Part shown: piece by piece, positions 1 through 64,000 of the stretch
Layout of the letters: every line of letters starts with the position of its first letter
Numbering within the stretch: position 1 is the stretch's first letter
Assembly: GCA_025963725.1 (NCBI GenBank)
Contig: JAOQAE010000006.1
Coordinates: 1 to 64,000, forward strand
Direction of reading: 5' to 3'
Length of the DNA: 64,000 nt
Source of the DNA: Bacteroidota bacterium
Lineage (GTDB): Bacteria; Bacteroidota; Bacteroidia; 2-12-FULL-35-15
Made by a program: the position numbers and the translations under genes
The notes under the pieces: generated by a model
What the model was told of the DNA's origin: nothing
What the model saw: only the letters and a program-made list of their open reading frames with translations
Databases searched by the model: none

Positions 1-1238
1 CAACCGCTACAGGCGGAACAGGCGCATCCGGCTATGCATGGAGCCCTGCCACGGGACTGAGCAGCGCTGCGGTTGCAAACCCTACCGCTTCACCTGCAAC
101 AACCACCACCTATACAGTAACTGCAACCGATCCCAACGGATGTACCGCAACAGCTTCTGTAACGGTAACTGTGAACCCTCCATTAACGGTTATTACTGCG
201 GGAACAGCTTCGGTTTGCCCGGGCTTCTCCACACCGATCACAGCCATTGCAGCGAACGGCGCAGGAAGCGGCTATACTTATTCATGGTCGCCGGCGGCAG
301 GATTAAGCAACCCGGCCATCGACATGCCTACAGCAACACCTGCTGTTACAACAACCTATACTGTTACAGCTAACGACGGCTGCTCACCTGCTGTTACTGC
401 AACTGTGACTGTTACCGTGCTTCCGAAGCCGGTGCCGGTGATCAGCTCCAATGTAACATCGGGCTGTGAGCCTTTATGTGTGAACTTTACAGATGCTTCT
501 TCGATCTCTTCCGGCTCTATTACCGGCTGGAACTGGAGCTTTGGCGACGGCGGGCCTGATTCGATCAGCCAGAACCCTTCACATTGCTTTATGACAGCGG
601 GAAGCTACACCATTACGCTTACCGACACATCGGCTGCTGGTTGTATCACGACCACTACAATACCGTATGTGATCACGGTGAACCCGATCCCGGTGGCCGC
701 GGCAAGCGCACCAACATCAACAAGCATCTTTACGCCTACTGTTCAGTATACTGATCAGTCTACGATTTCATCCGGATCCATTGTGAGCTGGGACTGGTCA
801 TTCGGTGATAACCTCGCCACTCCTCCCAACGACAGCAGCAGCCTGCAGAACCCCTCGCACCTGTTCTCTGAAGTGGGCAGCTATTGCGGCGACCTGGTGG
901 TGACGAGCAACGCAGGATGCACGGCCTCCACAACGATCTGCATCATCATCGATCCGGAGTTCACATTCTTCATCCCGAATGCCTTCTCACCGAATGATGA
1001 CGGCATCAATGATGAGTTCTACGGCAAAGGCGAGTACATTAAAAAGTACGAGATGTACATCTATGACCGTTGGGGAAATATGATCTTCTCCACTACCGAC
1101 ATCACTAAGCATTGGGATGGAAAGGCCAACCACGGTGCGGAAATTGCTCAGGAAGATGTGTATGTATATGTGGTGAAGCTCACCGACAACCACGATAAGA
1201 ACCATAAATACATCGGAACGGTGACGATCGTAAAGTAG
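1..1238 (+). CDS. PKD-domain surface protein with T9SS type B (CHU_C, gliding-motility-associated) C-terminus, 5'-truncated
   Basis: The reading frame is open from position 3, so the gene begins upstream of the window. The visible part has Thr/Val/Pro-rich Ig-like repeats (TYTVTATD, TYTVTANDGCSP), then two PKD-like modules marked by GWNWSFGDG and SWDWSFGDN. It ends in a CHU_C/type B sorting domain beginning FFIPNAFSPNDDGINDEF and including YDRWGNMIF and DVYVYVVKL. In this family that domain directs export by the type IX secretion system and attachment to, or release from, the cell surface. The repeats suggest a long adhesin-like protein. Its ligand cannot be read from the sequence. A strong hairpin terminator follows. 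Confidence 0.9.
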   Translation, partial: TATGGTGASGYAWSPATGLSSAAVANPTASPATTTTYTVTATDPNGCTATASVTVTVNPPLTVITAGTASVCPGFSTPITAIAANGAGSGYTYSWSPAAGLSNPAIDMPTATPAVTTTYTVTANDGCSPAVTATVTVTVLPKPVPVISSNVTSGCEPLCVNFTDASSISSGSITGWNWSFGDGGPDSISQNPSHCFMTAGSYTITLTDTSAAGCITTTTIPYVITVNPIPVAAASAPTSTSIFTPTVQYTDQSTISSGSIVSWDWSFGDNLATPPNDSSSLQNPSHLFSEVGSYCGDLVVTSNAGCTASTTICIIIDPEFTFFIPNAFSPNDDGINDEFYGKGEYIKKYEMYIYDRWGNMIFSTTDITKHWDGKANHGAEIAQEDVYVYVVKLTDNHDKNHKYIGTVTIVK

Positions 1239-1260
1239 TCATGACGATGTGTAATAAAAA

Positions 1261-1300
1261 GAGCGCCCTCTGCAAATGCAAAGGGCGCTCTTCTTTTTTT
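1261..1300 (+). terminator. Rho-independent terminator between convergent genes
   Basis: GAGCGCCCT and AGGGCGCTC (within 1261-1290) form a perfect stem, followed by TTCTTTTTTT. The hairpin sits 22 nt after the PKD protein stop. A-rich sequence precedes the stem, so it could also serve pdhB on the other strand. Confidence 0.85.
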
Positions 1301-1314
1301 ATCGCTTAATACTT

Positions 1315-2298
1315 TTACTTCTTTACATACATCACTTCCTTCACAGCTTTTACAACGCGTGCAGCATTCGGCAGGGAAGCTTCGATGAGCGTTGGGGCAT
1401 AAGGTAAAGGAACATCCGCAGATGTTACACGCAGGATGGGTGCATCGAGGTAATCAAATGCATCCTTCTGCACCTTGAAGGTGATCTCGGAAGAAATGGA
1501 AGCCAATGGCCACGCTTCTTCAACGATCACCAAGCGGTTGGTCTTTTTAACAGAGTTTACAATAGCATTGTAATCGATCGGGCGAACGCTTCTGAGGTCG
1601 ATCACTTCGGCGCTGATGCCTTCTTTTTCGAGCTCTTCTGCCGCCGCCATCGCCTGCTTCAGGATTTTTCCGAAAGAAACGATGGTAACATCTTTTCCTT
1701 CTTTCTTAATATCAGCAACACCGATCGGGATGAGGTATTCGCCTTCAGGCACTTCGCCTTTGTCGCCGTACATCTGCTCGCTTTCCATGAAGATCACAGG
1801 ATCGTTGTCGCGGATCGCGGATTTTAATAATCCTTTGGCATCGTATGGATTGGAAGGGACAACCACTTTCAGGCCCGGGCAGTTTGCATACCAGTTCTCA
1901 AAGGCTTGTGAATGCTGGGAGCTGAGCATCCCTGCAGAGGCTGTAGGCCCACGGAATACCATCGGGCAGGAATATTGTCCGCCGCTCATGCTTTTCATTT
2001 TTGCCGCCGAGTTGATGATCTGGTCGATGGCCACCAGTGAAAAATTAAAGGTCATAAATTCTACGATGGGGCGCAGTCCGTTTGTGGCCGCACCTACCGC
2101 AATCCCTGCAAAGCCAAGCTCTGCGATGGGGGTATCGATAATGCGCTTTGCACCGAACTCGGCGAGCATTCCTTTGCTTACCTTGTATGCACCGTTGTAT
2201 TCGGCAACTTCCTCGCCCATCAAAAATATTTTCTCATCTCTGCGCATTTCTTCGCTCATTGCTTCACGAAGCGCTTCACGGAATTCAATTGTTCTCAT
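1315..2298 (-). CDS. pdhB: Pyruvate dehydrogenase E1 component, beta subunit
   Basis: This is the beta subunit of the heterotetrameric E1 enzyme, which with the alpha subunit decarboxylates pyruvate using thiamine diphosphate and feeds acetyl-CoA into central metabolism. The 327 aa length is typical. The N-terminus has the Glu-containing MGEEVAEYNGAYKVSKG segment (about 27-43). IDTPIAELGFAGIAVGAA follows, with VEFMTFNFSLVAIDQI, and the C-terminal transketolase-like domain carries LVIVEEAWPLASISSEI. The alpha subunit is not adjacent; the gene stands alone between convergent and same-strand surface-protein genes. A branched-chain 2-oxoacid E1 beta is an alternative, but the overall match is to the pyruvate enzyme. 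Confidence 0.92.
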   Translation of the reverse strand: MRTIEFREALREAMSEEMRRDEKIFLMGEEVAEYNGAYKVSKGMLAEFGAKRIIDTPIAELGFAGIAVGAATNGLRPIVEFMTFNFSLVAIDQIINSAAKMKSMSGGQYSCPMVFRGPTASAGMLSSQHSQAFENWYANCPGLKVVVPSNPYDAKGLLKSAIRDNDPVIFMESEQMYGDKGEVPEGEYLIPIGVADIKKEGKDVTIVSFGKILKQAMAAAEELEKEGISAEVIDLRSVRPIDYNAIVNSVKKTNRLVIVEEAWPLASISSEITFKVQKDAFDYLDAPILRVTSADVPLPYAPTLIEASLPNAARVVKAVKEVMYVKK

Positions 2299-2320
2299 TT
2301 GCCTTGTTTTAATTGAATCA

Positions 2321-2328
2321 CAAATTTA
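2321..2328 (-). promoter_or_regulatory. Possible -7 element upstream of pdhB
   Basis: Read on the minus strand the site is TAAATTTG, matching the Bacteroidota TAnnTTTG element, 23 nt upstream of the ATG. No good -33 TTTG is visible at the expected spacing, so this is weak. Confidence 0.3.
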
Positions 2329-2409
2329 AGGATTTTATTGTACGGATAACGATGTACAGAAAACGAATTTACGATTCCTGCCCGAACCCGCCGGGAGCGG
2401 AAAGGCATA

Positions 2410-2446
2410 AAAAAGACGGACGCGCATCCGCACATCCGTCCTTTTT
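2410..2446 (-). terminator. Terminator of the 2463-3674 gene
   Basis: GACGGA (2415-2420) pairs with TCCGTC (2435-2440), with a further GC-rich inner pairing. On the minus strand the stem is followed by a T run. It lies just after the stop of the propeller gene. Confidence 0.7.
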
Positions 2447-2462
2447 ATAATTGCTTATTTTC

Positions 2463-3674
2463 TTACTCCTTAATGAATCGCCTTACCGCGCTTCCTGCCG
2501 GGCTATTCACTTTGAGCACATACAATCCCGGTGAAAAGCTTCCGGTGCTGATCACCGTTGCCGATGATTCGGGCACGATGCGCTGGATCAGCTGCCCCTG
2601 CAGGTTGAACACTTCCACTGTTGTATTCTTATAATCGGATACTTCCAGCACAAGCTTATCAGTAACGGGGTTCGGGTACATGATGAGGCCATCGTCGCTG
2701 CTGAGCCCTTCGATGCCGGCAGTGATGCCAAGCTCCGACAGAGGACGCCTCCACACGCCAACGCTGTGATAAATATTTCCGGCGAAAACATACGTGCTGT
2801 TTACCGCAAATGAAGTAACGGAAAGGTTTGCAGCGCCTGCACCTGTGCTGATGTCGCTCCAGGTTGTTCCGTTATCAACAGTGGAATACATGGAGTACGG
2901 GCATCCCACGAGCAGCTTGGTTCCGCCGGCGATGAGGGCAGTTGCGTTATCGATGATCCCGGATGTATTCGTGGTCGGGTTCCAGGTAAGGCCATTATCG
3001 GCCGACTTGAACACGCCATTTTGCGTGGCTGCGAAAATAGTGCTGCCGATCACGGCCAGCGCATCCGCATCGCCTGTAACGCTGGTAGCAGCCCAGGTAA
3101 GTCCGCCGTTGGTCGACAGGAACACACCGCCATTTGTTCCGCCATTGCAGCTCCCTGACGCAGCGATCATGTTTGTGCCGCTCATGATGATGGAATTCAC
3201 GGTGATGCCATTTAACACGGCATTCGTGCTTTTCACCCAGGTAGTGCCATTGTCGATGGATGTATACACGCCATCAAAGCTCATGCTCGCGTATACGGTT
3301 GTTCCCGCTACTGCAATTCCACAGGCATACAGGTAGGTGAAGCCAGTGTTCTTTGCTGCCCATGTAACTCCGTTGTCTGTAGACGCAAAAACACCGTGGC
3401 CGAAAGTGGCTGCAAAAACAGTGGACCCGCTCACCGCGAGCTGCTTCACATCCTGGCCGGCGAAATTAGTATCGGCCACTGCCGTCCAACTGTTGCCGTT
3501 ATTGGTGGAGATGAACAAACCGGCATCGGTACCGGCAAGCACGTTAGGCCCGATAGTAACAACCGAGTTGACATTATTAGTGGTTAGGCCCGTATTAACG
3601 GCTTGCCATTGCGCATTTGCAGCAGTGCATGCCAGCACGAGCAGAAGCGTGATCCATGTAAATTTCGTTTTCAT
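2463..3674 (-). CDS. Secreted beta-propeller (YCF48/BNR-like) protein with T9SS type A sorting domain
   Basis: A 403 aa protein with an N-terminal signal peptide (KFTWITLLLVLACTAANA). It has about six repeats of the form 'G-x-x-x-GVF-x-S-x-DNG-x-TW', for example GLFISTNNGNSWTAV, GVFASTDNGVTWAAK and GVFKSADNGLTWNP, typical of sialidase/YCF48-like propellers. The C-terminal ~75 residues (LIMYPNPVTDKLVLEV to VRRFIKE) are a Por-secretion (type A) sorting signal. No catalytic signature of a true sialidase is visible, so enzymatic activity should not be assumed. It is a paralogue of the neighbouring gene at 3742-4926. Confidence 0.85.
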   Translation of the reverse strand: MKTKFTWITLLLVLACTAANAQWQAVNTGLTTNNVNSVVTIGPNVLAGTDAGLFISTNNGNSWTAVADTNFAGQDVKQLAVSGSTVFAATFGHGVFASTDNGVTWAAKNTGFTYLYACGIAVAGTTVYASMSFDGVYTSIDNGTTWVKSTNAVLNGITVNSIIMSGTNMIAASGSCNGGTNGGVFLSTNGGLTWAATSVTGDADALAVIGSTIFAATQNGVFKSADNGLTWNPTTNTSGIIDNATALIAGGTKLLVGCPYSMYSTVDNGTTWSDISTGAGAANLSVTSFAVNSTYVFAGNIYHSVGVWRRPLSELGITAGIEGLSSDDGLIMYPNPVTDKLVLEVSDYKNTTVEVFNLQGQLIQRIVPESSATVISTGSFSPGLYVLKVNSPAGSAVRRFIKE

Positions 3675-3741
3675 ATATGTGGTTATTTCAAAATGGTCCT
3701 ACTCGTATGGCTTTTCGGTGCCGCCTTTATCATTTCCCTAA

Positions 3742-4926
3742 TTACTGAATAATGAGCTTACGGGAATACATGCCTGTACCGTCGCTTACCTTTACAAAAT
3801 AAATCCCTTTTGGAGCCGCTGAAAGGTCGATCTCCATTCCATTCTGCAGATCAGCATTCTGCACCGACAACACTTTTGCGCCGAGCAGGCTGTATACTTC
3901 AAGGCTTGCATTTTCAATGTTGCTTCCTGCTTCTATCCTGAACTGTCCGTTGCCGGGGTTCGGGTACATTACAAAATCCAGGTCTTTATTCATTTCTTCG
4001 ATCCCAACGATCATTTCAGACAAAGGGCGCTTCCAAACGCCATCGCCATATCCGCCCGCATAAATGTAGCCGCCGGTGATCAGCAGTGAGCGGAAGTCGT
4101 ACCCGGTTAAACCGTTATTTACCGCATTTGCAGCTGTGCCGGTTGCCCATGTAGCGCCGTTGTCGGTTGAGAGGCGGATGCCGCTGCTGGAGGTTCCTGC
4201 AAAAATATTATTCCCGCTTCTTGCAAGGGCATAGATGGTTGTGCTGCCTGTGCTTGTTGCCCAGCTTGAGCCATCGTTGTTGGAGATCCACAGTCCGCCA
4301 TCGGAAGAAGCCGTTCCTGCAAATGTTCTTGTTCCGTTGGTAAGCAATGAGAAAACGCTGCTGGTGGTCATGCCTGCGTTAGCAGCAATAAATGATGCCG
4401 CATTATCGGTTGACAAACGCACTCCGCCGCCGTACATCCCGGCGAAGATCTTTGATCCGTTCACCGTGATCGAGCGTACATAGCCGCCGCTGAGGCCGGT
4501 AGAGCTGAAGGTAAGGCCATTATCGGTCGACTTGTACATCCCTGCGCCTTCGGTTCCGGCCAATATATCGGTTCCATTTGCTGCGAGCGACCAGATGTTA
4601 TAAACGCTTAGTGCAGAGTGCGTCCATGTTGCTGCGCTGTCGTTAGAGATCCATACGCCGCTGTTACCTGTGCCGGCAAACAGTGTAGAGCCTTTCACCA
4701 ACAGTGAATATACATTGTACATGGTAAGGCTGGATGTCCATGTTGCGCCATTGTCGCTCGATTTCATAACACCTGTGCCTCCGGCGTAAATGTTTGTTCC
4801 ATCGGTAGCAAGGCAATTCACTACACCGGAGGTCATCCCGGTCTGCGACCATTGTGCTTTCACAAAATTGTTAAGCCCTGCAAAAAGAAAGAATGCAATT
4901 GTAAAGAGAGTAATTTTTGTTTTCAT
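3742..4926 (-). CDS. Secreted beta-propeller protein with T9SS type A sorting domain (paralogue of neighbour)
   Basis: A 394 aa protein with signal peptide KITLFTIAFFLFAGLNNFVKA. Repeats such as GVMKSSDNGATWTSSL, GVWISNDSAATWTHS and GMYKSTDNGLTFSSTG predict a beta-propeller. The C-terminus FVMYPNPGNGQFRIEAG to YSRKLIIQ is a T9SS type A sorting domain. Both this gene and the next one downstream share the WKRPLSE / WRRPLSE junction before the sorting domain, which supports tandem duplication. The two genes are separated by 67 nt on the same strand and may be cotranscribed. The ligand or substrate is unknown. Confidence 0.85.
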   Translation of the reverse strand: MKTKITLFTIAFFLFAGLNNFVKAQWSQTGMTSGVVNCLATDGTNIYAGGTGVMKSSDNGATWTSSLTMYNVYSLLVKGSTLFAGTGNSGVWISNDSAATWTHSALSVYNIWSLAANGTDILAGTEGAGMYKSTDNGLTFSSTGLSGGYVRSITVNGSKIFAGMYGGGVRLSTDNAASFIAANAGMTTSSVFSLLTNGTRTFAGTASSDGGLWISNNDGSSWATSTGSTTIYALARSGNNIFAGTSSSGIRLSTDNGATWATGTAANAVNNGLTGYDFRSLLITGGYIYAGGYGDGVWKRPLSEMIVGIEEMNKDLDFVMYPNPGNGQFRIEAGSNIENASLEVYSLLGAKVLSVQNADLQNGMEIDLSAAPKGIYFVKVSDGTGMYSRKLIIQ

Positions 4927-5104
4927 GTGCTCCGTTTTAAAAGTTTCCGAAGCTGAGGCGCCGCGGTTCCCCGTTTTTTAAAGTGGTTTCCTGCTCCACA
5001 CCTGATGATGTAAAGTACAGGCAAATTGAAGCCGCAATCAATCCGAAAAGAAGGGTATTTTGGTGTACGTACTGGTACGGAGGCGGGGAAATTAAAAATT
5101 GTCT

Positions 5105-5155
5105 AAAAAAAAAATGAACAAAAGGCACTCAGCTTCCTGAATCCCTTTTGTTCAT
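5105..5155 (-). terminator. Terminator of the S74/YadA-head-like gene
   Basis: ATGAACAAAAGG (5114-5125) pairs perfectly with CCTTTTGTTCAT (5144-5155). On the minus strand the stem is followed by a run of about ten T residues (5105-5114). Confidence 0.85.
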
Positions 5156-5174
5156 CTCCTAAAAGTCCGGTGAA

Positions 5175-7367
5175 TTATTGCTTAACCATTTTTTTGGTTT
5201 CAACAATTTTTCCATCTACAACAAGTGTATAAGTGTAAACTCCTTTTGTAAGATCATTAGCAAATACATTAACCTGTCCCTTGCCTTTTGATGTTAATTC
5301 CACAGTTTTAATTAAAAGACCATTTGAATTATAAAACAACATTTGAGCTGTTTTTACATCCTCTGGTAAATAATAATTAATTGTGGTTTGTTCTGCGAAA
5401 GGATTTGGAGAGTTTTGATCTAAAACAACAATATTTTTATTGCTCAATTGTACGTCAGTAACATTGTTTGCAGTTTGCAGATTAGAGTTGCTCTGCTGCG
5501 TTGATTGAGTAGCGGTGGAATAAGCATTGAGCATAGAATCCAATTTGTTGATTTTGTTTTCCATTTTCGCAATGGTTGCATCTTTCATGGCATCCTTGCT
5601 AACCAATGCTGTATTTATAGAATCAAGCTGTTTGATCGAGTTGATCATCACGTAAATTAATCCATCATAGTTATACGTTAAGGGGCTAACTATTGCCTGA
5701 GCTTCACCTGCACTATCTGCCGGTATTGCAATTGAATTTCCAAAAACAGAGCTCTGCGATTGTTTCACTACCAATTTTCCCGTACCCACGCAATATGGAG
5801 CCACCGGCTGAATATCCTGTGCAATCACCCCAATATGTGTTTCCTCAGTGGATAAATTTCCAACTCCATTAAATTTATAAGTTACAGGGTTTACCTGACG
5901 CAAAACCGAAAGGCCATCTTTAAAAGGAGCAATATCTTTTTTTAATCGCTTATCTGAGTATCCGGTCCATGAACCTGAGGTTGGTTTTTCCGGGCTATCA
6001 TTAGTAGTTCTGATCTTTCCATCAAAAACCCCTGCATATTGGCCTGGCACAGCATAATCACCAGCATTTCCACCAAATACAGCAGCGCCATTATTGGTGC
6101 CTGTAATTCTTCCATAAACACCATAATTATATCCCGTGGTTCCATTCCCCGCCTGCCCCAATACACCATAAGCCCGCCCCGCACTCGCCGATGCATTTGT
6201 GGCAGACCCATAAATACCCGTGCAATAACCGGTTCCGCTCGTTACCACTCCTTCAGATCCATAAGCATGATTGCCGGCGGAATTAGGTGTCGCAACCTCC
6301 GCCCTGAGACCTGCATCTCCGTCCGTGGTATTATCTGTGTTTTTAAAAAAACCGGTAATGTAAGAAAAGCCGTTCCCACCAACACTCAAAAGGGATGTTG
6401 CGCCTGTGGCATCGCCTGACAACCCAATTCCTACATTTGCTCCATTGCCAAGAATCATATTGTTTGAAACTTTAACAACGGTATTTGCTCCGATTGCCGC
6501 TGAATTAGTAATTGTTGCCGCACCTGAATTATCCGCATTATAACCTATAAAGGTATTTGTACTTCCTGTCGTGTTAGAAAGACCTGCCTGATAACCAAGA
6601 AAAACATTATTACCGCCGGTAGTTGTAGCAAACCCTGCTTTGGTTCCGAAGATCGAGTTATTTGAATAAGTTGGAGTTCCGGTTCCTAAACCCGCATACC
6701 ATCCATAAACACAATTGTAACTACCGGCGGCATTTCCTCCAAGAGCACTATGCCCATACACGCAGTTTGCTGCTCCGGTTGTAACGGATACGCCTGCCTG
6801 CCAGCCGGTAAACGTATTATCGTTTCCTGTTGTGGTATTATAACCTGCAGCGCGGCCGATGTATGTATTATCAATCCCCGTGGAACCGGAGCCTCCGTTC
6901 CCGTAACCTGCGTATGCTCCTATGAAGGTATTATCATTCCCGGTAAAATTCATTCCGGCATGTGATCCAATGTACGAGTTCATCGCACTGGAGCCCGAAT
7001 TATAATAACCGGCATCATTACCTACAAAAACATTGTCACTTCCGCCAGCAGCAGTACCAGCACCAACCCCTACATAAATATTACTTGTTATTCCATTATG
7101 CCATAAAATATTACTTCCCCCGATCTTATAGGCACTGGTGGAAGTGATATTCGTGTGCCCGTTTACATCGAGTTTGTAGCTTCCTGCCATACCGATTCCT
7201 ACATTTGTTGCGTTATCCTGGATCTGAGAATTTCCAATGGTGTTCGTTCCGGTAAACTTTGGAATTATCCCACTTGTTCCGACCCCTGTGATGGTTTGAG
7301 CATTAACCGTTGATAACATGGTAATACCAGTAATCATAGCGCATAGTAATTTGTTTTTTGCTTTCAT
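5175..7367 (-). CDS. YadA-head-like repeat protein with peptidase S74 chaperone domain and T9SS type A sorting domain
   Basis: A 730 aa secreted protein with signal peptide NKLLCAMITGITMLSTVNA. Residues ~80-290 hold left-handed-helix repeats like trimeric adhesin heads (NVFVGNDAGYYNSG, NTFIGAYAGYGNGG, NTYIGRAAGYN). A beta-rich middle follows. At 471-476 lies SDKRLK, the start of an intramolecular chaperone/peptidase S74 domain, with the Ser471 and Lys476 dyad present and HIGVIAQDIQ downstream. A short helical segment (about 590-620) precedes a T9SS type A sorting domain (LDQNSPNPFAEQTTINYYL to KKMVKQ). S74 domains trimerise phage tail spikes and similar fibres, then cleave themselves off. Here the sorting signal lies beyond the predicted cut. 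It is not evidence of a prophage: no phage genes are nearby. Confidence 0.88.
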   Translation of the reverse strand: MKAKNKLLCAMITGITMLSTVNAQTITGVGTSGIIPKFTGTNTIGNSQIQDNATNVGIGMAGSYKLDVNGHTNITSTSAYKIGGSNILWHNGITSNIYVGVGAGTAAGGSDNVFVGNDAGYYNSGSSAMNSYIGSHAGMNFTGNDNTFIGAYAGYGNGGSGSTGIDNTYIGRAAGYNTTTGNDNTFTGWQAGVSVTTGAANCVYGHSALGGNAAGSYNCVYGWYAGLGTGTPTYSNNSIFGTKAGFATTTGGNNVFLGYQAGLSNTTGSTNTFIGYNADNSGAATITNSAAIGANTVVKVSNNMILGNGANVGIGLSGDATGATSLLSVGGNGFSYITGFFKNTDNTTDGDAGLRAEVATPNSAGNHAYGSEGVVTSGTGYCTGIYGSATNASASAGRAYGVLGQAGNGTTGYNYGVYGRITGTNNGAAVFGGNAGDYAVPGQYAGVFDGKIRTTNDSPEKPTSGSWTGYSDKRLKKDIAPFKDGLSVLRQVNPVTYKFNGVGNLSTEETHIGVIAQDIQPVAPYCVGTGKLVVKQSQSSVFGNSIAIPADSAGEAQAIVSPLTYNYDGLIYVMINSIKQLDSINTALVSKDAMKDATIAKMENKINKLDSMLNAYSTATQSTQQSNSNLQTANNVTDVQLSNKNIVVLDQNSPNPFAEQTTINYYLPEDVKTAQMLFYNSNGLLIKTVELTSKGKGQVNVFANDLTKGVYTYTLVVDGKIVETKKMVKQ

Positions 7368-7529
7368 GGTTATATGTTTTTTGAACCCTGTTGATAGTAC
7401 TTATCTTAATACTTATCGATTGATAACAAGGCTTAATCAAAAGATAAATCTAAATGTCTGTATAGCTAAAATATAAAAATTAAGTTCAAAAACAAACATT
7501 TCCTTATTTTTACGGGAAATTCAATCCCT

Positions 7530-8750
7530 GTGGAAAACAACCAGTTTGATATCATTATTGTAGGCGGAGGCATTGTTGGCTTAGCTTCCGCTTATAAGAT
7601 CAATTTAAAATATCCTTCCAAAAAGATCCTTGTGCTTGAAAAGGAAAAGGAAGTGGCGGCACATCAAACAGGGCATAATTCCGGGGTGATCCATTCGGGG
7701 CTGTATTACAAGCCAGGATCTTACAAAGCGAAGAACTGCGTGGATGGCAGGAGAGAGCTTGTCGCTTTTGCGAAAGAGCACAACATCAGGCACGACATCT
7801 GCGGAAAAATTGTTGTAGCCACCGATGCATCGGAGCTTGCGCACATGAACAAGGTGTACAACAACGGACTGGCAAACGGCGTGGAAGGCGTGGAGAAGAT
7901 CGATGCACAAAGAATAAAGGAGATAGAGCCGTATTGCGTTGGCATCGAAGGCCTCTGGGTTCCCTGCACCGGCATTATTGATTACGCAGATGTGTCAAGA
8001 AAATACGTGGAGCTGATCCATTCTAAATTTACAGGAAGCAAGGTGCTCACCGAACATGAGGTGACGGCATTTGAGAAGCATGCCGGCTATACGAATGTGA
8101 TCACGCCGAAAGGGGCGTTCAAAGGAACGTATGTGATCACCTGTGCCGGGCTGCAAAGCGACCGCATCGCGAAAAAGGAAGGCGCAAAGACAGATGCCGC
8201 TATCGTAGGGTTCAGGGGCGATTATTTCGACCTTACCGACAAAGGGCTGAGCAAGGTGAAGAACCTGATCTACCCGGTGCCGAACCCGAAATATCCTTTC
8301 CTTGGCGTGCACTTTACGCGGATGATCCACGGTGGGACCGAATGCGGCCCGAATGCCGTATTCGTGTTCAAGCGCGAAGGCTACGGCAAAACCGATTTCT
8401 CACTGAAAGATACTGCCGAAGCATTTGCATTCGGGGGCACCTGGAAGTTCTTCGCAAAGAACATGAAATTCGGATGGGATGAATACCGCGGGGCTTTTTC
8501 AAAAACGTTTTTCCTGAAGCGCCTCCGCAAGCTGATCCCAAGCCTCGAGCTGGATGACCTGAAGCCGGGCCGCGCGGGAGTACGCGCAATGGCGCTCGCG
8601 CCCGAAGGCGAGATGATCGATGATTTTAAAATTGAGGTGAACGGGAACGCGATCCATGTGCTGAACGCACCTTCGCCTGCTGCCACCTCTTCCCTTGCGA
8701 TCGGCACTGCCATCCAGAAAATGGCAACTGAACATTTTAACCTTGGATAA
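7530..8750 (+). CDS. lhgO: L-2-hydroxyglutarate oxidase
   Basis: An FAD-dependent enzyme that oxidises L-2-hydroxyglutarate to 2-oxoglutarate, membrane-associated and feeding electrons to quinone in characterised homologues. The N-terminal dinucleotide-binding motif is FDIIIVGGGIVGLASAYKI (about 6-24), followed by the family pattern HQTGHNSGVIHSGLYYKPGS. The C-terminus has the FAD-domain segment ending SPAATSSLAIGTAI. Length 406 aa is normal. The start is GTG at 7530, the first plausible codon before the Rossmann motif. The following gene overlaps or abuts its stop, suggesting one operon with the hydrolase and DoxX-like genes. Confidence 0.9.
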   Translation: MENNQFDIIIVGGGIVGLASAYKINLKYPSKKILVLEKEKEVAAHQTGHNSGVIHSGLYYKPGSYKAKNCVDGRRELVAFAKEHNIRHDICGKIVVATDASELAHMNKVYNNGLANGVEGVEKIDAQRIKEIEPYCVGIEGLWVPCTGIIDYADVSRKYVELIHSKFTGSKVLTEHEVTAFEKHAGYTNVITPKGAFKGTYVITCAGLQSDRIAKKEGAKTDAAIVGFRGDYFDLTDKGLSKVKNLIYPVPNPKYPFLGVHFTRMIHGGTECGPNAVFVFKREGYGKTDFSLKDTAEAFAFGGTWKFFAKNMKFGWDEYRGAFSKTFFLKRLRKLIPSLELDDLKPGRAGVRAMALAPEGEMIDDFKIEVNGNAIHVLNAPSPAATSSLAIGTAIQKMATEHFNLG

Positions 8751-8760
8751 AACGAAGCGC

Positions 8761-9681
8761 TTGAAAAAACACCTCGCTGCCTTCCTGCTATTGTTATTCA
8801 TCAGCCCGCTGTATTGCTGCGCCGGAGATTCCATTCCATATATAAAAGCCAAAGGGATCCTTTCATCCACGAGGGTACGAACCACCAAAACATACAGCCT
8901 GTTCGACCTTGTGATCCATGGCGTTGACCCGACCAGCGGCGATACACTGAAGGTCCGCGTTCATTTTTTCGAGAATAAGAAAGCCGGGAAGCTGCCGCTG
9001 CTGGTCATTGTGCCGCCGATCAACGGGGTGAGCATGCGTGAGCAGCAGGTAAGCGATCATTTCATTCGCTGCGGATATCACACCGTGGTGATAGAGCCGG
9101 TAAAAGATATTTCCGACACTTCAGTACCGATCAAAGATTTTGAGAACCAGCTGCTTTGCTTCGTCAGCGCGCTGCGTTCAACGATCGATGTTTTGGAAAT
9201 AAAAGAACAGGTGGACGCCAAAAATATATTCGTATGGGCTGCGAGCATGGGCGCTATCTGCAGCAGCTATGCCGTGTGTGTGGATAAGCGTATCAATGCG
9301 GCAGTGCTGGTTGCCGGCGGTGCGCCGGTCTCGGGGATTGTTACCGATTCCTGGCAAAGATATGTGGTGCGATACAGGAAGGAGCGGATGAAGGCGGAAA
9401 GGCTGGGATCAAAGGAAGAATTTCGAAAAAAAATGGAAGAGAACATCCACATAGATGTGCTCCGGCTTGCGAAGAACCGCGCTGCATCCGACCTTTATTT
9501 CGTAATGGCATTAAAAGACGGGAGCGTTCCAACAGTGTACCAGACCATGCTTATAAATGCTTTCGGGCCGGGATCAACAATAAAAAAATACAAAGCCGGA
9601 CATGCGGAAACACTGATCGAATCCCACACGCTGCACCTCGATGACTATTCCAATTTCCTGAACAGTAAAATCCGACATTAA
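8761..9681 (+). CDS. Exported alpha/beta-hydrolase-fold protein
   Basis: The product is about 306 aa if it begins at TTG 8761; another TTG lies at 8743, overlapping the lhgO stop. No ATG precedes the signal peptide, and the KKHLAAFLLLLFISPLYCCAGD segment fits a signal or lipoprotein leader. The body has an alpha/beta hydrolase core: LPLLVIVPPINGVS strand, nucleophile elbow WAASMGAICSSY (Ser in ASMG) and a late AGHAETLIESH carrying a candidate catalytic His. It resembles prolyl-oligopeptidase/dienelactone-hydrolase-like exported proteins. The substrate is unknown. It sits in an apparent operon between lhgO and a DoxX-like gene (gap 10 nt). Confidence 0.75.
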   Translation: MKKHLAAFLLLLFISPLYCCAGDSIPYIKAKGILSSTRVRTTKTYSLFDLVIHGVDPTSGDTLKVRVHFFENKKAGKLPLLVIVPPINGVSMREQQVSDHFIRCGYHTVVIEPVKDISDTSVPIKDFENQLLCFVSALRSTIDVLEIKEQVDAKNIFVWAASMGAICSSYAVCVDKRINAAVLVAGGAPVSGIVTDSWQRYVVRYRKERMKAERLGSKEEFRKKMEENIHIDVLRLAKNRAASDLYFVMALKDGSVPTVYQTMLINAFGPGSTIKKYKAGHAETLIESHTLHLDDYSNFLNSKIRH

Positions 9682-9691
9682 TTCCGAGCCT

Positions 9692-10048
9692 ATGAAAACG
9701 ATCCTCCTGTATGTAATGTCACTGCTTTATTTTGCCGCAGGGGTGTATCATTTCATAAACCCGAAAATGTACCTGCGCATTATGCCAACATGGCTTCCGG
9801 CGCAGCTTCCGCTCGTGTATATCAGCGGCGTGTGCGAGGTCATTGTTGCCATCCTCCTAATCCCGGAAAGCACCCGTCCGCTTGGCGCCTGGCTCACCAT
9901 CGCCCTGCTCATTGCTGTATTCCCGGCCAATATCCAGATGGCGGTGAGCTTTTACCAGAAGCAGCATTCGGGGCTCTGGATAGCCCTTGCCCGCCTGCCG
10001 CTGCAGCTGGTGCTTATCTGGTGGGCCTGGATCTATACAAAAAGTTAA
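9692..10048 (+). CDS. DoxX-like small membrane protein
   Basis: A 118 aa protein with four predicted membrane helices: LLYVMSLLYFAAGVYHF, LPLVYISGVCEVIVAILLI, LGAWLTIALLIAVFPANI and a last segment around PLQLVLIWWAWIY. The pattern YFAAGVYHFINP…G(V)CE…P.N is that of the DoxX/DoxX-like family. It starts 10 nt after the hydrolase stop and is probably cotranscribed with it. The biochemical role is not known for most members. Confidence 0.8.
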   Translation: MKTILLYVMSLLYFAAGVYHFINPKMYLRIMPTWLPAQLPLVYISGVCEVIVAILLIPESTRPLGAWLTIALLIAVFPANIQMAVSFYQKQHSGLWIALARLPLQLVLIWWAWIYTKS

Positions 10049-10076
10049 AAGCGCCGGGGGCTTTCCTCAAAACCCT

Positions 10077-10084
10077 TATCTTTG
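10077..10084 (+). promoter_or_regulatory. Probable -7 element for the outer-membrane receptor gene
   Basis: TATCTTTG fits the Bacteroidota consensus TAnnTTTG, 55 nt upstream of the ATG at 10140. No clear -33 TTTG lies at 19-20 nt spacing. Confidence 0.4.
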
Positions 10085-10139
10085 CAGGGCTTATTAAACC
10101 TTTTCCAAAAGGTTTTGTCCCTATATCAAACCGCATTCA

Positions 10140-12974
10140 ATGAAACGCATTCTTTTCCTTTTCTTTTTTTCACTTTTCCTTATTAAAACCGGTATGTCAC
10201 AAGGCTCCCTGAACGGACAGCTGAACGATGCCGGCGACAGATCCCCGCTGATCGGCGCAAGCGTGATCCTGCTGAACCCTGATTCATCCCTGTACAAGGG
10301 AACCACTGCCGACCTCGATGGAAAGTTCCTTATTGAGAATATAAACAGGGGAAAATACATTCTTAAGATCACCTTTATCGGCTACGCGGATGAGCTTCGC
10401 ACGCTCGACATGGCGGATGCTCCTGTAGCGCTCGGCAGCATCAGCTTAAAGCCTTCCAGCAAAACCCTGAAGGATGTGGTGATCACCGAGAAGGCGCTCA
10501 CCGCGGTGCAGAAAGGCGATACCACGCAATACAACGCTTCTAGCTACAAAACAAACCCGGATGCCAATGCGGAAGACCTGATCACGAAAATGTCGGGAGT
10601 GACCACGCAGGACGGAAAAGTGCAGGCGCAGGGCGAGGAAGTGAAAAAGGTGCTGGTGGACGGAAAGCCCTTTTTTGGCGACGATCCGAGCGCTGTCCTG
10701 AAAAACCTGCCGGCTGATGTGATCGACAAGATCCAGGTGTTCGACCAGCAGAGCGACCAATCAAAGTTTACGGGAGTGAGCGACGGCAATACCACGAAAA
10801 CGATCAACATCATTACCAAGCAGGGAATGAAGAACGGGACCTTCGGAAGGGTGTATGCCGGCTATGGATATGAAGATGTGTATAAAGCGGGCTTCAACAT
10901 TAATTTTTTCAAGGGCGACAGGCGCATCTCTATTGTTTCGCAATCCAACAACATCAATGAGCAGAATTTTTCATCGGACGACCTTGCCGGCGTGATGAGC
11001 TCATCGGGCGGAGGCGGGCGTGGCGGACGCGGAGGCATGGGTGGAAATCCCGGCGGCGGCGGTAACTGGGGCGGCGGCAACAGCGGAAGCAACTTTCTCG
11101 TAAATGCGAAGAACGGCATCTCCACAACGCATGCGATCGGGCTGAACTACAGCGACAAATGGAATAAAAAAACGGAAGTGAGCGCCAGCTATTTCCTGAA
11201 CTATGCCGACAATACCGCGGAACAGTTCATCAACAGGCAATATCTGCCGGTGTCGGATTCAGGCCTGGTGTATAAGGAAAACAGCATCAATAATTCTGTG
11301 AACATCAATCACCGTTTCAACATGAAGCTCGAATGGAAAAAAGACACGAGCAATTCCATCACCTACACTCCTAAATTCAGCCTGCAGCAGAATACCGGAA
11401 AAAGCAACCTTTACGGGCAGAACACTGCCGGCGATGATACGCTGAACCGCACGACCAATTTTTATAATTCGGAAGTGATGGCCTATAATTTTTCCAACGA
11501 ATTGCTCTTGCAGCATAAGTTCAAAAAGCAGGGAAGAACCATCTCGCTGAACCTTAATGGCGCGTACAGCGCAAATACAGCGCAAAGCGACCTTCATTCA
11601 ATCAACTCGTATTATAACGACACTTCATTCTTCTCAGCTGTGCTCGACCAGCAGGCCACGCTTACGAAGCCGGGAAGCAGCTATGGCTCCAACCTCACGT
11701 ATACCGAGCCCCTGGGCATTAAAAGCATTCTGCAGATCAGCTATTCCAACTCCTTTAATTTCACGCAGAACACAAAAAAAACATTCAACTACTCATCTTC
11801 GGATGACAGCTACAACAGCCTCGACACGCTGCTGTCGAACGTATTCAACAGCGAATACGTAACGCACAAGGCGGGCCTCGGCTACCGTTACAACAACGCG
11901 AAGGTGCAGTTCATGGCAGGCGCAAATTACCAGTATGCAACGCTTACAGCCGATCAGAGCTTTCCGTACACTTACAGCCTCGTGAGGAATTACCAGAACA
12001 TTTTACCGAATGCCATGCTTCGCTACAACTTCAGCGCGAAGAAAAGTTTGCGCATTATGTACCGCACACAAACCACGCAGCCCGCCATCGACCAGCTGCA
12101 GAATGTGCTGAACAATACCAACCCTACGCAGCTCAGCATCGGAAACCCTTCCCTGCAGCAGAATTACGACAACACGATGTTTCTGCGCTATTCTTCGAGC
12201 AATACGGAAAAGGCAACTTCCTTCTTTGCAATGATCGCGGGTACCTACACCAACAACTACATTGCGAACAGCACCTTTACGGCAACGAAGGATACCGTAA
12301 GGAACGGGATCGCATTGCGGCGCGGAACGCAGATCACCCAACCTGTGAACGTGAACGGCTATATGAACCTGCGCAGCTTTATCACGTATGGCATTCCGTT
12401 CAGCGTGATCAAGTGCAACCTTAACTTCAATGCAAATGCGGCTTACGTGAAAACACCGGGCATTGTGAATGATGTGATGAATTATTCGAACGCGCAAACA
12501 TTCGGCGGAGGGCTCACACTCAGCAGCAATATCAGCAAGCAGGTGGATTTTACGCTCTCCACCAACCTTACCTACAATACGGTGGAGAATACGATCAACA
12601 GGCAGCTGAACACGCAGTATTACAACCAGAACAGCAGGCTGAAGATGAATGTGATCTTCCTGAAGAATGTGGTGTTCAGCACCGACCTTACTCACCAGTA
12701 TTACCAGGGGCTTTCGCAGGGATACAACCAGAACTATCTTTTATGGAATGCCGCACTGGGGTACAAATTCCTGAAGGACCAGAAGGCGGAGATCCGCCTG
12801 TCGGTGAACGATATTCTTGAGCAGAACACAAGCATCACGCGCAACACCACGGAAACATACATTGAAGACGTTCAGACGAATTTACTGCAGCGCTATTTCA
12901 TGCTTACCTTCACCTACAACATCAAGGTGTTTAAACAGACAAGGGAGGATAAAAGCAAGGCAACGCACGAATAA
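10140..12974 (+). CDS. TonB-dependent-receptor-like outer membrane beta-barrel protein with carboxypeptidase-regulatory domain
   Basis: A 944 aa protein with signal peptide RILFLFFFSLFLIKTGMSQ. A carboxypeptidase-regulatory-like (CarbopepD_reg) domain follows at about 22-105 (LNGQLNDAGDRSPLIGASVIL…GKFLIENINRGKYILKI). A plug-like region comes next (EDLITKMSGVTTQDGKVQ, VKKVLVDGKPFFGDDPSAVLKNLPADVIDKIQV). The rest is a barrel rich in alternating aromatic strands. This matches the outer membrane beta-barrel family 3 group related to TonB receptors. A Gly-rich insert (about 285-315) is unusual. No SusD partner is adjacent, so the transported substrate cannot be inferred. Confidence 0.87.
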   Translation: MKRILFLFFFSLFLIKTGMSQGSLNGQLNDAGDRSPLIGASVILLNPDSSLYKGTTADLDGKFLIENINRGKYILKITFIGYADELRTLDMADAPVALGSISLKPSSKTLKDVVITEKALTAVQKGDTTQYNASSYKTNPDANAEDLITKMSGVTTQDGKVQAQGEEVKKVLVDGKPFFGDDPSAVLKNLPADVIDKIQVFDQQSDQSKFTGVSDGNTTKTINIITKQGMKNGTFGRVYAGYGYEDVYKAGFNINFFKGDRRISIVSQSNNINEQNFSSDDLAGVMSSSGGGGRGGRGGMGGNPGGGGNWGGGNSGSNFLVNAKNGISTTHAIGLNYSDKWNKKTEVSASYFLNYADNTAEQFINRQYLPVSDSGLVYKENSINNSVNINHRFNMKLEWKKDTSNSITYTPKFSLQQNTGKSNLYGQNTAGDDTLNRTTNFYNSEVMAYNFSNELLLQHKFKKQGRTISLNLNGAYSANTAQSDLHSINSYYNDTSFFSAVLDQQATLTKPGSSYGSNLTYTEPLGIKSILQISYSNSFNFTQNTKKTFNYSSSDDSYNSLDTLLSNVFNSEYVTHKAGLGYRYNNAKVQFMAGANYQYATLTADQSFPYTYSLVRNYQNILPNAMLRYNFSAKKSLRIMYRTQTTQPAIDQLQNVLNNTNPTQLSIGNPSLQQNYDNTMFLRYSSSNTEKATSFFAMIAGTYTNNYIANSTFTATKDTVRNGIALRRGTQITQPVNVNGYMNLRSFITYGIPFSVIKCNLNFNANAAYVKTPGIVNDVMNYSNAQTFGGGLTLSSNISKQVDFTLSTNLTYNTVENTINRQLNTQYYNQNSRLKMNVIFLKNVVFSTDLTHQYYQGLSQGYNQNYLLWNAALGYKFLKDQKAEIRLSVNDILEQNTSITRNTTETYIEDVQTNLLQRYFMLTFTYNIKVFKQTREDKSKATHE

Positions 12975-12985
12975 GGCATCTGCCC

Positions 12986-13029
12986 ATAAAAAAAGCCCTT
13001 CCGAAATGCTTCAGAAGGGCTTTTTTTTA
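12986..13029. terminator. Bidirectional terminator between convergent genes
   Basis: GCCCTTC (12995-13001) pairs with GAAGGGC (13014-13020). A-rich sequence flanks the left arm and TTTTTTTT the right arm, so it can stop both the receptor gene and the convergent lipoprotein gene. Confidence 0.85.
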
Positions 13030-13044
13030 TTCAACAACGGTCGC

Positions 13045-13473
13045 TTATTTTTTTGTTAAAACAAGCAGCCATGTTCCGTCTGCACGTGAACCTTTCAGCT
13101 CGACTGCAGTGTTGGTTTCATTCACAACGGTCCAGCTGTCACTCAACAGGTTGAAAGGTTCAGCAGATCCGAAATTGATCACCATAGGATTTTCTTTCGC
13201 TTCCAGCGCATCTCTCTTCCAGTTTCCTAATACTTTTCGTCCGTTTCCTTGTGCCACCAGCAATCCGCCCTTCATCATATCAATAGTGTAGCCTGTATAG
13301 AAGTCGGCATGGTCAACGCCATTCACCTCAAATTTTGATACTGAATATTTACCTTGCGAAGCAGCGCTGCTTGTGGTTGTTGCAGTTACCGTTCCGAGGT
13401 CTTCTTTTTTGCAGGAGCTATAGCCTGCTGCCATCAGCATGGCAATTCCGATTGTTATGATTCGATTTTTCAT
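13045..13473 (-). CDS. Small putative lipoprotein
   Basis: The product is 142 aa, beginning MKNRIITIGIAMLMAAGYSSCKKEDLG, a lipoprotein signal with lipobox YSSC at the end. I chose the ATG at 13473 because the frame upstream lies in a non-coding gap and inside alaS. The mature part has a Thr/Ser linker and then a small beta-rich domain (KYSVSKFEVNGVDHADFY … GTWLLVLTKK), like the lipocalin-like outer-membrane lipoproteins of Bacteroidota. I do not recognise a specific family and no function is assigned. Confidence 0.75.
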   Translation of the reverse strand: MKNRIITIGIAMLMAAGYSSCKKEDLGTVTATTTSSAASQGKYSVSKFEVNGVDHADFYTGYTIDMMKGGLLVAQGNGRKVLGNWKRDALEAKENPMVINFGSAEPFNLLSDSWTVVNETNTAVELKGSRADGTWLLVLTKK

Positions 13474-13617
13474 GGTTTCTTTCGTTTTTGGTTTCACAGG
13501 ATTAACGACAAATGCGCTGCCAGCAAAGCGCATCCCGGGGCATCTGTCGCCCAAACGATCAAAAGAATGTTTGAAAGGAAAAAAGGATGAGCCGGACAAA
13601 GCCCCTGAAAAGGCGAA

Positions 13618-13650
13618 GGCTGTGGAAAAAGCGCGTTTATTTCCACAGCC
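13618..13650. repeat. Perfect 11-bp inverted repeat upstream of the lipoprotein gene
   Basis: GGCTGTGGAAA (13618-13628) is exactly complementary to TTTCCACAGCC (13640-13650) across an 11-nt loop. It lies between alaS and the lipoprotein gene. No T run follows on either strand, so it looks more like an operator or RNA structure than a terminator. Confidence 0.45.
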
Positions 13651-13659
13651 ATTCCCCAT

Positions 13660-13690
13660 AAAACAAAAACTCCGGGGAATTTCCCCGGAG
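13660..13690 (-). terminator. Terminator of alaS
   Basis: CTCCGGGGA (13670-13678) pairs perfectly with TCCCCGGAG (13682-13690) around a 3-nt loop. On the minus strand it is followed by TTTTTGTTTTA, 42 nt after the alaS stop. Confidence 0.85.
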
Positions 13691-13732
13691 CTGTGTATTA
13701 TTATGAGCCATAATCTGCTAAAAATACAAATG

Positions 13733-16393
13733 TTACTTAGGAAGATAGTCTTCCGCTTTTTTGAGCGCGCTGTCGATCCCGCTGAGGTTAGGGCCTTTTG
13801 CAGTTGCAAAGAAAGGCTGTCCGCCGCCGCGGCCGTTCAATTCCTTGCCCAGCTCATTAATGATCGTGTGCATGTTCAGCTGCTTTTGCTCCACCAGATT
13901 AGTAGAAGTCGATCCCGTTAAGCCGGCATTCCCGTCTATCTCGTAGGCGGTGATCATGAACAGGTTCGGGATCTCCTCCTTCATCTGGAAATGTATATCC
14001 TTAATAATGTTCAGCGAGCTCATGTCTATTTTTGCAGAAATAAAGCTGATATCGCCGATCGTTTTCACTTTTGTTCTCAGCTCCGATTTGATCAGCTTTG
14101 CTTTTTCACGCAGCATCTGCTCCACCTGTTTCTGCAGGGCGGAATTCTCATCCATTAAGCCCTGCACGCTCTTCACTACATCCTTCGGATTTTTCAAAAG
14201 CACTTTCAATTCGTGCACCAGCGCGCTCTGCTGGTTGAAGAACTGTTCCGCCTTTACCGAAGTGATGGCCTCTATCCTCCTGATGCCGGCAGCTACAGCG
14301 CCTTCCGAGCTGATCTTGAACAAGCCGATCTGTCCAGTTGCGGGCACATGTGTTCCGCCGCAAAGCTCGATCGAATAGTTTTTGTCGAATGTAACAACGC
14401 GCACCGTGTCGCCGTACTTTTCACCGAACAAAGCCATAGCGCCCAGCTTGCGCGCATCGTCGATCGGCATTTCCTTAATGTCGGCTGCAATGTTCTCACG
14501 GATCTTGCTGTTCACTATGCTTTCAATTTCCGCGATCTCTTCATCCGTTACCTTGGAGAAGTGCGAGAAATCGAAGCGCAGGTGCTCCTCGTTCACCAAT
14601 GACCCTTTCTGCTCCACGTGCGTGCCCAGCACCTTGCGCAATGCGGCATGCAAAAGGTGTGTAGCGCTGTGGTTATTCTCCGTCAGCTTCCTTCTTTCAG
14701 CATCCACCTTTGCGATAAAGGCCTGGCTGAAGTTTTCGGGAAGCTTGTCCGCGAAATGAATAATGATCCCGTTCTCTTTTTTCGTATCCGAGATCTTTAT
14801 AGTTTCATTCGCCGATTCCAATACACCGATATCGCCGACCTGTCCGCCGCTTTCCGCATAAAAGGGGGTTTTATCAAGCACCAGCTGGAATTGCTCCTTG
14901 CCTTTTGCTTTTACCTTGCGGTACTGGATGATCTTTACTTCGCTTTCAAGCGCCTGGTATCCAACGAACGACCTTCCGCCATCTTCCGCCTTGCGGCCGT
15001 CCACGAGTGTCCAGTCGCCGGTATCCACGGAAGTTGCAGCGCGCGACCTGTTCTTCTGCTTGTCGAGCTCCGTATCAAACCCTGCCTTATCAATGCCAAG
15101 GCCATATCCTTTTGCGATCAGCGAAGTAAGATCCTCGGGAAAGCCGTATGTGTCATACAATTCAAAAACAACAGCGCCATCCACTACAGCCTTCTTTTCC
15201 TTGATGGTAGTTGCGCACACCTGGTCGATGCGTTTTAAGCCGTTCTCCAGCGTGCGGAAGAAAGAAAGCTCCTCTTCCCGGATCACTTTTTCGATCAGCA
15301 TCTTTTGTGAAACCAGCTCCGGGAACGCATGCCCCAGCTGGTGCGACAGCACAGGCACCAAACGGAACATGAACGGCTCTTTCAGGTTGAGCGACTGGTA
15401 TCCGTAACGGATCGCCCTTCTTAAAATGCGGCGGATCACGTAGCCGGCGCCTGTATTGGAAGGCAATTGCCCGTCGGCAATGCTGAACGAGATCGCACGG
15501 ATATGATCCGCGATCACACGCATGGCAATGTTGATGATCAGCTGCTTCTTATGCTCCTCTTCGTTCTCAGGCTTGTAACGGTGGCCGGATAATTCCTCCA
15601 GCTTCCCGATCACGGGGCTGAACACATCGGTATCATAATTCGACTGCTTGCCCTGCAGCACGCGCACAAGGCGCTCAAAGCCCATCCCCGTATCCACATG
15701 CTGTTTCGGCAGCTTGTGTAACGATCCGTTTGCCTTCCGCTCAAATTCCATGAACACATTGTTCCAGATCTCGATCACCTGCGGATCATCATTGTTCACA
15801 CGCGATGCTCCCGGCACTTTCGCGATCTCCTCTTCTGTGCGCCCGTCGTAATGGATCTCCGAGCAAGGGCCGCAGGGGCCGGTATCGCCCATCTCCCAGA
15901 AATTATCTTTTTTATTTCCGCGAAGGATCCTTTCTTCAGGAATGAATTGCTTCCAGATATCGTATGCTTCCTGGTCGAAGCCAAGCCCGTCCTCTGTGCT
16001 TCCTTCAAACACGGTCACATACAATCTGGTTTTATCGATCTTGTACACATCCGTAAGCAGCTCCCAGGCCCATGTGATCGCTTCTTTCTTGAAGTAATCG
16101 CCAAAGCTCCAGTTACCGAGCATTTCGAACATCGTATGGTGATAGGTATCAACGCCCACTTCTTCCAGGTCGTTGTGCTTTCCGCTTACGCGAAGGCATT
16201 TCTGCGTATCGGCAACACGCGGGAATTTGATCGGCGCATTGCCCAGGAACAGGTCCTTGAACGGCGCCATGCCGCTGTTATTGAACATCAGGGTGGGATC
16301 GTTCTTCACCACCATCGGTGCCGAGGTTACGATCTCATGTCCCTTGGATTTAAAAAAATCTAAAAATGTCTGCCTTACTTTGCTTGATTCCAT
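13733..16393 (-). CDS. alaS: Alanyl-tRNA synthetase
   Basis: Charges tRNA-Ala in the cytoplasm. The 886 aa length is that of full bacterial AlaRS. The class II core begins [17 protein letters not shown] and includes [14 protein letters not shown] and the [18 protein letters not shown] motif. The editing domain has [13 protein letters not shown] and the [15 protein letters not shown] zinc-site segment. The C-terminal C-Ala domain ends with [14 protein letters not shown]. The editing and aminoacylation parts are intact. The divergent M23 peptidase and MerR genes upstream are its usual neighbours in Bacteroidota. Confidence 0.97.
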
Positions 16394-16445
16394 TTTGCTT
16401 CTACGAATTACTAATTTTACTAATCTACGAATTACGAATGCGGAG

Positions 16446-16480
16446 CGTCATTGCGAGGGCTTTTCGCCCGAAGCAATCTC
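16446..16480. repeat. Dispersed GTCATTGCGAGG-type intergenic repeat
   Basis: The segment CGTCATTGCGAGGGC … GCCCGAAGCAATCTC is a short imperfect palindrome of a type found dispersed between genes in many bacterial genomes. It lies between the divergent alaS and M23 genes. I infer membership from memory of the motif; only one copy is seen here. Confidence 0.5.
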
Positions 16481-16602
16481 ACATTCAATTCTGTGTTATC
16501 ATTATTCTGTCGAACAACTAACCACTCCCGAACCCCCAACTGACAACGGATTGCAAATTTAGTTTATTTGCGTAAATTCGCATTAGACAAACGTAATATT
16601 TC

Positions 16603-17574
16603 GTGAGCAAGATCAAATATAAGTTCAACACCAAATCCCTTACCTACGAAAAGGTGACCATCCCGCTTCGTAAGCGGATCTGGCAGGTATTGTCGTACCT
16701 CGCCACAGGGCTGGTGTTTGCCACGATCACCATCATCCTCGCGTTCAAATACCTGAGCTCCCCGAAGGAAAAGCAGCTGCAGCGCGAGATCACTGAGCTC
16801 ACGCTGCAATACGAGATCCTGAACAACCGGATGACGGAGGTGACGGAAGTACTGGACGACCTCCAGGAGCGCGACAACAATATTTACCGCACCATCTTCG
16901 AAGCTGAGCCTATTCCCGGAAGCATCCGGAAGGCGGGAACCGGCGGGATCGACCGCTACAAGGCGCTCCAGGGCTTTAATAATTCCGAACTGATGGTGGA
17001 AGCAAGCAAAAGCCTTGACAGGATCAGCAAGCAGCTGTACATCCAGTCAAAATCATTCGATGAAGTGGCGAAGCTTGTGAAGAGCAAGGCAAAATTATTA
17101 TCCTCCATCCCGGCCATACAGCCGATCGCTAACGATGAGCTCAGGCATCAGCCCGGAGGCTTCGGATGGCGAACGCACCCGATCTATAAAACGCCGGAGT
17201 TCCACCCGGGGATGGATTTTGCAGCGGCAGAAGGAACCGAGATCCACGCAACCGGCGATGGCATTGTAACGCGCGCGGATGACATGGCGCAGGGTTACGG
17301 CAACCACGTAATGATCAACCATGGATATGGTTACGAGACCCTGTACGGGCACATGGTGCGCTTTGTTGTGCGCGTGGGACAACAGGTGAAGCGCGGACAG
17401 CTGATCGGCTATGTGGGCAGCACAGGGCTGTCGACCGCTCCGCATGTGCATTACGAAGTGCACAAGAACGGGGAAGTGGTGAACCCGATCAACTTTTATT
17501 ACAACGACCTTACACCGGAACAATATCAGAAGCTGATAGAACAGTCGGCACAGTCGTCGCAGTCGTTCGATTAA
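16603..17574 (+). CDS. M23 family metallopeptidase (cell-wall endopeptidase)
   Basis: A 323 aa protein starting at GTG 16603. It has a single N-terminal membrane anchor (WQVLSYLATGLVFATITIILAF, about 27-48) and a coiled-coil stretch (EKQLQREITELTLQYEILNNR, about 56-90). The C-terminal LytM/M23 domain has zinc-site motifs HPGMDFAAAEGTEIHA (HxxxD) and HVHYEVHKNG (HxH), both intact, with GNHVMINHGYGYETLYGHM between. Homologues cut peptidoglycan cross-bridges from the periplasm and act in growth or division. It is divergent from alaS and followed by the merR gene. Confidence 0.92.
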   Translation: MSKIKYKFNTKSLTYEKVTIPLRKRIWQVLSYLATGLVFATITIILAFKYLSSPKEKQLQREITELTLQYEILNNRMTEVTEVLDDLQERDNNIYRTIFEAEPIPGSIRKAGTGGIDRYKALQGFNNSELMVEASKSLDRISKQLYIQSKSFDEVAKLVKSKAKLLSSIPAIQPIANDELRHQPGGFGWRTHPIYKTPEFHPGMDFAAAEGTEIHATGDGIVTRADDMAQGYGNHVMINHGYGYETLYGHMVRFVVRVGQQVKRGQLIGYVGSTGLSTAPHVHYEVHKNGEVVNPINFYYNDLTPEQYQKLIEQSAQSSQSFD

Positions 17575-17647
17575 ACATCCTCATCATCTGCCCTTCTTAA
17601 AGAACAGGGACACAGGACAGCACAAAACATACTTCGATAAAAAATTA

Positions 17648-17655
17648 TATATTTG
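17648..17655 (+). promoter_or_regulatory. Probable -7 element for the MerR-type gene
   Basis: TATATTTG matches TAnnTTTG and lies 48 nt upstream of the TTG start at 17704. A convincing -33 TTTG is not visible. Confidence 0.4.
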
Positions 17656-17703
17656 TTTAACAGAATCCTCCATACCTACACTTCAACAAACAATAATTAA
17701 GCA

Positions 17704-18063
17704 TTGCCTTATAAGGAAACCGATACCGTTAAGCTGTACTACACCATTGGTGAGGTATCCGAGATGTTCCATGTGAACACATCGCTGGTGCGGTTCTGGG
17801 AAAAGGAATTCGACATTTTAAAGCCGAAGAAGAATAAAAAAGGCAACCGCCTGTTTACGCCGGAGGACCTCGACAATTTCAAGATCATTCATAACCTTGT
17901 GAAAGAGCAGGGGCTTACGCTGGAAGGGGCTAAAAAGTACCTGAAGGAGAACCGGAAAGCGCTGAAGCATGAATTGAAAACGGAGAGATCGCAGTTTTCG
18001 GAGATCGAGAATAAATTGCGGAAGATCAGGAACCGTTTGCAGGAGCTGAAGGAAAAATTGTAA
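17704..18063 (+). CDS. MerR family transcriptional regulator
   Basis: A 119 aa protein. The N-terminal winged-helix MerR domain is clear: YYTIGEVSEMFHVNTSLVRFWEKEF (about 12-36), then KKGNRLFTPEDLDNFKIIHNLV. A C-terminal coiled coil for dimerisation (HELKTERSQFSEIENKL) follows. There are no cysteines for metal binding at the usual positions, so it is unlikely to be a metal sensor. The start is TTG at 17704, chosen because the helix-turn-helix begins soon after. The target is unknown. The adjacency to the M23 peptidase and alaS is conserved in the phylum. Confidence 0.9.
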   Translation: MPYKETDTVKLYYTIGEVSEMFHVNTSLVRFWEKEFDILKPKKNKKGNRLFTPEDLDNFKIIHNLVKEQGLTLEGAKKYLKENRKALKHELKTERSQFSEIENKLRKIRNRLQELKEKL

Positions 18064-18732
18064 TTATTCAGGAATGTTCTTCAGCCATTGGGCCGCCTCG
18101 GGGTCTCCCATGGACACCGCTTTTTTCCAATCTTTTTCAGCCTCCTTCATCATCCTGAGATTATAATAGGAAGTTCCCCTGTTCATATAACTGCTCACTA
18201 CGGTGCTATCGAGCTCTATGGCTTTGGTGATATCGGCAATTGCTGCGCTGTAGTTCCCCTGCTTCATATCCTCCACTCCTTTCATGCCCATTTCCCAGGC
18301 TGTGTATTTTGTATTGTATCCTTCGTCCGTTGTTTGCAGGATGACAAACAGATGGATGGCAAAGGCTACAAACCCGGCAGCAACGATCGTACTTGCCCAT
18401 TTGTAAGTATTGGAATATGATTCAGGAACACCCAATGCCCTGACCTTTCTGTAATTTACCACACTGCCGGCCACAAAATAAACCGAAAGCAGGATCCCTG
18501 CAAAAATGACAATGTTAATTATCTGACCGGGAAAGAACTTAAGGGATAAGAGATAAATGAACAGGCAGGGAACCACGATGAACAGCCTGTATTTCCGCTG
18601 CTTGCTGAAGCCATCCAGCAATTTCAGCTTCATTTCACCATCCAGCTTTCCAAGGGCTCTTTCAAGCATGAAACGGGAAATAAGTATAGGAAGCAGGATC
18701 AGCGCGATTGAAATGAGCGAGTCATTTGTCAT
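18064..18732 (-). CDS. Membrane protein with C-terminal TPR repeats
   Basis: A 222 aa protein with about four membrane helices in the first 140 residues (ISIALILLPILISRFML, RLFIVVPCLFIYLLSLKFF, IINIVIFAGILLSVYFVAG, STIVAAGFVAFAIHLFVIL). A cytoplasmic or periplasmic tail follows with two TPR-like repeats (GVEDMKQGNYSAAIADITKA and YMNRGTSYYNLRMMKEAEK). TPRs mediate protein contacts; no enzymatic motif is seen. It is convergent with the merR gene, with no gap between them, and lies 18 nt downstream of hldD on the same strand. Function unknown. Confidence 0.7.
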   Translation of the reverse strand: MTNDSLISIALILLPILISRFMLERALGKLDGEMKLKLLDGFSKQRKYRLFIVVPCLFIYLLSLKFFPGQIINIVIFAGILLSVYFVAGSVVNYRKVRALGVPESYSNTYKWASTIVAAGFVAFAIHLFVILQTTDEGYNTKYTAWEMGMKGVEDMKQGNYSAAIADITKAIELDSTVVSSYMNRGTSYYNLRMMKEAEKDWKKAVSMGDPEAAQWLKNIPE

Positions 18733-18750
18733 GTAAAAATGAGTTAACGA

Positions 18751-19716
18751 TTAATAATACTTTTTCCCTTCCAGGTAATTCGCCACATAATCCTTCACAC
18801 CTTCTTCCAGCGTATGAAAAGGCTTTTCATATCCGATGGATCTTAGCTTACTCATGTTCGCTTCTGTAAAATACTGGTACTTGTCGCGAATATCGGCAGG
18901 CGTATCAATGAATTCGATCTCCGGCTTTTTATTGATAGCTGTGAATGTGTTTTTTACAAGGTCGAGAAAGGTCCTAGCTTTGCCGGAACCGAGGTTATAC
19001 AGGCCGGCATCCTTCCTGTGGTGCAGGAGAAAATAGCATACCTCCACAACATCCTTCACATACACAAAATCGCGCAGCTGCTCCCCATCCTTATACCCGG
19101 GATTGTGCGAACGGAATAATTTCACGCTTCCTTTTTCCTTCACCTGGTTGTATGCATGCATGATCACGGAAGCCATCCGGCCTTTGTGGTATTCATTGGG
19201 GCCGTACACATTAAAGAACTTTAACCCCGCCCAGAAATAAGGCTTGCGTTCCTGCTTCAGCGCCCACTTGTCGAAATCGTTTTTCGATTCTCCGTAAGGG
19301 TTCAATGGCTTCAGCTTTTCAACCACATCATGGTTATCTTCATAGCCATGCTCACCGAGTCCGTATGTTGCCGCCGACGATGCATAAACAAAAGGTAACC
19401 CGAATTCCACGCAGATGTTCCAGAGCTCTTTTGTATAGTTGAGATTGAGCCGGTCGAAGATCTCCACATTGAATTCAGTAGTATCCGTTCTTGCGCCGAT
19501 ATGAAAAACAAACTGCACCAGCCGCTGGTTCTCTCTCAGCCATTTCGGAAAGTTATCGCGATGCACTTTCTGTGAAAAGGTTTTCCCTTCCAGGTTCTTC
19601 ATCTTTTCAGCATCCGAAAAATCATCCACTAAAATAAGGTCGTGGAATCCTTCCCTGTTCAGCTTGCTTACCAAACAGCTCCCGATAAATCCTGCTGCGC
19701 CTGTTATTATGATCAT
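18751..19716 (-). CDS. hldD: ADP-L-glycero-D-manno-heptose 6-epimerase
   Basis: A short-chain dehydrogenase/extended-SDR enzyme that epimerises ADP-D-glycero- to ADP-L-glycero-manno-heptose for lipopolysaccharide core synthesis. The 321 aa product has NAD(P)-binding IITGAAGFIGSCLVSKL at the N-terminus, then FHIGARTDTTE, YASSAATYGLGEHGY and the catalytic YGESK (Tyr/Lys). QLRDFVYVKDVVEVCYF and a C-terminal substrate domain (DIRDKYQYFTEANMSKLRSIG) are typical of HldD/RfaD. No other heptose genes are in the window, so the pathway is split. Confidence 0.92.
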   Translation of the reverse strand: MIIITGAAGFIGSCLVSKLNREGFHDLILVDDFSDAEKMKNLEGKTFSQKVHRDNFPKWLRENQRLVQFVFHIGARTDTTEFNVEIFDRLNLNYTKELWNICVEFGLPFVYASSAATYGLGEHGYEDNHDVVEKLKPLNPYGESKNDFDKWALKQERKPYFWAGLKFFNVYGPNEYHKGRMASVIMHAYNQVKEKGSVKLFRSHNPGYKDGEQLRDFVYVKDVVEVCYFLLHHRKDAGLYNLGSGKARTFLDLVKNTFTAINKKPEIEFIDTPADIRDKYQYFTEANMSKLRSIGYEKPFHTLEEGVKDYVANYLEGKKYY

Positions 19717-19857
19717 ATTTTGTATTGAATTTATTTTAAAAACACACCCCCGGCCCCTCTCGAGAGGGGAGTGGATCCTGCAACCTTAAACCATTTGTTT
19801 AAAACAAATGAACATTAAGAACTACTACATTTATTCTTTGCAGCGCCTTGTTCCGCA

Positions 19858-20694
19858 CTACAAAAAGATCTCCTCCTCTATCTTCCCTATCACACCCAGC
19901 TCCACTGCCTTGTCAAACAGCAGCTTCACTGCACGCCTGCCTTCCTCTCCCAGGTCCACCGAATAGTTGTTTACATACAAAGCAATGTGTTTGTACATCA
20001 CTTCTTCACTCATTTCCTGTGCATGCGCCTTCACAAAGTTAAGGCTTGCTCCGGGGTTTGCAAGGGCGTATTCAACGCTGCGGCGCAGCACCCTGTCGAT
20101 CTTGTGCTTCAGCTCTTCCGGCATGTCGCGGCGGGCCACGATTCCACCGAGAGGGATCGGCGCTTTTGCAAGCGTTTCCCAGTATTCACCGAGATCGATC
20201 AGCTTCTTCAGGCCTTTCTCCTCATAGGTAAAGCGGTTCTCATGGATGATAAGCCCCGCATCCGCGTCTCCGTTCAATACGGCATCTTCAATGCCGGAGA
20301 AGATCGTTTCAATTTTATTAGTGGCTTCCGGAAATGCCAGCGATAAAAGAAAATTAGCGGTGGTATATTTTCCCGGGATCGCGATGCGCGTGGAAGCGGA
20401 AACCTCCAGCTCCGACTTCGCAATCAGCAAAGGCCCGCAGTTATTGCCCAATGCGCTGCCTGCATTCAGGAGCTGGTACATGTCGGTAAGATATGCGTAG
20501 GCATGATAGCTCAGCTTAGTGACTGCGAGCAGCCCCTTGAAAGCCTTCTGGTTAAGGGCTTCCACATCCTCTATCACCGGCTCGAAGATCAAGCCTTCCG
20601 TATCGATCTTGCCATGGATCATGGCATCGAAAATGAAGCAGTCGTTCGGACAAGGGCTGAAGCCTATTGTTATTAGCGATGAATTATAGCTCAT
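19858..20694 (-). CDS. mqnD: 1,4-dihydroxy-6-naphthoate synthase (futalosine menaquinone pathway)
   Basis: Converts cyclic dehypoxanthine futalosine to 1,4-dihydroxy-6-naphthoate in the futalosine route to menaquinone. The 278 aa product has the hallmark GFSPCPNDCFIFDAMIHGKI at about 12-31 (family consensus SPCPNDTF) and the periplasmic-binding-protein-like fold segments LTKLSYHAYAYL, NNCGPLLIA and GLIIHENRFTYEEKGL. The catalytic His region HENRFTY is present. Its start overlaps the end of mqnB by 11 nt, indicating translational coupling. Confidence 0.93.
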   Translation of the reverse strand: MSYNSSLITIGFSPCPNDCFIFDAMIHGKIDTEGLIFEPVIEDVEALNQKAFKGLLAVTKLSYHAYAYLTDMYQLLNAGSALGNNCGPLLIAKSELEVSASTRIAIPGKYTTANFLLSLAFPEATNKIETIFSGIEDAVLNGDADAGLIIHENRFTYEEKGLKKLIDLGEYWETLAKAPIPLGGIVARRDMPEELKHKIDRVLRRSVEYALANPGASLNFVKAHAQEMSEEVMYKHIALYVNNYSVDLGEEGRRAVKLLFDKAVELGVIGKIEEEIFL

Positions 20695-21349
20695 TCAATG
20701 AAGTTAAAAATTCTGAGACTTTATGATTTAATTGTTCGATCGCAAGCGGAATGTTCCAGGCTTCACGGTTGCGCTTTTCAACGTAATTGGAAACTGCCCT
20801 GAGCTGCACATACGGAATGCCTTCCTGCTCGCAGGCGAACATGAATGCGGCGCCTTCCATGCTTTCAACGTACGGATGAAAACGCTCCACCGCTTTCTGA
20901 ATGCTGCTTTCATTGCCATGCGTGGTATTTACCGTGATTCCGGTCACCTTCGGCAGCATTTCGATCACCGGGTGCAATGCCCCGCTGGTATTCGTGATCT
21001 TTGTAACACCCTGCAGCTTCAGCTCTTCCAGCGAAAGGAACGCTTCGCCGTCTTCAGCGCCAAGCTCGGAAAACAGATCTTCATACACATTCAGCACCGT
21101 TCCGAGGTCAATATTTTTATTGAAGCTTCCGCAGATGCCCATATTTACAGCAAGGTCATACGAATCATTCAGCACCTTCCCTGTATAATAAGCTGTAGGC
21201 ACCATGCCCACGCCTGTGACCAGGAAGTCCACCTCATGCGCCTTAAACGTACCGCACATAAAGCTGCTTCCTGCGTTGCGCAGCGATGTCATCTGCCCGA
21301 GCAGCGGCTCTACTTCAAACTTTGTGGCGGAAACGATCAGGATCTTCAT
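20684..21349 (-). CDS. mqnB: Futalosine hydrolase
   Basis: A nucleosidase of the MTA/SAH nucleosidase superfamily that removes hypoxanthine from futalosine. The 221 aa product starts MKILIVSATKFEVEPLL. It carries VTGVGMVPTAYYTGKVL, the nucleosidase core MGICGSFN, and the substrate segment VESMEGAAFMFACEQEGIP with the Glu of MEG. The catalytic Asp region appears as LRAVSNYVEKRNREAW, where futalosine hydrolases carry N-rich variants. It overlaps mqnD, which gives strong pathway context. Confidence 0.92.
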   Translation of the reverse strand: MKILIVSATKFEVEPLLGQMTSLRNAGSSFMCGTFKAHEVDFLVTGVGMVPTAYYTGKVLNDSYDLAVNMGICGSFNKNIDLGTVLNVYEDLFSELGAEDGEAFLSLEELKLQGVTKITNTSGALHPVIEMLPKVTGITVNTTHGNESSIQKAVERFHPYVESMEGAAFMFACEQEGIPYVQLRAVSNYVEKRNREAWNIPLAIEQLNHKVSEFLTSLNEL

Positions 21350-21462
21350 GGCATGTTATGATTGCGGGTAAAGATACGAATCATTTAATTCCCTTAATTT
21401 AAACAAAAGCGCTTCATCATTGTTTTCCCTTTGCCTGTTTCAGGCGGGATAAATATATACGC

Positions 21463-21470
21463 TATATTTG
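21463..21470 (+). promoter_or_regulatory. Probable -7 element for the pterin operon
   Basis: TATATTTG matches TAnnTTTG and is 19 nt upstream of the ATG at 21490. It lies between the divergent mqnB and PTPS/QueD genes. The -33 element is not clear. Confidence 0.45.
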
Positions 21471-21489
21471 CATCTCATTATTCAAGACT

Positions 21490-21903
21490 ATGATCTACAT
21501 CACACGAAGAGAACATTTCAATGCAGCGCACAAGCTGCATAACCCCAACTGGAGCAACGAGCAGAACGAAGAAGTATTCGGCAAATGCGCAAACCCGAAC
21601 TGGCACGGTCACAACTACAATTTATTTGTAACAGTGAAAGGCCCGGTTAACCCTGAAACCGGCTATTCCGCCAACCTGAAGGAGATCAGCACGATCATCC
21701 GGAAATACATTACCGATAAGCTGGACCATAAGAACCTGAACCTGGATGTAGACTTCCTGCAGGGAATGATGCCTTCCACCGAAAACGTGGCGATCGCCAT
21801 CTGGCAGCAGCTTACGCCTCACATCCTGGCGCTTGGCATTAAGCTGCACTGCGTAAAGCTGTATGAAACGGAAAATAATTACGTGGAGTATTTCGGGGAA
21901 TAA
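21490..21903 (+). CDS. 6-pyruvoyl-tetrahydropterin synthase / 6-carboxytetrahydropterin synthase family
   Basis: A 137 aa T-fold enzyme acting on dihydroneopterin triphosphate, the product of the next gene (folE). It has the zinc ligands in [10 protein letters not shown] and [10 protein letters not shown]. The catalytic Cys is in [12 protein letters not shown], and the late acidic residue in [12 protein letters not shown] binds the pterin. Members make either 6-pyruvoyl-tetrahydropterin or the queuosine precursor 6-carboxy-tetrahydropterin (QueD). The sequence alone does not decide which, and no queC or queE is nearby. It is cotranscribed with folE (29-nt gap). Confidence 0.85.
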
Positions 21904-21932
21904 TAACAATTTTACAAAATCAACAATTGAGC

Positions 21933-22556
21933 ATGGGCCACGATGAATTTGACGAGATAGACGGTTATCAGAAGATAGACCGCTACAATTTAAAGCTGGT
22001 AAGCGACATCGCCGCCAAATATAAAACCATCCTGAGCGACATCGGCGAGAACCCTTCCCGTGAAGGGCTTTTAAAAACACCCGAGCGTGTTGCAAAAGCA
22101 ATGCAGTACCTAACGCATGGCTACGACCTTGATCCGGCTGAGATCCTTCGCTCGGCCATGTTCAAGGAAGATTACAAGCAGATGGTGATCGTGAAGGACA
22201 TTGAAGTGTACAGCATGTGCGAGCATCATTTGCTGCCTTTTTTCGGCAAGGCGCATGTGGCATACATCCCTAACGGAGCTGTTGTTGGCCTGAGCAAGAT
22301 CCCGCGCGTGGTGGATGCCTTTGCACGCAGGCTGCAGGTGCAGGAGCGCCTCACTACCGAGATCCGCGATTGCATCCAGAACACCCTCAACCCGATCGGC
22401 GTGGCGGTTGTGATCGAATGCTCCCACCTCTGCATGCAGATGCGCGGCATCCAGAAGCAAAATTCAGTTACAACCACTTCGGCATTCACCGGCGAGTTCC
22501 TGAAAGATACCACCCGTGGCGAGTTTATCAGCCTTATTGGCTCTAAACTGCACTAA
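21933..22556 (+). CDS. folE: GTP cyclohydrolase I
   Basis: Converts GTP to 7,8-dihydroneopterin triphosphate, the first step of folate, biopterin and queuosine synthesis. The product is about 207 aa from ATG 21933; a TTG six bases upstream is less likely. Motifs: [21 protein letters not shown], the zinc Cys/His segment [19 protein letters not shown] (about 97-115), [20 protein letters not shown] and the second zinc Cys in [15 protein letters not shown]. All catalytic positions are present. It is adjacent to a PTPS/QueD-family enzyme that uses its product. Confidence 0.95.
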
Positions 22557-22577
22557 GGCCTGAAATAAGCTGTCATT

Positions 22578-22609
22578 TTTGCATTTCCCTGCAATCGGTA
22601 TTATCTTTG
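22578..22609 (+). promoter_or_regulatory. Bacteroidota-type promoter of the BI-1 gene
   Basis: TTTG (22578-22581), a 20-nt spacer and TATCTTTG (22602-22609) match the TTTG/TAnnTTTG primary-sigma consensus of the phylum. The ATG at 22641 is 31 nt downstream. Confidence 0.6.
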
Positions 22610-22640
22610 TACCTGCAAAACGCAAAAAATTAAACAAACT

Positions 22641-23372
22641 ATGGAAACTAACAATTTCAAATATGTACAGTCGGAAGAGATCTCTTCTACATTGTCGAAA
22701 ACATTCATGGCAAGCGTCTTCTCGTGGATGGCAGCAGCCCTGGTGATCACTTCTGTAGTGTCTTACTATTTCGGGGTTGACAAAGAATTAATGTCGCTGC
22801 TGCGCACGGTTGACTTCAACGGCCGCTATCATTCCACCGGCCTTGGGTTCATTGTGATGCTTTCCCCTCTTGCTATTATATTCGGAATGGGATTCGGGCT
22901 GCGGAAGATGTCGTACCCGATTGTGCTTGGCCTGTTCCTGCTTTTTGCTGCATTAATGGGCGCCAGCTTAAGCTATATTTTTCTTCTGTACACCAGCACT
23001 TCTATTCTCACAGTATTCGTTTCTTCCGCCGGAATGTTCGCGATCATGGCATTGGTTGGATATACAACAAAGACAGACCTTACCAGCTTTGGTAATATCA
23101 TGTGGATGGGATTGTTCGGGATCCTGATCGCAAGCCTTGTGAACATGTTCCTGCAAAGCGGCACATTGAACTATATCATCAGCTTTATCGGCGTGCTTGT
23201 ATTTGTAGGCCTTACCGCTTACGACGTTCAAAAGCTGAAACGCATCGGTGCAGGGCTTGAGTACGGTACAGAAGAAACCAAAAAACTTGTATTATGGGGC
23301 GCGCTGGACCTGTACCTTGATTTCATTAACTTGTTCTTATTCATGCTCCGGTTGTTCGGCGACAGGAAATAA
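22641..23372 (+). CDS. Bax inhibitor-1 / YccA family membrane protein
   Basis: A 243 aa protein with a short hydrophilic N-terminus and seven membrane helices, for example MASVFSWMAAALVITSVVSYYF, YPIVLGLFLLFAALMGAS and TVFVSSAGMFAIMALVGYTTK. The conserved C-terminal signature is FVGLTAYDVQKLK followed by ALDLYLDFINLFLFMLRLFG. Homologues such as BsYetJ are pH-sensitive calcium leak channels, and YccA interacts with FtsH in E. coli. The role here is inferred from the family only. The gene stands alone with its own promoter and terminator. Confidence 0.93.
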   Translation: METNNFKYVQSEEISSTLSKTFMASVFSWMAAALVITSVVSYYFGVDKELMSLLRTVDFNGRYHSTGLGFIVMLSPLAIIFGMGFGLRKMSYPIVLGLFLLFAALMGASLSYIFLLYTSTSILTVFVSSAGMFAIMALVGYTTKTDLTSFGNIMWMGLFGILIASLVNMFLQSGTLNYIISFIGVLVFVGLTAYDVQKLKRIGAGLEYGTEETKKLVLWGALDLYLDFINLFLFMLRLFGDRK

Positions 23373-23392
23373 TCCCACAATCCATTGTGAAT

Positions 23393-23430
23393 AAAAAGAG
23401 GAAGCAGCTATTGTTTCCTCTTTTTATTTT
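23393..23430 (+). terminator. Terminator of the BI-1 gene
   Basis: AAAAAGAGGAA (23393-23403) pairs with TTCCTCTTTTT (23415-23425), followed by ATTTT. It lies 20 nt after the stop. Confidence 0.8.
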
Positions 23431-23467
23431 CAGGTATTTTGATCATCACTAACTTAACGCAAAGCAC

Positions 23468-24352
23468 ATGAAAGCATATGTATTCCCCGGACAAGGCTCC
23501 CAGTTCCCGGGCATGGGAAAAGACCTTTATGAAAATTCGCCTTTGGCAAAAGAGCTGTTTGAAAAGGCCAATGATATTCTGGGCTTTAAGATCTCCGATA
23601 CCATGTTCTCCGGCACAGCCGATGAGCTAAAGCAAACCAACATTACGCAACCTGCTATTTTCCTGCATTCGGTGATCCTTGCCAAAACGCTTGGCGAAAG
23701 CCTTAAGCCCGACATGGTTGCGGGCCACAGCCTTGGAGAATTTTCCGCGCTGGTTGCCAATCAAACATTATCCTTCGAAGATGCGCTTACCCTCGTATAC
23801 AAACGCGCCATGGCCATGCAAAAGGCCTGTGAGCTGAACCCTTCCACCATGGCTGCCGTACTTAACCTCGACGATAAGATCACCGAGGAGATCTGCGCCG
23901 AGATCAGCAGGTCGGGTGAAATTGTGGTGGCTGCAAATTATAACTGTCCCGGGCAGCTTGTGATCTCCGGCACCATCAACGGCGTGAACATTGCCTGCGA
24001 AAAGCTGAAGGCTGCAGGCGCCAAGCGTGCGCTGGTGCTGCCGGTGGGCGGAGCATTCCACTCGCCGCTGATGGAGCCCGCCCGCGTAGAGCTGGAAGCG
24101 GCCATCAATGCCACTAAATTCAACCAGCCGGTGTGCCCTGTGTACCAGAACGTAACAGCCAGCGCAGTTTCAAACCCGGCCGAAATTCAGAAGAACCTGG
24201 TGGCACAGCTTACGGCGCCTGTAAAATGGACACAAACGGTGCAGCAGATGATCGCCGACGGAGCAAGCTCCTTTACGGAAGTAGGTCCCGGAAAGGTGCT
24301 GCAAGGACTGGTGAAGAAAGTAAATCCTGAAATGGAAGCGGCAAGCGCATAG
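23468..24352 (+). CDS. fabD: Malonyl-CoA:ACP transacylase
   Basis: Loads malonyl groups onto acyl carrier protein for fatty acid synthesis. The 294 aa product has the N-terminal FPGQGSQFPGMGKDLY loop, nucleophile GHSLGEFSAL (Ser in GHSLG, about residue 85), the Arg in YKRAMAMQ, and the catalytic His in GGAFHSPLM. The acyltransferase fold is complete. Other fab genes are not adjacent, which is common in Bacteroidota. Confidence 0.95.
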   Translation: MKAYVFPGQGSQFPGMGKDLYENSPLAKELFEKANDILGFKISDTMFSGTADELKQTNITQPAIFLHSVILAKTLGESLKPDMVAGHSLGEFSALVANQTLSFEDALTLVYKRAMAMQKACELNPSTMAAVLNLDDKITEEICAEISRSGEIVVAANYNCPGQLVISGTINGVNIACEKLKAAGAKRALVLPVGGAFHSPLMEPARVELEAAINATKFNQPVCPVYQNVTASAVSNPAEIQKNLVAQLTAPVKWTQTVQQMIADGASSFTEVGPGKVLQGLVKKVNPEMEAASA

Positions 24353-24428
24353 CTGGCATAAACCTTTCTTGAAAAACAGGTGTCGCAATTTAATGTTAAA
24401 CCAAACGTTCTAAACCAACACCGCAAAA

Positions 24429-25070
24429 ATGAAAAGAGCTGTTCTTATTGCCATCATTCTGCTTTCTGTTTTACAGGGAAATGCCCAGTTCTTTAACGGG
24501 ATCGGCATTACCCTGGGCGCTACGGCAGCCAACCAGAAATTCAAGTACCATGAGCCGCCTGCCATTTCCCGCAAGAGCTATATCTTCGGGCTCAATGCCA
24601 GCGTGTTCCTCGAATGCCTCAGCCACGACAATATCCGCTGGGTAACGGAGATACAGTTCAACCAGAAAGGCTCCGTTGATGAGCAGCCGGGAGCCAGCTA
24701 TGCAAACAGGCTGCAATACCTGAGCTGGAACAATTACCTGAAATTCAGATACGAGATGTACCGGATCATTCCGTATGTGATGGTTGGCCCGCGGCTGGAA
24801 TATACCCTTTCACAGGCCACCTCCTCACCCGCTGTCACCGGCCCTTTCCTGCCATTGCATGTAAGCGCGGCAGTAGGCGGTGGACTTGAATTCGTAAGCT
24901 TCACCAATTTCAAATTTTTTGTGGAAGCATTTTATAACCCCGACATGATGCCGGCATACGCTGCCCCGGCGCTTCATATCAATAACAAGGCTTTTGAATT
25001 GCGGGTAGGATTGAAATATGAATTTGCAGGCAGAAGAGAAAGCTGCAATACACCTACCTATGTAGAATAA
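24429..25070 (+). CDS. Outer membrane beta-barrel (porin-family) protein
   Basis: A 213 aa protein with signal peptide KRAVLIAIILLSVLQGNAQ, then alternating hydrophobic/aromatic strands (GIGITLGATAANQKF, VTEIQFNQKG, YLSWNNYLKFRYEM, IIPYVMVGPRLEYTLS, ALHINNKAFELRVGLKYEF). The pattern is that of the small 8-strand 'outer membrane beta-barrel' family common in the phylum. No binding partner is visible. The final CNTPTYVE is non-hydrophobic, an unusual C-terminus for a barrel. Confidence 0.75.
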   Translation: MKRAVLIAIILLSVLQGNAQFFNGIGITLGATAANQKFKYHEPPAISRKSYIFGLNASVFLECLSHDNIRWVTEIQFNQKGSVDEQPGASYANRLQYLSWNNYLKFRYEMYRIIPYVMVGPRLEYTLSQATSSPAVTGPFLPLHVSAAVGGGLEFVSFTNFKFFVEAFYNPDMMPAYAAPALHINNKAFELRVGLKYEFAGRRESCNTPTYVE

Positions 25071-25103
25071 AAAAAAGCCCTTTCGTTCGAAAGGGCTTTT
25101 TTC
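25071..25103. terminator. Bidirectional terminator between convergent genes
   Basis: AAAAAAGCCCTTTCG pairs with CGAAAGGGCTTTTTT around a small loop. It overlaps the end of the barrel gene's untranslated tail and abuts the stop of the convergent lipoprotein gene. Confidence 0.85.
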
Positions 25104-25523
25104 TTATTTGGTCAGCACCGCTGAAACCGTATCGTAGTTTGATCCTCCAAGCCATACAAGATAGCTCATATTGATCTGGTTCGCATTGGTAAGCGTTCCG
25201 GACCCGGAGATATTATTTCCCTCCACCACCTGCGATGGAATGCTCAGGCTGTTTCCGCTCACCGTAGCGCGCACCTTTGTATGATAACCATACAGGTAGG
25301 CGAACTGGATAAAGGACGCAGCCGAGGAATCGGCAATATCTACATTGTACGTAGCAACGCCGCTCATGGAGCTGTTCTCCGAAATTGCCCAGTGGCCCCG
25401 GAAACCCGCGCGCGGATCGGTCGCAGGCGTTTCCGGCTCAGGCTCCTCCTCTTTTGCACAGCCTGAGAACAGGAGGACTCCGAAAAGCGTGGAAGCGAAA
25501 ATAACAGGAATGAATTTTTTCAT
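25104..25523 (-). CDS. Small putative lipoprotein, unknown function
   Basis: A 139 aa protein with lipoprotein signal KKFIPVIFASTLFGVLLFSGC and an acidic proline linker (EEEPEPETPATDP). A small beta domain follows (FRGHWAISENSSMSGVATYNVDI … GNNISGSGTLTNANQINMSYLV) with the feel of lipocalin-like or 'META-like' domains. No family is recognised. It lies 8 nt downstream of the MORN/TonB-like gene on the same strand and is probably cotranscribed with it. Confidence 0.7.
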   Translation of the reverse strand: MKKFIPVIFASTLFGVLLFSGCAKEEEPEPETPATDPRAGFRGHWAISENSSMSGVATYNVDIADSSAASFIQFAYLYGYHTKVRATVSGNSLSIPSQVVEGNNISGSGTLTNANQINMSYLVWLGGSNYDTVSAVLTK

Positions 25524-25531
25524 GGTTATGA

Positions 25532-26875
25532 TTATTTTATTTTAACCGGCAGCATACAGATATTGTCGATCGGGAAGCCATTGCTGAAACCCGGTACCCA
25601 GGGCGGCATAGCACGCATAGCCTTCAGCACCTTTTCTTCTGCCTCCTTACCGGTTTTTGTGCCGAACTCAAGATACTGTAGTTTGCCCACAGCGTTCACA
25701 ACGAACCGCAAATTACTCTCAACAACCTTGCCGGAAGAATATTTTGCCGGCTGATAATAATCTTCGTAAGAAAGGTCATTGATGCTCATGAATGCCATAT
25801 TTGCCGCAAAATAAGGTTGCAGCTCCCCAACACCGCCCTGCGGCTGTGCAGGAAACTCTGCGAAATAAGAAATATCGTCCTTTTCGGGGCTCACACTGTC
25901 CTGGGCCTCGGTTCCGAGGTAATTAGTGAGCCTCACCGGTTCAAAGGCTTCCTTCTTTGAATTATAATACACCCAGTCCTCCATCCTTATTCCATCTTTG
26001 TAGGAGCCCCTTTCTATTACTTTGCCGGTAACCGGGGAAAACGTTTTTGAAAGCCCGTTCAGCTTTCCGTTCTCATAAGTATCCTCCGTTGACAGCTTAT
26101 TTTCCTTGTATACTTTATAAGTGCCGCTGCCGTTGAGCAATGTTCCGTAATCCAAAGGTTTCCCGTTTGCATCATTCATTATTTTCACGTTATAGGGATT
26201 GCCATTTTTATATTCAACCTGCTTTACCACGTTCCCGGAAGTATCATAGGTGATGAAATCCCCATCCATTAATCCTTTTACGTATGCCGCGCTCAACAAC
26301 AATTTCCCGTCCTTATCATACTTCTTATGCAGGCCTTCCTTATAACCATTTTTATAATTCACCTCCACCGAAACAGTTCCGTTCGGATGAAAATACTTAA
26401 ACACGCTGTCCTTAAGGCCATTTTTATAATTCACAATGCACCTTACTTTCCCATCCTCGTAAAAGGATTTCCAAAGGCTGTCCTTCAGGTCGTTCTTATA
26501 ACAGATGATACACATCGGCTTTTTATTCAGGTAGTATTTCCATACTCCGTTCTTTTTATTTCCGCTGTAGCTGCCCTGGTAATAGATCTCCTCCGTTACA
26601 GTGATGTTATCAGAATTTTTGTAGGTGATGGGAAGGTTGTTGAATTTCCACAATCCCGTTTTCTCATTATTCGAAAACCTGCCCGAAACAATTTTCAGGC
26701 CTTTGTACCAAAGCTCATAGGGGCCTTCCTTGATCTTGTCGTTATCTGCCAGCACATTATATGATTCATATACGCGATAGCTGCCGGCGCTGCCGGGCTG
26801 GCCTGCTGCAGGCTGTTGCGCAAGCGAAGGCCCGGCAAGCAAACACGACAGGAAGAAAATAATACTGTACTTCAT
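25532..26875 (-). CDS. Secreted MORN-variant (YwqK-like) repeat protein with TonB C-terminal-like domain
   Basis: A 447 aa protein with signal peptide KYSIIFFLSCLLAGPSLAQ. From about 45 to 310 it has tandem MORN-variant repeats of the form 'F/YENGKxxGxxxxY', such as GPYELWYKGLKIVSGRFSN, DSVFKYFHPNGTVSVEV and EGLHKKYDKDGKLLLSA. The C-terminal ~90 residues (GKVVESNLRFVVNAVGKLQYLEF … KVLKAMRAMPPWVPGF) are like the TonB C-terminal domain. MORN variants are widespread in Bacteroidota with no settled role. The combination suggests a periplasmic protein that binds outer-membrane components. Confidence 0.8.
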   Translation of the reverse strand: MKYSIIFFLSCLLAGPSLAQQPAAGQPGSAGSYRVYESYNVLADNDKIKEGPYELWYKGLKIVSGRFSNNEKTGLWKFNNLPITYKNSDNITVTEEIYYQGSYSGNKKNGVWKYYLNKKPMCIICYKNDLKDSLWKSFYEDGKVRCIVNYKNGLKDSVFKYFHPNGTVSVEVNYKNGYKEGLHKKYDKDGKLLLSAAYVKGLMDGDFITYDTSGNVVKQVEYKNGNPYNVKIMNDANGKPLDYGTLLNGSGTYKVYKENKLSTEDTYENGKLNGLSKTFSPVTGKVIERGSYKDGIRMEDWVYYNSKKEAFEPVRLTNYLGTEAQDSVSPEKDDISYFAEFPAQPQGGVGELQPYFAANMAFMSINDLSYEDYYQPAKYSSGKVVESNLRFVVNAVGKLQYLEFGTKTGKEAEEKVLKAMRAMPPWVPGFSNGFPIDNICMLPVKIK

Positions 26876-26876
26876 T

Positions 26877-28223
26877 TTAAATGCCGGTATAATTTGCAGG
26901 AGAAATTTGCTTCAGCTCTTTCTTCACCTCATCGCTTACCTTCAGCGTATCAATGAATGCCGAGATGCTTTCCTTCGTGATGTGCGTATTGGTCCGCGTA
27001 AGCTCTTTCAGCGCCTCGTAAGGCTTCGGGTAACCTTCCCTGCGCAGCACAGTCTGCAAGGCTTCGGCAACCACTGCCCAGTTATTTTCAAGGTCCTTCT
27101 CAAACGCTTCCCTGTTCAGGATCAGCTTATCGAGGCCTTTCAGCAGCGATTTATAGGCGATAAGGCTGTGCGCCAGCGGAACGCCCACATTGCGCAATAC
27201 GGTTGAATCGGTAAGGTCGCGCTGCAGGCGTGAAATGGGCAGCTTGGCCGAAAGGTGCTCAAAGATCGCATTTGCAATTCCGAGGTTCCCTTCCGAATTC
27301 TCAAAATCGATCGGGTTTACCTTATGCGGCATCGCGGAAGATCCGATCTCGCCCGCCTTTATTTTTTGCTTGAAATAATCCATCGATACGTAGGTCCACA
27401 CGTCGCGGTCGAGATCGATGATGATGTTATTGATGCGCTTTAATGCATCGCAGTAGGCGGCAAAATTATCGTAATGCTCGATCTGCGTGGTCGGATACGA
27501 GCGGTGCAGGCCGAGCGATTTGTTCACAAAATCATTGGCAAAGGAAAGCCAGTCGGTTTGGGGGTATGCCACATGATGCGCATTCATATTCCCGGTAGCG
27601 CCGCCGAATTTAGCGCCGTACGGAACGGCTTTGAGCTGCGCCATCTGCTGCTGCAGCCTTACTGCAAACACGCGGATCTCTTTTCCCAACCGCGTTGGCG
27701 AAGCCGGCTGCCCATGTGTGCGTGCCAGCATGGAAACATCCTTCCATTCTTCCGCCAGCGAGGAAAGCTTGTTGATCACCTCATCGAGCACCGGGAGCAG
27801 GCATTCGTTCATCGCATCTTTGATCGAATATGGAATAGCGGTATTGTTAATGTCCTGCGAGGTGAGGCCGAAATGAATGAATTCCTTTTGCGACTCCAGC
27901 TGCAGCCCTTCGAACTTTTCCTTGATGAAATATTCAACGGCCTTCACATCGTGGTTCGTCACCTTCTCAATGTCTTTGATCTGCTGTGCATCGGCTTCCG
28001 AGAGGTCCGTGTAGATCGCACGCAGCTTTGGGTACAATACCTTGTCGAAGCCTTTCAGCTGCGGCAATGGCAGTTCACAGAGCGCGATAAAATATTCGAT
28101 CTCTACCAGCACGCGGTATTTGATAAGTGCAGCTTCAGAAAAATAGGCAGCAAGCTTTTCGGTGGTATTCCGGTAGCGGCCGTCAACAGGCGATATAGCA
28201 GAAAGTTTGGTCAGTTCGTTCAT
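26877..28223 (-). CDS. purB: Adenylosuccinate lyase
   Basis: Cleaves adenylosuccinate and SAICAR in purine synthesis. I start it at ATG 28223 (MNELTKLSAISPVDGRY), giving 448 aa; the open frame extends 24 codons further upstream but that part is not family-like. Motifs: SPVDGRYRNTTEKLAAYFSE, TNHDVKAVEYFIKEKF, the His region ARTHGQPASPTRLGKE, and the fumarase/aspartase signature GSSAMPHKVNPIDFEN. This long form is close to the E. coli-type PurB. It starts 92 nt after the DUF4190 gene on the same strand, with a terminator between them. Confidence 0.94.
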   Translation of the reverse strand: MNELTKLSAISPVDGRYRNTTEKLAAYFSEAALIKYRVLVEIEYFIALCELPLPQLKGFDKVLYPKLRAIYTDLSEADAQQIKDIEKVTNHDVKAVEYFIKEKFEGLQLESQKEFIHFGLTSQDINNTAIPYSIKDAMNECLLPVLDEVINKLSSLAEEWKDVSMLARTHGQPASPTRLGKEIRVFAVRLQQQMAQLKAVPYGAKFGGATGNMNAHHVAYPQTDWLSFANDFVNKSLGLHRSYPTTQIEHYDNFAAYCDALKRINNIIIDLDRDVWTYVSMDYFKQKIKAGEIGSSAMPHKVNPIDFENSEGNLGIANAIFEHLSAKLPISRLQRDLTDSTVLRNVGVPLAHSLIAYKSLLKGLDKLILNREAFEKDLENNWAVVAEALQTVLRREGYPKPYEALKELTRTNTHITKESISAFIDTLKVSDEVKKELKQISPANYTGI

Positions 28224-28256
28224 CTCAGGGTTTGTAAAAGAGGAACGAAGATAAGA

Positions 28257-28296
28257 AAAAAAGAGATGGAGATAACCTCGTGCGGCTATCTCCATC
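28257..28296 (-). terminator. Terminator of the DUF4190 lipoprotein gene
   Basis: GATGGAGATA (28265-28274) pairs perfectly with TATCTCCATC (28287-28296). On the minus strand it is followed by CTCTTTTTTTCTT. It lies between the DUF4190 gene and purB. Confidence 0.8.
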
Positions 28297-28315
28297 CCGG
28301 ATCAAAATGAAGCAA

Positions 28316-28975
28316 TTAATATATCCTGATAATGACCAGTGTGAGCGCTATGGCAATGATCCCGCAGATCAGCCCGATCCATGCCAGGGTGTTTCCGCGG
28401 TAAGCGCCGCCGCTGTTGCGGATCTTGTGGATGGAAATCAGCCCGAAGATAATGGCAAGCAGGCCCAACACGAATGCGCCGTAATACGCGAACAGGGAAA
28501 TGATCCCAAGCACAAAGCTGGCGATGGCTAAGTGAAGCGTATGGCTTTCCTGGTCGGGCATCAGCACCTTCAGCCCTTTTTTGAAGCCCGATTTAAATGC
28601 CGCTGCTTTGCTGCCGCTGTTGATCTTCATCTCTTCTTCAGGCGTATCCTCGCGAATGATCCTTGAAAGCATTCCTTCTTTCTTTTTCACTGCAGGCGTT
28701 GTTGCTTCCGCAGATGCTGTGGTTGTTTCCGCCGGCGCATCGGCTGCAGCCACGCTGTTTTCCGGAGCTGCTGCAGGCGTTGTTGTTTCTTCCGGTGGTG
28801 TTACAGCAACCGGCTCGGAAGGCTCAGCAGGTGCCGGGTGAGTTTTCACTTCATTTCCCGAACGGTTCCATTCTATATGATAGCCATTGCGGTATACACG
28901 CTTATTAACAGAGCATGAGCTCATCAGGAGCACAATGAATAATGCGGTATAGGAGATCAGTAGGATTTTTTTCAT
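28316..28975 (-). CDS. Lipoprotein with DUF4190-type membrane domain
   Basis: A 219 aa protein. The N-terminus is a lipoprotein signal (ILLISYTALFIVLLMSSCS, Cys at about 21) followed by YRNGYHIEWNRSG, a short motif often seen in Bacteroidota envelope proteins. A long Pro/Ala/Thr-rich linker (about 45-90) follows. The C-terminal domain has two hydrophobic helices (ASFVLGIISLFAYYGAFVLGLLAIIFGLISI and TLAWIGLICGIIAIALTLVII), the pattern of DUF4190. An anchored lipid plus two inner-membrane helices is an odd topology. Function unknown. Confidence 0.75.
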   Translation of the reverse strand: MKKILLISYTALFIVLLMSSCSVNKRVYRNGYHIEWNRSGNEVKTHPAPAEPSEPVAVTPPEETTTPAAAPENSVAAADAPAETTTASAEATTPAVKKKEGMLSRIIREDTPEEEMKINSGSKAAAFKSGFKKGLKVLMPDQESHTLHLAIASFVLGIISLFAYYGAFVLGLLAIIFGLISIHKIRNSGGAYRGNTLAWIGLICGIIAIALTLVIIRIY

Positions 28976-29086
28976 GACGTTGTTTTTTAATGATTAATTG
29001 ATTAAAATCATTAATTACAAGTTCGTGCCATTGAAAAAAAAGGACGTAAAAAGGAATGAAATGTGAAATAATAGCCACAGCTTTTC

Positions 29087-31471
29087 TTAGAACTCGATGC
29101 GGTAGCCTGCATAGGGAAACAGCCCGAGCTGGTATTCCCTGTTGATGCTTTGCGTTTCCACGCTGTACGATTCGCGCAGGATATTGGGCGTATCAAAGAT
29201 ATTCTCCACCACCACAAATAAGATCTGCGATGTTTTTTTACGGTTCGTTTTAAAGGAGATCTTTATATCGAAGCGCGAATAATCCTGGTACTTTTTCGTG
29301 AACGCTTCATCATCCCGGTACACCGCACGGTTGTATAATTTCGATGCTTCGAGGTCGATCGGCGTATACCTGTTGCCGCCGGCCAGCGTGTATTTCAGAT
29401 CGAGCGAAAGCAGCCTGTTCCTGCTTTTTCCCAGCGGCAATTCATAGCCGCAAAGCGCATTCAGCACATAGCCCGCATTGTAGCTCGTATTATGCAGCAC
29501 GCCGTTCTTTCCCCTGTATTTTGAATCGTAGAGCGATGAGGTCAGCAAAAAATAATAATGCTTGCTGAAGAACTTCTCAATGGTGAACTCGATGCCGTAA
29601 TTCTCTCCCGTGCCCGTATTTTCAAGCGTATCTACCAGCGGGATGCCTTCCAGCGCATTGCCCACATTGATCATGCTGAAGGAAGAGTTCCAGTTGTGCT
29701 GCACCGGAATGTTGTATAAATACTGGTAATAGCTTTCGAACTTAAAGCGGAAATCCTTCGCAAAATTAAGGTCGTAGGCAAGAATGGCATGCTGGCTCCT
29801 GCTCAGGCCGAGGTTACGGTTGCTTTTATAATAGCTGTCGGTAGAAGGAATATAGGTATCGTAAAAATAATAGATCACCGGCTGCATCTGGCTGTGCATG
29901 CCGTAGCCGATGCTGATGTTCTGCTTTTCGGAAAGCCTGTATTTTATGCCGAGCCTTGGCTCCAGCGCCTGGGTATTGTTGAGCAGGAAATTCTGGTAAT
30001 GCAAGCCGCTGTTCACAGTGAGCTTATCGGAAGGTCGCCATTGCCAGTGAAGAAAGCCCTGCACAAGGCCGGCGGAGGAATTTTTCACATCGAGGTCGTA
30101 AATGTATTTGTTGTAAACGTTTGAATAATTGAAGGCGCTGGCATTGAAAATGATCGTTTGGTGCGTAGCTCCCACCTTGAACAGGTGCCGTGCATTCAGC
30201 TTGGCGGTAACGGTGTAATTCTCTATGATGTTGCTTTCGGTGGATTTATTCTTTGCATCGCGGAACTTGTCGCCGCTTACCGGCGAGATCGTATCCACAT
30301 AGGCATCGAGGTCGGTAGCGGAAAAGGAAAGCGCGAACCTGCCGGAGACTTTCGGGTTAAAAAAATAAAGATGCGTAAGCCCGGTTGCTCCCATGCTGGA
30401 TTTAAACACAAGGTCTTCCCCCTTCGAAATGTACGACCAGTCGCTCGGCTTCAGCTCGCTGTCGAGCAGCTTCAGCTTCCCGATGCCGCCAATGCCCCAG
30501 AGCTGGAACACACCGGCCTTTGCAGTGGGGATATTTACCTTGTAGGAAAGATCCTGGTAATCGGGGCTTGCAGAAACGCCAAAGCGGATGCCCAGCTTGT
30601 TGAACACTTCCAGCGTGGAATAGCGGTAATTTACAAGGTACGAGCTTCCCTGCTTTTTGGAGATCGGGCCTTCGGCACCCAGCTCTATGCCGTTGATCCC
30701 GAGCTGGCCCGTAAATTCATTCTGCTCGTTGTTACCGTTTCGAAGCCTGATGTCGAACACCGCCGCATTCTTGTTTCCATATTCTGCCGGAAAAGCGCCG
30801 GTTAAAAAATCGGAATTGCCCAGCACATTGTTGTTGAGCATGCTGATCGGCCCACCGGTAGCGCCCTGTGCGGAAAAGTGATTGGGGTTCGGAATATCAA
30901 CGCCCTCTAATCTCCACAGCACGCCCAGCGGTGAATTGCCCCGTACGATAATATCATTGCGCGCATCGTTGCCGCTGGAAACGCCGGCATAATTCGCCAC
31001 CATCTTGCTCGGATCTCCCCTGCTGCCTGCATAGCGGCCCGTTTCCTCCGCCTGGAAATTGCGGGCGCTGAGCGTTACGAGGTCGTTGTTCGCTTTTGTC
31101 TTGTCGCTCTCAGTTGTTACTTCCACCACTGCCGAGCTGTATACTTTTTCCTGCAGCTCCACGGTAAGCACCACTTCTTTTCCCGAGGTTACAATGATGT
31201 TGGCAAGCACCGCGTCTTCATACCCGATAGATGTCACTTTCAAAGCCCTTCTTCCCACGGGAATATTCTGAAGCCTGAACCTCCCTTCCGCATCCGTTAC
31301 CGAACCGATCAGCGTATCCGAATTGAGCAGCACCACATTCGCCCCTACGATCTCGGATTTTGAATCGGCATCGAGCACCTTACCCCGGATGGTTTGCGTA
31401 TACGTTTGCGAGAATGCTGAAGCAGCAAACAGCAGCAGGAAAATAAAGCCGTATTTTTTTATGATCTCCAT
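29087..31471 (-). CDS. TonB-dependent receptor with carboxypeptidase-regulatory domain
   Basis: A 794 aa protein with signal peptide KKYGFIFLLLFAASAFS. A CarbopepD_reg-like domain follows (IRGKVLDADSKSEIVGANVVL … RFRLQNIPVGRRALKVTSIGY, about 28-100). The plug domain has VTLSARNFQAEETGRYAGSRGD, DIIVRGNSPLGVLWRLEGVDIPNPNHF and GAFPAEYGNKNAAVFDIRLRNG, then a C-terminal barrel with GIKYRLSEKQNISIGYG and terminal strand QLGLFPYAGYRIEF. No SusD or substrate enzyme is adjacent, so the nutrient is unknown. It is divergently transcribed from the EI24-mqnA pair. Confidence 0.9.
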   Translation of the reverse strand: MEIIKKYGFIFLLLFAASAFSQTYTQTIRGKVLDADSKSEIVGANVVLLNSDTLIGSVTDAEGRFRLQNIPVGRRALKVTSIGYEDAVLANIIVTSGKEVVLTVELQEKVYSSAVVEVTTESDKTKANNDLVTLSARNFQAEETGRYAGSRGDPSKMVANYAGVSSGNDARNDIIVRGNSPLGVLWRLEGVDIPNPNHFSAQGATGGPISMLNNNVLGNSDFLTGAFPAEYGNKNAAVFDIRLRNGNNEQNEFTGQLGINGIELGAEGPISKKQGSSYLVNYRYSTLEVFNKLGIRFGVSASPDYQDLSYKVNIPTAKAGVFQLWGIGGIGKLKLLDSELKPSDWSYISKGEDLVFKSSMGATGLTHLYFFNPKVSGRFALSFSATDLDAYVDTISPVSGDKFRDAKNKSTESNIIENYTVTAKLNARHLFKVGATHQTIIFNASAFNYSNVYNKYIYDLDVKNSSAGLVQGFLHWQWRPSDKLTVNSGLHYQNFLLNNTQALEPRLGIKYRLSEKQNISIGYGMHSQMQPVIYYFYDTYIPSTDSYYKSNRNLGLSRSQHAILAYDLNFAKDFRFKFESYYQYLYNIPVQHNWNSSFSMINVGNALEGIPLVDTLENTGTGENYGIEFTIEKFFSKHYYFLLTSSLYDSKYRGKNGVLHNTSYNAGYVLNALCGYELPLGKSRNRLLSLDLKYTLAGGNRYTPIDLEASKLYNRAVYRDDEAFTKKYQDYSRFDIKISFKTNRKKTSQILFVVVENIFDTPNILRESYSVETQSINREYQLGLFPYAGYRIEF

Positions 31472-31551
31472 CTTTTAAATGCGGTACAAAGGTATTAATT
31501 GACATCCTCAGAGCCATTAAAAACTAAAATAAATATCTGTACTTTTGTGGC

Positions 31552-32319
31552 ATGTTCAAACAGTTCGGGGCAGCGGTAAAAGCATACGGAACAGCCATAC
31601 GTTTAATCACGGGCAACAACCTCTGGGTGTACTTCCTGTACCCTGTGGTTATCGGCATCCTGCTTCTCATCGGCGGCGCAGCGCTCATCGAAAGCCTTTC
31701 TGCTTTCCTGAAGCGGCAGTTCCTGGAACGGATCAGCCTGCCGGACCCATTGCCTGCAGGAGTGATCCGTTTCCTGATCCACACCGGGCTCCGCATCCTC
31801 TTTTTTTTTGTATATGCCATCATCCTGAAATACCTTATCCTGATCGTGCTTTCGCCGGTGCTCGCGATCCTTTCGGAAAGAACCGACGAGATCATCACCG
31901 GAAAAAAATATCCCTTCAGCTTTCTGCAATTAATGAAGGATGCCCTGCGCGGCTCTTTCATCGCCTGCTGTAATGCCATATTCCAGCTCGGGATGGTGCT
32001 CTCCTGCTTTGCGCTGATGCTGATCCCGGTGGCAGGCTGGATTTCGCCCCTGCTTCTGCTCCTCATCAATTATTATTTTTACGGCTTCTCTATGATGGAT
32101 TATACCAGCGAGCGTTACAAGCTGAGCGCCGCCGGCAGCATGCGCTTTACACGCAAAAACCGGGGGCTCGCGATCGGCAACGGGTTTATTTTCGCGCTGC
32201 TTTTCGCAATTCCATTTGCCGGGGTGATCATAGCGCCTATCCTCGCTGTGGTGGCTGCCACCATTGTCTCCATCGAAGCGCACAACAACAACATTCCCCT
32301 TACTTATGCAAAAAATTAA
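31552..32319 (+). CDS. EI24-domain (CysZ-like) membrane protein
   Basis: A 255 aa integral membrane protein. Helices are seen at LWVYFLYPVVIGILLLIGGAALI, LRILFFFVYAIILKYLILIVLSPVLAIL, GMVLSCFALMLIPVAGWISPLLLLLINYYFYGF and FIFALLFAIPFAGVIIAPILAVVAATI. The motifs VLSPVLAILSERTDEIITG, YYFYGFSMMDYTSERYKLS and AGVIIAPILAVVAAT identify the EI24/CysZ family. CysZ transports sulfate in Proteobacteria, but there are no sulfur genes here. Its last 14 nt overlap mqnA, so the two are translationally coupled. A TACTTTTG at 31540-31547 is very close to the ATG and could be a -7 box for a nearly leaderless transcript. Confidence 0.85.
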   Translation: MFKQFGAAVKAYGTAIRLITGNNLWVYFLYPVVIGILLLIGGAALIESLSAFLKRQFLERISLPDPLPAGVIRFLIHTGLRILFFFVYAIILKYLILIVLSPVLAILSERTDEIITGKKYPFSFLQLMKDALRGSFIACCNAIFQLGMVLSCFALMLIPVAGWISPLLLLLINYYFYGFSMMDYTSERYKLSAAGSMRFTRKNRGLAIGNGFIFALLFAIPFAGVIIAPILAVVAATIVSIEAHNNNIPLTYAKN

Positions 32320-33049
32320 AATATCCGTAGTCTCTTATCTTAACTCAAAGCCCTTTATTTACGGGCTGGAGCACTCTTCCATCATGGATGAGATCGACCT
32401 CCAGCTGGATATGCCCTCCGTTTGCGCACAAAAATTACTGGAAGGCCGGGTCGACATCGGGCTCATTCCCGTAGCGGTGATCCCCAAATTAAAGGAGGCC
32501 TACATCATCAGCGATTACTGCATTGGCGCGGTGGGGAAGGTTTCTTCCGTAATGCTTTACAGCGAAGTGCCCCTGCCGGAGATCAGGCAGGTGCTCCTCG
32601 ATTATCAGTCGCGCACCTCCGTAACCCTTGTAAAAGTGCTGGCAGAACGAGCCTGGAAGATAAGCCCCGAATGGATCCCCGCAGAAGCGGACTACGAAAC
32701 GAAAGTTGCCGGAACTACCGCCGCGGTGATCATCGGCGACCGCACCTTCGGGCTGGAGGGAAAATACCGCTACGTGTACGACCTTTCCGAAGAATGGCAA
32801 AAATTTACCGGGCTGCCCTTCGTATTCGCCTGCTGGGTCGCAAACAGGGAGCTTCCCGAAGAGTTTAAGGAAAAGTTCAACAGCGCCCTCCGCGAAGGCC
32901 TTGAGCAGCGCCCTCAGCTCATCAGCAGGCTGCAGGCCGAAAACACCTACAATACCGATGTGGCCGGTTACCTCAACCACAGCATCAGCTACACGCTGGA
33001 CGACAGCAAAAAGCAGGCATTGGAACTATTTTTGTCTTATCTCAGTTAA
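32306..33049 (+). CDS. mqnA: Chorismate dehydratase (futalosine menaquinone pathway)
   Basis: Converts chorismate to 3-enolpyruvylbenzoate, the first step of the futalosine route. I start it at ATG 32306 (MQKIKISVVSYLNSKPFIYG), which overlaps the EI24 gene by 14 nt; upstream codons in this frame are shadow sequence. The 247 aa product has SYLNSKPF, a binding-protein-like fold (EGRVDIGLIPVAVIPKL, DYCIGAVGKVSSVMLYS) and the substrate segment AAVIIGDRTFGLEG followed by FVFACWVANR. With mqnB and mqnD at 20-21 kb it supports a futalosine pathway; mqnE and mqnC are not in the window. Confidence 0.93.
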   Translation: MQKIKISVVSYLNSKPFIYGLEHSSIMDEIDLQLDMPSVCAQKLLEGRVDIGLIPVAVIPKLKEAYIISDYCIGAVGKVSSVMLYSEVPLPEIRQVLLDYQSRTSVTLVKVLAERAWKISPEWIPAEADYETKVAGTTAAVIIGDRTFGLEGKYRYVYDLSEEWQKFTGLPFVFACWVANRELPEEFKEKFNSALREGLEQRPQLISRLQAENTYNTDVAGYLNHSISYTLDDSKKQALELFLSYLS

Positions 33050-33065
33050 ACAGGTAAATTAAGTT

Positions 33066-33095
33066 TTTGTAGTTTGGTATAAATCAATATATTTG
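33066..33095 (+). promoter_or_regulatory. Bacteroidota-type promoter of the TPR/PD40 gene
   Basis: TTTG (33066-33069), an 18-nt spacer and TATATTTG (33088-33095) fit the TTTG/TAnnTTTG consensus. A leader of about 100 nt would precede the ATG at 33198. Confidence 0.5.
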
Positions 33096-33197
33096 TTCAT
33101 AGAAGGATTTTGAGCCTGTTTAAAAAGCTTTCTTTGAGCAGTCCCGCTTTGTGACGGGATTCGTAATTAATAAAGTGATTACCCGTTAAACGATTTT

Positions 33198-34841
33198 ATG
33201 ATGAAAAGATCCATACTTATTCCAGCCTTGCTGGTGTTTTCCCTGAACACCATTTCCGCACAAGAAAAGCAGAACGTAATTGAAAAAGGAGAGGACATTG
33301 CCAAAATGACACTGGCACAGCAGAGCTTTTACGGCGGCGATTACCAGAAGGCCATCGGGCTCTACAAAGATGTGCTTGCCGGAAAGCCGAACGATGCGAA
33401 CGTGATCGGCCATATCGGCGAATGCTATTACGCGATGGGACAGATCACCGAGGCACAGGAAAATCTTGAAAAAGCAAAAGGCATCGATGAAAAGGCATTT
33501 CCTGAAACATCGCTGCTGCTCGGAAGGATCTACCATGTGAACGGAAAGCTGGATGAGGCGCTTACCGAATTCAACTTTTACAAGGCGCTTGTTGGAGACG
33601 GCAAAAAGGCGGATGAAAGCGACATCGACATGTACCTTGCACAGGTGAACATGGCGAAAGAGTCTATGGCAAAGCCGGTGAATGTAAAGGTGGAAGGCAT
33701 GGGCGACAACATCAATTCCGAATATGACGATAAAGCGCCAATGGTTTCGGCCGACGGCAAAACGCTGATCTTTACTTCCCGCAGGCCCGGAAAATCGAGC
33801 GCCCTCGATAAGGAAGGTGATGGAAAATACTTCGAGGATATTTATGTTTCACACTGGGATACCATTAAAAAAATGTGGGCCGATGCCGAGCTGATCCCGG
33901 GCTCCATCAACACCGAAGCCCATGACGCATGCACCAGCATTTCCCCCGACGGAAAGCAGATCTACATCTATAAAAATGATGCTGAAGGCGAATCGAGAAG
34001 TGGCGACATTTATGTTTCCCGCTTAAGCTCTTCAGGGAAATGGGGCGCTGCCAAATCGATGGGCAAGCCGATCAATACCACGTATTTTGAAGGCGGCGGA
34101 TGTATTTCCCCTGACGGAAAAACATTCTACTTCATCAGCGAGCGCACGGGAGGATTAGGCCATGCCGATATCTATGTGATCAAAAGGAAAACGCGTACAG
34201 AATGGGACAAGCCTGAAAACCTGGGTTCTGAAGTAAACACCGCTGAAGACGAAGGAGGATTATTCCTTGCGCCTGACGGGAAAACTCTCTTCTTCACATC
34301 GAAAGGACATAACTCCATGGGTGGCTACGACATCTTTAAAACAGTAAATGAGAATGGCAAATGGAGCAAGCCTGTGAACCTCGGCTACCCGATCAATACG
34401 GTAAACAACGACCTGTGCTTCTCCCTCGCGATCGATGCCAAAACAGGCTATTTCACCAGCGACCGCAAAGGCGGACTGGGTGAGCGCGATGTTTACAAAG
34501 TAGACCTCTCCAATTACCCGGTGCTCGAAAAAGATATGACCGCGAAAATTGCCGACAACGGGCCTAAAATGGCGATCCTGAGAGGCGATGTATTTAACGC
34601 GACAGACGGCCAGGCGATGGAAGCAGAAATTGTGATCTACGATGAGAGCGGAAAAAAAGTAGGAAGCACTTCTTCCAGCGCTGAAGGCGGAGAATATTTC
34701 ATTACGCTGGAAGCAAATAAGAATTACCAGGTGAAGATCGATGCAAAAGGCTACAAGCCGGTAGATGAAAAGGTGGAGATCAAAGCGGCAAAAGAAGGCG
34801 CTACCACTGTGGTGAAACATTACCTGCTTTATAAGAAATAA
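33198..34841 (+). CDS. TPR / PD40 beta-propeller / carboxypeptidase-regulatory-like protein (PorE-like without OmpA domain)
   Basis: A 547 aa exported protein (signal KRSILIPALLVFSLNTISAQ; a second ATG at 33201 is equally possible). Order: TPR region about 35-150 (FYGGDYQKAIGLYKDVLAG, GHIGECYYAMGQITEAQENL); a WD40-like PD40 propeller about 160-440 with repeated SPDGK blades (VSADGKTLIFTSRRPG, ISPDGKTFYFISERTGGLGHADIYV, LAPDGKTLFFTSKG); and a C-terminal CarbopepD_reg-like beta domain (AILRGDVFNATDGQAMEAEI … KGYKPVDEKVEI). PorE-type T9SS proteins share this order but end in a peptidoglycan-binding OmpA domain, which is missing here. Confidence 0.85.
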   Translation: MMKRSILIPALLVFSLNTISAQEKQNVIEKGEDIAKMTLAQQSFYGGDYQKAIGLYKDVLAGKPNDANVIGHIGECYYAMGQITEAQENLEKAKGIDEKAFPETSLLLGRIYHVNGKLDEALTEFNFYKALVGDGKKADESDIDMYLAQVNMAKESMAKPVNVKVEGMGDNINSEYDDKAPMVSADGKTLIFTSRRPGKSSALDKEGDGKYFEDIYVSHWDTIKKMWADAELIPGSINTEAHDACTSISPDGKQIYIYKNDAEGESRSGDIYVSRLSSSGKWGAAKSMGKPINTTYFEGGGCISPDGKTFYFISERTGGLGHADIYVIKRKTRTEWDKPENLGSEVNTAEDEGGLFLAPDGKTLFFTSKGHNSMGGYDIFKTVNENGKWSKPVNLGYPINTVNNDLCFSLAIDAKTGYFTSDRKGGLGERDVYKVDLSNYPVLEKDMTAKIADNGPKMAILRGDVFNATDGQAMEAEIVIYDESGKKVGSTSSSAEGGEYFITLEANKNYQVKIDAKGYKPVDEKVEIKAAKEGATTVVKHYLLYKK

Positions 34842-34862
34842 CTACACAAAAAAACCGAATAG

Positions 34863-34893
34863 AAAAGGCGCTGGGATCAGCGCCTTTTTTTTG
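34863..34893 (+). terminator. Terminator of the TPR/PD40 gene
   Basis: AAAGGCGCTG pairs with CAGCGCCTTT around a GGAT loop and is followed by TTTTTTTG. It lies 21 nt after the stop. Confidence 0.85.
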
Positions 34894-34920
34894 TTGAGTT
34901 TATTTTAAGGTTTAATAATT

Positions 34921-35160
34921 CGCTCCTCCGGAGTGTTTTACAATCCACATTTTACAGGCCGCTCCTACGGAGCTTGAAATACAAACAGACCCAATTTACA
35001 ATAAACAGGTCGCCCCTACAGGGCTATTTAAATGCAGAACATCGCTCCATAGGAGTGAACTGTTTGTAACAAGCAAGTGCATTAAGATTACTCAAGCTCC
35101 GTAGGAGCGGCCTGTTTACAACAAGCGGTCACTAACATTCATCTCAATAATAAACGGACC
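34921..35160. repeat. Cluster of GCTCCTACGGAGC-type palindromic repeats
   Basis: This gene-free stretch has several copies of a short palindrome: GCTCCTCCGGAG (34922), GCTCCTACGGAGC (34961), GCCCCTACAGGGC (35012), GCTCCATAGGAG (35044) and GCTCCGTAGGAGC (35096). The units at 34954-34977 and 35092-35115 are perfect 24-nt reverse complements. Conserved flanks (ACAGG / CCTGTTTACAA) surround the palindromes. No gene, tRNA or phage-like sequence is seen. It resembles REP-like dispersed intergenic repeats. Confidence 0.75.
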
Positions 35161-35180
35161 TGTGGAATAAAATATCACTC

Positions 35181-35972
35181 CTATTTGAGCTTCACATACA
35201 CATGCCTGAACCTGCGGTTGGAGGTTTCCCTCTCTTCAACAATGAACTTATCAGTGCTGCGGATCAATTGCACGAGTTTTGCAAAGCCATAATTCCTCGG
35301 ATCGAAGTTGGGTTGCTTCTTCAGCAGGAAGTTGCCCAGGTCGCCCAAAAAGGCCCATCCGTCTTCCTCTGCTATATCCTCCACACTATCCATGATAAGC
35401 TTGAGCATGTCCTCGTCCATTTTCAGGATCGGGGTGGTGGATGGAACTGCCGCCTGCTGCGGCGCTGCATTTGTTTTTGCGGTTGTTGTTTTCACCGCCT
35501 GCTTTACGGCAGGCTTGGTGGTTTTTGTCTTGTCGGAAAGGATCTCTATGTAAATGAACTTATCGCAGGCAGCGATGAAAGGCTTCAGTGTTTTGCGCTC
35601 GCCGATCCCGAACACCTTCATTCCGGCTTCCCTTAATCGTGTAGCGAGGCGGGTAAAATCACTGTCGCTCGATACAATGCAAAAGCCATCTACGCGGCCG
35701 GTGTAGAGAATGTCCATAGCATCGATGATCAATGCCGAATCGGATGCATTCTTCCCGGAAGTATAGCTGTATTGCTGAATAGGTGTGATCGCATTTTCAA
35801 GCAGCACATTCTTCCAGCCCGAAAGCACCGGCTTGGTCCAGTCGCCGTAGATCCTCTTGAATGTAGGAGTTCCGTATTTTGCAATTTCCTCCATCATTCC
35901 TTTTACATTGGAATAAGGAACATTGTCTGCATCGATAAGGATCGCAAGCCGCAGGTCTTTTTGAATTTCCAT
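35181..35972 (-). CDS. NYN-domain RNase-like protein with C-terminal OST-HTH/LOTUS domain
   Basis: A 263 aa protein. The N-terminal NYN/PIN-like domain (about 1-150) shows acidic metal-site motifs LAILIDADNVPY, SDSALIIDAMDILY and FCIVSSDSDFTRLA. An Ala/Thr/Lys linker (about 150-180) joins a LOTUS/OST-HTH domain (EDMLKLIMDSVEDIAEEDGWAFLGDLGNFLLKKQPNFDPRNYGF … FRHVYVKLK), which binds RNA in related proteins. NYN domains are RNases or RNA-binding nuclease relatives. The pairing suggests RNA surveillance or processing. The acidic residues look complete, so an active enzyme is plausible but unproven. Confidence 0.87.
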   Translation of the reverse strand: MEIQKDLRLAILIDADNVPYSNVKGMMEEIAKYGTPTFKRIYGDWTKPVLSGWKNVLLENAITPIQQYSYTSGKNASDSALIIDAMDILYTGRVDGFCIVSSDSDFTRLATRLREAGMKVFGIGERKTLKPFIAACDKFIYIEILSDKTKTTKPAVKQAVKTTTAKTNAAPQQAAVPSTTPILKMDEDMLKLIMDSVEDIAEEDGWAFLGDLGNFLLKKQPNFDPRNYGFAKLVQLIRSTDKFIVEERETSNRRFRHVYVKLK

Positions 35973-36026
35973 AGTATGATTTTTTGCAGTTAAGTGCCTG
36001 CAAAGTAATAATGAAATTACAACAAA

Positions 36027-39000
36027 TTACAACAGGGGTAAATAAATAAAAAATTCTGTGCCCTTTCCTGGTTCGCTCTGAACTTCGATAAAGCCCTTGT
36101 GGTTCTCGACGATCTTTTTACACAGGGCCAGCCCGATGCCCGTTCCTGAATAGGCCTGGTTGCCATGAAGCCTTTTGAAAATAGTGAATACCTGGCCCGC
36201 ATACTGCTGCTCGAAGCCGATCCCATTGTCCTTGAAGATCAGTTCCACATAAGCGGCCTCCGGAAGAATATCGGGATGCTTCGGCATTTCTCCGGGTTCG
36301 ATCATCCGCGACGTAATTGTGATGCGCGGCTTCTTTTCAGAGAACTTAATGGAGTTGCCGATGAGGTTGGAAAAAAGCTGGTTGAGCTGCAAAGGCACGC
36401 CTTTTATTACCGGGAGCTTCGATGCTTTTATCACAGCGCCTTTCTCGGCGATCAGCAATTCGAAATCGGATTTCACATGGCTGAGGATCTTGTTCAGGTC
36501 GGTTTCCTCGAAGTGCTCATCGGTTTTGGAAAGCCTGCTGTAATTCAGCACCGCCCTGATGAGCTCCGACATCCGCTGTGCCGACGAATCAATTTTCTTA
36601 AAATATTTTTTAGCCTCCTGCTCGTTGTTCATGTGCCGCTGCACGAGCTCGGAGAAGGTCCTGATCTTCCGCAAGGGCTCCTGCAGATCGTGGCTGGCCA
36701 CATAGCTGAACGATTCCAGCTCCCTGTTGCTCCGCTCAAGCGCAAGGTTTTTCTCTTCCAGCATCCTGTTGGTGCTTTCCAGCTGTTCGGCAGCGTCAAC
36801 AATGGCAGTGTTATCGTGACTGATGAGCAGCACGCCATACACCTTGTCGTTACGGTCTTTCAGGGGAATGTAGAAATTTTCAAAATGCTTGGCAAGCACC
36901 GTTGAGCGGTATTTCGGATTGTGAACGGTTGTACCTTCAAGCGCTTTTTGGAGGTCGTGGTACATGCCGGAGGTCCGGGCTCCCGGAAACACATCCACGA
37001 TGAGCCTGCCTTTCACCTCTTCCGCTGTAACGTGGTAAAGCTCGGAGGCAGTGCGGTTGAGCGTTACATAACGCAGCTCGCTGTCGAGCACCACGATCAC
37101 ATCCACGGACGACTGAAGGATCGTATCCACAAATTCCTTTTGCTGCCGCAGCTCGCTGTTGCTTTTATTCAGCTCGGAGGTGCGCTCCAGCACTTTTCTT
37201 TCCAGCTCTTCCCTCGCCATTTTGCGTTCCTGTATATCGAGGGCCGAGCCGATGTAGCCCATAAATGCGCCACTGCTGTCGTACCGTGGCGTGCCTTCAT
37301 CAAGCACCCAGCGGTAGCTGCCTTCGGAATTCCGCAGCCGGAATTCGATTGAGAATTTTCTCCGCGCATCGAAGGCGGAATTATAGATCTCCATCCGCCG
37401 GCCGAGGTCATCCGGATGAATGCCTTTTGTCCAGCCTTCTCCAAATTCTTCTTCCACCTTTCTGCCGGTAAAATCGAGCCATCCTTTATTAAAGAAATCA
37501 TGCATCCGGTCGGTGCCGGAAGTCCAGATCATCACCGGCGCCGTATCCGCCAGCGTTTTAAAGCGGCGCTCACTTTCCTCCAGCTCGTGGATCATGGTTT
37601 TCTGCTCCGTTATGTCCAGCACGGTGCCGTACATTTTAAACGGCGATCCGTCTTCATCATACACGATCTTCCCGTTGAACCTTACCCAGTGCATGGATTC
37701 GTCGGGCCACACCACTCTTGCTTCATAAAAGAGCACGCCGCTTTGCATTGACCGTTGATGCGCCAGCTCGCGTGTGCGCCTGTCGTCGGGGTGGATGCGG
37801 TCGCTGAAGCTTGCCTGCACAAGCCCGGCGGTTTCTGTATAGCCGAAAATATGCGCGAGACGGTCGGAATAAATAAAGGTGGAAGCTTTTATGTTCCAGT
37901 CGAAAGTGCCCATCTGCGCGGCATCAATGGCCAGCCTTGTACGCTGCTCGTTCTCACGCAGCGCCTGCTCGAGCATGCGCGATTCGGTGATGTCCACCAC
38001 GGTGCCAATAAAACGCTCGGGCTTCTCCTGGTTGAAATATACCTTTCCTGTTGCGCGGATCCAGCGAACGCTTTGATCGTCGAAACGAATGATGCGGTAA
38101 GTAATATCGTAATTTCCTTTTCCACCCGGATCCAATGATTTCCTGATCTCTGCGAGCGCATACTCCCTGTCTTCCGGATAAATATGCTCAGTGAACACTT
38201 CAAAGCTTATTTCCTTCTCCGGCGGAAAGGCATAAATAGCGCGGCATTCATCGGACCAGTTGAGTTCCCCGGTCTGCGGGCTATAATCCCAGGTGCCCAG
38301 CTTTGTGGATTCGATCGCCATACGCAAACGCGCTTCACTCTCTTCCACTTTCTTCCTGTTTGCCACAAGGCCGGTGATCTCATCGGCAAGCGCCATCACT
38401 GCCGACACGGTTCCATCTTCCTCTTTCAGCGCTTCGTATACGAGCTTTACATATACCGTTTCATCTTTCCCATTACGATGAAGCACCACCGGGATCTCCT
38501 CGGCAACAAATCGCTGGCCGGTTTTAAACACATTATCGAGCAGCGCTTCAAAGCCCTGCCCCGCGGCATCTTTCAGCCCTTCGAACAAAGGCTTGTTCAG
38601 CATCTGCTCAGCGGTTTTGCCCCATACTTCGAGCATGCGCACATTGGCTGTTTCCACGATGTACTGCGGCCCGCGAAGAATAGCGATGGCTACAGGAGCC
38701 TGTATAAAGAGATTTGCAAGCTGCTTATCGCGTAAGGTCCTGAGCCGCTTATCCGAGAGCACAAGATCGGTTGTTTCGCGGATCGACAGCATCACGCCGC
38801 CGCTTTGGCCTTCTTCATTGAACACGGGGCTGATCGAAATTGAAAAATAGCATTCCTCGTCCCTGCCAAAACGGTTTATCATGAAAGGCTGGTTTACGAG
38901 GTTCCCCGATTCGCCCTTCACAAAGGCAGCTTCAAGGATATGCCCGACCCTGTTCCATACTTCAGGAAAGCCTTCTTTTCCTTTAGAGCCTAAGAGCGCA

Positions 39001-39260
39001 GGATGCTTGTTACCAAGCATTGCAGCATAAGCGTTATTATAGATCCTCACCATATCAGGGCCCCAGAGCACAAGGCATGCAAACGGAGAGCTGAGGCAGA
39101 TGTTAACTGCAGTGCGCAGGCTTTGCGGCCATGCTTCAATGGCACCAAGGGATGTATGGCTCCAGTCGTATGCACGGATGAGCTTCTCCATCTCTCCGCC
39201 GCCGCAAAGAAAACGAATGCCAGGCCCAGTGACCGCAGTATCCTCCTGTTGATCCATCAT
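36027..39260 (-). CDS. Multi-PAS sensor histidine kinase
   Basis: A 1077 aa kinase with no clear membrane segment, so probably cytoplasmic. The first ~800 residues hold about six PAS/PAC modules in tandem, for example GTWDYSPQTGELNWSDECRAIY, GTFDWNIKASTFIYSDRLAHIFGY and MIWTSGTDRMHDFFNKGWLDFTG with PAC ends such as FIGTVVDITE and MYGTVLDITEQK. A coiled coil leads to the HisKA box SYVASHDLQEPLRKI (His857), then the HATPase with N box NLIGNSIKFS, DNGIGFE and GTGIGLALCKKI. It follows a response regulator by 16 nt and a second kinase pair upstream. The signals are unknown; PAS modules may bind haem, flavin or small ligands. Confidence 0.93.
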   Translation of the reverse strand: MMDQQEDTAVTGPGIRFLCGGGEMEKLIRAYDWSHTSLGAIEAWPQSLRTAVNICLSSPFACLVLWGPDMVRIYNNAYAAMLGNKHPALLGSKGKEGFPEVWNRVGHILEAAFVKGESGNLVNQPFMINRFGRDEECYFSISISPVFNEEGQSGGVMLSIRETTDLVLSDKRLRTLRDKQLANLFIQAPVAIAILRGPQYIVETANVRMLEVWGKTAEQMLNKPLFEGLKDAAGQGFEALLDNVFKTGQRFVAEEIPVVLHRNGKDETVYVKLVYEALKEEDGTVSAVMALADEITGLVANRKKVEESEARLRMAIESTKLGTWDYSPQTGELNWSDECRAIYAFPPEKEISFEVFTEHIYPEDREYALAEIRKSLDPGGKGNYDITYRIIRFDDQSVRWIRATGKVYFNQEKPERFIGTVVDITESRMLEQALRENEQRTRLAIDAAQMGTFDWNIKASTFIYSDRLAHIFGYTETAGLVQASFSDRIHPDDRRTRELAHQRSMQSGVLFYEARVVWPDESMHWVRFNGKIVYDEDGSPFKMYGTVLDITEQKTMIHELEESERRFKTLADTAPVMIWTSGTDRMHDFFNKGWLDFTGRKVEEEFGEGWTKGIHPDDLGRRMEIYNSAFDARRKFSIEFRLRNSEGSYRWVLDEGTPRYDSSGAFMGYIGSALDIQERKMAREELERKVLERTSELNKSNSELRQQKEFVDTILQSSVDVIVVLDSELRYVTLNRTASELYHVTAEEVKGRLIVDVFPGARTSGMYHDLQKALEGTTVHNPKYRSTVLAKHFENFYIPLKDRNDKVYGVLLISHDNTAIVDAAEQLESTNRMLEEKNLALERSNRELESFSYVASHDLQEPLRKIRTFSELVQRHMNNEQEAKKYFKKIDSSAQRMSELIRAVLNYSRLSKTDEHFEETDLNKILSHVKSDFELLIAEKGAVIKASKLPVIKGVPLQLNQLFSNLIGNSIKFSEKKPRITITSRMIEPGEMPKHPDILPEAAYVELIFKDNGIGFEQQYAGQVFTIFKRLHGNQAYSGTGIGLALCKKIVENHKGFIEVQSEPGKGTEFFIYLPLL

Positions 39261-39276
39261 AAATTTTATACGTTGT

Positions 39277-39687
39277 TTATTTCCTCAGACAAAAATGCAA
39301 TGTCTTAGTAAGCTCTGCAACACTTGTCGGCTTTACAATAAAGCCTGAAGCCCCGAGCTCCTTGGTTGCAGCAACCGCCTCGGGATCGGCGGAAGTGGAA
39401 TACATGTAAACCGGAACGTCCTTCAGCCTGATGATCGTCCTGATCTGCTGCAGGCATTCATTTCCGTTCATGCGCGGCATGTTCATGTCAATAAAAATAT
39501 AATCGGGAGTATAGGTATTGCCATTCAGCACTTTCAGCGCTTCCACACCATCACTTGCATACCTGCAATTTATATCTTCTCCCATATCTTCCAGCGCCAT
39601 GCAAAAAATTTCCTGGTCGTCCGGATCATCGTCAATTAAAAAGCAATTCAACGTTTTTGAGGCCATAAGATCTCCGGTATTTTTCAT
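39277..39687 (-). CDS. Single-domain response regulator (Rcp1-like)
   Basis: A 136 aa receiver domain with no output domain. The acidic pocket is IDDDPDDQEIF, the phospho-acceptor Asp is in YIFIDMNMPRMNG, and the switch Ser/Thr and Lys are in MYSTSADPEAV and FIVKPTSVAEL. The DDDPDDQE start is typical of receivers paired with phytochrome-like or PAS kinases. It lies directly before the 1077 aa kinase gene and probably serves it in a phosphorelay or as a diffusible output. ATG 39687 was used; an internal Met at residue 8 could also start it. Confidence 0.92.
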   Translation of the reverse strand: MKNTGDLMASKTLNCFLIDDDPDDQEIFCMALEDMGEDINCRYASDGVEALKVLNGNTYTPDYIFIDMNMPRMNGNECLQQIRTIIRLKDVPVYMYSTSADPEAVAATKELGASGFIVKPTSVAELTKTLHFCLRK

Positions 39688-39802
39688 TTACCTGTTTTCA
39701 AATTTAAATGAAAAAAACACCTGAATTACAGGCACTATTTTTGACAAAACGAATTATTTTAAAATGGGGAAAATATTCCGCAGGCGCCTGTTCATGCGAC
39801 CT

Positions 39803-42136
39803 TCAGATTACCGGCAGGTAGATATAAAATGCTGTTCCCGCATGCGGCTCACTTTTCACAAAAATGTGTCCGCCGTGATGCTCAACTATCTTTTTTACGA
39901 TCGCCAATCCTATTCCTGCCCCGGGATATTGCCTCGACGTTTGCAGGCGGCGGAACATCCGGAACACCTGGTCGGCATACTTCTGCTCAAAGCCGATCCC
40001 GTTATCCTTAAACACCAGCTCCAGGTATTTATCAGCGCCTGAATTACCCGACTGGCGGATGTCGCTAAAGATCACCCGCGACAGGATCGTTATGGATGGC
40101 TCCTTATCGGAGAATTTCAGCGCATTGCTCAGGAGGCATGCAAAAAGCTGCTTCAGCTGCGCGGGATCGCCTTTCACGGAAAGCAGGCGGCTGCAGCTGA
40201 CCTTCGCGGCCTTTTCCCTGATCAGCGGCTGGAATTCCTTTTTCACATCTTTCAGGATGGCATTGAGACTGACCTTTGTGAACGACTGCTCATTTGCAGA
40301 TAAGCGGCTGTAGCTTAAAACAGCCTGCACGAGGTCCGACATCGACCTGGCGGAATGAATAATATTTTCGGTGTATTCCTTTATCCGCTCCGGCCTGTCG
40401 ATGTGCTTCCGGATCATGCCGGAAAAAACCTGGATCTTTCTCAACGGCTCCTGCAGGTCGTGATTGGCAATGTACCTGAACGAGGCCAGCTCGCGGTTAT
40501 TCTTTTCGAGCACGCTGTTCTTTTCCTCGAGCTTTTTATTTGCAGCGATCAACCGTTCGGATGCTTCCACCACGGGCGTGTTGTCATGCGTGATGAGCAA
40601 TACGCCGTACACCTTATCATTACTGTCCCTGAGCGGAAAGATGAACACTTCGTAATAGCCTTTCAGGATAAAGGACCGGTAATTAAAGTCGTGCATGCCT
40701 TCTCCCTTCAGCGCGTTCTTAAGGTCGCGGTACAAGCCCGATCTAACCGCCTGCGGGAACACTTCGCGGATAGGCTGCCCGATCAGCCTTTCTTTCTTCT
40801 TCTTAAAAGCGATGAGTGCCCGCTCATTTACGATCACAAAACGAAGCTTTGTATCGAGCACGGCAATGTTATCCATGGAAGCATTGATCACGCTTTCCGA
40901 AAGCTCCTTCTGGCGGATGAGCAATTCGTTGTTGAGCATAAGCTCCCTTGTGCGTTCCTTTACTTTCTTTTCCAGCCGCTCTTCAAGCGTTTTCTGGTCG
41001 GTCACATCCAGCGCTGTACCGTACATCCTGCAGGGGTTGCGCTTTTCATCAAATATGATCCTTCCGCTGAATTTCACCCAGCGCAAACTTCCATCGGGCC
41101 GGATAATCCGCGCCTCATAAAACATGATCCCGGTGCGCATGGCTTCTTCTATCGCATGGATCCGGATCTTTTTATCCCCGGGATGAATGGCGCGGGTAAA
41201 CTCCTTATAGCTGATGCCTGTTTTTTTCCGGTAGCCATAGATCTTCGCCAGTTTTTCGGAGCAGATGAATTCGCGGGTGTTCATGTTCCATTCAAAGGTG
41301 CCTGTTTCTGCCGCATCGATAGCAAGCTTCAGCCGTGTTTCACTTTCCTCCGATCTTTTCCGCAGGCGCACCTGTTCGGAAACATCGTAGCCAAACACGA
41401 GGATCCCGCTGCATTCATTGTTAGCGTTAATAATGGGCTTGTAGATGAAATTCAGGTACACCTTTTCCGGGATGCCTTTTCCTTTATTGAAATACACGGG
41501 GATCTCGCGGCCGGTATACGTACGCTTCCGCTGGTATACCTTGTCGAGCAATTCGTAAACGCCCTGGCCTTCCAGCTCGGGCAACGCAGCCCTGATCTCT
41601 TTTCCTTTCAGTTCACGGTCGCCGGTGAGCTCTTTGTAATCGGGATTGATAAGCTGAAATACATGCGAAGGTCCTTTGAGCACACAGAAGATGCCCGGGG
41701 CCTGCATAAAAAAATCGCAGAGGGCCTGGTGCTCCAGCGGCAGTGTGTCATCCATCTCCTCGCTGAGCTGCTTCATCTCATCGGCGGCCGGGGATTTTAT
41801 TGCTTCGCTGAGCTGTTGAAGAAGCAGGCTCAGGCGGAGGGAAACCTCCTCTATTTCACGATAGATCGCCCGGCATTTTTCATGATCTTTTTTTTCCTTT
41901 TCACCTGAAAGGTCGGTAAGCCTGTTATGCAATTCGGTATGCGCCCTTTCGAGCGAATGCACTTCGGGGATATGGCGGTACTGAAAAATTCCCGTAGTGT
42001 ACAGCCATTTACCCAGGGAGCAGTCATAGTGACGGCATGCCAGCGAATCATCCTTCTTTCCTTCAAATAAGAATGAATGCAGGCTGTTCCTCAACCGCAA
42101 ATGATTCTCATTTTCAATCGCCAGATCGATGTCCAT
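39803..42136 (-). CDS. Sensor histidine kinase with N-terminal CZB-like zinc-binding domain and PAS modules
   Basis: A 777 aa kinase. Residues ~1-115 match the chemoreceptor zinc-binding (CZB) pattern: an early His (NSLHSFLF), the core CRHYDCSLGKWLY with its CxLGKW signature, and later His residues in VHSLERAHTELHNRL. Two or three PAS/PAC modules follow (GTFEWNMNTREFICSEKLAKIYGY, MYGTALDVTDQK). The HisKA box is YIANHDLQEPLRKI (His559), and the HATPase carries LLSNALKFS, DNGIGFE and GAGIGLAIVKKI. Zinc or redox (HOCl) sensing is known for CZB domains in other proteins; its use here is inferred. It follows a response regulator by 35 nt. Confidence 0.9.
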   Translation of the reverse strand: MDIDLAIENENHLRLRNSLHSFLFEGKKDDSLACRHYDCSLGKWLYTTGIFQYRHIPEVHSLERAHTELHNRLTDLSGEKEKKDHEKCRAIYREIEEVSLRLSLLLQQLSEAIKSPAADEMKQLSEEMDDTLPLEHQALCDFFMQAPGIFCVLKGPSHVFQLINPDYKELTGDRELKGKEIRAALPELEGQGVYELLDKVYQRKRTYTGREIPVYFNKGKGIPEKVYLNFIYKPIINANNECSGILVFGYDVSEQVRLRKRSEESETRLKLAIDAAETGTFEWNMNTREFICSEKLAKIYGYRKKTGISYKEFTRAIHPGDKKIRIHAIEEAMRTGIMFYEARIIRPDGSLRWVKFSGRIIFDEKRNPCRMYGTALDVTDQKTLEERLEKKVKERTRELMLNNELLIRQKELSESVINASMDNIAVLDTKLRFVIVNERALIAFKKKKERLIGQPIREVFPQAVRSGLYRDLKNALKGEGMHDFNYRSFILKGYYEVFIFPLRDSNDKVYGVLLITHDNTPVVEASERLIAANKKLEEKNSVLEKNNRELASFRYIANHDLQEPLRKIQVFSGMIRKHIDRPERIKEYTENIIHSARSMSDLVQAVLSYSRLSANEQSFTKVSLNAILKDVKKEFQPLIREKAAKVSCSRLLSVKGDPAQLKQLFACLLSNALKFSDKEPSITILSRVIFSDIRQSGNSGADKYLELVFKDNGIGFEQKYADQVFRMFRRLQTSRQYPGAGIGLAIVKKIVEHHGGHIFVKSEPHAGTAFYIYLPVI

Positions 42137-42171
42137 TTCTTTAGTTTAAAAAATGCAAAGCGGGAGTGCAG

Positions 42172-42582
42172 CTACTTTACAGGGTGCGCCTGCTTTTCCT
42201 TTGTAAAAATAGTGGAGAGCAAGGCCGTCAGGTCGGCAATATTGCTGGGCTTCACAATAAAGTCGCGGGCGCCCAGCTGTTTTGTAAGCTTCATAGTATC
42301 GGGATCGGCCGTAGTGGAGTACATGAATACGGGAATATGATCGAGTTCACCTCTTGCTTTGATCCTTCTCAGGCATTCTATGCCGTCCATCCGCGGCATG
42401 TTCACATCCAGGAAAATAAGATCGGGAATATAAGATCCGCGAGAGAGCTTCTCGAGCGCATCCACGCCGTCACAGGCAAATGAGCAGGTAATACTGTCGT
42501 CTATTTCTTCGACTATTATAGAGAAGATCTTCTGATCGTCAACATCATCATCAATCAAAAAACATTGCAGGGAAGGTTTCAT
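42172..42582 (-). CDS. Single-domain response regulator
   Basis: A 136 aa receiver (from ATG 42582, MKPSLQCFLIDDDVDDQKIF; the frame extends seven codons upstream, through an alternative start). The acidic triad is in LIDDDVDDQ, the phospho-acceptor Asp in LIFLDVNMPRMDG, and the switch residues in MYSTTADPDTM and FIVKPSNIADL. It is close in sequence to the regulator at 39277-39687, which points to a duplicated RR-HK pair. It is the first gene of the four-gene signalling array. Confidence 0.92.
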   Translation of the reverse strand: MKPSLQCFLIDDDVDDQKIFSIIVEEIDDSITCSFACDGVDALEKLSRGSYIPDLIFLDVNMPRMDGIECLRRIKARGELDHIPVFMYSTTADPDTMKLTKQLGARDFIVKPSNIADLTALLSTIFTKEKQAHPVK

Positions 42583-42775
42583 GTTTTTGGAATTTAAGTA
42601 CAATTAACTTGAAGCGTAAGCGGGGTAGATTCTAAATCGATTTATGAAAAAAACATGCCATTCGTAGACGAATTCGGGGATTTCATCGACAAATTTATTT
42701 TATTTAAAATATAAATTATTTTTTTAACGCGGATTACCGGCAGGAGAAATCACAGGGCAAAGCTTATAGAAATAA

Positions 42776-42803
42776 AAAAACCGCCCTTGAAGGCGGTTTT
42801 TCG
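42776..42803 (-). terminator. Terminator of the glutamate dehydrogenase gene
   Basis: AAAAACCGCC (42776-42785) pairs with GGCGGTTTTT (42792-42801) around CTTGAA, giving a T tract on the minus strand. It lies 19 nt after the stop. Confidence 0.85.
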
Positions 42804-42821
42804 TATGAATAAAAAGTATGA

Positions 42822-44099
42822 TTAATAGATCCCTTTTGCTTTGATCCCGAATTCTACTTTTTTCAAGGCAGTGATGTAGGCAGCGATCCTCATTGTTGTT
42901 TTGTATTGCTGCCCGTTGTTCCATACATGCTCAAATGCATTGCTCATGCAGGCATCGTGCTTGGCATTCACTTCATCTTCCGACCAGTAGTAGCCGTAGT
43001 TGTTCTGCACCCACTCGAAGTAGGAAACAGTAACGCCGCCGCCATTCGCAAGGATATCCGGAACCACGATGATCCCTTTTTCCTGGAGGATGGAATCCGC
43101 TTCAGGCGTTGTAGGGCCGTTAGCGCCTTCAACGATCAGCTTCGCTTTTACGCCGTGTGCGATCTCTTCTGTAATTACATTCTGCAAAGCTGCAGGCACC
43201 AGCACGTCTACATTCGCGGTAAGCAGCTCGGATGGCTTGATCTCCACGCCGCCGGTAAATCCTTTCAGCACGCCGGTATTTCCTTTTGCATAGTCGAGCG
43301 CAGCTTTGATATCAATTCCTTTTTCGTTCCAGATGGTTGCGGTATGATCCCCGATAGCGCAGATCATGATGCCCTGCTCATTGAGCAAACGTGCAGCATG
43401 CGATCCTACATTACCGAAGCCCTGTACTGCACAGGTCACCTTTTTAGGGTCGAGGTTCATTTTTTTCAATGCGGCAAGCGTCGATACCATAACGCCTCTT
43501 CCGGTTGCGGCATCGCGCCCTAATGAGCCACCCATTCCAACCGGCTTACCGGTAGTAACGCCCGGGAAATTTCCGCGGTGCACTTTGTTGTATGCTTCAA
43601 CGAGCCATGCCATTTCGCGGCCGCTGGTTCCCATATCGGGTGCAGGAATATCCGTGGACGGGCCGAATACATCAGCCATTGCGATAGTGTATGCTTTTGT
43701 AAGACGCTCCAGCTCGCCAACGCTCATCTTGCGCGGGTCGCACTTGATGCCGCCTTTAGCGCCTCCGTAAGGAAGGTTGGCAACGGCACATTTGAATGTC
43801 ATCCATGCCGACAGCGCTTTCACCTCATCATCGTTCACATCCATCGCGTAACGGATCCCGCCTTTGGAGGGCCCTAATACGGTGGAGTGGATCGTCCTGA
43901 ACCCTTCAAACACCTCAATTTTACCATTGTCCATCATTACAGGGATGCTAACCTTCACCTGCTTCTGCGGATTTCTTAAAATATTTGCAACGTCATCTGA
44001 TAAACCATAAATTTTGGCAGCAACATCAAGTCTGGCTAAAACTGCATCAAACATACTATCGTGTTGTTCTGCTGTTGTGGTGTTTGTTTTTGTCGTCAT
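42822..44099 (-). CDS. Glu/Leu/Phe/Val family dehydrogenase (probable glutamate dehydrogenase)
   Basis: A 425 aa NAD(P)-dependent amino-acid dehydrogenase that interconverts glutamate and 2-oxoglutarate plus ammonium in the closest relatives. The catalytic segment is NLPYGGAKGGIKCDP (Lys in GGAKGG), preceded by GPSKGGIRYAMDV. The Rossmann domain has VQGFGNVGSHAARLL, and the product ends GIKAKGIY. Length and the TDIPAPDMGTSGREMAWL segment fit the hexameric ~420 aa GDH subgroup. NAD versus NADP preference cannot be assigned. It is a single gene with its own terminator. Confidence 0.92.
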   Translation of the reverse strand: MTTKTNTTTAEQHDSMFDAVLARLDVAAKIYGLSDDVANILRNPQKQVKVSIPVMMDNGKIEVFEGFRTIHSTVLGPSKGGIRYAMDVNDDEVKALSAWMTFKCAVANLPYGGAKGGIKCDPRKMSVGELERLTKAYTIAMADVFGPSTDIPAPDMGTSGREMAWLVEAYNKVHRGNFPGVTTGKPVGMGGSLGRDAATGRGVMVSTLAALKKMNLDPKKVTCAVQGFGNVGSHAARLLNEQGIMICAIGDHTATIWNEKGIDIKAALDYAKGNTGVLKGFTGGVEIKPSELLTANVDVLVPAALQNVITEEIAHGVKAKLIVEGANGPTTPEADSILQEKGIIVVPDILANGGGVTVSYFEWVQNNYGYYWSEDEVNAKHDACMSNAFEHVWNNGQQYKTTMRIAAYITALKKVEFGIKAKGIY

Positions 44100-44322
44100 A
44101 ATTTTATTGTTAAGTTCCCGTCCAAGGAGGCGGAAATCATGTTTAAGGTCTGCGAATTTAAAAAAAATAATAAACTAAGCGAAACGGAATCGCTAAATAT
44201 GGCTTTTGCTTCGCTTAATTGCGCTTATTTCATTCATTTTTATCTTTTTTCAGCGCGAGCCACACTTTTATCAGCAACCGCTCCTTCTCCGTCCCACGAC
44301 AAAATATGTATGCCGTATCATG

Positions 44323-45135
44323 CTAAAGCCTGTACAGGTAAAGATAGGTGAACACGAACGGGATCGCCATCAGCAGGCTGTCGAAACGGTCGAGGATGCC
44401 GCCATGCCCCGGAAGCAGCCTGCCCGAGTCCTTTACATTGAGGCTCCGCTTGTACAGCGATTCAACAAGATCGCCAAGTGTGCCGATCACTATAAGAATA
44501 CTGGCGATAATGAACCAGTCCATGCGGGAAATGCTCTGGTACCATCCCGAAATAACCCAGGTGATGAGGTAAGCGATGATGGCTCCGCCGATGCTTCCTT
44601 CCCATGACTTGCCGGGAGACACGCGCGGAAATAATTTATGTTTTCCGAATGCCGATCCGGCAAGGTATGCGCCCGAATCGTTGCTCCAGAGGATGAACCA
44701 GCAGCCGAACAGGATCTCGTAGCTGTACGCGCCGCTGATGGTAAGGATATGGTGCAACAACGAGAACGGCAGCGCTACGTAAAAGATCCCCAGCAGGGTG
44801 TATGCAATGTTACCGAATGGATTTTCCTTTTTCCGGAACAGCTCAAGAATAAACACAAGAAAAAAAACGGGAATGAGAAGCGCGAGCGAGCGGAGATCGT
44901 GATCCCCGAAAGAAACATAGGCATTCGCTGCAAATAAGAAAGCGCCTGTAACGGTGCCTGCGATCTTCTGCGGCTTGTTGCCCGCTTTTTCGCTGAGGGT
45001 GTAAAATTCCCAGAGGCCGAGAATGGTGATCACAAAAAATAAAAGGAAGAATGTAAGATGGCTGAACCATGTGGCGCTTAACAGCACTGCTACAAACGCT
45101 CCGGCGGTAAGTGCCCTTTTTAGAAAATTGCTCAC
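44323..45135 (-). CDS. cdsA: Phosphatidate cytidylyltransferase
   Basis: Makes CDP-diacylglycerol from phosphatidate and CTP in the inner membrane, the branch point to phospholipids. The 270 aa product starts at GTG 45135. It has about seven hydrophobic segments and the complete family signature: GKHKLFPRVSPGKSWEGSIGG, then SLYKRSLNVKDSGRLLPGHGG followed by ILDRFDSL. Upstream on the same strand is the LUD gene; ftsH and rsfS follow further upstream, an arrangement seen in other Bacteroidota. Confidence 0.94.
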   Translation of the reverse strand: MSNFLKRALTAGAFVAVLLSATWFSHLTFFLLFFVITILGLWEFYTLSEKAGNKPQKIAGTVTGAFLFAANAYVSFGDHDLRSLALLIPVFFLVFILELFRKKENPFGNIAYTLLGIFYVALPFSLLHHILTISGAYSYEILFGCWFILWSNDSGAYLAGSAFGKHKLFPRVSPGKSWEGSIGGAIIAYLITWVISGWYQSISRMDWFIIASILIVIGTLGDLVESLYKRSLNVKDSGRLLPGHGGILDRFDSLLMAIPFVFTYLYLYRL

Positions 45136-45156
45136 GAATGTTTTTGTATCGTTTCG

Positions 45157-45810
45157 TTAATCAACATGTATGTCATCGATGAGGAACACAAAGATCTCCC
45201 GCGGGCCATGGGCGCCCTGCACAAGGGTTTTCTCAATATCAGCCGTTCTGCTCGGGCCGGTAATGGTGCTGATCATGGAAGGCAGCTGGCTGCCGTATTT
45301 TTCTTTGATGAGCTTAAGGCCGTCCTTCACATTGTTCACCAGCTGCGAGGAGTACGCCACCACGATATGAAAGTTGGAATACACAGGAATGCGCCTGCCG
45401 GATGCCTGCTTCGAAGTAACCATCACGCTGCCTGTACGCGCGATCAAACATTCACATAGTGTGAGCCCGATGTCGGTTTTCAGCAGGTCCTCTTCCTTAT
45501 CGGAGAAGGTGATATTTCCTTTTTTAAGCAGCTCTTTGATGGATGGCTCGAGGGTAAAGATATTTTCCCATTGATTGTCCTTTGCAAAAAAGGCGAAGTT
45601 CTCAATGAATTCCGTTTCATTTTCGCAAAAAACAAACTTGCCGTTGAGGGCGGAGAAATTCTGCGCAAACTGGATCTCAAGCGGCTCTTCAGAAAGGGCA
45701 AAGATCTCCGATTCCTTATCCACATCGCCGATCTCCTGCGAGGATTTATGGATCAGCGCCTTGCGGATCTTCTTTAAAATTTTTTCTTTTGAAGTAGTAC
45801 TGTCCTGCAT
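45157..45810 (-). CDS. LUD-domain (LutC/YkgG-like) protein
   Basis: A 217 aa protein. The C-terminal half has LUD-domain features: DIGLTLCECLIARTGSVMVTS, GRRIPVYSNFHIVVAYSSQLV and the terminal TGPSRTADIEKTLVQGAHGPREIFVFLID. LutC is part of the lactate oxidation complex LutABC, but no lutA or lutB partner is here. The gene instead sits between cdsA and ftsH. A role in lactate use is therefore uncertain. Confidence 0.85.
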   Translation of the reverse strand: MQDSTTSKEKILKKIRKALIHKSSQEIGDVDKESEIFALSEEPLEIQFAQNFSALNGKFVFCENETEFIENFAFFAKDNQWENIFTLEPSIKELLKKGNITFSDKEEDLLKTDIGLTLCECLIARTGSVMVTSKQASGRRIPVYSNFHIVVAYSSQLVNNVKDGLKLIKEKYGSQLPSMISTITGPSRTADIEKTLVQGAHGPREIFVFLIDDIHVD

Positions 45811-45839
45811 TTACGGATAGCGAATTCTGTTTGCGCTAC

Positions 45840-45920
45840 GTCATCCCGTGCTCCGACACGGGATCTGTTTATTTGAAACTGCGATCAATAATGAGATGCC
45901 GTGTCGGGGCACGGCATGAC
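45840..45920. repeat. Inverted pair of GTCATCCCGTG-type repeats
   Basis: Two 27-nt units, 45840-45866 and 45894-45920, lie in opposite orientation. Each is itself a partial palindrome. They match in 23 of 27 positions after reverse-complementing, with paired changes (CCCGTG/CACGGG against GCCGTG/CACGGC) that keep the internal stems. The spacer is about 27 nt. A third copy lies at 56297-56323. The pair sits upstream of the LUD gene and downstream of ftsH. Confidence 0.8.
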
Positions 45921-45938
45921 ATTTAAATTTTATGACCT

Positions 45939-48026
45939 CTAAAACAACGTATTTGAAGGCTTGTCGGGAGTGTCGCTGCCTTTCGGGCCATCATTATTTT
46001 CAGGCTTGTCCTCTTTCTTTTCCGAGTCTTTCTTCGCCTGCTCTATCTCGCTGTTGTTCATGTTATCGTCGAGCTTCAGCAAAGGGATCTCTTCCTTATC
46101 AAATGGGCGCCTTCCGAAAATGGTCTCAAGGTCTTCCTTGAAGATCACTTCCTTCTCAAGCAATTTCTCGGCAAGCATTGTGAGCAGGTGCCTGTTCTCC
46201 TGCAGGATCTTTTTGGCGCGCTGGTAAGCGGCCTCTATCATCTTGCTGGCTTCCTCATCTATCGTTTGCGCGGTTTTTTCACTGTACGGCTTGGTGAAGC
46301 CATATTCGTTCGCACCGGTTGAATCGTAGTAGCTGATGTTCCCGATCTTATCATTCAGTCCGTAAATGCTGATCATTGCATAGGCCTGCTTGGTTACTTT
46401 TTCAAGATCGCTCAATGCGCCGGTGGAAATTTTACCGAAGATGATCTCTTCTGCAGCGCGTCCGCCGAGTGTAGCGCACATCTCATCCATCAGCTGTTCG
46501 GTGGTTGTGATCTGGCGCTCTTCCGGAAGGTACCATGCGGCACCTAAAGAACGTCCGCGCGGCACGATCGTAACTTTGATCAAGGGATGCGCATGCTCGA
46601 GCAGCCAGCTTGTGGAAGCGTGGCCGGCTTCGTGGTAGGCGATCACTTTTTTCTCGTGCGAGGAAATGATCTTGTTCTTTTTTTCAAGTCCGCCAATGAT
46701 CCTGTCGACAGCATCAAGGAAATCCTGCTTCTCGATCATCTTCTTATCGTGGCGTGCGGCAATCAGCGCAGCCTCGTTACAGATGTTCGCGATATCGGCA
46801 CCGGAGAAGCCCGGCGTTTGCTTGGCAAGGAAATCAACATCCACGGAAGCATCGAGCTTCAGCGGCTTTAAATGCACTTTGAAAATATCCTTCCGCTCGT
46901 TCAGGTCGGGCATATCCACATAGATCTGTCGGTCGAAGCGGCCTGCGCGCATCAGTGCGCGGTCGAGAATATCGGCGCGGTTGGTTGCGGCGAGGATGAT
47001 CACGCCGCTGTTGGTACCGAAGCCATCCATCTCCGTGAGGAGCTGGTTCAATGTATTTTCACGCTCGTCGTTGGCGCCCTGCGCAGGCGATTTTCCACGT
47101 GCGCGGCCTATCGCATCGATCTCATCGATGAAGATGATACACGGCGCTTTTTCTTTCGCCTGGCGGAACAGGTCACGCACACGCGATGCTCCAACGCCTA
47201 CGAACATTTCCACGAAGTCGGAACCCGACAATGAGAAGAACGGCACTTTCGCTTCGCCGGCAACAGCTTTTGCAAGCAATGTTTTACCGGTACCCGGAGG
47301 GCCTACAAGCAATGCCCCTTTCGGGATCTTGGCGCCGAGTGCGGTATACTTCTTAGGGTTTTTCAGGAAGTCGACGATCTCTTTGATCTCGATCTTCGCT
47401 CCTTCCAAACCTGCTACATCGTTGAATGTGATGTTTACATGCGTATCCTTATCGAACAGCTGTGCGCGTGATTTGCCGATGTTGAAGATCTGCCCGGCAC
47501 CGCCTGAGCCTCCGCCCATCCGGCGCATGATCACGATCCAGATCACCACCATGAGGATGATCGGCAATACCCAGCCGATGGCATCCGACCAATCGGTGCG
47601 GGTTTCGCTTTTCGGGTATACTATTTCATTCGGTAAAAAATCCTTCTGCTTTTCATTTACGATGGTGGAAAAGTTATCGGGAATGCCGGTGAGCTTGTAA
47701 TGCGGGCCGTTTGGAGTGAGCTTGTCATTGGCATAAGCAGGCTGGTTCAGAAATTCCTTTTTCAGGGTGATCTCCGCAACATGCTCGTTGGAGATGATCA
47801 CGATCTTATCCACCTGGTGCTGCTTGAGCATGCTCTCGTAAAATACGTTCGACTGCACTTCCTTCAGGCCGCCTTTGTAGCTTCCCATCAGCTGGAAAGC
47901 GATGAGCGCAACTGCAATGATCCCGTAGATCCAGTAAAAATTGAAAGGGGATTTCGGGAGGTTTGGCTTTTTGGGAAATTTATCTTTCGGAATGTTATTT
48001 TCCTGTTCTGGTTTTTGATCGCTCAT
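45939..48026 (-). CDS. ftsH: ATP-dependent zinc metalloprotease FtsH
   Basis: Membrane-anchored AAA+ protease that degrades membrane and regulatory proteins. The 695 aa product has membrane helices at about 29-48 ([18 protein letters not shown]) and about 150-170 ([16 protein letters not shown]). The AAA domain follows, with Walker A GPPGTGKT (242-249), Walker [12 protein letters not shown], and the second-region-of-homology segment [12 protein letters not shown]. The zinc site HEAGH is at 465-469. The C-terminus has an acidic, Lys-rich tail ([16 protein letters not shown]). All catalytic residues are present. It lies 17 nt downstream of rsfS. Confidence 0.96.
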
Positions 48027-48043
48027 GTTTTATCTTTCTAAAA

Positions 48044-48667
48044 TTAATCAAATGCAATTTCTTTTATTTCGGCATCCGCCCAAAGCGATTCAAGGTTGTA
48101 GAAATCGCGGATCTGGGACTGGAACACATGCACCACAACGGTAACGTAATCGATCAGGATCCATTCGGAGTTCTCGAAGCCTTCGGAACGGTAAGGCTTA
48201 TCGCCTGTGGTCTTCCGCACTACTTCCTGAATGGATTCCGCGATGGCGTTCACCTGTGTGTTGGAATCGGCCTGGCAGATGATGAAGTAATCGCATACGC
48301 GGTTGTGGATCGACTGGAGGTTCATCACGGTGATGTTCTTTCCTTTGATCTCGAGGATCCCGTCAACCACCGCATCGGCAAGTTTTTCGGTAGGGCCTTT
48401 TACAACTTTTGCGGCGGCCTTTTTAGGAGCTGCCGCTTTCTGAGGGGCTAGGGCTTTTTTAGGAGCGGCCGTTTTTTTAGCTGCGGCTTTTTTTACAGGA
48501 GCAGTTTTTTTAGGGGCTGCTTTTTTAACAGCTTTTGCAGGAGCTTTTTTGATTGCCTTTTTAGCAGGTGCTGCAGTAGTTTTCTTTGGTGCTGATTTAG
48601 CAGCCGTTTTTTTCACAGCTTTCGCAGCTGTCTTTTTTGCCGGAGCCTTTTTGGTAGTTTTCGCCAT
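48044..48667 (-). CDS. rsfS: Ribosome silencing factor RsfS with N-terminal Lys/Ala/Pro-rich extension
   Basis: The C-terminal ~115 residues are a normal RsfS/Iojap domain (EKLADAVVDGILEIKGKNI, DYFIICQADSNTQVNAIA, EGFENSEWILIDYVTVVVHV). It binds ribosomal protein uL14 and blocks subunit joining in slow growth. The first ~93 residues are almost only Lys, Ala, Pro and Thr, with PAKK/AAKK/APKK repeats like histone H1. The start is ATG 48667; a TTG precedes it by one codon. The extension is in frame and coding, because the domain continues without a break. It is probably a nucleic-acid-binding tail. The gene is cotranscribed with ftsH. Confidence 0.92.
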   Translation of the reverse strand: MAKTTKKAPAKKTAAKAVKKTAAKSAPKKTTAAPAKKAIKKAPAKAVKKAAPKKTAPVKKAAAKKTAAPKKALAPQKAAAPKKAAAKVVKGPTEKLADAVVDGILEIKGKNITVMNLQSIHNRVCDYFIICQADSNTQVNAIAESIQEVVRKTTGDKPYRSEGFENSEWILIDYVTVVVHVFQSQIRDFYNLESLWADAEIKEIAFD

Positions 48668-48749
48668 CAATTATTAATATATCTTTTTATACTTTTACCC
48701 GGTAAATGAATATGGACAAAAATAGTCAAATCTTTCGCAACCGAGCCCT

Positions 48750-49505
48750 ATGAAAACATTATTTATAGGGCAGCAGGCCATCCATCTTACCGCGGTTGAT
48801 TCTACCAACAGTTATGCCAGCGAAATGTTGCGCCAAATGCGGCCGGCGGAAGGGACAATTATCTACAGTTTTGAGCAAAAGAACGGACGCGGACAACGGG
48901 GAAGCACATGGCATGGAGAGGCCAATAAAAATGTGGCTTTCAGCCTCATTCTGCACCCCACTTTTCTACAGGCGGAGGAGCAGTTCCTGCTCACTAAAAT
49001 AGCATCGCTCGCGGTGTCTGACTTAATGGCAGAAATCCTTACCGGGCACGATTCCCGGGTATGCGTGAAGTGGCCGAACGATGTATATGCAGGTGATAAA
49101 AAAATTGCCGGGATCCTGATCGAGAACAGCATCGGGAACCATTCCATCCAAAGCTCGGTGATCGGGATAGGGCTGAATGTGAACCAGGATTTTACGGCGG
49201 AAGAGTTCAATGCCACTTCCTTAAAAATGATCTCAGGGAAAGAATACGATCTCAAAACTGTTATTGAACGGCTTTGTGAATTTCTCGAAGCGCGCTACCT
49301 GCAGCTGAAAGCAAACAAGCGGGAGCAGCTTGGCCGCGATTATCTCAGCCGCCTCTACCGTTTGGAAGAATGGAAAAATTACCGCGCTTCCGGTGAAGAT
49401 TTTGAAGGCAAGATCAGGAATGTTTCAGCTTCGGGAAGATTGCAGGTAGAGCTGCGCAGCGCTGAAATAAAGGAGTTCGACCTGAAGGAGATCGTTTTTA
49501 GCTGA
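48750..49505 (+). CDS. birA: Biotin--[acetyl-CoA-carboxylase] ligase
   Basis: Attaches biotin to the carrier subunit of acetyl-CoA carboxylase and similar enzymes. The 251 aa product lacks the N-terminal winged helix of the E. coli repressor form, so it is a pure ligase. Motifs: TAVDSTNSYASEML, the biotinyl-AMP loop GRGQRGSTWHGEANKN (about 51-66), KWPNDVYAGDKKIAGILIEN and IGIGLNVNQDF. It is divergent from rsfS; the short intergenic region must hold both promoters (a TATTTTTG on the minus strand at 48717-48724 is a candidate for rsfS). Confidence 0.94.
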   Translation: MKTLFIGQQAIHLTAVDSTNSYASEMLRQMRPAEGTIIYSFEQKNGRGQRGSTWHGEANKNVAFSLILHPTFLQAEEQFLLTKIASLAVSDLMAEILTGHDSRVCVKWPNDVYAGDKKIAGILIENSIGNHSIQSSVIGIGLNVNQDFTAEEFNATSLKMISGKEYDLKTVIERLCEFLEARYLQLKANKREQLGRDYLSRLYRLEEWKNYRASGEDFEGKIRNVSASGRLQVELRSAEIKEFDLKEIVFS

Positions 49506-49545
49506 GTGTTTTCAATCAGAGCCCTGGGGTTACAACACGGATATA

Positions 49546-50775
49546 TTACAATGCTTCGTTGTGATCTTTTCCCGGCTCAGGCGCTGTGCTGCTTGTTCTG
49601 CGCAGCAACAAATGAAATGCTAAAAACGCAGCTGCAAGAAGCAGCGCTGTTGTAATAAAGCACAATGACGCAGTACCGTCATCGCCATTGAAGGCAAATA
49701 CGGGACTCCAGGATAGCAGGCCGCTCATTGACAGAAAAACCGATGTTAGCGTAGAGCGGTACTTTGAAGGTGCATGCTGGCTGATGTAGGACAAGGCAAG
49801 AGGAGAAATGAGGATCTCCGATACGCCCTGCAGCAGCAGCGCCAGAATCAAAGCTACGGTAAGGTTATCCGCAGAAGCCCCGACAAATACAAGACTCAGG
49901 GACAAGGCATAGATGAGCAGGCCTATGCTTATCCTGAGCAGCGTTGAGCCGGTTTTAAATGCCCATACAATTGAAAAGATGATCGCGCAGATCATTGCGA
50001 CGAACGATGGTAATCCCGTATACAGGGAGCCTTCCAGCTGCCGGCCCTGCGAGAGCAGCATGCCGGCATCCGGGCCCATTCTCATTACCACCCAGAAAAC
50101 AGGGATCAGCACAACACAGCAGGCAAGCGCGGCCAGCTTTAATTTCCTGTTTCCGCCTTCCTGTTCCGGCTCATTATGCATGACCGGATTTTCCACTGCA
50201 GTATTCCGTGTCAACAGCGCTAAAAGCGATGAGCACAGCAGCACGGCCCCTGCCGTTATAAAGCCGATAGAGAAGCTTGTTATATCCACAAGAAATCCGA
50301 ACACAACAGCGCCAAGAAAAGCACCAAGATCTATGGCAAGATAAAACAGCATCATTGCCGCATCCATTTTCTGTTGCCGGTCGCGATACAAATTCCCGAT
50401 CACTGAAATGATGTTCGGTGTGTAAAGGCCTGTTCCAAGTACCATGCAGGCCATTCCGGCATACATGCACCCGATCTGCGGCACTGCCATCAGAAAGCAG
50501 CCTGCAGCCTGCAAGCATCCGCCTGTAACGGACGACCATTTCCAGCCCATGATAAAGTCACCCAAAAGTCCACCCAGCAACGGCGACACGGCAAGAGCGC
50601 CAATAAACAGATCATACACCGGCCCCACTTCTTCCCGCGAAAACATAAAGGGCCCGCGCACCATGTATAATATAAGGAAAGCACGGATCCCGTAAAAGCC
50701 GAGGCGTTCGATCAGCTTTGATGCGATAAGCGGAAAAAATCCGGCAGGATGCTTTAGCTTAATCTCAGCGTTCAT
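49546..50775 (-). CDS. POT-family (MFS) peptide transporter-like protein
   Basis: A 409 aa integral membrane protein. The N-terminus has the POT motif region FPLIASKLIERLGFYGIRAFLIL, a variant of the ExxERFxYY proton-coupling motif. GPVYDLFIGALAVSPLLGGLLGDF and GTGLYTPNIISVIGNLY follow. About 12 hydrophobic segments are visible; the length is somewhat short for the family, which often has 450-500 residues. Relatives import di- and tripeptides with protons. Some ERFGFYG-type residues differ, so the substrate may differ too. Confidence 0.8.
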   Translation of the reverse strand: MNAEIKLKHPAGFFPLIASKLIERLGFYGIRAFLILYMVRGPFMFSREEVGPVYDLFIGALAVSPLLGGLLGDFIMGWKWSSVTGGCLQAAGCFLMAVPQIGCMYAGMACMVLGTGLYTPNIISVIGNLYRDRQQKMDAAMMLFYLAIDLGAFLGAVVFGFLVDITSFSIGFITAGAVLLCSSLLALLTRNTAVENPVMHNEPEQEGGNRKLKLAALACCVVLIPVFWVVMRMGPDAGMLLSQGRQLEGSLYTGLPSFVAMICAIIFSIVWAFKTGSTLLRISIGLLIYALSLSLVFVGASADNLTVALILALLLQGVSEILISPLALSYISQHAPSKYRSTLTSVFLSMSGLLSWSPVFAFNGDDGTASLCFITTALLLAAAFLAFHLLLRRTSSTAPEPGKDHNEAL

Positions 50776-50788
50776 AGAAGATGAATTA

Positions 50789-50820
50789 AAAACAAAAGGC
50801 TACCAATGTTGGTAGCCTTT
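50789..50820 (-). terminator. Terminator of citrate synthase gene
   Basis: AAAGGCTACCA (50795-50805) pairs perfectly with TGGTAGCCTTT (50810-50820) around ATGT. On the minus strand it is followed by TGTTTTT. Confidence 0.85.
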
Positions 50821-50823
50821 CCT

Positions 50824-52158
50824 TTATGCTTTTGCCGCGGCTTCCGCTGCTGCGATCTTTTTCTTGATGCCTTCCGTAGTGATGGAGCCCGGACGCTCGA
50901 TCGGGTGGCCCAAGGCCCTGTCCCAGATGAGTGAGGCAAGCACACCCAGTGCGCGGGAAACCCCGAACAATACAGTGTAAAACTCATGCTCCACCATTCC
51001 GTAATGCGTTAACAATACGCCGGAGTGGGAATCAACATTCGGCCATGGGTTTTTGATCTTGCCTGTGCTCTCGAGGATCGGAGGTGCCACTTTGTACACC
51101 ATCTGAACGATCTCGCAGAGGTCGTCGGTGCCCTGCGGCTTGATATAACGGTAGTAGAAATCCTGCTGTGCGGAAAAGCGCGGATCTGTTTTACGAAGTA
51201 CTGCATGCCCGTATCCCGGAACCACTTTGCCTTCCGACAATGTTTTCTTAATGTAATCTTCGATCTGCTTTTCGGTCGGCAGGCCGCCGCCCAATTCTTC
51301 GCGCAGCTCGAGGATCCAGCTGAGCACTTCCTGGTTTGCAAGTCCGTGCAGCGGGCCCGCAAGTCCGTTCATGCCTGCAGCGAAAGAAAGATAAGGATCG
51401 CTTAATGCAGAGCCAACAAGGTGAGTTGTATGCGCAGAAACGTTCCCTCCTTCATGATCCACGTGAATGGTCATGTACATGCGCATGAGGCGCTTCATAT
51501 CGAATGATTCGTAACCCATCATGTGGGCAAGGTTTGCAGCCCAGTCGAGCTTCGGATCCGGCTCGATGTGCTCGCCGTTCTTGTATTTGCGGCGGTAAAT
51601 GTATGCTGCAACACGCGGCAGGCGCGCGATGAGGTTCATTGAATCTTCGTAGGTATAATCCCAGTAATCTTTTTTGCTGATGCCTTTTTTATAAGCTGCC
51701 GCAAACACCGATTCGGTTTGCATGGCCATGATCGCCATCACGAACTGCGTCATCGGGTGTGTGGATGCCGGCATTTTATCGAGCACATCGAACACGTGCT
51801 TCGGCACAATGGCCCTGCGTGCCCACATATTACCAAGGTTCAGCACATCGTCCTGCGTTGGAAGCTCGCCAAGCAGCATTAAATAGAAGATCCCTTCCGG
51901 CAACGGCTCTGTACCGCCCGGTGCTTTCGGGAGCTTTTCACGCAATTCAGGGATGGTGTAGCCACGGAAGCGGATTCCTTCTTCAGGATCCAGCTTCGAC
52001 GTTTCCGTTACAAGGCCTACAATGCCTTTCATTCCCTGGTAAACCTGCGCTACTGTATATTCGCCCAGCTTTACGTCTCCTTTTTCCTTAATGAGCTGTT
52101 TTACTTCAGCAGCCATCGGGCCTGCTTTTGCCGCGAATTTTTCTTTTAATGAATCCAT
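50824..52158 (-). CDS. gltA: Citrate synthase, mitochondrial-type
   Basis: Condenses oxaloacetate and acetyl-CoA in the citric acid cycle. The 444 aa sequence follows the eukaryotic mitochondrial enzyme closely rather than the usual bacterial GltA. DHEGGNVSAHTTHLVGSALS, AGPLHGLANQEVLSWILEL and PGYGHAVLRKTDPRFSAQ hold the two catalytic His positions. NPWPNVDSHSGVLLTHYGM carries the catalytic Asp, and VLFGVSRALGVLASLIWDRA follows. There is no transit peptide. The C-terminal tail (KKKIAAAEAAAKA) is Ala/Lys-rich. It lies next to enolase on the same strand but with a 96-nt gap. Confidence 0.94.
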   Translation of the reverse strand: MDSLKEKFAAKAGPMAAEVKQLIKEKGDVKLGEYTVAQVYQGMKGIVGLVTETSKLDPEEGIRFRGYTIPELREKLPKAPGGTEPLPEGIFYLMLLGELPTQDDVLNLGNMWARRAIVPKHVFDVLDKMPASTHPMTQFVMAIMAMQTESVFAAAYKKGISKKDYWDYTYEDSMNLIARLPRVAAYIYRRKYKNGEHIEPDPKLDWAANLAHMMGYESFDMKRLMRMYMTIHVDHEGGNVSAHTTHLVGSALSDPYLSFAAGMNGLAGPLHGLANQEVLSWILELREELGGGLPTEKQIEDYIKKTLSEGKVVPGYGHAVLRKTDPRFSAQQDFYYRYIKPQGTDDLCEIVQMVYKVAPPILESTGKIKNPWPNVDSHSGVLLTHYGMVEHEFYTVLFGVSRALGVLASLIWDRALGHPIERPGSITTEGIKKKIAAAEAAAKA

Positions 52159-52254
52159 GATAATGAATGAATTTGGGTAATTTGATGTTTCGTTATTTCC
52201 GAAAGATAATTGGTTTTTATGAGATTTGGAAACAGAATAAAAAAAAGTTTTTCA

Positions 52255-53577
<1,323 letters not shown>

Positions 53578-53668
53578 TTACAATTTTAAAAGCTTTCCAA
53601 AAGTAAAAATAAAAACGGTAGGCGATCAGGTTTTTTGTGGAGAAATGTTTTCGATAGTATATACTCTG

Positions 53669-54160
53669 CGAACTGACGCTATGGACAACGATATGCTCTG
53701 CGTTACACCACCCCTAACCCCTCCTGCGAGGAGGGGAATACATTCTGCAAGCTCGCAACGAGCTGACGCTGCTGTCACTTCGAGTTCGACCGAAGGGAGA
53801 GTATCGAGAAGTGTTGATAGCAGGGGGCATTCAGTCGCTTGTTCTCGATACGCTCGTACCTCGCTTCCCGATAGCTATCGGGACGAACTGACGCTATGGA
53901 CGACTATATGCGCTCCGTTACACCAGCCCTGCCCCTCCTGCGAGGAAGGCCGGGGTGATACTCCTCAATGTTGATTTACTTTTTCTTTTTTCTTGATAAA
54001 AAAGAAACAAAAAATCAAGAAAGCCTGACCGCTCCCCACGGGCAACACGGCATCGCAGGCTTTCAGGCCTCACGCGCGGCTTCGGATCATTTCTATCGTT
54101 AAATGATAAACTCCGTTGGACCAGCCATAAGCCTCCTTGGAGGAGGGCAATGCATTGTGC
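53669..54160. repeat. Gene-free region with three degenerate direct repeats and palindromes
   Basis: The space 53551-54270 has no credible gene. A ~65-nt unit occurs at 53670-53735 and 53885-53955 (GAACTGACGCTATGGAC … CGTTACACCA … CCCCTCCTGCGAGGA), and a weaker third copy at about 54110-54165 (CCGTTGGACCAGCC … CTCCTTGGAGGAGGG … GTGCAAGC). Between them lie an ACTTCGA…TCGAGAAGT inverted repeat (about 53778-53812) and a perfect 18-bp palindrome at 53866-53883. A motif of AAAAAAGAAACAAAAAATCAAG type at about 53998-54019 is also a common phylum repeat. These look like accumulated dispersed repeats. Confidence 0.65.
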
Positions 54161-54270
54161 AAGCCGGATCACAGCTATGCGGGCACGTTATTAACATAGA
54201 GCATTGAAAAGTTAGGCGGGGGGACTGCTCCGCCTGCCTGTATATGGAATAAATTCGCTAAAAAAGAAAC

Positions 54271-54828
54271 ATGATCAGTATTATAGATTTCGGAAGCCCG
54301 AAGATCCAGCACATTCACGAAAGCATCAGCAGGCTCGGGCATGTGTGCAGGATCATTCCCTGGGAAGAAAGCCACCGCATTGAACAGGAAAATTCCCGGG
54401 CGGTGATCCTCAGCGGCTCTCCATTGCTGATCACCAAGAATACCGACATCGGCCCGCATTTAAAACGCTACGATTTCCTGAAAACATCGTCGCTGCCTGT
54501 GCTGGGGATCTGCTACGGCCATCAGCTGCTGGGCGTGATGCACGGAGCCGCCGCATTCAAGGGCGAAGAAGTGCGGAAGGAAATGCAGATCAGCATCCTC
54601 GACCATGAAACGCTTTTTGAAGGATTTGAGAAAACGGTAACGATGAAGGAAGACCATACGGAAGGCATCCCGCTTCCCGAAGGCTTCCTGCACCTTGCCT
54701 GTACGGAACAATACGAAGTAGAAGCCATGAAGCACCCGAGCAAAAACATCTTCGGCGTTCAATTCCACCCCGAAGTATCGGGCGAAAGCGGGATGCAGCT
54801 TTTATCAAACTTTTGCAAACTGATATAG
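54271..54828 (+). CDS. Class I glutamine amidotransferase-like protein
   Basis: A 185 aa stand-alone GATase domain, similar to the glutaminase half of GMP synthase. The triad is complete: Cys in LGICYGHQLLGV and His and Glu in FGVQFHPEVSG. The oxyanion-side ILSGSPLLIT replaces the usual SGGP. No synthetase domain or partner is adjacent. Candidates are a glutaminase subunit of an archaeal-type split GuaA, or a gamma-glutamyl hydrolase-like enzyme; neither can be chosen. The stop lies 3 nt before the next gene's ATG, so the two are coupled. Confidence 0.8.
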   Translation: MISIIDFGSPKIQHIHESISRLGHVCRIIPWEESHRIEQENSRAVILSGSPLLITKNTDIGPHLKRYDFLKTSSLPVLGICYGHQLLGVMHGAAAFKGEEVRKEMQISILDHETLFEGFEKTVTMKEDHTEGIPLPEGFLHLACTEQYEVEAMKHPSKNIFGVQFHPEVSGESGMQLLSNFCKLI

Positions 54829-54833
54829 GTTTT

Positions 54834-56069
54834 ATGGTCTTAAATTATATCTGGATCGCCTTTTTTTTAATCGCCTTTGCAGTGGCGCTCTTAAAGCTTG
54901 TATTTACAGGTGACACGGAGATCTTCAAAACCATTATGGATGCTACATTTGAATCTTCAAAGGTAGCGGTAATGGATATCTCACTTCCGCTTGCCGGTGT
55001 AATGACTTTATGGCTTGGCCTGATGAACATCGGTGAAAAAGCAGGCGCGATCAACTTTCTGTCGCGCATTGTCGGCCCCTTCTTTCACAAGCTATTTCCC
55101 GAGATCCCGAAAGACCACCCGGCTAACGGACAGATCATGATGAACTTTTCGGCAAATATGCTGGGCCTCGACAATGCAGCTACCCCACTCGGATTAAAAG
55201 CAATGGGCACCATGCAGGAATTAAATGTAAACAAGGAAACCGCATCGAATGCGCAAATCATGTTCCTCGTGCTGAACACATCCGGACTGACCATTATCCC
55301 GATCACCATTATGGCACAGCGGGCCATCATGGGCTCAGCAAGCCCCTCCGATGTTTTTATTCCTATCCTTATAGCCACCTACTGCTCCACGATGATCGGA
55401 TTGCTGTATGTCGCTTTCCGGCAGAAGCTCAATCTTCTGAACACAACTGTCCTGGGATGGCTCGGCGGCGTTACTGCAGTGATCATCGGCATTATCTGGT
55501 ATTTCAGCACCCTCACACAGGAACAGATCGGCGTTCAATCGACTGTGGTTGCAAACGTGATCCTTTTTAGCATTATCATTGCCTTTATCCTGGGCGGGCT
55601 CCGCAAAAAAATAAATGTATACAGCGCATTCATAGAAGGTGCTGCAAGCGGTTTTGAAACGGCAGTGAAAGTAATCCCTTATTTAATTGCAATGCTTGTG
55701 GGAATTGCAGTATTCAAAGCTTCGGGGGCGATGGGCTATCTTACCGACGGCATCGGGTATGCCCTTGCGGCAATGGGTGTGAATACTGATTTTGTTCCCG
55801 CCCTGCCTACTGCATTTATGAAGCCGCTGAGCGGAAGCGGTGCTAAAGCGATGATGCTTTCTACCATGAAAACATACGGTGCGGATTCTTTCGTAGGACA
55901 TGTGTCGTGTGTTTTCCAGGGAGCTGCCGATACTACTTTTTATATTGTTGCGCTATACTTCGGATCGGTAGGCATTAAAAATACGCGCTATGCAATTCCG
56001 GCAGGGCTGATCGCTGATCTGGCAGGGGTGATCGCGGCGATATTTATTTGCTATATGTTCTTTCATTAA
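54834..56069 (+). CDS. Nucleoside recognition (Gate) domain membrane protein, SpmA-SpmB-like fusion
   Basis: The product is 411 aa from ATG 54834. It has about ten membrane helices and two Gate domains: the first centred on MNFSANMLGLDNAATPLGLKAM (SpmA-like) and the second on PTAFMKPLSGSGAKAMML followed by HVSCVFQGAADTTFYIVALY (SpmB-like). Spore-formers carry these as two proteins. In Bacteroidota a fused form is common and unrelated to sporulation; its substrate is unknown. It starts just after the GATase stop, so they are likely in one transcript. Confidence 0.85.
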   Translation: MVLNYIWIAFFLIAFAVALLKLVFTGDTEIFKTIMDATFESSKVAVMDISLPLAGVMTLWLGLMNIGEKAGAINFLSRIVGPFFHKLFPEIPKDHPANGQIMMNFSANMLGLDNAATPLGLKAMGTMQELNVNKETASNAQIMFLVLNTSGLTIIPITIMAQRAIMGSASPSDVFIPILIATYCSTMIGLLYVAFRQKLNLLNTTVLGWLGGVTAVIIGIIWYFSTLTQEQIGVQSTVVANVILFSIIIAFILGGLRKKINVYSAFIEGAASGFETAVKVIPYLIAMLVGIAVFKASGAMGYLTDGIGYALAAMGVNTDFVPALPTAFMKPLSGSGAKAMMLSTMKTYGADSFVGHVSCVFQGAADTTFYIVALYFGSVGIKNTRYAIPAGLIADLAGVIAAIFICYMFFH

Positions 56070-56078
56070 CATCCTGTT

Positions 56079-56246
56079 ATGTTTTCTTTGCCGCAGATTC
56101 GCAGATTTTTTTCCTGAAAAAAAATTATCGCAGATTGGATCGCTTCGCGATTAGCGGGATGCTTATTCGCTATGTTTTCTTTTGCCACAGATTCACGGAT
56201 TTTTATCGTGGTAAAAATTACCGCAGATTGGATCGCTTCGCGATTT
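56079..56246 (+). repeat. Two direct copies of a CGCAGATT-type dispersed repeat
   Basis: The region 56070-56414 has no gene. Copy 1 (56079-56152) and copy 2 (56171-56246) share TATGTTTTCTT…GCC(A/G)CAGATTC, an imperfect hairpin and GCAGATTGGATCGCTTCGCGATT. The CGCAGATT motif is a common dispersed repeat in Bacteroidota genomes. Confidence 0.65.
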
Positions 56247-56296
56247 GAGCAAAGCGATATAATTAGCAGGATCTCGTGCGCGTTATGATCTTGCAG

Positions 56297-56395
56297 AGAT
56301 CCCGTGTCGTGGCACGGGATGACGATCATTCGAGTGGCGATAAGCTTGACGGTGATCTCAATCGGAGTCCGAGACAGGCGTGGCACGGGATGACG
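56297..56395. repeat. GTCATCCCGTG-type repeat, one full copy and one partial
   Basis: The full unit at 56297-56323 (reverse complement) differs from the one at 45840-45866 at only two of 27 positions. A partial copy, GGCACGGGATGACGGT, lies near 56380-56395. Confidence 0.7.
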
Positions 56396-56414
56396 GTAAC
56401 CGCGGGACGATAAT

Positions 56415-57743
56415 TTATTTCTTCTCCTTTATATAAAACATTCCGCAGGCGCTGATGATCGCGATCAGCGGCACTACCGGGACACGGAAGCGCGCTTCGG
56501 TAACGGGAGGCAGATTCATGACGGCAAAGCAGAGGATGGTGAAGAGGAACAGGAAGCAGATCGGCAGCAGCTTTTCCTTTCGCATGTAAACGATCCCGAT
56601 CACAAATGCAATGTACACCAGCGCCATCATGAGCAGCTGGAACAACACAAGCATGATGGACACGGTGCTCGTCCGCTTAAAGAAGCTTTCAAACACCTTA
56701 TAGCTTTTCGGGATGGTGTTGTAGCCTTTTCCCCAGTGACCGAACATGATCTCGAAATAGGCGCAGGTCGGCTTCAGGAAAAAATAACCTACCTGGATGG
56801 CCTGCTGCTTTAAAAAGATCGTAGGAGAATCCGAGATCACGGACAGCGCTTCCTTTTCAATGAAAGCAGCATACTCATACGGCTGTGTGTACGCATTGCC
56901 TTTGAACTCCCTGAACGTTTTCCAGCGGAGCGTGCTTTGCGACCCCGCAAGCGAATGTCCGTAACGTTCGGCATACACCGCGGCTGCCTGGTAGTTCAGC
57001 AGGTTGTGCTCCCTGATCACGCTGATGAAGGGATGTCCGAACGTGACCTTGTTCCTCGCCAGCCATGGCGATAAGCTGAGCAGCACAACACCAGCATACA
57101 GCAATGCGTTTTTGAAAACAGTTTTTAGCTGCCGGAAATTCCTGTAAAGAATAAACACGGCAAAGAGCAAGGGAATGCAGAACGCGATCGGCCGGCAAAG
57201 GATGAGCAAGCCGGAGAAGAGCGCTGCATACACAAGGTATTTGGTCTGATCATCCTTTAAGAAACGGATGAAAAAGAAAAACGCGAGCAGCAGCAGGAAT
57301 GTAAACAGCGTTTCGGTGAGCACGATGCTGGCCATTGCCACAGAAGGCAGATCGAGCGCGACGATCAATGCTGATGCATTTGAGATGAACCTGTTACCGG
57401 TGACCTGTTCCGCAAGCCGGTACACGAGGTAACAGCTGAGCACCGAAAGAATGATCTGCAGGATGATAATGGAGAAGCCTTCGGGCCCGATCATTTCCGC
57501 GAAAGCGATAAACATTGGATACACGGGTGTGCGGTAATAATCGGGATCGAGCGGGGCCTGCTCGTTCTGGCTGAACACACCTTCGTGGAACATGTTATAG
57601 CCTAAATTCCAGTAGCCATAGGAATCGTACACATAAATGCCATCGGGATTTTTAACACATACAGTGATGAGCAGGCCGAGCCTGATAACAAGGGCGAGAA
57701 GCAAAATGATGAGCAGAGGCTTGTTCCCTTTTAATCCGCTCAT
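56415..57743 (-). CDS. ArnT/PMT-like glycosyltransferase (GT39/GT-C-type membrane protein)
   Basis: A 442 aa integral membrane protein with about 11 hydrophobic segments. The N-terminal region holds a luminal-type acidic loop, YVYDSYGYWNLGYNMFHEG and DPDYYRTPVYPMFIAFAEM. This matches the GT-C/PMT-2 family, where the acidic residue in the first loop is catalytic. Members move sugars from a polyprenyl-phosphate donor onto lipids or proteins. Donor and acceptor are not deducible. The gene stops 1 nt after the glucosaminidase stop is reached in the other gene of the pair, so the two probably form one operon (57745-58674 first, then this gene). Confidence 0.8.
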   Translation of the reverse strand: MSGLKGNKPLLIILLLALVIRLGLLITVCVKNPDGIYVYDSYGYWNLGYNMFHEGVFSQNEQAPLDPDYYRTPVYPMFIAFAEMIGPEGFSIIILQIILSVLSCYLVYRLAEQVTGNRFISNASALIVALDLPSVAMASIVLTETLFTFLLLLAFFFFIRFLKDDQTKYLVYAALFSGLLILCRPIAFCIPLLFAVFILYRNFRQLKTVFKNALLYAGVVLLSLSPWLARNKVTFGHPFISVIREHNLLNYQAAAVYAERYGHSLAGSQSTLRWKTFREFKGNAYTQPYEYAAFIEKEALSVISDSPTIFLKQQAIQVGYFFLKPTCAYFEIMFGHWGKGYNTIPKSYKVFESFFKRTSTVSIMLVLFQLLMMALVYIAFVIGIVYMRKEKLLPICFLFLFTILCFAVMNLPPVTEARFRVPVVPLIAIISACGMFYIKEKK

Positions 57744-57744
57744 G

Positions 57745-58674
57745 CTATTGCGTATCAGCAGGCTTATTTTTACGGAGGTACAGTACAGTGCCCGGCGCGG
57801 GCTCTGTACCCGGGGCGATGTGATTCTTCTTATACAGCTTCTTCAGCTTGATGCCGTGCAACTGGGAAATGGAGCGCATTGTTTCACCCTTCTTCACGGT
57901 ATGGAACGGCTCTTCCGCACGATTGCGCTTCGGCTGCAGGTAGAGCTTCTGTCCGGGAACGAGCGTTGAATTGGGATCGAGATCATTGAACTTATAGAGC
58001 TGCCAGAGGTCCTTATCGGTATCGTGCGCGATCTTGTAGAACGAATCGCCCGGCTTTACGATCACATACTTAATGAGGTGAAAGCGGAGGATCTCCCTCG
58101 GCTCAAACTTATCGGGCGTTGCGGGCTTTTCAACTGAAGCCGTGATATTGGGCACACCTTCCATTTTATCCAGCTCGTATAATTTGTAAGCTTCAATAAG
58201 CTCGATGAGGCGCTTCGTGTATTTCGGATCGGTTGCATATCCTGCGGCTTTCAGCCCTTCCGCCCAGCCTTTGTAATCGTTGCGCTTTAGTGTGAACAAC
58301 GATGCATAGCGCGGACGGTTCTTCAGGAATTTGGAATGGTCGGTATACGAATCGAGCACGGAAGGATACTTGCGGAAGCATTCATCCTTTGCATCATCAT
58401 CCTTGATAAAGGTAGGCCCGTTCCAGTCGTGACACTTAATCCCGAAATGATTGTTGGCATACACGGCGAGATCGCTGTTGCCATTTCCGCTTTCGAGCAT
58501 TCCCTGCGCAAGCGTGATGCTGGCGGGGATGTTATACATCAGCATTTCCTTTATCGCTTCATCCTTGTAGCTGTCGATGTACTTTTCGGGGCTCATCTTC
58601 CGCTCTGCAGGCTGGGCAAAGCAGAGCATCCCCGGGAGGACAAGCAATAACAGGAAAGGAATACGAGATCTCAT
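57745..58674 (-). CDS. Secreted glucosaminidase-domain protein with two LysM repeats
   Basis: A 309 aa product from ATG 58674 (MRSRIPFLLLLVLPGMLCFAQ as signal peptide); the open frame extends 21 codons further, which is not signal-like. Residues ~30-175 match the mannosyl-glycoprotein endo-beta-N-acetylglucosaminidase (Glucosaminidase) domain: ITLAQGMLESGNGNSDLAV with the catalytic Glu, NNHFGIKCHDWNG and a substrate loop RYASLFTLKRNDYKGWAEGL. Two LysM repeats follow (YVIVKPGDSFYKIAHDTDKD, HTVKKGETMRSISQLHGIK) that bind peptidoglycan. It likely cuts peptidoglycan glycan strands in the periplasm. The 1-nt gap to the GT39-like gene supports an operon. Confidence 0.9.
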   Translation of the reverse strand: MRSRIPFLLLLVLPGMLCFAQPAERKMSPEKYIDSYKDEAIKEMLMYNIPASITLAQGMLESGNGNSDLAVYANNHFGIKCHDWNGPTFIKDDDAKDECFRKYPSVLDSYTDHSKFLKNRPRYASLFTLKRNDYKGWAEGLKAAGYATDPKYTKRLIELIEAYKLYELDKMEGVPNITASVEKPATPDKFEPREILRFHLIKYVIVKPGDSFYKIAHDTDKDLWQLYKFNDLDPNSTLVPGQKLYLQPKRNRAEEPFHTVKKGETMRSISQLHGIKLKKLYKKNHIAPGTEPAPGTVLYLRKNKPADTQ

Positions 58675-59014
58675 TCTTACAAACATAGCCAAAATTTGTA
58701 CGGACATGGCGGAGGGAGGGTTTGAATTTTCTAACAATGGGGTGTTAGTTGAGGAAATTAAGGCTTACCGGATCATCCAAAATCTTGTCTTGATGGCAAC
58801 CTGCAACGCCATGAAGAAATGGGTGTTTTTACACATTGATAATTGATAGGCAATGATTTAGATTTGCCGCACAGAATAAATACAAGCGAATTTATCGGAT
58901 TAATTATGTCACAGAAGTGGAAAAGTGTCCATGGAAGTGTGAATATAATACAGCAAGTTTGATGCTTCAAATGAACGGCTAACGGAGTATTAATCATTTC
59001 ACAATCTATAAAGT

Positions 59015-59491
59015 ATGGCATTAGTTTATTGCAAAGCGTGCGGAAAAGAGATCAGCGAAAATGCGAAGGCTTGCCCTTCCTGTGGCGAACCGCAAAAAAC
59101 ACGCAGCAATGCGTTTTTAATAATCGTTATTCTAGTAGTGCTTATTGTCGGAGGCTTCATAGGCTTTAAGCTTTACAACACTTCTTTAATGAGCGAAGCG
59201 GAGCAAAAAAAGATGATCGTTCAGGAGATACTGGGAAAGGATTGCACTTTTTTATCCCAGGCAGGTTCCGAATTCATTCAGCAAAGCATGGTCAGAGCTA
59301 TTGTTACAGCTGCAATTTCAAACCGGTGCGACTGTGTGCAAGAGGTGATAGTTCCCGAGATGGTCAATAATTATTCATTGGAAGAACTGGAAAAGCTAAA
59401 GGACTCACCTATCGAGGCAATGCAGGCAGTTGGAGCGGTAGTGACGCAGAACCTTGGAATTATTCAACAACATTGCGGAAGCATTAATTAA
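59015..59491 (+). CDS. Zinc-ribbon single-pass membrane protein, unknown function
   Basis: A 158 aa protein. The N-terminus is a zinc ribbon (YCKACGKEISENAKACPSCGEPQ; two CxxC knuckles at residues 6-9 and 20-23). One membrane helix follows (AFLIIVILVVLIVGGFIGFKLY). The C-terminal ~95 residues are helical, with Cys residues in GKDCTFLSQAG, ISNRCDCVQEV and QQHCGS. No family is recognised. The start of a visibly AT-richer, accessory stretch is near this gene. It is followed at 14 nt by the next small membrane-protein gene on the same strand. Confidence 0.75.
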   Translation: MALVYCKACGKEISENAKACPSCGEPQKTRSNAFLIIVILVVLIVGGFIGFKLYNTSLMSEAEQKKMIVQEILGKDCTFLSQAGSEFIQQSMVRAIVTAAISNRCDCVQEVIVPEMVNNYSLEELEKLKDSPIEAMQAVGAVVTQNLGIIQQHCGSIN

Positions 59492-59505
59492 TTTTTACAC
59501 GCGAA

Positions 59506-59925
59506 ATGTCAGACGAAATTAAAAGCAAAAGAAAACTTTCAAAAGCAAAGCTCGCCGGGATCATTGGCGTAACAGCCGGCATTTTAAGCATACTTGGGGG
59601 ACTTGAGGTATTCTATCTCAAAATGACCACCAAAGACTTTTCAGGCCAATGGAAAATTACCTGCAATATCAAAACCAGCACATACCAGCCCTATATAGGT
59701 AAATCATCGGGATGGAAAGTGTTTTTCACCCAAAACGGTGATAAACTAAATGGGAGAGGTGAAATGACCTGGATAGATGATAAGGAAATCCCCTTCAGTC
59801 AACATTCACCCATAACCATGGAAGGAATTGTAGACGGAGATGAAATTACTCTAAACTATACAATGCAGGCGAAAGAAGACTTTCATACGGCGAGATCAAG
59901 CTCACAATGGATTCGAATGTATTAG
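59506..59925 (+). CDS. Small membrane-anchored protein of unknown function, probably frameshifted
   Basis: A 139 aa reading frame with one N-terminal helix (AKLAGIIGVTAGILSILGG) and a small beta-rich domain starting FSGQWKITCNIKTSTY, containing GWKVFFTQNGDKLNGRGEMTW and GIVDGDEITLNYTM. The frame ends in an unlikely SSSQWIRMY. In the overlapping frame from 59889 the sequence reads GEIKLTMDSNVLAQGTFSGT and continues to a stop at 59996, which completes the same beta pattern. A one-base loss near 59887-59889 would explain this, by mutation or assembly error. The full gene would span 59506-59996. The domain reminds me of small lipocalin-like ligand-binding modules; no function is assigned. Confidence 0.65.
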   Translation: MSDEIKSKRKLSKAKLAGIIGVTAGILSILGGLEVFYLKMTTKDFSGQWKITCNIKTSTYQPYIGKSSGWKVFFTQNGDKLNGRGEMTWIDDKEIPFSQHSPITMEGIVDGDEITLNYTMQAKEDFHTARSSSQWIRMY

Positions 59926-60024
59926 CCCAAGGTACATTTTCGGGAACTGCGGCTAATGCTACTGGAACTTCCATCGCAGAAAAAATATTAAAATGATAAT
60001 ATTATAATTACAGGAAGAAAATAA

Positions 60025-61047
60025 ATGAAAATATTACGATTAATTACAGTCACGGCAGCCGCTTTTTTTCACACAAGCTCCCAAGGACAAAACACTATTG
60101 ACGTTGCGGAAAGCACATTAAAAGTGAGTGGCTTGAGTGAAGAAATTTTTTATTATGGATTTTCAGAAGGTGATCAACTAATATTCAGTTTTGAAGAACT
60201 GAACAGAAAAGAGCTGAAAGAAATTGAAATCATTGAGCTTCCCGCATCTTCCAAATTTATGGACTATAAAACTGCGAGGATCGACAATAAGACCATAACT
60301 ATTACAAATACGGGTATTTATAAATTCCGGTTTTCTAATTCTGCACTAACGGGCAGAATCTGTAAGTTTAAAATTCAGCGTATACCTGCCGACCAATCAA
60401 AAAAGTTCAATACAAATGTATATTGGAAAACCGTGTATGACACAACGTATACTACGGTACAGGAAAAATACCTTATTAAATCAGACACCATAATAAATAA
60501 CATTACGGATCAGGTTGCGAAAGTACATTCCCAAGGAAATATGGATGGCAATAAATCCTACTTCAATTTCTCCCTGCCTCCAAACACAATTTCATGGAGC
60601 TACTACATAGGCGTAGACCAGGGAGGGATGCAAGCGTATCAAAATGCTACAGCTCTACTGGCAAAAAATGCCGGCCCCATCGCTTCCAAGCTTCCGGGGT
60701 ACGGACCGCTGGCCTCGCTCGCCTTAGGTGGTGCATCTTATATCGCTCAATTACAATCCGGAGAAGATATAGATTTTTGGATCGTACAAGGTGATAATGC
60801 AAACTTATGGCAAAGTGATCAACAATTTTATTACATAAAAAAAGGTAAGGTTTTAAATGATTATTCACGAATGCTATCGCCCCTTAAAGGGAACAACTTG
60901 TTTGTTTGCCTCAGTAATGACAATGCTATCACCGGCGTTCAGGTCACAGTTAAAATAACGGCAATTTCAGTAAATGAGGAATGGGGATTAAGGCCTATTC
61001 AAAAAATGCACATTAGCAGTAAGCAAGTGGCTTATTTGAAAAATTAA
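60025..61047 (+). CDS. Secreted protein of unknown function
   Basis: A 340 aa protein with signal peptide KILRLITVTAAAFFHTSSQGQ. The first ~130 residues form a beta sandwich (DQLIFSFEELNRKELKEIEIIELP, KTITITNTGIYKFRFSN), reminiscent of a jelly-roll or Ig-like domain. The middle has FNFSLPPNTISWSYYIGVDQGG and a Gly/Ala-rich helical segment around LPGYGPLASLALGGASYIA, which could insert in or contact a membrane. A final beta region follows (NNLFVCLSNDNAITGVQVTVKI). I know homologous-looking proteins only as hypothetical. It lies on the same strand as its neighbours, 28 nt after the apparent end of the frameshifted gene. Confidence 0.7.
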   Translation: MKILRLITVTAAAFFHTSSQGQNTIDVAESTLKVSGLSEEIFYYGFSEGDQLIFSFEELNRKELKEIEIIELPASSKFMDYKTARIDNKTITITNTGIYKFRFSNSALTGRICKFKIQRIPADQSKKFNTNVYWKTVYDTTYTTVQEKYLIKSDTIINNITDQVAKVHSQGNMDGNKSYFNFSLPPNTISWSYYIGVDQGGMQAYQNATALLAKNAGPIASKLPGYGPLASLALGGASYIAQLQSGEDIDFWIVQGDNANLWQSDQQFYYIKKGKVLNDYSRMLSPLKGNNLFVCLSNDNAITGVQVTVKITAISVNEEWGLRPIQKMHISSKQVAYLKN

Positions 61048-61073
61048 ACATAACCAACAACTAATATTAAAAA

Positions 61074-61544
61074 ATGGAAACTATCACAAGCAAATTCACA
61101 GAAAAGGCAATCTTCATTGAAGACATCGAGAAAATCGATTTTACTATGATTAAACTTAAACTGCAAGACGAAGAGGAGGGCCAGGGATGGAATATTGAAC
61201 AAGCAAATGAAGCTGAAAAAGAATATAAAAAATTCTTGGCGCTAAAACGCGTCTATCATACCAAGGAAATTGTTCCTAATAAAACAATTGATATTTTTTG
61301 GCACCAGCATATATTAGACACAGAAGCATATGCAAAAGACTGCGATACTATATTTGGCTTCTTCATCCACCATTATCCTTATTTTGGCATGAATGGAGAT
61401 CAAGATGCGCAAAACCTAGTCGATGCGTTCGAAGAAACAAAAATTCTTTATAAATATCATTTTGACAAGAATTATTTGGGTGAAGCGCCCAAATGTAAAA
61501 CGCCTAAATGTCGAACTGCATGTAAACCTATGAAATGCAAATAA
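61074..61544 (+). CDS. GRDP-like (glycine-rich-domain family, DUF1399-type) protein with Cys/Lys-rich tail
   Basis: A 156 aa protein. The motif DIFWHQHILDTEAYAKDCDT followed by FGFFIHHYPYFGM fits the pattern W-H-x-H-x-L-D…Y…D-C…G…H-H of GRDP-like proteins known from plants and bacteria. The end is EAPKCKTPKCRTACKPMKCK, a short tail rich in Cys and Lys, possibly metal-binding or a modified-peptide core. Biochemical function of the family is not settled. It starts 26 nt after the previous gene, and no obvious promoter or terminator separates it from the structured region that follows. Confidence 0.65.
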   Translation: METITSKFTEKAIFIEDIEKIDFTMIKLKLQDEEEGQGWNIEQANEAEKEYKKFLALKRVYHTKEIVPNKTIDIFWHQHILDTEAYAKDCDTIFGFFIHHYPYFGMNGDQDAQNLVDAFEETKILYKYHFDKNYLGEAPKCKTPKCRTACKPMKCK

Positions 61545-61654
61545 AAAGATTTGATAAAATTTGTCTGTTTATACACCAACATATGATGAGATGGCAGCTT
61601 CACCTCTTTTGTTGAAAAAAATTGAAAACCTCTATAGGAAGAGCGTTTTTTTAT

Positions 61655-61991
61655 GATGAAACCGAGTTAAATTTGCTGTGCTTTCGATGAGGTACGAAAA
61701 CTCGTACTTGTGTTGGAAGGGTTGAAGTTTAACGTATGGTCTCCCCATAAGGTTACCAATAAATCTATCCACGTTGATAGATTTACTGCTAACCTTGCCA
61801 CCTCACGTGGCAGGTCAGCCTGTACAAAGAATCTCAGTAGTAGTATCATCATTTCTGCTGTATTTATATAGTTTTTAGGCGTTAGATTACGATTTAGTCA
61901 CGTATTCGAAAGTTGTGGGTGACTCCCGGTTGTTTGCGCCAAAAACCCTTCCCTGAAATGGGCGATACGCGCTAATCGTTGGGTTTTTGGC
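61655..61991 (+). ncRNA. Candidate structured ncRNA preceding the reverse transcriptase gene
   Basis: Gene-free stretch with at least seven helices. P1: 61666-61674 with 61725-61733 (9 bp, one G-U), enclosing P2: 61690-61697 with 61702-61709 (8 bp, AAAC loop). P3: 61735-61739 with 61745-61749. P4: 61749-61755 with 61790-61796 (7 bp), enclosing P5: 61760-61769 with 61776-61785 (10 bp). P6: 61797-61801 with 61807-61811. P7: 61938-61948 with 61981-61991 (11 bp, perfect), containing a smaller CGAT/ATCG stem. Spacing to the RT start (62020) is 28 nt. DRT2 and DRT9 systems have an essential ncRNA in this position that serves as template. The RNA boundaries are approximate, and transcription is inferred. 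Confidence 0.6.
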
Positions 61992-62019
61992 TTTGCAGGA
62001 TATTCTTATTTTAATATAT

Positions 62020-63444
62020 ATGTTGAATGCGGCTCTTTTTACTAAATGGACTGAAAAGGAAAAAGGAGCCGCATTAAGCAAAAAAAGGCGGTACGCGCAT
62101 TTTGATCCTAAGATTGATTTCTTAAAAAACATTTCTATTTTAAGAAATTTTCTGGCTGATCCTAAAAAGGTCTCAACACATTCATTCTATCCGTTTATAA
62201 AATCTGACATTGTTGTTCCTCGATATAAAAAGACAGGAAAGCTGGATGAAAAAGGAAAACCAATTCGTAAATTGGAGAATAAGATACGCCCAATAGCGTA
62301 CGCTGCACATTTTGATGCATTTATTTATTCCTGGTATTCAACATTGCTTTCTGAGCACTACGAGAAGAAAACAAAGGAGTTAGGAATTTATGATTGTGTA
62401 TTAGCCTACTTGGAAAAGGATAAAAGCAACATCGAATTTGCTGATGAAGTATTTGAATACATTAAAGTCAAAGGTGAATGCGTTGCGCTTGCCTTTGATA
62501 TAACAAGCTTTTTTGACGGCTTGGACCACGCGCACTTAAAAAAAATGTGGTCGCTCACATTGAATGAATCACGGCTTCCAGAAGACCATTTCAACATCTA
62601 CCGTTCGATAACATCTTATACCACCGTCCAAAAAGAAAGGGTTGAGTCAGACTTCAACATACAAGCGAAAAAAGAAGCTGGTATAAGAATAGCAAGGATA
62701 TGCTCTCCTAACGATTTCCGCGAAAAGGTCAGAGGAGGCGGAATGATTGAGAAAAGCCCATTCACAAATAAAGTTAAAGGAAGTACAAGATTAGGCGAAA
62801 TCTGTGGAATTCCGCAGGGTTCACCAATAAGTGCCTGCCTTTCCAATATCTATATGATGGAGTTTGATGTTGACATCCACACGATGATTAGTCACCTTGG
62901 AGGATTATACCGTAGATATTGCGATGATATAGTGGTGGTCGTTAAGATTGAAGATGCCACCAAAGTTAAAGATGCGATAATTAAAACAATTGTTGATTAT
63001 CATTTAGAGATTAATGATAGCAAAACTGAAGTGACGTATTTTAAAGATGATGGCGGAAAGCTCAAAGGATTTGATAACCCATCTTCCAATGCAAAAGAAA
63101 GGAACATGCAGTATCTCGGTTTTGAGTTTAATGGAGAAAATGCGTATATCCGTTCATCCAGTCTTTCCCGATACTACAGAAGGATGACGGCCAGAATTCG
63201 AGAGAACTTAAAAGCCGCTTATGGACAGAATTCAATTGGGTCAAAGATATTTAGAAAGAAACTTTATAATAGGTATACAGAAAAAGGAGAGCGAAATTTC
63301 ATTTCATATGCCGAAAGAGCCTATGAACACATGGAGTCGAAGACAATATATAATCAGGTAAAAAATAGCAAGAAAAAGGTTAACAAAAAATTGGCTCAGA
63401 AAAACGCCACGTTTATAGCTAAACGACCAAAAAATATGCAATAA
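62020..63444 (+). CDS. Unknown-group (UG/DRT-type) reverse transcriptase, candidate anti-phage RT
   Basis: A 474 aa RT from ATG 62020; a TTG-started extension to 61987 would overlap helix P7 and is less likely. RT motifs: RPIAYAAHFDAFIYSWYSTLL (RT2-like), catalytic Asp in FDITSFFDGLDH (Asp160), GIPQGSPISACLSNIYM (263-279), YRRYCDDIVVVV with catalytic YCDD at 300-303, INDSKTEVTYF, and YLGFEFNGENAYIRSSSLSRYYR. There is no intron maturase X domain, HNH or retron VTG motif, and it lacks the DGR SQ motif. The PQGSPISACLSN form and the C-terminal Lys-rich helices fit UG-class RTs. The preceding structured RNA favours a DRT2- or DRT9-like system. Catalytic residues are complete. Confidence 0.85.
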   Translation: MLNAALFTKWTEKEKGAALSKKRRYAHFDPKIDFLKNISILRNFLADPKKVSTHSFYPFIKSDIVVPRYKKTGKLDEKGKPIRKLENKIRPIAYAAHFDAFIYSWYSTLLSEHYEKKTKELGIYDCVLAYLEKDKSNIEFADEVFEYIKVKGECVALAFDITSFFDGLDHAHLKKMWSLTLNESRLPEDHFNIYRSITSYTTVQKERVESDFNIQAKKEAGIRIARICSPNDFREKVRGGGMIEKSPFTNKVKGSTRLGEICGIPQGSPISACLSNIYMMEFDVDIHTMISHLGGLYRRYCDDIVVVVKIEDATKVKDAIIKTIVDYHLEINDSKTEVTYFKDDGGKLKGFDNPSSNAKERNMQYLGFEFNGENAYIRSSSLSRYYRRMTARIRENLKAAYGQNSIGSKIFRKKLYNRYTEKGERNFISYAERAYEHMESKTIYNQVKNSKKKVNKKLAQKNATFIAKRPKNMQ

Positions 63445-63446
63445 AA

Positions 63447-64000
63447 ATGAGTCCTTGGAAAAAATATAAGGTAGGAAAACCTAGTGCCACAAAAAATTGG
63501 ACAAACTCAAATTGTTGCCCCCTTGAAAAAATATATCATGTGGCACATATCGAGACTGCATCAAGAATTTTTAAAGACGGAAGAATAAAGGCAGGACTTA
63601 TTTTTGATAAAAGTATACTAAACACCCAAAGAATCTTAGTTAATTGGCTCTCGCCTAATCACTGGACTAACGGTTCGAGATATGGAAACATTGAGTTTTC
63701 TTTTAATTTTAAGAAACTCTGTATTAACTCAAACTACTATTGGGTAGAAGATATTGCCTATGGTATTCCGGCCTGCAGAATACTTATAACTGATAAAGAT
63801 TATTCCAAATTACTTCCTTCATACGACCCTACTGATGGAGACGGTCCTTGGTTTTATGACGAAAACAACGATATCCACTATTGGAATGGTGACATCTGTA
63901 TGGAATTCATGCTGGAGAAAGACATTTTACTAAACGAATGTGACGAAATAGGATATATGAAACATCATCCCACTTTTTGCAACAACGGTCATTTGATATG
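63447..64000 (+). CDS. RT-linked protein with DarT/ART-like N-terminus (partial, runs off the window)
   Basis: ATG 63447 lies 2 nt after the RT stop and the frame is open for 184 codons to the window edge. The start is MSPWKKYKVGKPSATKNW. Key segment: CCPLEKIYHVAHIETASRIF (about 23-42) followed by KDGRIKAG, which resembles the HITHIDN…IL..G opening of DarT-type and other ADP-ribosyltransferases. WLSPNHWTNGSRYGNIEFSF (about 67-86), YYWVEDIAYGIPACRILITD and YWNGDICMEFM then HHPTFC follow. The pattern is mixed alpha/beta with many conserved aromatic positions. Assignment to the ART fold is tentative; it could be another toxin-like domain. The 2-nt gap indicates translational coupling to the RT, so they likely act together. 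Confidence 0.6.
   Translation, partial: MSPWKKYKVGKPSATKNWTNSNCCPLEKIYHVAHIETASRIFKDGRIKAGLIFDKSILNTQRILVNWLSPNHWTNGSRYGNIEFSFNFKKLCINSNYYWVEDIAYGIPACRILITDKDYSKLLPSYDPTDGDGPWFYDENNDIHYWNGDICMEFMLEKDILLNECDEIGYMKHHPTFCNNGHLI

Follow-up and report, generated by a model that had tools for sequence, protein, structure and literature searches.

Gene and domain organization

The window, by which we mean the whole stretch of 64,000 nucleotides analysed here, carries on its minus strand (5175-7367) an open reading frame of 730 amino acids plus stop, with two further genes for sorting-domain proteins downstream of it. The features of the locus are the following:

5175..7367, minus strand: whole gene, encoding signal peptide, repeat head, S74 domain, coil, linker and type IX secretion system (T9SS) type A sorting domain, in this order
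7296..7367, minus strand: signal peptide, residues 1–24 (called by eye from the sequence)
6528..7082, minus strand: repeat head, residues about 96–280 (sequence, and AF2 blocks with pLDDT of about 56–81)
5958..6527, minus strand: remaining head/stalk, up to the expected scissile bond Tyr470-Ser471 (sequence; AF2 confidence low)
5673..5957, minus strand: S74 chaperone/autocleavage domain, residues 471–565, Pfam core 471–527 (PF13884, AF2, Foldseek, VIA-align)
5955..5957, minus strand: codon of Ser471, expected nucleophile (motif SDKRLK)
5940..5942, minus strand: codon of Lys476, expected general base (motif SDKRLK)
5499..5669, minus strand: long helix, residues 567–623, expected trimeric coiled coil (AF2)
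5427..5498, minus strand: linker, residues 624–647, mostly disordered (AF2 pLDDT below 50 in 626–647)
5178..5426, minus strand: T9SS type A sorting domain, residues 648–730 (TIGR04183, AF2, Foldseek, VIA-align)
3742..4926, minus strand: Asp-box/BNR protein with type A sorting domain, downstream neighbour (profile searches)
2463..3674, minus strand: second downstream Asp-box/BNR protein with type A sorting domain (profile searches)

In the profile search, PF13884 (Peptidase_S74) covers residues 471–527 with 57.1 bits against a cut-off of 22, and TIGR04183 (T9SS type A) covers residues 654–730 of 730 with 29 bits against a cut-off of 23. The T9SS tail model of Pfam, PF18962, reaches 25.6 bits on a C-terminal fragment, below its cut-off of 27, and is absent from the whole-protein profile search even at E up to 10. 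The initial annotation had described Ser471 and Lys476 as intact in SDKRLK and had placed a T9SS type A domain at the extreme C-terminus; both statements are borne out, as SDKRLK begins at residue 471 and the TIGR04183 match at 654–730 is above its cut-off. The repeats of the head are eleven N-x-x-x-G-x-x-A(-G)-like units with a spacing of about 17 residues (residues about 96–280), though the Pfam search gave no match to PF05658 (YadA_head) in this protein, and NF053851, the N-terminal domain of MAT proteins, gave none at E up to 1. A cut by PorU would be expected in the linker, residues 624–647.

Two characterized proteins bear on the function of the Ser-Lys dyad. For MyRF, passages of one study report that S587A or K592A abolishes cleavage and that trimerization of the domain is required, and that R590A does not block the cut and adds new sites (PMC8326128). 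Bd3182 of Bdellovibrio is described as cleaving itself at the Ser of SDxxxK, which S782A blocks (PMC10769870).

That the gene forms a conserved operon with its two Asp-box neighbours was considered and rejected, since tblastn (E 1e-8) against loci L010–L139, L222–L301, and L332–L351 found their relatives in three loci (L114, L255, and L290) besides that of the window itself. An origin as a phage gene was likewise rejected: three PHROGs match the window protein, two in the S74 region and one in the head, none of them over the tail, whose presence points to a gene of the host. Elsewhere in the window, a plus-strand gene at 61987-63444 encodes a reverse transcriptase matching models of the anti-phage system DRT2 (PADLOC Drt2, 491.7 bits), in a region of low GC (0.367 at 60001-64000 vs. 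about 0.44–0.51 elsewhere), and the end of the protein encoded at 171-1238 on the plus strand resembles by eye a type B (CHU_C) T9SS tail.

Predicted structure

All AF2 models are of single chains. The model of the last 280 residues, computed with 74 sequences, has a mean pLDDT of 80.5 and consists of a confident S74 domain, a helix of 57 residues (567–623), a disordered stretch (626–647) and a beta-sandwich, which is the sorting domain and has six strands if those of at least three residues are counted. Its top match in Foldseek is the ICA domain of MyRF (7dc3, E 4.6e-5), followed more weakly by endoNF (3gw6) and the T9SS sorting domains 8qb1 and 8gl6 (E about 1e-3 to 7e-3). In VIA-align, MyRF scores a Z of 9.2 (127 residues aligned) and the tail of PorU (6za2) a Z of 8.9, the latter amid many other beta-sandwiches; complement and further beta-sandwich proteins score highest there (Z up to 10.7), and only the rows of MyRF, PorU, and mirolase were used. 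The S74 part of the window protein is thus predicted to have the ICA fold with a C-terminal helix. The whole-protein model is weak, with a mean pLDDT of 49.5, and the head in this model found no Foldseek match at E 0.001 or better.

The Ser-Lys dyad among relatives

Of 395 genomes drawn evenly from Bacteroidota, 107 possess the S74 domain, and 25 of 152 non-redundant S74 ORFs bear a T9SS tail; the 152 come from nearly all of the best S74 matches, which alone were listed, with at least G158:C40 not included and the SDKNKK match of the host lying below the local cut. Ser is kept in 24 of these 25 tail-bearing ORFs and so is Lys. The lone exception reads EDARLR and is a 249-aa ORF (L067) in tandem with an intact copy. 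The 127 tail-less ORFs retain Ser in 125 cases and Lys in 126. A second sample was obtained by scanning a one-per-species genome collection with two patterns taken from the tail, after which the candidates were confirmed and ranked by tblastn with a fragment spanning S74, coil, and tail, and the best 80 of 324 loci were retained. Four of these loci were excluded because they are cut before the start of S74 (L240, L256, L257, and L291) and one holds two copies (L231), which leaves 77 readable S74 domains with 76 Ser and one Cys, 77 Asp, and 77 Lys, in a ranking that is biased towards loci with S74 and, to some degree, towards intact motifs, and that is uninformative on how frequent the tail is without S74. 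Both samples together retain Lys and either Ser or Cys in 101 of 102 tail-bearing sequences.

Across 229 distinct S74 sequences, four are without Ser (Ala, Glu, Pro, or Cys in its place) and two without Lys, and both losses of Lys occur in proteins that also lack Ser; such paired loss is what a working dyad predicts. Loss of the dyad may be under-counted, because the weakest S74 matches of the draw were unlisted and the ranking of the tail scan included S74. The local S74 profile has 29 of 30 seed segments beginning with Ser, and it still matched proteins with Glu, Ala, Pro, or Cys at that place. The initial annotation had proposed to check whether S74 relatives in Bacteroidota keep both the dyad and the C-terminal domain, and had named homologues with a mutated dyad as evidence against its view. 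Nearly all tail-bearing homologues read keep both (24/25 in the draw, 77/77 in the scan counting Cys), and mutated homologues amount to 1/25 and 0/77, respectively, with Ser-to-Cys counted as kept.

Two alignments of tail-bearing proteins were examined. That of the phylum draw holds 24 of the 25 proteins (L084, with 540 aa after its Ser, was excluded) and its S74 columns are led by G513, K476, S471, and A516, while that of the tail scan holds 73 of the 77 proteins plus the window protein, 74 in all, of which 74 match PF13884 and 72 match TIGR04183 (E up to 0.001). In both alignments S471, D472, and K476 are found within the ten best conserved S74 columns, and SDKRLK as a chance motif was rejected for this reason. 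Judged from the sequences, cleavage and sorting both look selected, and the SDxxxK motif could alternatively be retained for structure. Arg at position 4 of the motif is found in 103/127 tail-less ORFs and in 17/25 tail-bearing ORFs of the draw, and in only 18/77 of the tail scan.

Several relatives depart from the common layout. One tail-bearing S74 protein (L223) has the motif CDIRLK, in which Cys replaces the nucleophilic Ser; this may be a sequencing error. Two stand-alone S74 proteins of about 160 aa (L106 and L125) apparently consist of signal peptide, S74, and coil without a head. Three others (L048, L051, and L084) seem by eye to end, after the coil, in a transmembrane helix with charged residues, in the same order as MyRF, and this arrangement is a possible bacterial parallel to it.

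Sorting tail and secretion system of the host

The host genome encodes SprA and a full-length PorU (1353 bits), and it contains at least 150 T9SS tails: of 335 candidates, 150 were scored, and every one of these matches. There are five S74 matches in this genome, three of them tail-bearing (SDKRLK, SDAQFK, and SDQLFK) and two tail-less (SDRNKK and SDKNKK). Pairwise identities among the tail-bearing three are 72, 73, and 82% in the tail, 31, 37, and 63% in S74, and 23, 24, and 70% in the coil. Recent gene conversion as an explanation of the similar tails was rejected, and the similarity appears to reflect old purifying selection instead of recent copying, because agreement at third codon positions is low in the tails (26–38 of 83). 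Outside these three, the closest tail of the genome shares 37% identity, so that these tails form a divergent subfamily. Of the four regions compared over the 24 tail-bearing proteins of the phylum draw, the tail shows the highest conservation, with a mean majority fraction of 0.50, vs. 0.40 in S74, 0.35 in the coil, and 0.24 in the linker. On the S74 tree (FastTree, few columns) the tail label has to change no fewer than 14 times within the phylum draw and 20 times overall, and seven of these changes are forced by starred branches.

MAT-like fibres and small tail genes

To look at the N-terminal side of these proteins, about the first 170 residues of the S74 proteins were scanned against NCBIfam, the N-termini being chosen by rule as the first Met with a hydrophobic stretch, so that some, e.g., that of L062, are perhaps false starts. 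NF053851 was found at E up to 0.01 in 34 of 104 tail-less vs. none of 79 tail-bearing S74 proteins, the window protein included, a contrast that is inflated by kinship, since the scan with tail patterns supplied 61 of the 79. The best E is 6.2e-13, and the individual scores seen are below the curated cut-off of 60 bits. A local MAT-like profile gave 14/83 tail-less vs. 0/79 tail-bearing proteins when its 21 seed proteins were left out. By these matches, one third of the tail-less S74 fibres probably have an anchor in the part retained after cleavage, where the tail-bearing ones are without a recognized anchor. One tail-less S74 protein of the host (L138:3684-5690, contig C7) combines five YadA_head stretches (PF05658, E 4.9e-19) with a MAT-like N-terminus.

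A search with the tail subfamily led to small tail-bearing ORFs located just upstream of tail-less S74 genes. In loci chosen by S74, a tail-bearing ORF of less than 300 aa lies directly upstream of 6/82 tail-less vs. 0/18 tail-bearing S74 genes among those testable. Such an upstream ORF occurs in 7/9 loci chosen blind and in 11/11 chosen knowing that a tail gene was near, out of 20 further loci, and among the other genes of these loci only 5/281 have a small tail ORF directly upstream. The MAT-like domain itself was found in 86 of 296 genomes. When the 30 best genomes are each represented by their best locus (L354–L383), the small tail gene stands directly upstream of the MAT-like gene in 26 cases, at a distance of −29 to +21 nt between stop-to-stop frames; in two of the others (L369 and L372) the gene comes after another MAT-like gene, and the last two (L379 and L383) are without the small gene. 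Ten of the 30 loci lie outside family f25 and belong to genomes absent from the profile, and 8 of these ten have the small tail gene upstream. The link is not absolute, since two of the six S74-chosen cases (L055 and L064) have no MAT-like match in the local profile. The small proteins are about 160–200 aa long and show, by eye, a signal peptide, then a short region often of the form S-x-G-Q/E ... G-V/F-Q, and then the tail; examples in the host are G000:C7 near 1642147 (L374) and L138:7663-8169.

According to a passage of the MAT study, the N-terminal domain presumably binds some as yet unidentified component of the surface (PMC10769870). From gene order and domain content, the small tail protein is a candidate surface partner or anchor of the MAT-like fibre in Bacteroidota, or its escort, the interaction itself being a guess; if true, it would be the kind of surface element which that study expects, and the gene offers a concrete candidate for the missing partner of MAT-type fibres. 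We propose tentatively, and with somewhat more doubt than belief, that self-processing trimeric fibres of Bacteroidota follow two largely exclusive routes: one in cis, in which head, S74, and T9SS tail lie on one chain and cleavage after export would free the head, and one in trans, in which a tail-less MAT-like fibre is encoded directly behind a small secreted escort or receptor with a T9SS tail. Strict exclusivity is at odds with two tail-bearing S74 genes (L137 and L116), each directly preceded by a tail-bearing ORF of larger size (384 and 388 aa between stops), and with tail-bearing ORFs downstream of tail-less S74 genes in 16/115 cases.

Proposed order of export and cleavage

The window protein has head, S74 with an intact dyad, coil, and sorting domain in this order, and the recurrence of this order and the conservation of dyad and tail are observed in its relatives. 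The initial annotation had pointed out that autocleavage would remove the sorting domain along with the chaperone, and that cleavage is either delayed until after export and attachment or leaves only the chaperone anchored. This is partly supported: the sole recognized sorting domain does lie on the side removed by S74 cleavage, both elements are kept in nearly all homologues read, and the two alternatives are compatible with each other.

With about even confidence, we regard the window protein as a trimeric fibre or adhesin secreted by T9SS, in which a phage-type S74 domain would assist folding and be removed afterwards: the protein would trimerize at the surface and then be cut so that the head is freed from the tail. 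The chain would enter the periplasm through Sec, and its tail would bind SprA/PorV and exit first, followed by the chaperone and lastly by the head; a translocon study infers that substrates leave tail-first with PorV (PMC10994853). At the surface, three chains would trimerize through their coil and S74 domain, bringing the head into register, and only the trimer would cut, before Ser471. The tail-bearing S74-coil piece would then be left to PorU, which is described as freeing T9SS substrates or attaching them, type A cargo being attachable to lipopolysaccharide (PMC10202324). The head would become a separate trimer, either free or held non-covalently, and the tail would serve to deliver the head and not to anchor it covalently. 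This reading draws support from the dyad kept in 24/25 and 77/77 sequences (Cys counted in the latter), the dyad-dependent cleavage described for MyRF and Bd3182, the selection on the tail, the SprA, PorU, and at least 150 tails of the host, and the MAT contrast (0/79 vs. 34/104). Of the orders compared, late cleavage has the best support, since a head cut off earlier, inside the cell, would be left with no export signal. Against the reading as a whole, a trimer could form and cut already in the periplasm, as a passage of a review states that T9SS substrates fold there (PMC10202324), and the Arg at motif position 4, whose loss in MyRF adds cut sites, is absent in many tail-bearing relatives (18/77 keep it).

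It is somewhat unlikely, in our estimate, that the cut takes place outside and the head nevertheless stays non-covalently on the chaperone or another surface molecule, so that the mature adhesin would be cell-bound via the PorU-attached chaperone piece. Searches of Pfam and NCBIfam recognized no other anchor in the head, which favours such retention, whereas in phage S74 systems the chaperone is usually released. The attachment of type A cargo to lipopolysaccharide described above (PMC10202324) would suit a held head, but the Bd3182 gel is described as having separate fibre and chaperone domains (PMC10769870). That S74 merely trimerizes the fibre and stays in it, with no cleavage in vivo and PorU anchoring the whole, is unlikely: it would yield a covalently anchored adhesin and would fit the frequent loss of the motif Arg in tail-bearing relatives and the one dyad-less tail-bearing ORF (L067), but a protein that never cuts should not retain Ser and Lys as strictly as the 101/102 sequences do, nor would the two residues be expected to be lost together.

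Cleavage in the periplasm, where the tail would export the trimer while the chaperone still grips the head, or would export the chaperone alone, seems to us quite improbable. Periplasmic folding of substrates (PMC10202324) speaks for it, and MyRF processing is described as looking constitutive in every system its authors tried (PMC3742443), but strong selection on the tail would be pointless for the head unless the chaperone kept its grip, and one translocon would have to pass three tails per trimer. A C-terminal domain that is a sorting-domain-like beta-sandwich and no longer a functional T9SS signal is very hard to credit. PF18962 stays below its cut-off (25.6 of 27 bits) and the subfamily is divergent, its next best host tail being 37% identical, but TIGR04183 is above its cut-off here and matches 72/74 of the aligned set (E up to 0.001), the structure resembles T9SS tails, and purifying selection is strong.

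The protein places two predicted post-translational cuts, those of S74 and of the sortase, in series on one exported chain and makes their order testable, and it is relevant to the question of whether homotrimers can be exported or assembled by T9SS. In titles and the starts of abstracts, literature on peptidase S74, endosialidase chaperones, or tail fibers together with type IX secretion or Bacteroidota yielded no such protein, and among the matches listed for T9SS and trimeric proteins none was, by title, on T9SS export or assembly of homotrimers. S74 and the T9SS tail are each known families; neither their serial order nor the almost complete conservation of the dyad in tail-bearing proteins was found in the literature searched.

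Comparison with known systems

Endosialidase NF and the phage tailspikes and fibres share with the window protein the Ser-Lys dyad and a removable C-terminal chaperone, as reflected in the Foldseek match to 3gw6. They are assembled in the cytoplasm, and to our knowledge none has a sorting domain behind the chaperone. T9SS type A cargo such as RemA, mirolase, and the gingipains shares the C-terminal beta-sandwich sorting domain, and we know of no self-cleaving domain between functional part and tail in ordinary cargo of this type. The MyRF ICA domain is the closest solved fold (7dc3, E 4.6e-5), and the arrangement is alike in that a membrane anchor is described as holding the precursor while cleavage frees the transcription factor part (PMC3742443); MyRF differs in being a eukaryotic transcription factor that does not undergo outer-membrane export. 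The MAT fibres of Bdellovibrio, with Bd3182 as the case in which self-cleavage is described, are likewise surface trimeric fibres with a signal peptide and a C-terminal S74 domain containing SDxxxK (PMC10769870). Unlike the window protein, the MAT proteins with S74 end in this domain and possess a conserved N-terminal domain, whereas the window protein gives no match to that domain and carries a T9SS tail after S74.
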